A stretch of 32,495 nt of DNA from NCBI GenBank assembly GCA_014859225.1, contig JACUUP010000005.1, positions 1-32,495 on the forward strand. Direction: 5' to 3'. The position numbers and the translations under genes were made by a program. Below are positions 1 to 32,495 of this stretch, piece after piece. The notes under the pieces are model-generated. The model saw only the letters and a list, made by a program, of their open reading frames with translations. It did not search any database and had not been told where the DNA came from. Position 1 is the first letter of the stretch. Each line of letters opens with the position of its first letter. Source of the stretch: Candidatus Aerophobota bacterium (GTDB taxonomy: Bacteria; Aerophobota; Aerophobia; Aerophobales; B3-G15).

Positions 1-413
1 TTCTTTATGAGATGCTTCTTGCTGAGAAATTTCATTCTTTTTTAGAAAGGGGAATAATTGAGATTGCTCCTCTTGCCTATATGAGAGGCAGAACCTTAAA
101 TGATGCCTTTATTATTTTAGATGAAGCACAAAATACTACTTACGAACAGATGAAGATGTTTTTGACCAGGCTTGGTTTTGGCTCAAAAGTTGTTATAACC
201 GGAGATATTACTCAGATAGACCTTCCTCCTCGTAAAAGTTCTGGATTAATAGAGGTAAAATCACTTTTTGACGGAATAAAGGGGATTCAAACCGTTTATC
301 TTACGGGAAAAGATGTGGTAAGGCATAGATTAGTTCAAGAGATAGTTGAAGCTTATGAGGAATATGAGAAAAGGACAAGGAATGTTAAGGAGAATAAAAA
401 AGAAAAAGTTTGA
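1..413 (+). CDS. phoH: PhoH family ATPase, C-terminal part (5' end truncated by window)
   Basis: [61 protein letters not shown] is the PhoH core; the frame is open to the window edge. Confidence 0.95.
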
Positions 414-1848
414 ACTTTCTAAACTGAGGAAAATCAAAAGCTTATTTAATCGCCTCCCTATCCTCACATATTTTTTGTTTGCCGGGATGGGTGCGGGTAT
501 TTGTTTAATTTATCTTTTGTTTTTACCCACCTCTTTTTATTACAAGATTGGATTTGTTTTAATTACGGCTGTTTTTATTTTAATTTTTGCCACAGGTATT
601 TTTCGTTTCTACCGGGAATTTTTAACCCGCAAATATCTTCTGCTCTGTTTAATTATCTTGCTATCTACAGCACTTATGAGTAGAATTGTTATGAGTCTTC
701 CCCAGATACCTGATATTTTTGTTCCATTTGCCTTTCTTTCTATTTTCCTTTCTATTTTTTTAAATATCCCGCTTTCCCTTTTTGCTCTTTCCATCCTCTT
801 GATACTCTTTACCATTATCTCTGGACAGTTTTGGCTTCTCCCCGTATGGTTTTGCGGAGGGGTGGCTGGAATTTATGGAACTTCCCTCATCCACCAGCGA
901 ACTGATATCACAAAGCTGGGTCTCTGGGTGGGTTTGGCAAGTTTATGCTCTGCCCTGGGTGCAGGTTTCATCAAAAATCTATCCTTTTCTGAGCTCATTT
1001 CCTGGGGAGCATGGGGACTGGCTAGCGGAATTTTTTCCAGTATCCTGATTAATATAACTTTGCCCTATTTTGAAACTTATTTTGGAATTACCACAGATAT
1101 CCGCCTTCTGGAACTCACTGACCTTAACCATCCCCTGCTGCACAGATTATCCATAGAGGCTCCAGGAACATATCATCATACTATGACCGTGGCTACTTTA
1201 GCCGTAGCTGCGGCAAAGGCAGTTGGGGCAAATCCCCTTCTAACAAGGGTTGGAGCCTATTACCATGATATAGGAAAGGTAAGCCGTCCCCATTTTTTTT
1301 TCGAAAATAGCCAGACTCAGGGAGAAGGGGATTATCACTCCATGGTGAGCCCCAATCTTTCATCAGTTATAATCATCTCTCATGTAAAAGATGCAATTGA
1401 ACTTGCTAAAATTTTCCGTCTGCCTCAGATTGTTATAGATATTATTGCCCAGCATCACGGAACCAGCCTCATAGCTTATTTTTATCGTAAGGCTTTTTTA
1501 AGGAGGAAAAAAGAAGGTTCTGTGGATGAGTCAGGATTTCGCTATCCCGGACCCAAACCCCGCACAAAGGAGGCGGCTATAGTCATGCTGGCTGACTCGG
1601 TTGAAGCTGATGGTAGATACTTTTCCTGGAAAAGCCCCAAAGAAATCAAGAGCCGGGTGGAAAAAGTTATAAATAACAAACTGAAAGATAATCAACTGGA
1701 TGAGGTTAATTTAAGCCTGCGAGATTTAAATCTTATTGAAGAATCTTTTGTGCGGGTGCTAACCGGTCTTTCTCATACCAGAAAAAGATATCCAGAAGAG
1801 ATGCTAAAAAGTGAAGAGAAAAATCTTAAGAATCAACAATATGTGTGA
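346..1848 (+). CDS. 7TM-HD (PgpH-like) membrane HD-domain phosphohydrolase, short form
   Basis: Several predicted TM segments, then an HD domain ([46 protein letters not shown]...[18 protein letters not shown]) typical of PgpH/YqfF. True start is uncertain and overlaps phoH. Confidence 0.85.
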
Positions 1849-2263
1849 GGAAAAGGTTCCTGAGGCTCTTTTAGAGAAGGCAGTTTGTGCAGTTTTTTTG
1901 CAAGAAGGAGTGGGGAAAAATAAAGAGATAAGTTTAGCTCTGGTTCCCTCACATCTCATGAGAGAGCTAAATGTAAAGTACAGGGGAAAAGACTTTCTTA
2001 CCGATGTTCTGGCTTTTCCTCTTGATGAAAAAATAGGGCCTGCCAGAAAGGTTTTAGGGGAGATAGTTATCTGTCCTTCTGTGGCAAAAGCTTATGCCAA
2101 AGAGCAAGGTCACAGTTTGGAGGATGAGCTTGTATTGCTTGTAGTTCATGGGACTTTGCATCTTTTTGGTTACACAGATGAAGAGGATGATAAAAAAAAG
2201 TTAATGCAGCAAAAAGAAAAAGAAATCATACATACACTGGAAGAAAGGAGTAAGCAATGCTAA
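1841..2263 (+). CDS. ybeY: YbeY-like rRNA maturation endoribonuclease (ORF track start 1811; likely start near the internal Met, MCEEKVPE)
   Basis: KYRGKDFLTDVLAFPL, LGEIVICPSVA and VVHGTLHLFGY motifs; position after PhoH and 7TM-HD genes is the usual one. Confidence 0.9.
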   Translation: MCEEKVPEALLEKAVCAVFLQEGVGKNKEISLALVPSHLMRELNVKYRGKDFLTDVLAFPLDEKIGPARKVLGEIVICPSVAKAYAKEQGHSLEDELVLLVVHGTLHLFGYTDEEDDKKKLMQQKEKEIIHTLEERSKQC

Positions 2264-2814
2264 GAAAATTAAAAGTGGTGGGGATAACCTTAAGTTGTGT
2301 TCTTTTATTTTTAGGAGTTTTCTCATCAGGAGCAAGCTGCGATATCCTTGAGGAAGTTTTTAAGAGGATGCCTTACATAGACTTAGAGAGAGTATTTCAG
2401 GAATACGAGAAAAAAAAGGACCTCGAGCTAAAATTGGAGAAAGAAAGCGAGGTTAGCCGAGATAGAATAAGACAGATGAGAGAGCAGCTTGAGGATTTGA
2501 GGGATGCATATGAAAGACAGGAGTTTCTTTTAACTGAGGAGGCAAAAAGAGCGCGCCAGCAGGAGATTATGGATAAAGTGGCAGAAGTTGAAAGCTTAAG
2601 TCAAAAATTATCCGAGGAGATACAGGGAAAACAACAGGAGTATACTCAGGAGCTCTTGAAGGATATAATGACCAAAATTGAAGAGATAGCTAAGAAAGAA
2701 GGTTACATCTATGTTTTTGATAAGATGGCTCTTATTTACGCTGCACCGGCACGGGAGATAACTGAGAGAATTATCACTGAATTGAACAAAGATTATAGGG
2801 CGAAAAAACAATGA
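2257..2814 (+). CDS. OmpH/Skp family periplasmic chaperone
   Basis: N-terminal signal-like segment, long charged coiled coil, [23 protein letters not shown]-like C-terminus; directly upstream of lpxD. Confidence 0.85.
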
Positions 2815-3827
2815 ATAAGAGTTTAAAAGAACTTGCTTTGCTTGTGGGGGGTAAGATTAAAGGGGATGAGCACATTATAATAAAAGGTGTAGCTAAAGTT
2901 GAGGATGTGAAAGAAGGAGAGATTACCTTTGCTGTTTCAGGAAAATTTTTATCTCTTGCGGAAAAATCAAAAGCTTCTGCAGTAATTATTCCCCAGGAGG
3001 TGGAGAATTTTTCTAAGCCAGTTATTCAAACAGCTAATCCCCGCTTGGCTTTTGCCAGAGTCCTTGAGATTTTTGCTCCTCTGGCACCAGAATTTAAAGG
3101 AATCCATCCATCAGCCATAATCTCTGAAGGCGTAAAAATAGGAAGAGGGGCTACTATAGGTCCTTTGTGCATTATTCAGGAAGGTGCAAAGATTGGTGAT
3201 AATGCGTATATTTCTGGATTTAGTTATCTTGGCAGGGATGTTAGCGTGGGTGAGAGAACTTTCCTGCACCCCCGGGTTACTGTGCTGGATAAAACCAGTA
3301 TAGGCAAAAAGGTCATAATACACTCAGGAGCCATCATTGGTTCTGATGGATTTGGTTTTGTCAAAACAGAGGATAGCTCTTATTACAAGATTCCCCAGAT
3401 AGGGAGGGTGGTTATTGAAGATGCGGTAGAAATTGGAGCTAACGTTACTATTGACAGAGCCACAACTGGCGAGACGCGAATTGGCAGAGGAACAAAAATT
3501 GATAATTTAGTTCACATCGCTCACAATGTAACTGTGGGGAAAAATGTAGCCATTGTAGCTTTGGTGGGTATCTCTGGTAGCTCTTGCGTGGGAGATGGAG
3601 CTGTTCTGGCAGGTCAGGTTGGAATTAGCGACCATGTATCTATCGGGGCTAACAGTATAGTGGGTGCGAAATCAGGTATCACTAAAGATATCCCTGCCAA
3701 CAGCTTTGTATGGGGAATCCCGGCTCGAGACCATCTTGTGCAAAAAAAGATAACGGCAGTTGTTCACAGGCTTCCTGAACTTTTAAAAAGAGTTCAGAAG
3801 TTAGAAAAATTAATTAAAGAGGAATAA
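2811..3827 (+). CDS. lpxD: UDP-3-O-(3-hydroxyacyl)glucosamine N-acyltransferase
   Basis: Left-handed beta-helix hexapeptide repeats; [44 protein letters not shown] motifs. Confidence 0.95.
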
Positions 3828-3828
3828 A

Positions 3829-5115
3829 ATGGAATGCCAACAAACCATTAAAGAAACTATAAGTTATACAGGCTCTGGCCTGCATCTTGGCAGAAAGGTA
3901 AAAGTTACCCTGGAACCTGCTCCCCCCAATCAAGGGGTGGTTTTTGTCAGGGAGGATATCCCCGGTTCCCCTACTATAAAAGCTACAGTATCCAAAGTAG
4001 TGGACAATGATAGAGGAACCACAATTGGTAACGGAGAGCTAAAAATTACCACAGTGGAACATATCCTGGCGGCACTTTCCGGAATGGGTGTTGACAATGT
4101 TACTATAAAAATGGATGACCAGGAGTTTCCTGCTGGCGATGGGAGTGCACTGCCCTGGGTTGAGTTAATCCAGAGGGCAGGATTAATTTCTCAAGATGTG
4201 TCCAGACAGTTTTTTAAAATGGAAAAGCCTTTCTGGATGCAGGATAATGGTAGAGAACTTGTAGTTTTGCCCTGTGATGATTTTAAGGTAACCTATACAG
4301 TTGATTTTCCACAAAGTCCTTTAAAATCCCAATTTGCCGAATTTATAATAAACAAAGATAACTTCATCAATGAGATTGCTCCTTCTAGAACCTTTGGATT
4401 TATGAGAGAAGTAGAATACCTAAAAGAAAAAGGTCTCATCCAGGGGGGCTCACTTCATAATGCTGTGGTTATAGATGAGAAGGGAGTGATAAATGAAGAG
4501 GGACTGAGGTTTTCCAATGAGCCTGTCAGACATAAAATACTGGACTTGATTGGCGATCTTTATTTAATTGGAAGACCCCTGAAAGCTCATGTTATAGCGG
4601 TAAAAGCAGGGCATCTCCTCAATGTGAGGTTAGCTAAAGAATTGGAGAAGCTTATGAGCAAAGCAAATAACCCCAAAAGTTTAAACATAAAAGATATAGA
4701 GAAAATCTTGCCCCACCGCTACCCCTTTTTGCTGGTGGATAAAATTTTATCCATAGAGGATAAAGAAATTGTGGGGGTAAAAAATTTTACCATTAATGAG
4801 CCTTTCTTTGTGGGCCATTTTCCTGGTCATCCCGTGGTTCCTGCAGCTTTAATTGTAGAAGCCATGGCTCAGGTAGCAGGTGTATACCTTTTAAGCAGAA
4901 GTGAAAATCAGGGTAAACTTGCTTATTTTACAGGAATTGATAAGGCAAGGTTTAGAAAGCCAGTTGTGCCCGGAGACCAGCTTCTTATAAAAGTGAAGAT
5001 TTTAACGCTGAAAAAAACCTTAGGGAGTTTTTCAGGAAAGGTGGAGGCAACAGGTTTTGTGGAAGACAAAAAAGTAGCAGAGGCATTTTTTCTATTTAGC
5101 TTGATTGAAAGGTGA
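3829..5115 (+). CDS. Bifunctional UDP-3-O-acyl-N-acetylglucosamine deacetylase / 3-hydroxyacyl-ACP dehydratase (LpxC-FabZ fusion)
   Basis: N-terminal LpxC (TGSGLHLGRKV, TTVEHILAALSGMGVDN, HKILDLIGDLYLIG, AGHLLNVRL) continuous with FabZ (KILPHRYPFLLVDKIL, GHFPGHPVVPAALIVEAMAQ). Confidence 0.95.
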   Translation: MECQQTIKETISYTGSGLHLGRKVKVTLEPAPPNQGVVFVREDIPGSPTIKATVSKVVDNDRGTTIGNGELKITTVEHILAALSGMGVDNVTIKMDDQEFPAGDGSALPWVELIQRAGLISQDVSRQFFKMEKPFWMQDNGRELVVLPCDDFKVTYTVDFPQSPLKSQFAEFIINKDNFINEIAPSRTFGFMREVEYLKEKGLIQGGSLHNAVVIDEKGVINEEGLRFSNEPVRHKILDLIGDLYLIGRPLKAHVIAVKAGHLLNVRLAKELEKLMSKANNPKSLNIKDIEKILPHRYPFLLVDKILSIEDKEIVGVKNFTINEPFFVGHFPGHPVVPAALIVEAMAQVAGVYLLSRSENQGKLAYFTGIDKARFRKPVVPGDQLLIKVKILTLKKTLGSFSGKVEATGFVEDKKVAEAFFLFSLIER

Positions 5116-5128
5116 AAGTATAAGAAAA

Positions 5129-5860
5129 ATGCAAAAAGTAAAGATTTTATCAGAGAAACTCCCCCAGCATTTAGCTATTATTATGGATGGAAATGGTAGA
5201 TGGGCTAAAAATAAAGGTCTTCCCAGAATTGAGGGTCACAGGGTGGGCATGGAGAAGATTAGAGATGTGATGAATTGGTGTAGACAAAGAGGTATAAAGG
5301 TTTTAACTTTGTATGCATTTTCCAAGCAAAACTGGAACCGTCCACGTGAGGAAGTTGAGTTCCTCATGAGAATCTTTGAAGTGTATCTGGAAAAAGAATT
5401 TGATAATCTAATGGAAAAAGGGGTAATGCTCAGGGTAATTGGTAGAGTTGAGGAGCTACCTTTAAGTTTGAGGAAGAAGATTAAAAAAATTATGCAGAAA
5501 ACGAAAGCAAATGAGGAGCTTTTTTTGAATCTTGCTATAAATTATGGAGGGCAGGAAGAGATAGTGGATGCCGCAAGATGTATATCAGCTCTGGCAAGGG
5601 AAGGAAAAATTTTACCCGAAGATATAGATGTTGAGCTTTTCAGGAAATATCTATATACACCCAACCTGCCTTATCCCGACCTTATTATCCGTAGTGGGGG
5701 AGAGTTGAGGATAAGTAACTTCCTTCTGTGGCAAATTGCCTATGCTGAGCTCTGGGTGAGCTCTGTTTTGTGGCCAGATTTCACTGAGCAAGACCTGGAT
5801 GAAGCATTGAAAGATTTCGCATCCAGAGAGAGAAGATACGGTGCAATAAAAGGAGATTGA
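5129..5860 (+). CDS. uppS: Undecaprenyl diphosphate synthase (isoprenyl transferase)
   Basis: LAIIMDGNGRWAKNKGLPRIEGHR, TLYAFSKQNWNRP, DLIIRSGGELRISNFLLWQIAYAELW motifs. Start chosen at ATG within the ORF beginning 5105. Confidence 0.95.
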   Translation: MQKVKILSEKLPQHLAIIMDGNGRWAKNKGLPRIEGHRVGMEKIRDVMNWCRQRGIKVLTLYAFSKQNWNRPREEVEFLMRIFEVYLEKEFDNLMEKGVMLRVIGRVEELPLSLRKKIKKIMQKTKANEELFLNLAINYGGQEEIVDAARCISALAREGKILPEDIDVELFRKYLYTPNLPYPDLIIRSGGELRISNFLLWQIAYAELWVSSVLWPDFTEQDLDEALKDFASRERRYGAIKGD

Positions 5861-5861
5861 T

Positions 5862-6659
5862 TTGCTCCTTAAAAGAATTATTATCGCTGCTATTTTTATC
5901 CCCGTTTTTGTTTTTTTGGTCATGCAAGGAGGATTTTATTTTTTAGGACTTGTCTGCGGGATAATTGCGGTCGGACTTGTGGAATTTCACCAGGGTGCAA
6001 ATAAAGATGACCTGCATATTCCTTTCAGGAACATTATTCTTGGTCTTTGTATACCCGTTGCAGCTTATTTTAAAGGTGAGGATATTTTGCCATTTGTCAT
6101 AACGGTTATTATTTTTATAATTTTTTTCTCAGAGCTTTTTAACTTAAAAACAGAGCAACCTCAAACTAACATTGTTTTTAATCTGGGAGGGATTCTTTAC
6201 ATAAGCTATCTTTTCAGCTTCATAGTAATTATGAGAAACCTTCCTGTGGTGGGGGTAAAATTAGTAGTTACTGTTTTGTTTGCTACCTGGATGGGAGATA
6301 CAGGAGCTTTTACTGTGGGAACTTTATTGGGGAAACACGCATTTTTCTCTACTTATAGCTCGCATAAATCTGTAGAAGGATTCTTAGGTGCCATTGCCTT
6401 TAGCATGGTAGCAGTGTTTTTATCCAGGTTGTGGTTACCTATCCCTCTTTTACATGTTATTATTCTTGGTCTTTTAGCCGGAGTGTGTGGAGAAATGGGA
6501 GATTTTTTTGAATCCATGCTTAAAAGAAGTTTGAAGATTAAAGATTTTGGTAAGTTTTTGCCCGGACACGGAGGCATCCTGGATAGATTTGACAGTTTAT
6601 TTTTTTCTGTCCCCATTTTTTTCTACTACACCAAATATATTTTAGAGCTTGGAGCTTAA
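5862..6659 (+). CDS. cdsA: Phosphatidate cytidylyltransferase
   Basis: Polytopic membrane protein with C-terminal CdsA signature SLKIKDFGKFLPGHGGILDRFDSLFFSVP; AGGAG upstream of TTG start. Confidence 0.92.
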   Translation: MLLKRIIIAAIFIPVFVFLVMQGGFYFLGLVCGIIAVGLVEFHQGANKDDLHIPFRNIILGLCIPVAAYFKGEDILPFVITVIIFIIFFSELFNLKTEQPQTNIVFNLGGILYISYLFSFIVIMRNLPVVGVKLVVTVLFATWMGDTGAFTVGTLLGKHAFFSTYSSHKSVEGFLGAIAFSMVAVFLSRLWLPIPLLHVIILGLLAGVCGEMGDFFESMLKRSLKIKDFGKFLPGHGGILDRFDSLFFSVPIFFYYTKYILELGA

Positions 6660-7686
6660 CTTTATGAGTGTGCTTCTGGTTTTGGTTATCTTTCTACTCC
6701 TGATTTTTCCTCATGAACTTGGGCACTTTCTTGTAGCAAGAATTTGTGGGATGCGTGTGGAAAAATTTTCCCTGGGGTTTGGTCCCAAGCTCTGGGGTAT
6801 AAAGAAAAAAGGTACTGAATATCTTGTATCTCTTTTTCCTCTGGGAGGGTATGTGAAAATAGCAGGAATGGCACCAGGAGAGCAACATGTTGAGGATGGG
6901 TTTTATTCAAAGCCTTTAAGTAATAAGCTGGCTGTTATTTTATCTGGTTCGGCGATGAATTTTCTTATGAGCCTTTTGCTTTTTTCCTTTATTTTTATGA
7001 TTGGTTTTCAAACCCTTGACCTTGAGTCTCCTATTGTAGGTGGAGTGATAGATGGCTCTCCCGCTCAGGAGATGGGAATTAAACAGGGAGACAGGATTGT
7101 TAGTATAAATGGGCAGGAAATTGATAAATGGGGACAGATAGCAACTTTTATACAGGATAAAGAAGAAGAGGAGCTCCAGTTTTTGATTTTGAGAGATAGA
7201 ACCAGACTTCTTTTTAATATTAGACCAAAGTATTATCCTGAATACGAAAGAAAGCTAATAGGTATATCTCCTTCAAGTCAGTTTTTCCGCTCTGACCCTT
7301 TAACTTCTTTTGGGCTTGGAGCGCAAAGAGTTGTGTTTTTAATCGGGCTGATTTTCAGAACGCTGGGTGGCATGGTTACCGGACAGGTCCCGGCACAATT
7401 TGCGGGACCGGTGGGAATGGTGCAGTTTGTAGGGGAAGCTTCAGAGCTTGGGATAATACCTTTTTTTTCACTTGCAGCTATTCTGGGGATAAACCTGGGT
7501 CTTTTTAATCTTTTTCCTATTCCTGCTCTTGATGGGGGAAGACTTATTTTTCTCATAATAGAGGGAATCAGAAAAAAGCCTGTTAAGGTTGAGTTTCAGG
7601 AATTTATCCACTATATAGGATTTTTAATTTTAATTCTTCTTATGTTTTTAGTTACATATCAGGATATTTTGCGGCTACTTAGATGA
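6649..7686 (+). CDS. rseP: RIP-type site-2 zinc metalloprotease (RseP/MmpA-like)
   Basis: HELGHFLVAR zinc motif, PDZ domain (GSPAQEMGIKQGDRIVSINGQ), NLFPIPALDGGRL. Confidence 0.95.
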   Translation: MELNFMSVLLVLVIFLLLIFPHELGHFLVARICGMRVEKFSLGFGPKLWGIKKKGTEYLVSLFPLGGYVKIAGMAPGEQHVEDGFYSKPLSNKLAVILSGSAMNFLMSLLLFSFIFMIGFQTLDLESPIVGGVIDGSPAQEMGIKQGDRIVSINGQEIDKWGQIATFIQDKEEEELQFLILRDRTRLLFNIRPKYYPEYERKLIGISPSSQFFRSDPLTSFGLGAQRVVFLIGLIFRTLGGMVTGQVPAQFAGPVGMVQFVGEASELGIIPFFSLAAILGINLGLFNLFPIPALDGGRLIFLIIEGIRKKPVKVEFQEFIHYIGFLILILLMFLVTYQDILRLLR

Positions 7687-8735
7687 AGAAAGTTTTGCTC
7701 TCGGGAAATGAAGCTATAGCAGAAGGAGCAGTGCGAGCTGGATGTAGAGGCTACTTTGGTTATCCCATAACTCCCCAGTCAGAGATTTGCGCTTATATGG
7801 CTAAGAGGCTGGAAGAGGTGGGGGGAGTATTTTTGCAAGCAGAGTCAGAAATCGCTGCTATAAACATGGTGTATGGAGCAGCAGCGGCAGGAATGAGAGC
7901 TATGACTTCTTCCTCGGGGCCGGGAATTAGTTTAAAACAGGAAGGAATTTCCTATCTTGCCGGAGCCCAGCTTCCCGCTTTAATAGTAAATGTGATGCGG
8001 GGAGGTCCGGGCCTCGGAAATATCGCTCCCTCCCAATCTGACTATTTTCAAGCTACCAAAGGTGGGGGGCACGGAGATTATCATCTCATTGTACTTGCTC
8101 CCTCTTCTGTGCAGGATATGGCGGATTTCCCCCTTTTAGCTTTTGAGCTTGCTGATAACTATCGCAATCCGGTAATGATTTTAACAGATGCTATTTTGGC
8201 TCAGATGATGGAACAGGTTAGTTTTGGAAAAATGCCATGCTGCAAAATGAAAGCAAAACCATGGGCAATAACGGGCGCAAAAGGTAGAACTCCAAACATT
8301 ATACGGTCTCTTTTTCTGCAAGAGGGGGTACTTGAAGCTCACAATAAGGTTTTGCAAAAAAAATATAAGAAAATGAAAGAAAAAGAAATAAGATACAAGC
8401 TTTTCGGAGATTCCAATCCAGAGATTCTTTTAGTTGCCTATGGAAGTATGTTCAGGGTGTGTATGTGGGTTGTGCAGGAGCTAAAAAAAATGGGGAAATC
8501 CTGCGCCCTGCTTCGCCCTGTAACTTTATGGCCTTTTCCTTACCAGATTGTGGCAGAGCTTGCTAAAGAAGTTACGTTTATCTTTGTTGTGGAGATGAGT
8601 GAAGGACAGATGCTTGAGGATGTGCGGCTGGGATGCGAAGGGGCCTCTCCAGTTTATTTTTACGGAAGGATGGGTGGGGGTGTGCCTGAGCCAGAAGAGG
8701 TCTTGAGAAAAGTTAAGGAGGTTTTAGAAAGTTGA
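7683..8735 (+). CDS. 2-oxoacid:ferredoxin oxidoreductase alpha subunit (VorB/KorA-like)
   Basis: [68 protein letters not shown] motifs; start overlaps rseP stop (ATGA). Confidence 0.88.
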
Positions 8736-9220
8736 GGCTCAAGGGGAAAATTATAAAATATGGCGATAATATTAATACGGATGAGATTATTCCTGCGGTT
8801 TACCTTGTTAGCGTGGACCCGGAAAAATTAGCTGAGCACTGTATGGAAGCTATAGATAAGGATTTTGTTAGAAAGGTTAAGTCATCACCTATCATGGTTG
8901 CGGGAAAAAATTTTGGTTGTGGCTCATCCAGGGAACATGCTCCTTTAGCTTTAAAAGGGGCAGGGGTTAAGTGTGTGGTGGCTTCTTCTTTTGCCCGCAT
9001 TTTTTTTCGCAATGCTATTAATATCGGTCTTCTCATTGTGGAGAGCAAGGAATGTGTGGAAAAATCTTTAGAGGAAGATATATTGGAAATAGATACAGAA
9101 AAGGGTGTTATTAAAAATATCACCCGGGGCACTTTTTTTTCCAGTGCAAAGTATCCTGAATTTATACAGAGGCTTATAGAGATGGGTGGAATAGATAGTT
9201 GGGTAAAAGAGAGAATTTGA
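8732..9220 (+). CDS. leuD: 3-isopropylmalate dehydratase small subunit family (LeuD-like)
   Basis: [63 protein letters not shown] start overlaps the upstream stop. Confidence 0.88.
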
Positions 9221-9243
9221 GAAAGCTTAACAGAGGTTAGTTT

Positions 9244-10803
9244 ATGGATACAAAAATGAAAATATATGATACAACACTTAGAGATGGAGCTCAGGCAACA
9301 GGGGTTTCCTTTTCTCTTCTTGACAAGCTGCAAATTGCTAAAGAACTTGACAGGTTAGGTTTTGATTATATTGAAGGAGGATGGCCCGGCTCTAATCCCA
9401 AGGACATGGAATTTTTTAAAAGGGTTAAAAATATTCCCCTTAAAAAAGCTAAAATAGCAGCTTTTGGAAGCACGAGAAGAAAAAATACCTGTGTGGAGAA
9501 GGACTCTCACATCTTAGCTCTACTTGAAACAGAAACTCCTGTTGTTACTTTATTCGGTAAAAGCTGGATATTACATGTGGAAAAGGCTCTGCGCACAGAC
9601 AAAGAAGAGAATTTGAGGATGATTGATGAATCTATCAGTTTCTTTAAAAAAATGGGGAAAGAAGTTATTTTTGATGCGGAGCATTTTTTCGATGGGTATA
9701 AAGACAATCCCCTCTATGCTATAAAAACTCTTCATGTAGCAAAAGATGCCGGCGCTGATTGTATTGTTTTGTGTGATAGCAACGGGGGTTGCATGCCTTA
9801 CGAGATAGACCAGATTGTCAGGGTGATAAAGGAAGAGCTTAGATATTCCTTAGGTATTCATACTCACAATGATAGTGGTGTAGCTGCCGCAAATACTATT
9901 GTGGCAGCACGCATTGGGGTTGACCAGGTTCAGGGCACAATAAATGGGTATGGAGAGCGATGTGGCAATGCTGACCTTTGCGTGGTCATTCCCAACCTGA
10001 AACTTAAATTAGGCGTGGGGTGTCTTTCAGATGAGGCTTTAAAGTCTTTAACCCGAATCTCTCGTCTGGTTAATGAACTTGCCAATTTGACTTCTAATGA
10101 GCATCAACCTTATGTTGGCAGGTCTGCTTTTACTCATAAAGGAGGGATTCATGCAAGTGCCATCTCGCGTGATAGAAAAACATATGAGCATGTTGACCCC
10201 GAGTTTGTGGGAAACAAAAGAAGGGTTATCGTAAGCGAACTTGCCGGGAGAAGTTCTGTTCTGTATAAATTAGAGGAGAGAAATTTAAACGTCAAAGACC
10301 CCAACCTTGTTTCCGCTGACCTGATTAATAAGATAAAGAGGTTGGAAAGCCAGGGTTACGAGTTTGAGGCTGCGGATGGCAGTTTTGAACTTCTGGTCAA
10401 GAAAGGCACGGGAGAGTATAAGAAATTATTTGCGGTTGACGGTTTTCGGGTTATCGTAGAAAAAAGGGATGATGGGAAACTTATCTCTGAAGCTACCATA
10501 AAACTGAAAATTGGAAACAGGTTAGTTCATACCGTAGCAGAGGGAAATGGTCCAGTAAATGCTCTGGACAGGGCGTTAAGAAAAGCCTTACAGGATGACT
10601 TTCTCCAGATCTCTGAAATGCATCTTTCTGATTACAAGGTGAGGATACTTGATACAGGAGCGGGAACCGGTGCAACAACAAGAGTCCTTATTGAATCTGC
10701 CGATAAGGAAGATAGATGGGGTACGGTGGGAGTTTCTCCTAACATTATTGAAGCAAGCTTTATAGCTCTCCTTGATGCATTTGAATACAAACTAAACAAA
10801 TAA
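9244..10803 (+). CDS. cimA: (R)-citramalate synthase
   Basis: KIYDTTLRDGAQATGVSFS, LGIHTHNDSGVAAANTI, INGYGERCGNADLC, long LeuA-type dimer domain at C-terminus (ISEMHLSDYKVRILDTGAGTGATTRVLIE). Confidence 0.9.
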   Translation: MDTKMKIYDTTLRDGAQATGVSFSLLDKLQIAKELDRLGFDYIEGGWPGSNPKDMEFFKRVKNIPLKKAKIAAFGSTRRKNTCVEKDSHILALLETETPVVTLFGKSWILHVEKALRTDKEENLRMIDESISFFKKMGKEVIFDAEHFFDGYKDNPLYAIKTLHVAKDAGADCIVLCDSNGGCMPYEIDQIVRVIKEELRYSLGIHTHNDSGVAAANTIVAARIGVDQVQGTINGYGERCGNADLCVVIPNLKLKLGVGCLSDEALKSLTRISRLVNELANLTSNEHQPYVGRSAFTHKGGIHASAISRDRKTYEHVDPEFVGNKRRVIVSELAGRSSVLYKLEERNLNVKDPNLVSADLINKIKRLESQGYEFEAADGSFELLVKKGTGEYKKLFAVDGFRVIVEKRDDGKLISEATIKLKIGNRLVHTVAEGNGPVNALDRALRKALQDDFLQISEMHLSDYKVRILDTGAGTGATTRVLIESADKEDRWGTVGVSPNIIEASFIALLDAFEYKLNK

Positions 10804-10818
10804 AGAGGGGTAAACGTA

Positions 10819-10947
10819 GGGGTCAGGTCTTGCAATATCACATTTTCAAGATGACAGATCAAGTCTTGAACGTTTGACATAAAACATAAAGCACGTTAAT
10901 TCCCTGAAGCATAATTTCTATCATGTGATATTGCAAGACCTGACCCC
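10819..10947. mobile_element. MITE/REPIN-like element: two perfect 25-bp inverted arms around a 79-bp core
   Basis: GGGGTCAGGTCTTGCAATATCACAT (10819-10843) is the exact reverse complement of ATGTGATATTGCAAGACCTGACCCC (10923-10947). No plausible CDS in the core. Confidence 0.8.
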
Positions 10948-10956
10948 CCAAGTTTA

Positions 10957-13941
10957 TTAACCTTTAATAACTCCCAGGGGGACCATCTTTACTACTTTTC
11001 TGGCAAGACCTGCCTTTTCCACGATATCAACTACCATGTCAACATCTTTGTAAGCCTCGGACATCTCTTCGGCAATCGTTCCCCTTCCTTTAGCTATAAC
11101 AAGAATACCTTTTTCTTCAAGTTCCTTTTCAATTGACCTTCCCCGAGCAGCTCTTACTGCGGCACTTCTTGAGAGGACTCTTCCTGCTCCGTGACAGGTG
11201 CTTCCCCAGGTTTCCTCCATGGCTCGTTCCACTCCAACCAGGACATAGGAGGTGGTTCCCATATCTCCAGGAATAAGCACAGGTTGTCCTACTGATTTAT
11301 AGACACCGGGCACCTGAGGGTGGTTAGCAGGGAAAGCTCTTGTTGCTCCTTTTCTATGGATAAAGATAGTTTTTTCCTTTCCGTTGAAACTGTGTTCCTC
11401 AAATTTTCCTATGTTGTGGCACACATCATAAACAAGCCTCATCCCTAACTCTTTCGGGGAAAGATTAAGCACCCTCTGGCAAACTTCCCTTGTCCAGTGC
11501 ATAATGACCTGCCTGTTTGCCCAGGCATAGTTTGCTGCTCCTGCCATAGCGGCAAAGTAGTCTCTTCCTTCCTTAGATGTTATGGGAGCACAGGATAGCT
11601 GGCGGTCAGGAAGAGAGATGTGATATTTATCAACAGCTCTTCTCATTACCGCAAGATAATCATCGCATACCTGATAGCCAAGACCACGGGAACCTGAGTG
11701 GATAATTAACACAATTTGCCCTGCAAAAAGACCAAATGCATTGGCGATGTGCTCATCAAAAACTTTTTCTATTACATCTACTTCAAGAAAATGGTTACCG
11801 CTACCCAGCGTTCCTAACTGGTTGTTGCCCCTTTTATAAGCCTGCATACTCACCTTCTCAGGGTCTACCCCCTGCATGCAGCCATAGTCCTCACATCTTT
11901 CCAGGTCTTCTTCTTCTCCGTATCCTCTTGCTACTGCCCATTTTGCCCCTTCTTTTAAAACTTTTTTTAACTCGGGAAGGGAAAGTTTTAATTTGGAGGT
12001 AGAGCCAACCCCGGAGGGGATACTGTTAAAGAGGGAAGAGAGGAGCTGTCTTAGTTTAGGCTTTACATCCTTTGGTTGAAGATTAGTCCTGATGAGTCTT
12101 ACGCCGCAGTTAGATACGACAAAACTGTTAGCTATAAAATTGTGATGAGGATGTTTAACTGTAAAATCGTATACATAATCATTGAAGTCAATTTGTTTTT
12201 TCTCTACTATTTTGTCCCACACCATGCCCGAGGTTTCTAAGCCTTCAGTAGATTTTTTTAGAAACTTAGAAAAAATGGGAAAGTTAAAACCTATTCTGGG
12301 AATTCCTTTCCTTCCACCATACATTGACCTTTGTATAAATCGCAGGTTTACGTGCGGAGAGTTGATGGTTTTTAGAATAGCTTTCGCTCCAAGGTGAACA
12401 GTATTTTTGAGTTCTAAAGCCCGACTGGCAACTTCCTCTCGTTCACTTAGCACATTTTTCTTCTCTTTTAAAAACTGGACTGCCACGTTAGCTAAAAACT
12501 TTCTCTTCTGGTTATACTCAAATCCTACTTTAGTGTATAATTTAATAAGGTCTTTATCTTTTCCGGAGATGATTAATCTTAACCTGATGGTTTTCCCTTC
12601 AGAAGTAGTTTTTTCTTCTCTTGAGGTTATTTTATGAGTTTTGACTCCAAATTCCATCAATAAATCTTTAATCTGGGAAAGAAATTTTCTGCCACTTACC
12701 TCTTTACTCTCCCTTTTATTTAAAGATACTATAGGGCAGTATAGGTTGTATCCGTGCCTGGTAAGAGTTTTTGGACTGGACAGTTCTGCCCCGAAAAAAC
12801 TGGCTAAAAATAATCTTTTCTGCCATAAAGGAGCACTAAAAATCCACTCAGGGACAAGATAATCCTTTTGAGCTTTTCTACCGTAAGGAGTTCCCAGGCT
12901 AATAAGTAGAACTGCTAAACTACTTGATATCACCCTGCAGCAGGTTTCCCTGGTTGAGAACATGTAGCTGGCATAATGAGTTGTTATTTTATGGTCTCTT
13001 TCACGATTGTAGGTTTTAGAGCAGGTAAATCCTAAGGCAAAAATGTCTTTTCTGATTTCTTCCAGGTCTTCGGGAAGTCCATAAAAACCGATGATGCCTT
13101 TTTTGTTCTGATTAACAAAATGAATGCACCCGTCTCCAAAAATATATCCCATAAGTTTCAACAGATAGGGAAGCTGCAAAGAGTTGTAGCGAAGAGGTAA
13201 AAGTCCTCTTTGATGAAGATGCTTTAAAATTTGCCCGGTTGCGTTACCATTATGGGAAGAATTTTTCCTTAATTCAGTAAGAGTCCTCTTAATATCTTCA
13301 CTGGTAAGGATTACCTTATTGCTTGGTTTCTTGTACGGGACTCCTTCAAAGGAATTTACAGCTACCTGCTCTGTTTTTTTTAAATCCTTAAGAGGTTTCA
13401 TCCCATCTTTAGTATAAAAAGGATGGTCCTCGGTCGCTACTATGCTTTTTCCGGTGGAGGTCTTAATTTTATATACTTTATTAGAAGGTTTGCGTTTTAA
13501 GAAAAAGGAAACAGGAGTTTGGACTGGTTTATTGTTAATAAAGTCAAAACAGCTTATTTCTTCTTTTTGCCATATATCCTCAAAATCTTTTATCTTTAGA
13601 TGGTATCCATGGAAGTGCAGCACTTCTGTATCACCGGAGAGGCAGTTGATATCATAGCCAATTCCACCCGGCGAGATAACTCCTCCTGCATCCGGGTCGG
13701 TGGCGGCTACCCCTCCAATGCAAAAACCGTAGCCCCAGTGCATATCAGGCATAGCAAGCGAGTATTTGATAATACCAGGAAGGTGAGCCACATTTTTTAC
13801 CTGAACAGGGGTGTTATCTTTTTTTATCACCTGCAGCATCTTTTCGTTGGTGTAGAGTCTTCCCGGAACTCTCATCCCTCCGGATTTAGGTATCTCCCAT
13901 CTGTAATCATCAATTTTTCTTATATCAAAGTCATTACTCAT
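10957..13941 (-). CDS. rtcB: RNA-splicing ligase RtcB, interrupted by an in-frame intein
   Basis: Exteins show RtcB motifs (AMPDMHWGYGFCIGGVAATD, GGVISPGGIGYDIN|CGVRLIRTNL, LGTLGSGNHFLEVDVI, HSGSRGLGYQV, HRKGATRAFPANHP, IPGDMGTTSYVL, HGAGRVLSR). Removing 512 aa leaves a normal-length 482-aa RtcB. Confidence 0.97.
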   Translation of the reverse strand: MSNDFDIRKIDDYRWEIPKSGGMRVPGRLYTNEKMLQVIKKDNTPVQVKNVAHLPGIIKYSLAMPDMHWGYGFCIGGVAATDPDAGGVISPGGIGYDINCLSGDTEVLHFHGYHLKIKDFEDIWQKEEISCFDFINNKPVQTPVSFFLKRKPSNKVYKIKTSTGKSIVATEDHPFYTKDGMKPLKDLKKTEQVAVNSFEGVPYKKPSNKVILTSEDIKRTLTELRKNSSHNGNATGQILKHLHQRGLLPLRYNSLQLPYLLKLMGYIFGDGCIHFVNQNKKGIIGFYGLPEDLEEIRKDIFALGFTCSKTYNRERDHKITTHYASYMFSTRETCCRVISSSLAVLLISLGTPYGRKAQKDYLVPEWIFSAPLWQKRLFLASFFGAELSSPKTLTRHGYNLYCPIVSLNKRESKEVSGRKFLSQIKDLLMEFGVKTHKITSREEKTTSEGKTIRLRLIISGKDKDLIKLYTKVGFEYNQKRKFLANVAVQFLKEKKNVLSEREEVASRALELKNTVHLGAKAILKTINSPHVNLRFIQRSMYGGRKGIPRIGFNFPIFSKFLKKSTEGLETSGMVWDKIVEKKQIDFNDYVYDFTVKHPHHNFIANSFVVSNCGVRLIRTNLQPKDVKPKLRQLLSSLFNSIPSGVGSTSKLKLSLPELKKVLKEGAKWAVARGYGEEEDLERCEDYGCMQGVDPEKVSMQAYKRGNNQLGTLGSGNHFLEVDVIEKVFDEHIANAFGLFAGQIVLIIHSGSRGLGYQVCDDYLAVMRRAVDKYHISLPDRQLSCAPITSKEGRDYFAAMAGAANYAWANRQVIMHWTREVCQRVLNLSPKELGMRLVYDVCHNIGKFEEHSFNGKEKTIFIHRKGATRAFPANHPQVPGVYKSVGQPVLIPGDMGTTSYVLVGVERAMEETWGSTCHGAGRVLSRSAAVRAARGRSIEKELEEKGILVIAKGRGTIAEEMSEAYKDVDMVVDIVEKAGLARKVVKMVPLGVIKG
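12109..13644 (-). other. Intein (512 aa) with LAGLIDADG homing endonuclease domain, inserted in RtcB before the metal-ligand Cys
   Basis: Block A CLSGDTEVLHFHG; block B GKSIVATEDHPFYT; LAGLIDADG-like LLKLMGYIFGDGCIHF and KRLFLASFFGAELSSP; block F/G YVYDFTVKHPHHNFIANSFVVSN followed by Cys +1. Confidence 0.95.
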
Positions 13942-13976
13942 TCAAGCCTCCCCCTAACTGCTACATTTTCTACTCT

Positions 13977-14396
13977 CTAAATGTCAAATATTACCTGCAC
14001 TTCCCACAGCTTGTTATTTTTTTGTATCTTGAGCCCGTGATAGGTCACAGCTTTAATCTCTGTTTTCAAATTGTGCCTGGATGCATCAACCTGCTCACCC
14101 TTGACAATAGCCTCCAGTCCAGTTTTATCCAATTTGTTTATAGTAAATTCTTTAAGAGCTAATGCATCTATGTTAAATTTAGATAAAAGCTCCCTCATCC
14201 ACTCAAAAAAGATATCCTCTATTTCTCCTCCAGGAATTTTTATCTTCCTGCTTTGTGCAGGTTTTACCCGTGAAATATCAAGGATTATATCAAATAAAGC
14301 ATATGCTGCATTGGCAAAAAGCTCAGATAGGTTTTTTCCTCTTACCTTTATTCCTAAATCAGCTGTATGATTAATAAATTCGTAGCCTGGCATCAT
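13977..14396 (-). CDS. Archease (RtcB activator)
   Basis: MMPGYEFINHTADLGIKVRGKNLSELFANAAYALFDII...FFEWMRELLSKFNI is archease; directly upstream of rtcB. Start placed at the internal ATGATG rather than the 14516 ORF start. Confidence 0.92.
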   Translation of the reverse strand: MMPGYEFINHTADLGIKVRGKNLSELFANAAYALFDIILDISRVKPAQSRKIKIPGGEIEDIFFEWMRELLSKFNIDALALKEFTINKLDKTGLEAIVKGEQVDASRHNLKTEIKAVTYHGLKIQKNNKLWEVQVIFDI

Positions 14397-14401
14397 TGAT
14401 A

Positions 14402-14429
14402 ATTCTAAACCTTTAAAAAGGCAAGTCAA
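14402..14429 (-). promoter_or_regulatory. Putative sigma70-type promoter for archease-rtcB
   Basis: On - strand TTGACT (14429-14424), 16-bp spacer, TAGAAT (14407-14402). Confidence 0.55.
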
Positions 14430-14448
14430 GGACTTATTGCAGATTAAA

Positions 14449-14477
14449 TTGACAGGAAGGCTTTCTATTGATACAAT
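14449..14477 (+). promoter_or_regulatory. Putative sigma70-type promoter for the 14564 ORF/pdxA
   Basis: TTGACA (14449-14454), 17-bp spacer, TACAAT (14472-14477). Confidence 0.6.
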
Positions 14478-14563
14478 GAAATAGAAGAATAATAAATTAG
14501 TATAGAAAAAAAGCAAAGTGTTACCGAAGGCTTTTATACTCTAATGACGGAAGGGGAAAAATT

Positions 14564-14923
14564 ATGATAAATAAAGAATGTCTACAAAAATTCATCTGGG
14601 AAGAAATGAGGTCTAAAATTGCCCGATATCCAACACTTGGGGAAGTTATATATGAGTCGCTGGCAAGTATTTACGAGCTTCTTGAAAAAACCGAAAAAAG
14701 CTACAGATTGCTTGCCTATGTAAGGAGAACTGAAGATGGATTGGATGAAAATGTCCTGCACATTCAAATGCCCTTTAAGGACATACACGAAAGAGATTTG
14801 ATGTGGGACGAAACAAGCGAGAAATTAGCGCAGAATATCCTGAGGGGAATGGAAAAAGCAAGCACCCCGGAAGAAAAATTGGAGATAGAAAACATTCTGT
14901 GTGCAGTAAAGTCTGAGAAGTAG
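14564..14923 (+). CDS. Hypothetical protein (119 aa)
   Basis: Intact ORF with upstream promoter-like sequence and spacing; no family recognised. Confidence 0.7.
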   Translation: MINKECLQKFIWEEMRSKIARYPTLGEVIYESLASIYELLEKTEKSYRLLAYVRRTEDGLDENVLHIQMPFKDIHERDLMWDETSEKLAQNILRGMEKASTPEEKLEIENILCAVKSEK

Positions 14924-14969
14924 CTCAGAATAAAGGCTATTGATTATCTTGGAAGGAGAAGCGAGAAAA

Positions 14970-16025
14970 ATGGAAGATAAACTTCCTCTTATTGGTATTA
15001 CAATGGGGGACCCAACGGGGATTGGTCCGGAGATAGCAGCAAAGGCGCTGTCAAGAAAGGAGATTTATGGGATTTGCCGACCTTTACTTATAGGAGATGC
15101 AAAGGTAATGCAACAGGCTTGCAAGATTGCGGGAGGTGATTTAAACTTAAATCCGGTAAAAGAGGCACTTCAGGGAAAATATGAATATGGAACCTTAGAT
15201 GTGCTTGACCTTAAAAATGTTGATATTAAAAGGCTTGTCTACAAAAAGGCGAGCAGGTTGGGTGGACAAGCCTCCTTAGATTACATCTATAAAGCAATTG
15301 AGCTTGCCATAGAAGGGAAAATAGATGCAACAGTTACCGGCCCAATTCATAAAGAAGCAATCAATCTTGCTGGATGTCCCTTTGCTGGCCATACAGAGAT
15401 ATTTGCTGCTCGCACCGGGACAAAAGATTATGCCATGATGCTTGTAGAGGGGGATTTTAGGGTGGTTCATGTAACAACTCACATTGCTCTGAGAGATGTT
15501 CCCTCCTTTATTAAAAAAGATAGGATATTTAAGGTTATAAAACTTGCCCACAGAGCTATGAAAAATTTAGGAATAGAAAATCCCAGGATTATAGTTTCCG
15601 GACTTAATCCTCATGCAAGTGATGGGGGACTTTTTGGAGATGAGGAGGAAGGAGAAATATTACCCGCAATTGTGCAGGCAAAAAAAGAAGGTATTAGCGT
15701 TGAAGGACCAATTTCCCCCGATACAGCTTTTGTTAAACTAAAAAGTGGACAGTTTGATGTAGCTGTTGCTATGTACCATGACCAGGGACATATCCCGCTT
15801 AAACTTTTGGGATTTTCTTGGAATGCAAAAAAAAGTGAGTGGAATTCAGTAAGTGGAGTAAATGTAACCCTGGGTCTTCCCATAATTAGAACTTCTGTTG
15901 ACCACGGCGTCGCCTACGGAAAGGCAGGCGAAGGAAGGGCAAACCCTGATAGTCTAATTCAAGCGATAAAGCTTGCAGTTAAATTTTCATCCGCTAGAAG
16001 AAAAATAAAGTTAAATTCAATTTGA
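14970..16025 (+). CDS. pdxA: PdxA family 4-phospho(hydroxy)threonine dehydrogenase
   Basis: PLIGITMGDPTGIGPEI, VTGPIHKEAINLAGCPFAGHTEIFA, AMYHDQGHIPLKLLGF, TSVDHGVAYGKAGEGRANPDSL motifs; GGAGAAG upstream of ATG 14970. Confidence 0.93.
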   Translation: MEDKLPLIGITMGDPTGIGPEIAAKALSRKEIYGICRPLLIGDAKVMQQACKIAGGDLNLNPVKEALQGKYEYGTLDVLDLKNVDIKRLVYKKASRLGGQASLDYIYKAIELAIEGKIDATVTGPIHKEAINLAGCPFAGHTEIFAARTGTKDYAMMLVEGDFRVVHVTTHIALRDVPSFIKKDRIFKVIKLAHRAMKNLGIENPRIIVSGLNPHASDGGLFGDEEEGEILPAIVQAKKEGISVEGPISPDTAFVKLKSGQFDVAVAMYHDQGHIPLKLLGFSWNAKKSEWNSVSGVNVTLGLPIIRTSVDHGVAYGKAGEGRANPDSLIQAIKLAVKFSSARRKIKLNSI

Positions 16026-16049
16026 CAAATTTTAAGATAAAGTTATTCT
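16022..16049 (+). promoter_or_regulatory. Possible sigma70-type promoter overlapping pdxA stop
   Basis: TTGACA (16022-16027), 16-bp spacer, TATTCT (16044-16049); AT-rich spacer. Confidence 0.4.
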
Positions 16050-16102
16050 AATAATAATAAAGTTTGTTTCATTTCATCTGCTTTTTTAAAAGGGGGAGGG
16101 TA

Positions 16103-16600
16103 ATGGGTGAATTTAAATCTATACCCATGCAGGCCAAATTAGAGGTCCTTTACCGTATTTGGTCCGGGGAAAGAGTAACCCGGGTTGCCCACGAGTGTGG
16201 TGTTAGCAGACAGGTAATTTATGCCTGGAAAAGAAGAGCTGAAGGAGCTCTCTCTAGAGCACTGAAGGAAAAAAGAAGAGGTCCCAGAACTCAGGACTCA
16301 CCCCAAAATCAAGAGACTGAACAGAGGCAAAGAAGGACCGAGGAATTTTCCCATAGCCTTGAAAAAACTCAAGAGGGAAAGGAAAACTCCTATCTATCTC
16401 GTGCATTCAACATCCCACAACCCGGTGATAACGGAAAAACGCCCGAGCGATGTCCGGCTTGCGGTTGCGAGAAGGTTTACAAAAACGGAACCTACATTAA
16501 AAAAAACCAGGATAATGGACAGGGAAAGCATAATGAACTGAAAAGAATGCAAGTTGTCCAGCGCTATATCTGTGCCTGGTGTAAGAACTCTCTTTCCTGA
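16103..16600 (+). CDS. Small HTH plus zinc-ribbon protein, transposase-N-terminus-like or regulator
   Basis: HTH (MQAKLEVLYRIWSGERVTRVAHECGVSRQVIYAWKRRAEG), then CPACGCEKVYKNGTY...QRYICAWCKNSLS; AGGGGGAGGG upstream of ATG. Confidence 0.7.
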   Translation: MGEFKSIPMQAKLEVLYRIWSGERVTRVAHECGVSRQVIYAWKRRAEGALSRALKEKRRGPRTQDSPQNQETEQRQRRTEEFSHSLEKTQEGKENSYLSRAFNIPQPGDNGKTPERCPACGCEKVYKNGTYIKKNQDNGQGKHNELKRMQVVQRYICAWCKNSLS

Positions 16601-16842
16601 GAAGATAGGCTACTCCTGCATGAGCGCACAAACTGACTGCCTTTTGTTTATAGTATTGGTAGAGACCTTTTAAAATACATAAATACAGAGTGAACCCCGT
16701 GTCGTTACTTGCCCCGTGAAGTCCTATTTCATACAGCGAGGGAATGATGCCCCGAAATAATCCTGTGAAAAGTTTTTAACAACCTCCATATTTTTTCAGA
16801 TGATTTCCTATATTGGGAAAAAAGGCCCGGGGGAGGTGAGTA

Positions 16843-16867
16843 AACCTGTTCCTGACAGGTTCAGGAA
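16843..16867 (+). promoter_or_regulatory. Two overlapping, mutually exclusive dyads in the ABC operon leader
   Basis: AACCTG-ttcctga-CAGGTT (16843-16861) and TTCCTG-acaggtt-CAGGAA (16849-16867) share bases. Confidence 0.4.
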
Positions 16868-16909
16868 TAACATGGGTCAGGTAGATAAAAATTTAGCAAG
16901 GAGGAAAAA

Positions 16910-18184
16910 ATGCTTAAGAAAGTGGTATTTGTTTTAATTTTGGGCTTTTTGTTGGGTGGAATCTGTGCAACCAGCTTCGCTCAAAAGACTGTAACCGTAC
17001 TTGGTGTATGGGGAGGTGAAGAAAGAGACGCTTTTTTGAAGACACTGGAGCCTTTTGAGGCCGCAACCGGAATTAAAGTTGAGTTTACCGGAACACGCGA
17101 TCTTCCGGCAGTGCTTACCACAAGAGTGGCGGCGGGTAATCCTCCAGATATCTCTGTTCTGCCCAATCCGGGTCAGATGCAGGAGCTTGCTAAAATAGGG
17201 GTACTTGTTGAGGTTGGCAAATTTTTAGATGTTGGTAAGCTGGGAAAAGAATACGCTGAAACCTGGATTAACCTGGGAAGTTTTAAAGGGAAGTTGTATG
17301 CTATCTTTCTCTCAGCAGACCTGAAGAGCCTTGTCTGGTATAGTCCTGAAACTTTTGCAGATGCAGGGTATGCCGTACCTACAAGCTGGGATGAACTAAT
17401 CGCTCTTTCTGATAAGATAGCTAATCAGGGTAAAAGTCCCTGGTCTATTGGTCTTGAATCCGGTGCTGCAAGTGGTTGGCCTGGAACTGACTGGATTGAA
17501 GACATTATGCTTAGAATAACTTCTCCAGAGGTTTATGATAAGTGGGTTAACCACGAGATACCCTGGACAGATGCGGTAATAAAACGTGCCTGGCAGCTTT
17601 TTGGTGACATTGTGCGAAACGAGAAATATGTGTATGGAGGAGTGGCAACTGCACTGACCGCTAACTTTGGTGAGGCTCCAAATTTGCTTTTCACAACACC
17701 ACCCAGGGCTTATATGCACAAGCAGGCTACATTTATTAAAAGCTTTATCCTCAGATACAATCCTGAGCTTGTTCCGGGCAAGGACTTTAGTTTCTTCCCC
17801 TTTCCATCCATTGATGCAAAATACGGAACTCCTGCTCTGGGAGCGGCTGATATGTTTGCCATGTTCAATGATACTCCGGAGGCAAGGGCTCTTATGCGCT
17901 ATCTGGTAACTGCAGGTGCTCAGGAAATTTGGGTTGCTCAACTGGGGAAACTTTCAGCTAACAGGAGGGTGAATCCCAATGCCTATCCTGATGACCTTAC
18001 AAGAAAAGCTGCTGACATACTATCTACCGCTCCAACATTTCGTTTTGATGCTTCTGACCTTATGCCTGCTGCTGTAGGCTCTGGCTCTTTCTGGACGGGC
18101 ATACTTGACTATGTAGGTGGTGAGGACCTTGATTCTGTCCTGAGAAGGATTGAGGCGACTGCTGTTGAAGCCTATAAGGGATAA
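16910..18184 (+). CDS. Carbohydrate ABC transporter substrate-binding protein (alpha-glucoside type)
   Basis: Signal peptide MLKKVVFVLILGFLLGGICATSFAQ; family 1 solute-binding features (VLGVWGGEERDAFLKTLEPFEAATGIKVEFTG, AAGNPPDISVLPNPGQM). Confidence 0.9.
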   Translation: MLKKVVFVLILGFLLGGICATSFAQKTVTVLGVWGGEERDAFLKTLEPFEAATGIKVEFTGTRDLPAVLTTRVAAGNPPDISVLPNPGQMQELAKIGVLVEVGKFLDVGKLGKEYAETWINLGSFKGKLYAIFLSADLKSLVWYSPETFADAGYAVPTSWDELIALSDKIANQGKSPWSIGLESGAASGWPGTDWIEDIMLRITSPEVYDKWVNHEIPWTDAVIKRAWQLFGDIVRNEKYVYGGVATALTANFGEAPNLLFTTPPRAYMHKQATFIKSFILRYNPELVPGKDFSFFPFPSIDAKYGTPALGAADMFAMFNDTPEARALMRYLVTAGAQEIWVAQLGKLSANRRVNPNAYPDDLTRKAADILSTAPTFRFDASDLMPAAVGSGSFWTGILDYVGGEDLDSVLRRIEATAVEAYKG

Positions 18185-18211
18185 GGTTAAACAAAAAGGT
18201 TTGCCCTGCTC

Positions 18212-18248
18212 ACTTCTTCCCTCTCCCCAATGGGGAGAGGGAAGAAGT
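18212..18248 (+). terminator. 17-bp perfect stem hairpin between binding protein and permease genes
   Basis: ACTTCTTCCCTCTCCCC-aat-GGGGAGAGGGAAGAAGT followed by TTTAAT. Confidence 0.6.
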
Positions 18249-18261
18249 TTAATACGATAAA

Positions 18262-19125
18262 ATGCAAACAAAAAAGACAACACCCTGGCTATACCTTGCA
18301 CCAGCTTTGCTGGTGCTTGGTTTTTTTCTTGTTTACCCTTCCATTCACACTTTTTATCTTTCTTTTTTTGATAGAGGCTCCGTCAGGTGGGTAGGACTGG
18401 AAAATTACCTCCATGCCTTTACAAACCTGGTTATGCTAACAGCATTTGGCAACAATGCTTTATGGGTGGCAGTTTTTACCACAGCAACTGTATTTCTGGG
18501 ACTTATCCTTGCGGTTCTTTTTGACCGGGTAAAGTATGAGATCATTGTCAAATCTATAATCTTTATGCATATGGCTATATCTTTCGTTAGTGCAAGTGTA
18601 ATATGGAAGTTTGTGTATGCTTTCAGACCCGCAGGAGCCTCTCAAATTGGAATCCTTAATGCTGCGCTTGAGTTATTTCATCTTCCCCCTGTTCCTTGGT
18701 TGATTGAAAGGCCCTGGATTAATAATTTGTGTCTTATAGCTGTTGGGGTGTGGGTTTGGACTGGATTTTGTATGGTTGTGCTATCAGCATCCTATAAAAG
18801 TATTCCCAAACAATTCTTAGAAGCAGCTCGAGTTGATGGAGCCGGGGAATGGATAATCTTCCGCAAGGTTATTTTTCCTTTACTTATGCCGACAGTTACT
18901 GTTCTTGCCACCACCATGGTAATTTTTGTGCTCAAGGTGTTTGACATTGTTTATGTTATGACCAATGGTAACTTTGGTACCGAAGTTATTGCCAATCGTA
19001 TGTATAAGGAGATGTTCCAGTTTAGAAACTTTGGTAGGTCAAGTGCTATCGCTGTGGTTTTGCTCCTTTTTGTTCTTCCAATGATGCTTCTTAATCTGCG
19101 CCGTTTTAAAAAGGAGGGGATGTGA
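18262..19125 (+). CDS. Sugar ABC transporter permease (MalF-like)
   Basis: Polytopic; EAA loop KSIPKQFLEAARVDGAGEWIIFRKVIFPLLMPT. Confidence 0.92.
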   Translation: MQTKKTTPWLYLAPALLVLGFFLVYPSIHTFYLSFFDRGSVRWVGLENYLHAFTNLVMLTAFGNNALWVAVFTTATVFLGLILAVLFDRVKYEIIVKSIIFMHMAISFVSASVIWKFVYAFRPAGASQIGILNAALELFHLPPVPWLIERPWINNLCLIAVGVWVWTGFCMVVLSASYKSIPKQFLEAARVDGAGEWIIFRKVIFPLLMPTVTVLATTMVIFVLKVFDIVYVMTNGNFGTEVIANRMYKEMFQFRNFGRSSAIAVVLLLFVLPMMLLNLRRFKKEGM

Positions 19126-19985
19126 TGACAGAAAGGATGAATAAAGTCCTGTCACGTGGACTTTTACACACCTTCATCATTTTTATTGCCATTTTGTGGC
19201 TTGTTCCAACGATTGGTATTCTAATAACATCTTTCAGACCGGCTCAGGATGTGGCAAGTAGTGGCTGGTGGACAGTAGTTGGAAACATATTTAATCAAAC
19301 CCAGTTTACCTTAAGAAATTACAGAATAGTCTTAAGTCGTCTTGGTATAGGAAGAGCTTTTTTAAACAGTTTCACCATAACCATTCCTTCTACTATAATA
19401 CCACTTGCAATAGCGCTCTTTGCCGCTTATGCTCTTGCCTGGATGAGGTTTTTCGCCCGCACGTATATCTTTATGATTATGATAGCACTCCTGGTGGTTC
19501 CCCTTCAAATGACTTTTATTCCAATTTTGCGGATTTTTAACAGGTCAAATCTTGCTGGAACATTTCCTGGCATCTGGTTAGCCCACAGTGGCTATGGACT
19601 TCCCCTTGCCGTATATATGCTGTATAATTTCGTCTCAGGGCTGCCAAAGGAGATTTTTGATTCTGCTTCTATAGATGGTGCATCTACATTTCATATTTTC
19701 CTGCGTATCGTGCTTCCACTTTCTGTGCCGATTATTGCCTCTCTTATCATTTTTCAGTTCCTGTGGGTGTGGAATGACCTTCTGGTTGCACTTATCTACC
19801 TTGGGGGAACGCCGGATGTAGCACCTATAACGGTTCAGATAAGTAGTCTGGTTGGCTCTTATGGTCAGGATTGGGAACTTCTTACTGCAGCAGTATTTAT
19901 CTCTATTGTTCCTTCTCTTCTTATATTTTTTGGGTTGCAGCGTTATTTTGTGCGGGGAATATTAGCAGGCTCAATTAAGGGCTGA
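19122..19985 (+). CDS. Sugar ABC transporter permease (MalG-like)
   Basis: Polytopic; EAA loop SGLPKEIFDSASIDGASTFHIFLRIVLPLSVPI; overlaps previous gene by 4 nt. Confidence 0.92.
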   Translation: MMTERMNKVLSRGLLHTFIIFIAILWLVPTIGILITSFRPAQDVASSGWWTVVGNIFNQTQFTLRNYRIVLSRLGIGRAFLNSFTITIPSTIIPLAIALFAAYALAWMRFFARTYIFMIMIALLVVPLQMTFIPILRIFNRSNLAGTFPGIWLAHSGYGLPLAVYMLYNFVSGLPKEIFDSASIDGASTFHIFLRIVLPLSVPIIASLIIFQFLWVWNDLLVALIYLGGTPDVAPITVQISSLVGSYGQDWELLTAAVFISIVPSLLIFFGLQRYFVRGILAGSIKG

Positions 19986-20050
19986 ATAAATCAGGGGAAC
20001 TCTCGCCATCTTAAAATTTTTTACCAGTTGATATAATTAATAGGGGAGTT

Positions 20051-21988
20051 TTGCAGATGATGAGTTTGAACAAGATAAATTATGGCTTTTTTACAGACTA
20101 CGATATATATCTTTTTAAACAGGGAAATCACTTCAGACTTTACGACAAACTTGGCTCTCATATAATAAAAAATAAAAATGGGAAAAGGCAAGGAACATAC
20201 TTTTCGCTATGGGCTCCAAATGCAAAGAAGGTCTCACTAATAGGTGATTTTAACGGGTGGGATGCAGATACCCATCCCTTACATTTAAGAGAAGATGAAT
20301 CCGGTATATGGGAAGGATTTATCCCTGATGTTGGGGAAGGTGCAGTTTATAAATACCATATAAATTCCAGGCTTGGAGACTACCGGGTTGATAAAGGTGA
20401 CCCTTTTGCATTTTACTGGGAGCTTTCCCCTAAAACAGCATCTATTGTATGGGACCTGAATGATTATGCATGGAAAGATTGCCAGTGGATGGAAAAAAGA
20501 CATAAGTATAACGCTCTCAGCTCCCCTATCTCTATATATGAGGTTCATCCTGGTTCCTGGATGAGGGTTCCTGAGGAAAACGGCAGATTCCTTACCTATA
20601 GAGAAATAGCACATAAACTGACAGATTATGTGAAAAAGATGGGGTTTACCCATGTTGAATTTCTCCCTCTGATGGAGCATCCCTTTTATGGTTCCTGGGG
20701 TTACCAGGTTTTAGGTTACTTTGCACCGACAAGTCGCTATGGCACGCCCCAGGATTTTATGTATCTTGTTGATTACCTGCATCAAAATGAAATAGGCGTT
20801 ATCCTTGACTGGGTTCCTTCTCATTTTCCCGATAATGAACACGGGCTTGTTTTCTTTGATGGGACCCATCTTTATGAACATGCAGACCCGAGAAAGGGAT
20901 TTCACCCTGATTGGAATAGCTATATTTTCAACTATGGCAGATGCGAGGTTAAAAACTTTTTATTGAGCAACGCTATTTTCTGGCTGGATAAATATCATAT
21001 AGATGTGCTCAGAGTAGATGCAGTGGCTTCAATGCTTTATCTTGATTATTCAAGAGGTGAAGGTGAGTGGATACCGAATGAGTATGGAGGAAGAGAGAAT
21101 ATAGAGGCAATTAGTTTTTTAAGAAAATTTAATGAAGCCGTTTACAAAGAGTTCCCGGATGTCCAGACCATAGCCGAGGAATCAACATCCTGGCCAATGG
21201 TTTCAAAACCTGGATATACAGGAGGACTTGGTTTCGGCATGAAGTGGAACATGGGTTGGATGCACGATACACTTTTGTATTTCAGGCGAGCCCCAGTCCA
21301 CCGTAAATATCATCACGATGAGCTTACTTTCAGTATGTGGTATGCTTTTTGTGAAAATTTTATTCTTTCTCTGTCACACGACGAGGTGGTTTATGGAAAA
21401 GGTGCTTTGCTTGAGAAAATGCCAGGAGATGACTGGCAAAAGTTTGCTAACTTACGCCTGCTCTATGGTTATATGTTCGCTCATCCCGGGAAAAAACTTC
21501 TTTTCATGGGAGGGGAGTTTGGACAAAGAAAAGAGTGGAATCATGAGGAAAGTCTGGATTGGCATCTTGTTCAGTATAAATCACACCAGGGCGTTCAGCG
21601 ATGGGTACAAGATTTAAATGAGTTGTATAAGAAAGAAGTATGTTTGCATGAACTTGATTTTGAACAGACAGGGTTTGAATGGATAGATGTTGGCGATTGG
21701 GAAAATAGCATTGTATCATTCTTGAGAAAAGGGAAATCTACAAAAGATACTATACTCGTTGTCTGCAATTTTACACCGGTTCTGCGCCATAATTACCGAA
21801 TTGGAGTTCCAGGAGGTGGTTTCTGGAAGGAAATGCTGAATAGCGATGCTGAAGAATACGGAGGGAGTGGACAGGGAAATATGGGGGGGGTTGAGGCTAC
21901 ACAGGCTCCTTTTCATAGCAGGCGTTATTCTCTTTCTTTAACCTTACCGCCCCTCAGTGTGATATTTGTAAAAGGAGAAAATCATTGA
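20051..21988 (+). CDS. glgB: 1,4-alpha-glucan branching enzyme
   Basis: GTYFSLWAPNAKKVSLIGDFNGWD, VEFLPLMEHPFYGSWGYQVLGYFAPTSRYGTP, DVLRVDAVASMLYLDYSR, LSLSHDEVVYGKG. Confidence 0.95.
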   Translation: MQMMSLNKINYGFFTDYDIYLFKQGNHFRLYDKLGSHIIKNKNGKRQGTYFSLWAPNAKKVSLIGDFNGWDADTHPLHLREDESGIWEGFIPDVGEGAVYKYHINSRLGDYRVDKGDPFAFYWELSPKTASIVWDLNDYAWKDCQWMEKRHKYNALSSPISIYEVHPGSWMRVPEENGRFLTYREIAHKLTDYVKKMGFTHVEFLPLMEHPFYGSWGYQVLGYFAPTSRYGTPQDFMYLVDYLHQNEIGVILDWVPSHFPDNEHGLVFFDGTHLYEHADPRKGFHPDWNSYIFNYGRCEVKNFLLSNAIFWLDKYHIDVLRVDAVASMLYLDYSRGEGEWIPNEYGGRENIEAISFLRKFNEAVYKEFPDVQTIAEESTSWPMVSKPGYTGGLGFGMKWNMGWMHDTLLYFRRAPVHRKYHHDELTFSMWYAFCENFILSLSHDEVVYGKGALLEKMPGDDWQKFANLRLLYGYMFAHPGKKLLFMGGEFGQRKEWNHEESLDWHLVQYKSHQGVQRWVQDLNELYKKEVCLHELDFEQTGFEWIDVGDWENSIVSFLRKGKSTKDTILVVCNFTPVLRHNYRIGVPGGGFWKEMLNSDAEEYGGSGQGNMGGVEATQAPFHSRRYSLSLTLPPLSVIFVKGENH

Positions 21989-23241
21989 ATAGGAAAATCG
22001 TGCACATTGAAGATTACAAGAAATTCGTTGGCATGGAAACAGTTGAGCGTGTTAAAGAAAAAGCAAAACTACTTCAAGGCTTACGTGTAGCTCATGTGAA
22101 TTCAACTTTTTATGGGGGAGGCGTGGTAGAGATTTTATCCCCGTTAGTTTTATTGATGAATAGCGTGGGTATAAATACCGAATGGAGGGTTATACAAGGG
22201 AGCCCTGATTTTTTTGGTGTGACCAAGAAGATGCATAATGCACTGCAGGGTGGAAAAATTAATCTGGGGAAAAGAAAAAAACAAATTTATGAGGATGTGG
22301 TGTATCAGAATGCAATTAGAAATCATCTGGACCACGATATTGTGGTTATACACGACCCCCAACCATTACCTATGATTAACCATTATCGGAAAAAAGGGCC
22401 CTGGGTTTGGCGCTGTCATGTTGACCTTTCCCATCCCAATCCTGTGCTCTGGGAGTACCTGAAACCCTTTATAGAAAAATACGATGCTGCTGTTTTCAGC
22501 CTCAAAGAATACGCAAAACCACTGAAAATACCCCAGGTATTTATTATGCCTGCCATAGACCCGTTTTGTATTAAAAATAAGCGCTTGACGGAGCGGGAAG
22601 TGAAAGAGCGTCTTGAACATTACGAAATTCCGACACATCGCCCGCTGGTTGTCCAGATATCCCGTTTTGACCGCTGGAAAGACCCCTTAGGAGTAATTCG
22701 GGCATTTAAGATAGCAAGCAAAAAGATAGATGCTACGTTGGTACTGCTGGGTAATATTGCTATAGATGACCCGGAGGGTGAAAAGGTTTATGATTCGCTG
22801 CTTGAGGCACGAAGTGAAAAAATAGTTATCATCAGTCGTGAAGATACAGCTTTAGTAAATGCTCTTCAGAGTCGGGCGGCTGTAGTTTTGCAAAAATCAA
22901 TCCGGGAAGGATTTGGCTTAACCGTTGCTGAGGCAATGTGGAAGGGAACAGCGGTCATTGGAGGAAATGTGGGTGGCATTCGCTATCAAATTGAGGATGG
23001 CGTGAATGGTTTTTTAGTCTCATCAGTTAAACAGGCATCAGAAAGAATTGTGCAGTTGGTCAAAGATGAAAAGTTGCGCCATAGCATGGGAGAAAGGGCC
23101 CGGGAAACTGTGAAAAAAAAGTTTCTGATTATACACTCTCTTGAGAAGTATCTTGATTTTTTTAACGCTTTTGAAACGAATTACAAATTGAACTGCTCCG
23201 TCCTTGAAGATTCTTATCTTGAGCAATCGTGCTCAAACTAA
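21985..23241 (+). CDS. treT: Trehalose glycosyltransferring synthase-like GT4 glycosyltransferase (TreT)
   Basis: VAHVNSTFYGGGVVEILSPLVLLMNSVGINTEWRVIQG, HDPQPLPMI, WRCHVDLSHPN, SRFDRWKDPLGVI, REGFGLTVAEAMWKGTAVIGG match the TreT pattern. Confidence 0.85.
   Translation: MNRKIVHIEDYKKFVGMETVERVKEKAKLLQGLRVAHVNSTFYGGGVVEILSPLVLLMNSVGINTEWRVIQGSPDFFGVTKKMHNALQGGKINLGKRKKQIYEDVVYQNAIRNHLDHDIVVIHDPQPLPMINHYRKKGPWVWRCHVDLSHPNPVLWEYLKPFIEKYDAAVFSLKEYAKPLKIPQVFIMPAIDPFCIKNKRLTEREVKERLEHYEIPTHRPLVVQISRFDRWKDPLGVIRAFKIASKKIDATLVLLGNIAIDDPEGEKVYDSLLEARSEKIVIISREDTALVNALQSRAAVVLQKSIREGFGLTVAEAMWKGTAVIGGNVGGIRYQIEDGVNGFLVSSVKQASERIVQLVKDEKLRHSMGERARETVKKKFLIIHSLEKYLDFFNAFETNYKLNCSVLEDSYLEQSCSN
23219..23236. 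terminator. Short dyad at the convergent treT/otsAB ends
   Basis: TTGAGCA-atcg-TGCTCAA, 7-bp stem, 4-nt loop, just inside both 3' ends. Confidence 0.4.
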
Positions 23242-25412
23242 GCCGACGATAATTCGCTCAACAGTAATCTTGCCTCCTGGAAAGAATCAATGTTAAATTT
23301 AGCCTTAGAAGAGCCTAAGCCAACCTTAATTGAATAGGCAAACTCGGGAAGGATGGCAAAAGTATCCTCATCCGTGAGGTCGTCGCCCATTGTTAGAATA
23401 AAGTCCCATTCTTTATTTGAAACCCATTTCATGGCTGCTCTTCCCTTGTTTGTTCCCGCATTTTTAATTTCAATTATTTTATTTCCCTTTAAAACTCCCA
23501 GGTTAAGATGGGTCGTAAGGTGCAGAAGTGTTGTTTCAAGTTCCTGTATTCGTACCCGGGCAAGTTCTGGGTCTACTTTTCTATAGTGAAAAACAAGAGA
23601 AAAGTCTTTATCTTCATAGAAAGAACCAGGTGTTCTATCCATGTATTGCTCTAAGATAGGCCGGATTTCTTCTTTCCAGTCGTTTTGCATAACCTCTATG
23701 GTTTCCCATTGCCCTCCCTTTTCTTTAATCCATACACCATGCTCAGCAATTAATGCACAATGTATGCTGCCAAACCACCCATCAAGGGTATCTTTATCCC
23801 GTCCACTTACAATTACCACTTCATTTCCCCTTTTTTTGGCAATGTCTTTCAGCACTCTCAAAAGCTCATCATCAGGTCGTGCCCTTCCAGGCTTATCTGC
23901 AAAAGGGACGAGAGTACCATCGTAGTCTAACAAAAACAGATGTTTTTTACTCTTAAAATAATCATTTACAAGCTGTTTTCTTACTGAAGAGGTTAGTTTT
24001 TTTGCGCGAAATTCTTCCTGAAGTTTTTTGGCGTGCAACAAAACATTTATGAAATCCTGTGCCCATTTTGTTATATTGTATCTATTCAGTCTTTTTTGCA
24101 GCATCCTGTTACGCTCTATTTGCTCTTCATGGGGCATGGTTAGCGCTTTTTGTAGAGCTTGAGCTATTTCTTCTTTATCGTTGGGATTTACGATAAGTGC
24201 TTCTCCTAATTCCTTTGCCGCCCCTGCCATCTCACTTAAGATTAATATACCTTTGCCATCGGTTTTAGCTGCAATGAATTCTTTAGCTATCAGGTTCATT
24301 CCATCTCTCAGTGGGGTAATCAGGGCAAAATCAGCGACATTGTACAGGGCTACAAGTTCATGAAAGGGGAGTGAGCGATATAGATACCAGATAGGCATCC
24401 AGTCAATTGTGCCGTAGCGTCCATTTATCCTGCCGATAAGCTCATCCAGTTGTTTTTTTAAAAGTCCATAATGTTCTACCCTGGTGCGAGAGGGAACTGC
24501 TACCAGGATAAGAGTTACTTTGTTTTGGTATTGCGGATTTCTGCTTAAAAAAAGGTCAAAGGCTTGCAGCCTTTGCAGTATACCTTTCGTGTAATCCAAC
24601 CTATCAACTGATAAAATTATTTTATGTTTCCCCACCTTTTTGTTGATTTTACTAATCTCTTTTTGTACTTTTTGCTCCTTTGCCGCACTGGCAAATTTTT
24701 CGTAATCTATTCCCATGGGAAAGGCATCCACTTTTACTATTCGGTCTTCAATAACCATTTCTCCCAGGTCGTGCTCGTAGCCCAATATATGGAGGGTGCT
24801 TTCCAGAAAGTGGTGTGCGTAATCATAGGTATGAAAACCCACAAGGTCCGCTCCTAAAAGACCCTGCAGGATTTCTTCGCGCCAGGGGAGGAGACGAAAT
24901 ATTTCAAAGGAAGGAAAAGGTATGTGTAGAAAAAATCCTATGGTGGTAGCGGGTAGCTTCTTTCTTATAAGTTCTGGTAGAAGCATCAAATGATAATCAT
25001 GAATCCAGATTTTATCATCTGGGTCAGCAATTTTGCTCACTGCTGCACAGAAACTCTCATTTACTTTTACATATGCCTTCCAAAAAGCTTCCTTATAGAC
25101 TGTATAGGAAGGAAAGTAATGAAAGAGAGGCCAGATGGTCTTGTTGGAAAAACCATAATAATAGTTTTCAATTTGATTTTTAGAAAGAAAAACCGGATAA
25201 CAACTCTTTGATACTAAATTTTCCTCAACCTCTTTTTCTTTTACCTTTTCTCGAGTGATACCTGGCCATCCTATCCACATACTCCGGTGAGATTGTTGAA
25301 ACGAGCTCAATCCTGTAGCTAAGCCGCCTACACTTTGCTTAAAATGTAGCTTGCCTTCTTTTTTGCTTGCGCTAACCGGCAACCGGTTGGAAACTATCAG
25401 TAATTTGCTCAT
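23238..25412 (-). CDS. Fused trehalose-6-phosphate synthase / trehalose-6-phosphatase (OtsA-OtsB)
   Basis: OtsA domain (SNRLPV, VGGLATGL, WIHDYHLMLLPELIR, VDRLDYTKGI, LRDGMNLIAKEF) followed by HAD phosphatase (LFLLDYDGTLVPFADKP, IVSGRDKDTL, MGDDLTDEDTF). Confidence 0.95.
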   Translation of the reverse strand: MSKLLIVSNRLPVSASKKEGKLHFKQSVGGLATGLSSFQQSHRSMWIGWPGITREKVKEKEVEENLVSKSCYPVFLSKNQIENYYYGFSNKTIWPLFHYFPSYTVYKEAFWKAYVKVNESFCAAVSKIADPDDKIWIHDYHLMLLPELIRKKLPATTIGFFLHIPFPSFEIFRLLPWREEILQGLLGADLVGFHTYDYAHHFLESTLHILGYEHDLGEMVIEDRIVKVDAFPMGIDYEKFASAAKEQKVQKEISKINKKVGKHKIILSVDRLDYTKGILQRLQAFDLFLSRNPQYQNKVTLILVAVPSRTRVEHYGLLKKQLDELIGRINGRYGTIDWMPIWYLYRSLPFHELVALYNVADFALITPLRDGMNLIAKEFIAAKTDGKGILILSEMAGAAKELGEALIVNPNDKEEIAQALQKALTMPHEEQIERNRMLQKRLNRYNITKWAQDFINVLLHAKKLQEEFRAKKLTSSVRKQLVNDYFKSKKHLFLLDYDGTLVPFADKPGRARPDDELLRVLKDIAKKRGNEVVIVSGRDKDTLDGWFGSIHCALIAEHGVWIKEKGGQWETIEVMQNDWKEEIRPILEQYMDRTPGSFYEDKDFSLVFHYRKVDPELARVRIQELETTLLHLTTHLNLGVLKGNKIIEIKNAGTNKGRAAMKWVSNKEWDFILTMGDDLTDEDTFAILPEFAYSIKVGLGSSKAKFNIDSFQEARLLLSELSSA

Positions 25413-25431
25413 TGGCTACCCCCTTCTTTTC

Positions 25432-25460
25432 ATTATAAGGCTAATGACATCTGAAGTCAA
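25432..25460 (-). promoter_or_regulatory. Putative sigma70-type promoter for otsAB
   Basis: On - strand TTGACT (25460-25455), 17-bp spacer, TATAAT (25437-25432). Confidence 0.65.
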
Positions 25461-25468
25461 TTTTCACT

Positions 25469-25496
25469 TTGACAGCTTGTAGTTTTATGTTACAAT
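25469..25496 (+). promoter_or_regulatory. Putative sigma70-type promoter for pcm operon
   Basis: TTGACA (25469-25474), 16-bp spacer, TACAAT (25491-25496). Confidence 0.65.
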
Positions 25497-25514
25497 AAAA
25501 ACATACAAGAAGGG

Positions 25515-26177
25515 ATGGAAGAGTGGATGGATTTTAAGAAGCAGCGAGAGGAGATGGTAAAAAGACAGCTTATACCACGGGGGATTACCGATAGAGAAGT
25601 TTTAGATGCTTTTCTTCGCATAGAAAGGGAAAGATTTATTCCTGATTCTGTAAGAGAAGATGCCTATAAAGATTTTCCTCTTCCCATTGGTGAAGGACAG
25701 ACAATCTCGCAACCATACATGGTTGCTTTAATGACTCAGTGTTTAAGATTGACAGGCAAAGAGAAAGTTTTAGAGATTGGTACCGGCTCTGGCTACCAGG
25801 CAGCTATTCTATCTTTTTTGAGTCGGGAAGTTTACAGTATAGAGAGAATATTTTCTCTGGCTGAGAAGGTAAAAAAGCTTTTAAAACAGTTAAATTATAA
25901 CAATGTAAAAGTTTTTATTGGTAATGGGACCTTAGGGTTACAAGAATATGCCCCCTATGACCGGATACTGGTCAGCGCTGGAGCAAAGGATGTTCCTCCA
26001 CCATTGGTTGAACAACTTGGCGAGGGAGGAATAATGGTTATACCTGTAGGCTCTGCTTATTCTCAGGAGTTAATCGTGGTAGAGAAAAAAGATGGTAAAG
26101 TCTCATCAAAAGTAGTGGAAAGATGTGTATTCGTTCCTTTAATTGGTCAGTATGGCTGGGAGGAAAAAGGTGAATAG
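25515..26177 (+). CDS. pcm: Protein-L-isoaspartate O-methyltransferase
   Basis: REDAYKDFPLPIGEGQTISQPYMVALMTQCL, VLEIGTGSGYQAAILS, APYDRILVSAGAKDVPPPLVEQLGEGGIMVIPVG. Confidence 0.95.
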   Translation: MEEWMDFKKQREEMVKRQLIPRGITDREVLDAFLRIERERFIPDSVREDAYKDFPLPIGEGQTISQPYMVALMTQCLRLTGKEKVLEIGTGSGYQAAILSFLSREVYSIERIFSLAEKVKKLLKQLNYNNVKVFIGNGTLGLQEYAPYDRILVSAGAKDVPPPLVEQLGEGGIMVIPVGSAYSQELIVVEKKDGKVSSKVVERCVFVPLIGQYGWEEKGE

Positions 26178-26652
26178 TCCTTCCTTTATCTCTTATTTTC
26201 TTGCATTTTTTGTAAGCATGCTTCCTGTGGCTGAGCTAAGAGGAGGACTTCCTCTTGCTATTTCCTTAGGATTGTCTCCCCTTGAGGCTTATATTGTTAG
26301 TGTTATGGGAAATATTGTTCCTGTATTGCCTCTCCTTGTTGGACTTGATTATTTTTCTAAAATAGCAAGAAAATACAACTGGTCAGGTAAAATTCTAAAT
26401 GCACTGGAGCGAAGAGTTCAAACCAAACAAAAAATTGTTTATAAATACGGAGTTTTAGGAATCATAATTTTAGTGGCTATTCCCTTACCGGTTACCGGAG
26501 CCTGGACAGGGAGCCTGGTAAGTTTTCTTTTATCTATACCGCTTAGGTATTCCTTTCCTGCTATTTCTGCGGGTGTTTTTATAGCAGGGGTCATTGTGCT
26601 TTTTGTTACGCTCGGGATATTTAGTATAGGCAGGGTAGTTGTCGGGATGTAG
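26143..26652 (+). CDS. COG2426-type small multi-drug export-like membrane protein
   Basis: MLPVAELRGGLPLAISLGLSPLEAYIVSVMGNIVPVLPLL...KYGVLGIIILVAIPLPVTGAWTGSL is the family signature; its stop codon lies inside the tRNA. Confidence 0.88.
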   Translation: MVSMAGRKKVNSPSFISYFLAFFVSMLPVAELRGGLPLAISLGLSPLEAYIVSVMGNIVPVLPLLVGLDYFSKIARKYNWSGKILNALERRVQTKQKIVYKYGVLGIIILVAIPLPVTGAWTGSLVSFLLSIPLRYSFPAISAGVFIAGVIVLFVTLGIFSIGRVVVGM

Positions 26653-26721
26653 CGCAGCCTGGTTTAGCGCGCCTCGTTCGGGTCGAGGAGGTCGGGGGTT
26701 CAAATCCCCCCATCCCGACCA
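26643..26721 (+). tRNA. tRNA-Pro (anticodon CGG), CCA encoded
   Basis: Acceptor CGGGATG/CATCCCG, anticodon stem CCTCG-TTCGGGT-CGAGG, T arm GGGGG-TTCAAAT-CCCCC, 3' ACCA. Confidence 0.95.
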
Positions 26722-26797
26722 GAACGATAAAGTAAGTTAAGCAAAAATGAGAGAAGTAAGGAAACCGTGGGTATTTTTACAAAGGGGGGTGCAGAAG

Positions 26798-27709
26798 ATG
26801 ATAGATGTAAGAAAATTTAAGCATAAGCGCAGACTGCTCGTAGCTGTTTTTTTATTAATCTGGGTTAGCTTTTTTTGCTCTTCCTTACAAGCAGCAACAT
26901 TCACCTACTACAGGTACCACATAGTCAGAAGAGGTGAGAGTTTGTGGATAATAAGCCAGCAGTACGGTGTTTCAATTGAAGAGATTAAAAGAAAAAATGA
27001 CCTTCGTGCTGACAGAATCTATCCTGACCAGAAATTAATTATCCCCATAACCATTAAAGGGGTTTATCATGAGGTTAAACCATACGAAACGCTGTGGCGT
27101 ATATGCAGGACATACGGTATGAGTATGGAAGAGATTATTTATCTTAACCGTATATCAGACCCTGACCGTATAATGCCTGGACAGAAGCTATTTATTCCTG
27201 GCGCAAGCCAGGTTAAAGAGGTTGAGATTCCCAGAGAAATCATTGCTCCTGCAGAAAAAGAAATAGAAATCTCCCCTCCCATCCAGGAGGATATAATTAA
27301 ACCGCCTCCCTCTGTTAGGGAGGCGGTAAGCGGGAAAGGGTTTTTAATCTGGCCTGTTAAGGGAGATATAACAGATTATAGAAGAAGTAACTCCGGTATT
27401 GATATTTTTTCCCCTGAGGGGACAAGTATTGTTGCTCCTGCAAAAGGTATAGTTTATTTTAGTGGCTGGCTTAGAAACTACGGGAGAGCAATAATAATTG
27501 AGCACCAGGAGCTTGGACTTTACACCTGTTATATGCATAATTCGGTTAACCTGGTAGAAAAGGATGATTTTGTGGAACAGGGACAACCTATTGCTATTAT
27601 AGGGGATACCGGTATTGCTGAAAGGATAATGCTTTATCTTGAGATTAGAAGGGCAAGGGATGGTAGGCCACTTGACCCACTTGATTATCTTCCCTCCAGC
27701 TTGAATTAG
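26798..27709 (+). CDS. NlpD-like protein: two LysM domains plus degenerate LytM/M23 domain
   Basis: LysM1 YHIVRRGESLWIISQQYGVSIEEIKRKN, LysM2 YHEVKPYETLWRICRTYGMSMEEIIYLN; C-terminal M23 fold sequence with most zinc ligands replaced. Confidence 0.88.
   Translation: MIDVRKFKHKRRLLVAVFLLIWVSFFCSSLQAATFTYYRYHIVRRGESLWIISQQYGVSIEEIKRKNDLRADRIYPDQKLIIPITIKGVYHEVKPYETLWRICRTYGMSMEEIIYLNRISDPDRIMPGQKLFIPGASQVKEVEIPREIIAPAEKEIEISPPIQEDIIKPPPSVREAVSGKGFLIWPVKGDITDYRRSNSGIDIFSPEGTSIVAPAKGIVYFSGWLRNYGRAIIIEHQELGLYTCYMHNSVNLVEKDDFVEQGQPIAIIGDTGIAERIMLYLEIRRARDGRPLDPLDYLPSSLN
27301..27327 (+). repeat. 11-bp perfect palindrome inside the nlpD-like CDS
   Basis: ACCGCCTCCCT-ctgtt-AGGGAGGCGGT. Confidence 0.7.
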
Positions 27710-27756
27710 TTCAAGGACTTGTCAACAGCAAAGGCAAAATAAGGAGAGATTTTATA

Positions 27757-29019
27757 ATGCTAAGCGTTAAATGGCTCAGAGAAAATGTAGAAGTCATGAA
27801 AGAGAGTTTAGCCAAACGTAAAACAGAGGCTGACCTTGATAGTTTTCTTCGCTGGGATGGAGAAAGGAGAAGATGCACCAGGGAGGTTGATGAATTAAAG
27901 TATCTGCAGAACAAAAAGTCAAAACAAATTAGTCAGTTTAAAAAAGAGAGCAAAGATGCAGTAGATTTAATTAACGGGATGCAGCATCTTGCAGCTAAAA
28001 TAAAAAAGCTGGAGAAAAGAAAAAAAGAGTTGGATAATAAGGTAACAGATTTTCTTCTTAACTTTCCCAACAGGCTCCATCCAGATGTTCCCTGGGGTGA
28101 AAATGTAGAGGTGAGAAGATGGGGAAAGATTCCTGATTTTAATTTTCCCGTTAAAGACCACCAGGAAATTGGTGAACATTTAGGCATTCTTGATTTTAAA
28201 GCTGCTGCTAAAATTACAGGAAGTGGTTTTGTCCTTTGCAAAGGACTGGGAGCCAGGTTGGAAAGAGCCCTGATTAATTTTATGCTGGATATGCATATAA
28301 AAAAGGGATACGAAGAGGTGCTTCCCCCTTTTATGACCAACACCTCCTCTACTATGGGCACAGCACAGCTTCCCAAGTTCAAAGATGAGCTTTACAAATT
28401 AGATAAGGATGATTATTATCTTGTTCCTACAGCTGAAGTTCCGGTCACCAATATTCACAGGGAGGAAATTTTAAAAGAGGATAAGCTTCCTGTATATTAT
28501 ACAGCTTATACCCCCTGTTTTCGTCGGGAAGCAGGTGCTTATGGTAAGAAAATCCAGGGAATGATAAGAGTTCATCAATTTAATAAGGTGGAGCTTGTCA
28601 AATTTACCACTCCTGAAACATCTTATGATGAACTGGAAAAACTTCTGCAAGACGCAGAGGAAGTTCTACAAAAACTCGGGCTTGCTTACAGGGTAGTAAA
28701 GCTGTGTGGAGAGGAACTTGGCTTTGCCGCCTCCTTCGGGTATGATATTGAGGTTTGGCTTCCCAGTCAAAAAAAGTGGCTTGAGATATCTACCTGCTCC
28801 AACTTTGAAAGCTACCAATCCAGAAGAGCATCTATAAAGTATAGAGAAAAGCTAACAGGCAAAACACGATATGTGCACACTCTTAATGGGTCAGGGCTTG
28901 CCGTAGGAAGATGTGTGGTAGCTATTCTGGAGAACTTTCAGGATGAGAAGGGGAATGTTCGCATTCCTGAGGCTCTTGCACCCCACCTTGGTGGTGTGGA
29001 AATAATAGAGAGAGGATGA
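27757..29019 (+). CDS. serS: Seryl-tRNA synthetase
   Basis: N-terminal coiled coil; LVPTAEVPVTNIH, YTPCFRREAGAYGKKIQGMIRVHQFNKVELVKF, LNGSGLAVGRCVVAILEN class II motifs. Confidence 0.96.
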   Translation: MLSVKWLRENVEVMKESLAKRKTEADLDSFLRWDGERRRCTREVDELKYLQNKKSKQISQFKKESKDAVDLINGMQHLAAKIKKLEKRKKELDNKVTDFLLNFPNRLHPDVPWGENVEVRRWGKIPDFNFPVKDHQEIGEHLGILDFKAAAKITGSGFVLCKGLGARLERALINFMLDMHIKKGYEEVLPPFMTNTSSTMGTAQLPKFKDELYKLDKDDYYLVPTAEVPVTNIHREEILKEDKLPVYYTAYTPCFRREAGAYGKKIQGMIRVHQFNKVELVKFTTPETSYDELEKLLQDAEEVLQKLGLAYRVVKLCGEELGFAASFGYDIEVWLPSQKKWLEISTCSNFESYQSRRASIKYREKLTGKTRYVHTLNGSGLAVGRCVVAILENFQDEKGNVRIPEALAPHLGGVEIIERG

Positions 29020-29028
29020 GGTGAGTAA

Positions 29029-30039
29029 ATGGAAAAAATTGCGGTAATGGGTGCAGGAGTTATGGGATGTGCTTTAGCTTTTCATTTAAAGAACCTGGGA
29101 AATGAGGTTAGTCTCTGGGGAACTGAGTTTGATGCTAAGGTAATTACAACAAGGAGACAGGAAAAACTTGGTGTGAGTATACCCGGGGATATTGATGTTT
29201 TTCGCTTTGACCAGATAAAAGAAGCTCTCAAAGGACGAAAAATTTTAATAGTTTCCATTAAAGCAGAAGGGGTAGGGAAACTCTCAGAATACATAGCAGC
29301 TTATCTTAAGGAGGAAATGGTTATTTTAAATGTGGCGAAAGGAATTCCTGAGCCTCCTCACCTTACACTTTGTGATTTAATTGAGAGGAGTCTCCCCAAA
29401 AATCTATCGGGTAAGGTAGCTGTGGTGGGTATGGGGGGAGCTGCCCGGGCCATAGAAATAGTTCAGGGTATCTTTACCGAGGTCGTTTTTGCTTCTTCCA
29501 ACCTAAAGGCGGCGAAGATGTGCTGCAGAATTTTTCAAAGCCCGACTTTTGCCACTAATTTTACCCGGGATGTGATTGGAGTTGAGCTATGTGCTGCCAT
29601 GAAAAACTCCTTTGCTATTGCTGTTGGAATGGGGGATGGACTTAAGGGGGGTGATAATATGAAGGCGGCTTTTATGGCTCGCTCTATAACAGAAATGGCT
29701 AAAGTAATCACAGCTAAGGGGGGAAAAATACAGACGGTTTTAGGTCCAGCAGGGGTGGGAGACCTTTATGTTACTTCTCAGGGGGGAAGAAATAGAACCT
29801 TAGGAAAACTTTTGGGGGAAGGGATAGGTTTGGAAGATGCTTTGAAAAAAATGAAGGGTCAAACAATTGAAGGATATATGACCCTTAAAGGGATACGAAG
29901 AATAGCTGATGAGCTGGAAGAGGAAGGAAAGTTAAAGGTTAAAGACGAGCTTTTTCTTTTCTGGAATCTTTATGAAATTCTTCATCAAAAAAAAGATGCC
30001 CGTTTAATAGTTCAAAACTATGGACAGCGAGGAGTGTAA
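29029..30039 (+). CDS. gpsA: Glycerol-3-phosphate dehydrogenase (NAD(P)+)
   Basis: VMGAGVMGCALAFHLKNLGNEVSLW, GVELCAAMKNSFAIAVGMGDGL, GPAGVGDLYVTSQGGRNRTLGKLLGEG. Confidence 0.93.
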   Translation: MEKIAVMGAGVMGCALAFHLKNLGNEVSLWGTEFDAKVITTRRQEKLGVSIPGDIDVFRFDQIKEALKGRKILIVSIKAEGVGKLSEYIAAYLKEEMVILNVAKGIPEPPHLTLCDLIERSLPKNLSGKVAVVGMGGAARAIEIVQGIFTEVVFASSNLKAAKMCCRIFQSPTFATNFTRDVIGVELCAAMKNSFAIAVGMGDGLKGGDNMKAAFMARSITEMAKVITAKGGKIQTVLGPAGVGDLYVTSQGGRNRTLGKLLGEGIGLEDALKKMKGQTIEGYMTLKGIRRIADELEEEGKLKVKDELFLFWNLYEILHQKKDARLIVQNYGQRGV

Positions 30040-30045
30040 AAGATT

Positions 30046-31074
30046 ATGAAAATAGCAGAATATCACAGTTTAAATGATATAAGGGTAGTTGATGTTCCTC
30101 TGCCTGAGATTAGGCGGGGGGATATTCTGGTAAGAACAAAGGTATGCGGGATATGTGGAAGCGATGTTTTAGAGTGGTACAGGAAGATGAGGAAATCACC
30201 TTTTTTGGGTCATGAGGTAACCGGAGTGATAGAGAAGATAGGGGAGGGGGTTGAGAAATTTAAAGAAGGAGACAGAGTTTTTATTCATCATCATGTTCCC
30301 TGTTTTATCTGTCATTACTGTAGAAGGGGTAAATACACTATGTGTCCCACATTCCATCATACTAACTTTGATGTGGCAGGTCTTGCTGAGTTTGTCAGAG
30401 TGCCAGAGCTTAATGTCAAAAATGGAGGGGTAATAAAATTACCTGATAGTGTTTCTTTTGAGCAGGGAAGTTTATTTGAGCCAATAGGATGTTGCATGAG
30501 GGGACTTAAAAATACAAATTTACACGCAGGAGATACTGTTTTGATAATTGGTGCAGGGTTTACCGGGCTTGTGCATGCTCATCTCGCCAGGATGATGGGG
30601 GCAGGCCTTATAGTTGTATCTGATTTTTTTGATTTTAAACTAAGAAAAGCTAAGATAATGGGAGCAGATGTTATTATAAATCCAGGCAAGGAAGACGTTA
30701 GGGAAAAGCTTCATAAGGCAAACGAGGGAAGAGGTGCAGATGTTGTGGTAGTCACTCCTGCTTCTACCAGAGTTATACAGGATGCTATTAATTATCTTGA
30801 CAAAGGAGGCCATCTTTATCTTTTTGGACCTACTTCTCCTGATGATTTTCTGTCCATTTTGCCTTACACGTTCTTTTTCTCCGAGTTAAGTTTAACTACA
30901 AATTATTCAACAACACCTATAGAAACTAATGCTGTATGTAAACTTATGGAGGAAGGAAAGATAAAAACAGAGGGACTTGTAACCCATAGATTTAGTCTGA
31001 ATGAGGTTCAGGAAGCTTTTGGTGTTGCGGCAAAAGCCGAAAAGTCCTTAAAAGTGATTGTAAGTTTTGAGTGA
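30046..31074 (+). CDS. Zinc-dependent medium-chain alcohol/polyol dehydrogenase
   Basis: VCGICGSDVLEW, GHEVTGVIEKIGEGV, structural-zinc pattern CFICHYCRRGKYTMC, Rossmann VLIIGAGFTGLVHA. Confidence 0.9.
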   Translation: MKIAEYHSLNDIRVVDVPLPEIRRGDILVRTKVCGICGSDVLEWYRKMRKSPFLGHEVTGVIEKIGEGVEKFKEGDRVFIHHHVPCFICHYCRRGKYTMCPTFHHTNFDVAGLAEFVRVPELNVKNGGVIKLPDSVSFEQGSLFEPIGCCMRGLKNTNLHAGDTVLIIGAGFTGLVHAHLARMMGAGLIVVSDFFDFKLRKAKIMGADVIINPGKEDVREKLHKANEGRGADVVVVTPASTRVIQDAINYLDKGGHLYLFGPTSPDDFLSILPYTFFFSELSLTTNYSTTPIETNAVCKLMEEGKIKTEGLVTHRFSLNEVQEAFGVAAKAEKSLKVIVSFE

Positions 31075-31134
31075 AGAGGAAAAAGATAGCTACAAGGCTT
31101 GGAGCCTGAGTAAACTTCGTGAGAGGGGGATTTA

Positions 31135-32495
31135 ATGGCAAAGGATTACATAATCGGTGTAGATTGCAGCACCACCGCGGCAAAGGCAATTGTATGGGAT
31201 AAAGAGGGAACCCCTGTAGCAGAGGGAAGAAAGTCTATGCAGCTTCTCATCCCAAAGTCAGAGTGGGGTGAACAAAAATGTGAGCAGTGGTGGTCTGCCA
31301 CAGCAGAGGCTATTAAAGAAGCAGTATTGCAGGTTGATTCTCGCAGGATTACAGCAATAGGAATAACTCATCAGCGTGAAAGCTTTGTCCCTTTAAATAA
31401 AAATATGCACCCATTACGAAACGGTATATTGTGGGTGGATACAAGGGCAACATCTCAGGTTCAAAAGTTAAAAAAAACTTATGCAGATACAATCCATAAA
31501 ATCACCGGACTTTTTCCTAATTTATATGCAGCCAATGCTAAAATGATGTGGCTGAGAGAAAATGAGCCTTCCATATTTGAGCAAACTCATAAATTTTTAG
31601 ATGTTTATGCCTATCTTGCCTGGAAGCTAACCGGCCGTCTTGTTACCAGCTTTGCTTCTGCCTGCCCTTTAGGACTTCTTGATATGTCAAAGCTTTGCTG
31701 GAGTAAGCAAGTTATGGAAATTATAGGGGTGAGGGAAGAGCAGTTTCCCGAGCTTTGTCCACCGGGAGAAGTTGTAGGCACTCTTACCCGGGAGGCAGCT
31801 TCTTTGTTGGGTTTGTTAGAAGGTGTCCCGGTTGTAGCAGGAGGAGGAGATGGTCAGTGTGCCGCACTTGGAGCGGGTGTGGTTGAGGAAGGTTATGCCT
31901 CTTTAAATTTGGGGACAGCAGTTGTGTCAGAGTTTTTTTCTCCAGAATATGTAACCGGAAAAACTTTTCGCACTCTGTGTGGATGTGTTCCTGGAAGCTA
32001 TATAGCTGAAAGTTTAATCGCCGGAGGGACTTTTACTATAAGCTGGTTTGTAAAGGAGTTTGCCCATAATGAAAGAAAACTATCTGAAATTGATAACATT
32101 TCCGCAGAAGAGCTCCTTGAGATTCTGGCATCCAGGGTTAAACCGCAAAGCCCAAGATTATTGATGGTTCCTTACTGGAAAGCCGCTGCTGCTCCTTTCT
32201 GGGACCCTCTTGCCCGGGGTATTGTAATTGGGTGGAGCGGGGATACAGGTAGAGCCCATCTTTACAGGGCTATTATGGAGGGCATCGTCTTTGAACAAAA
32301 GTTTTTATACGATGGGATGGAAGCCTCTCTGAATAAAAAAATTGAAAAAATTATCCTTTTAGGAGGAGGAGCAAAAAGCACTCTCTGGCGGCAGATTTTA
32401 GCTGATATAACAGGAATCCCTGTTTTTATCCCCCACACATTTGAAGCCACCTGCCTTGGGGCAGCAATGCTTGCCGCTTATGCCGCAGGTATGTA
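31135..32495 (+). CDS. FGGY-family carbohydrate kinase (xylulokinase-like), 3' truncated by window
   Basis: Read directly: MAKDYIIGVDCSTTAAKAIVWDKEGTPVAEGRKSMQL...; ITHQRESFVPL and GGGDGQCAALGAGVVEEGYASLNLGT motifs. Open to window end, absent from the ORF track. Confidence 0.9.
   Translation, partial: MAKDYIIGVDCSTTAAKAIVWDKEGTPVAEGRKSMQLLIPKSEWGEQKCEQWWSATAEAIKEAVLQVDSRRITAIGITHQRESFVPLNKNMHPLRNGILWVDTRATSQVQKLKKTYADTIHKITGLFPNLYAANAKMMWLRENEPSIFEQTHKFLDVYAYLAWKLTGRLVTSFASACPLGLLDMSKLCWSKQVMEIIGVREEQFPELCPPGEVVGTLTREAASLLGLLEGVPVVAGGGDGQCAALGAGVVEEGYASLNLGTAVVSEFFSPEYVTGKTFRTLCGCVPGSYIAESLIAGGTFTISWFVKEFAHNERKLSEIDNISAEELLEILASRVKPQSPRLLMVPYWKAAAAPFWDPLARGIVIGWSGDTGRAHLYRAIMEGIVFEQKFLYDGMEASLNKKIEKIILLGGGAKSTLWRQILADITGIPVFIPHTFEATCLGAAMLAAYAAGM

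Follow-up and report, generated by a model that had tools for sequence, protein, structure and literature searches.

Within the 32,495-nt stretch of DNA analysed here (the window; contig JACUUP010000005.1 of a Candidatus Aerophobota bacterium), the 129 bp at positions 10819-10947 are, with a probability of about 90%, a MITE of the TIRtron family, with arms that serve as the ends recognised by a Y1 (HUH) transposase of the TIRYT/TnpAY1 subclass 2.1 type, which the draft genome encodes once, on another contig (C77). Judging from the sequences, the C77 enzyme very probably moves the 129-bp element. The type of family is already known; what seems to be undescribed is how many phyla it extends to, and that a 7-base stutter recurs at the element ends.

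The first-pass annotation had described perfect 25-bp inverted arms, 79 nt apart, in the convergent gap between cimA and rtcB. Both the arms (10819-10843 / 10923-10947; 25 nt, 100% complementary) and the position were confirmed, and the features around the gap are listed below.

9244-10803, + strand: cimA, with HMGL-like and LeuA_dimer domains; its stop lies 15 nt left of the element
10819..10947, no strand: whole miniature element (129 bp), between the 3' ends of the convergent cimA and rtcB
10819..10843, + strand: left terminal inverted repeat (TIR), GGGGTCAGGTCTTGCAATATCACAT; the core 20-mer occurs in 14 further genome pairs
10844..10922, no strand: non-coding spacer of 79 nt, which differs between copies and has no detectable similarity to the transposase element
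10923..10947, - strand: right TIR, the exact inverse of the left arm
10957-13941, - strand: rtcB, convergent with cimA; its stop lies 9 nt right of the element

Arms of 25 bp are far beyond chance: in 30 order-1 random windows of matching composition, perfect inverted repeats with arms no more than 300 nt apart reached 14 bp at most. The ssDNA of the element forms a single long hairpin of -31.5 kcal/mol (shuffles, -9.9 +/- 2.4; z = -9.2), and the RNA fold with flanks gave a z of -9.9. The spacer bears a small extra inset compared with 123-bp copies. It is non-coding, as the first reading held. The sole ORF of at least 80 aa that touches the element (10632-10880, - strand) runs opposite the last part of cimA and appears to be spurious. 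An Rfam search of the element at E up to 1 gave no match.

The host genome is a draft (1.8 Mb, 273 contigs, 91% complete), from which further transposases could be missing. It contains 14 paired copies of 74-129 bp without a gene, ten of them full length (121-129 bp, 80-100% identity) and the shorter ones 74, 95, 93 and 93 bp; with one pair enclosing 928 bp, the arm pairs total 15. Contigs C109 and C44 each have a single recognisable arm only, which is degenerate. The arm pattern GGGGTCAGGTCTTGCAATAT, with at most three mismatches, matched the genome 32 times, and the reversed-pattern control gave 0 matches. Among the ten full-length copies, 4 of 500 arm positions and 89 of 728 interior positions deviate from the consensus (Fisher p = 1e-16). 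Neutral decay after insertion should strike arms and interior equally; the simplest reading of the aligned copies would be a population of long standing, multiplied solely through members with good arms while the interior drifts, as described for REPINs. No similarity was found between the miniature interiors and the transposase element, so the miniatures are not simple internal deletions of it.

When the 15 pairs of the host genome were compared by eye, no consistent target duplication was found and no target consensus or motif was evident at the insertion sites. At the transposase loci of relatives, 1-nt and 2-nt flank matches were each present in 10 of 56. A joined-arm excision footprint, GGGGTCA-N0-20-TGACCCC, was sought in ten genomes and matched in two places, on both strands in each and one of them inside the end of a known miniature; as none lies in the host genome, there is no sign of clean excision scars. 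At two copies (L004 and L005; G000 C93 and C133), the neighbour gene runs ~27 nt into the element before its stop, which falls at the inner arm edge, so that the arm seems to encode the last residues of the neighbour protein.

Seven relatives retain the convergent cimA-rtcB pair, one from the same family (G002) and six from the same order (G004, G006, G007, G011, G012 and G013), and the element is absent from the gap (about 4-60 bp) in 7 of 7. Given this gene pair without the element, the element most likely entered between cimA and rtcB after the split from the compared lineages. The comparison with the empty site of a sister genome that had been proposed was thus realised in part: the element-free gene pair was found, in relatives that are other genera or families with diverged gap sequences and not a sister strain. 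The gap in G002 (L141) holds a different short inverted repeat, GGTTCTTGGTTATT...AATAACCAAGAACC.

These results bear on the proposal that the structure is a bidirectional intrinsic terminator or an mRNA 3'-end hairpin specific to the cimA-rtcB gap and not mobile. The hairpin is strong on both strands, and ten of the ten copies with mapped neighbours have an end within ~30 nt of a stop codon. However, there is no T-tract beside the hairpin and a terminator scan gave 0 matches; moreover, at least 14 gene-less copies with homologous arms are spread genome-wide, ten of them with homologous interiors, the seven relatives with the same gene pair lack the element, and the arms are common to a transposase gene. 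A terminator as the origin of the element, as distinct from a secondary terminator effect, is refuted by the copies, the element-free relatives and the transposase-associated arms, and we consider this explanation very improbable. The first-pass annotation would have favoured a simple terminator given a single copy and no transposase flanked by the arm; about 15 copies were found, and the transposase on C77 is flanked by the arms.

At C77:13783-14710, the identical arm type encloses 928 bp with a single gene of 287 aa, which ends with its stop codon where the right arm begins on its inner side. The encoded protein matched Pfam Y1_Tnp with 53 bits (cut-off 23) and NCBIfam NF047646, REP_Tyr_transpos, with 90 bits (cut-off 80), together with helix-turn-helix (HTH) families at its C-terminus. 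Its HUH motif is NHYH and its catalytic-tyrosine stretch is Y119-VVLNP; in the alignment with 35 relatives (36 sequences), N59-H60-Y61-H62, Y119 and L122-N123-P124 were invariant or nearly so. Searches of PDB sequences with phmmer and a profile gave no match, and relatives were found through fold comparison only, in which the predicted fold (pLDDT 86) best matched 4er8, the E. coli TnpA-REP with a REP hairpin, and then ISDra2/IS608 TnpA. The enclosure of the C77 transposase by the arms, and the recurrence of this pairing in unrelated genomes, support the C77 enzyme as the mover. The multiple copies and the arm-flanked gene of the Y1/RAYT family support the core of the earlier view, in which the element is non-autonomous and owes its mobility to a Y1 transposase of the REP-associated kind. 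The earlier remark that the window has no transposase also agrees with our data, all three Y1 genes found in the genome being located on contigs other than that of the window.

The narrower label REPIN, also given at first, did not hold, and TIRtron/TIRYT fits better. Canonical REPINs consist of a pair of REPs, each headed by GT[AG]G, and go with a GTAG-type RAYT. The two inverted arms and the spacer do form a hairpin, and NCBIfam names the transposase REP-associated. Further likenesses to the REPIN/RAYT systems, as presented in the pertinent sections of Bertels & Rainey (2011, PMC3116915) and Nunvar (2010, PMC2817692), are the inverted conserved ends around a spacer, a presumed mobilisation in trans by a Y1 transposase and ends conserved well over the spacer. 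In contrast to those systems, the 129-bp element lacks GT[AG]G, at the arm heads as well as elsewhere, its arms are free of internal palindromes, a single arm alone does not fold (0.0 kcal/mol), the copy number is low (only about 15), and the transposase is of another subclass, with the long C-terminal HTH region of subclass 2.1, which the relevant part of PMC6006769 reports as not associated with REPs. A canonical REPIN is therefore highly unlikely.

Two other Y1 genes are present in the genome, one of 230 aa on C2 and an IS200-like one on C243, the latter broken by a TAG stop (G000:C243:817-1182). DDE-dependent MITEs generally duplicate their target. That the miniature is moved by the C2 or the broken C243 transposase, or by an undetected DDE enzyme of the kind for which long TIRs are typical, is the least probable explanation and hardly credible, because the arm pattern (at most three mismatches) is absent from C2 and C243, the arms enclose the C77 transposase only, the pairing of transposase and miniatures recurs in unrelated genomes, and no consistent target duplication was seen.

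The wider distribution of the TIRtron-type family was assessed by a protein search of 84,980 species genomes, which gave 421 relatives, the best 80 of which were taken. The inverted-repeat screen around the gene comprised 79 transposase loci (C77 and, from other genomes, 78 of the best 80). In most of the 79 the gene is bracketed by GGGGTCAGGTCTTG or something close to it, the two repeats usually being 900-1000 bp apart (about 925); a minority (e.g. L088, L089, L101, L108, L128, L131 and L132) showed no such repeat in this screen. The hosts, among the best 80 of 421, are labelled as Nitrospirae, Nitrospinota, Deltaproteobacteria, Alpha-, Beta- and Gammaproteobacteria, Acidobacteria, Actinomycetota, Omnitrophota, Aminicenantes, Elusimicrobia, Acetothermia, Bipolaricaulota, Anaerolineae and Neomarinimicrobiota. 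At arm positions 15-23, the mismatch was 23% within an element versus 53% between elements, and the variable part of the arm tracks transposase similarity (Mantel r = 0.35, 0/5000 permutations), a correlation that may in part reflect shared descent.

Transposase and miniatures were found together, each time with a host-specific arm variant, in MAGs of Oxalobacteraceae (L095; 80 arm matches, miniatures mostly 61-94 bp), Omnitrophota (L099; miniatures of 50-84 bp) and Elusimicrobia (L125; miniatures of 53-114 bp). G003, of the same order as our genome, has miniatures of 219-368 bp and a partial transposase (142/287 residues matched). Many phyla thus share one recognisable end sequence, and at least four genomes with an intact transposase also hold non-autonomous partners. 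The arm counts in 25 genomes were mostly few, barely above those of the transposase element. In the Oxalobacteraceae genome G076 (L170-L186), a T precedes GGGG and an A follows CCCC in nearly all miniatures, which extends the TIR there by one base; an inverted-symmetric outer base was found at 33 of 56 transposase loci.

The names TIRtron and TIRYT were given to Y1 transposases with flanking long TIRs carrying GGGGWSAS, and TIR families are described there as occurring as singles, dimers or clusters in a genome (Di Nocera et al. 2013, PMC3733652). In the passages on TIRYTs in Quentin et al. (2018, PMC6006769), 20 of 26 examples were placed in TnpAY1 subclass 2.1, which has a C-terminal HTH and no REPs, and in the corresponding passages of both papers TIRYTs were set aside as needing further analysis. 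The C77 gene likewise encodes a Y1 enzyme with an HTH at its C-terminus and has long TIRs on either side. Every intact arm has GGGGTCAG, which fits the GGGGWSAS motif of PMC3733652, and both an arm-sharing Y1 gene and a repeated family (14 miniature pairs and one transposase-bearing pair) are present. The features of subclass 2.1 (NHYH, YVVLNP as Y--LNP, and HTH) are present too, the assignment being made by motif comparison with the table in PMC6006769 and not by a tree. Unlike the TIRYTs in the descriptions given in those passages, the family studied here has miniatures of 50-370 bp, conserved arms with a drifting interior, and the end stutter, and its hosts cover many more phyla. Neither GGGGTCAGGTCTTG nor GGGGTCAGGTCT had a relevant match in the paper texts searched, and the arm could be among the TIRs in Di Nocera's Figure 9.

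With IS200/IS605 elements (IS608, ISDra2), the family would share the HUH/Y1 catalytic fold, as predicted by the model, and may also resemble them in lacking a consistent target duplication; the difference is that those elements, in the account of PMC2817692, have small subterminal hairpins and no terminal inverted repeats, whereas near-perfect TIRs of 20-25 bp are present here. Bacterial MITEs (RUP, NEMIS, Nezha and others treated in PMC3733652) are alike in size, TIRs of 15-30 bp, non-coding nature and mobilisation in trans, but most of the studied ones depend on DDE enzymes according to the relevant part of PMC2817692, while the partner here is a Y1 enzyme. Should elements with long, near-perfect TIRs indeed be moved by Y1 enzymes, the rule that Y1 goes with subterminal hairpins and TIRs go with DDE would fail.

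By analogy with IS608 and TnpA-REP, the locus would become single-stranded, as on the lagging-strand template, and the arms would pair into a hairpin on the ssDNA. The Y1 transposase may then recognise and bind the arm ends and cut them with its tyrosine, and the miniature would be moved or copied in trans into short intergenic gaps, with no target duplication; such a system may be active at present.

At many loci, the flank (X, 5-12 nt) is repeated just outside the arm, the two copies being separated by the arm's first bases, giving X-GGGGTCA-X-GGGGTCAGGTC.... This stutter (X of at least 5 nt) was present at 40 of 310 distinct ends from 28 loci (including L030, L035 and L042), versus 0.2 expected per set for random flanks and 0.55 for a shuffled arm prefix; because the stutter was first noticed in the flanks and then counted in a set of loci that was mostly unchanged, these figures apply to that set. 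Of the 40 copied prefixes, 20 are exactly 7 nt long (GGGGTCA), and the others 4, 6, 8, 11-12, 16 or 20-27 nt. In the host genome, the C77 element and the copies on C228 and C16 show the stutter, and the window copy does not. At L129 it is present at both ends with a different X at each, so the stutter is a per-end event, and target duplication was rejected as its cause.

The likeliest origin of the stutter would be either slippage of the polymerase at the foot of the hairpin or processing by the transposase at a point 7 nt into the arm. Replication slippage at microhomology was considered and set aside, as the flanks of the first stutter copy share little sequence with the TIR prefix; this near-lack of microhomology, together with the sharp 7-nt mode, leans towards transposase processing. 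We tentatively suggest, as one possibility with the odds somewhat against it, that the ends are cut after GGGGTCA and re-joined 5-12 nt upstream, leaving a tandem flank + GGGGTCA. If so, the stutter would show where an uncharacterised class of transposase cleaves, and it would be a novel type of footprint through which arrays of arms slowly accumulate. It offers a directly testable guess at the cleavage position.

The rtcB gene to the right of the element (10957-13941, - strand) bears an intein (Pfam Intein_splicing, residues 111-611 of 994). The two flanking RtcB parts are contiguous, with no intein, in G002, G004, G006 and G012, and the RtcB of G007 retains the intein C-terminal sequence at 65% identity.
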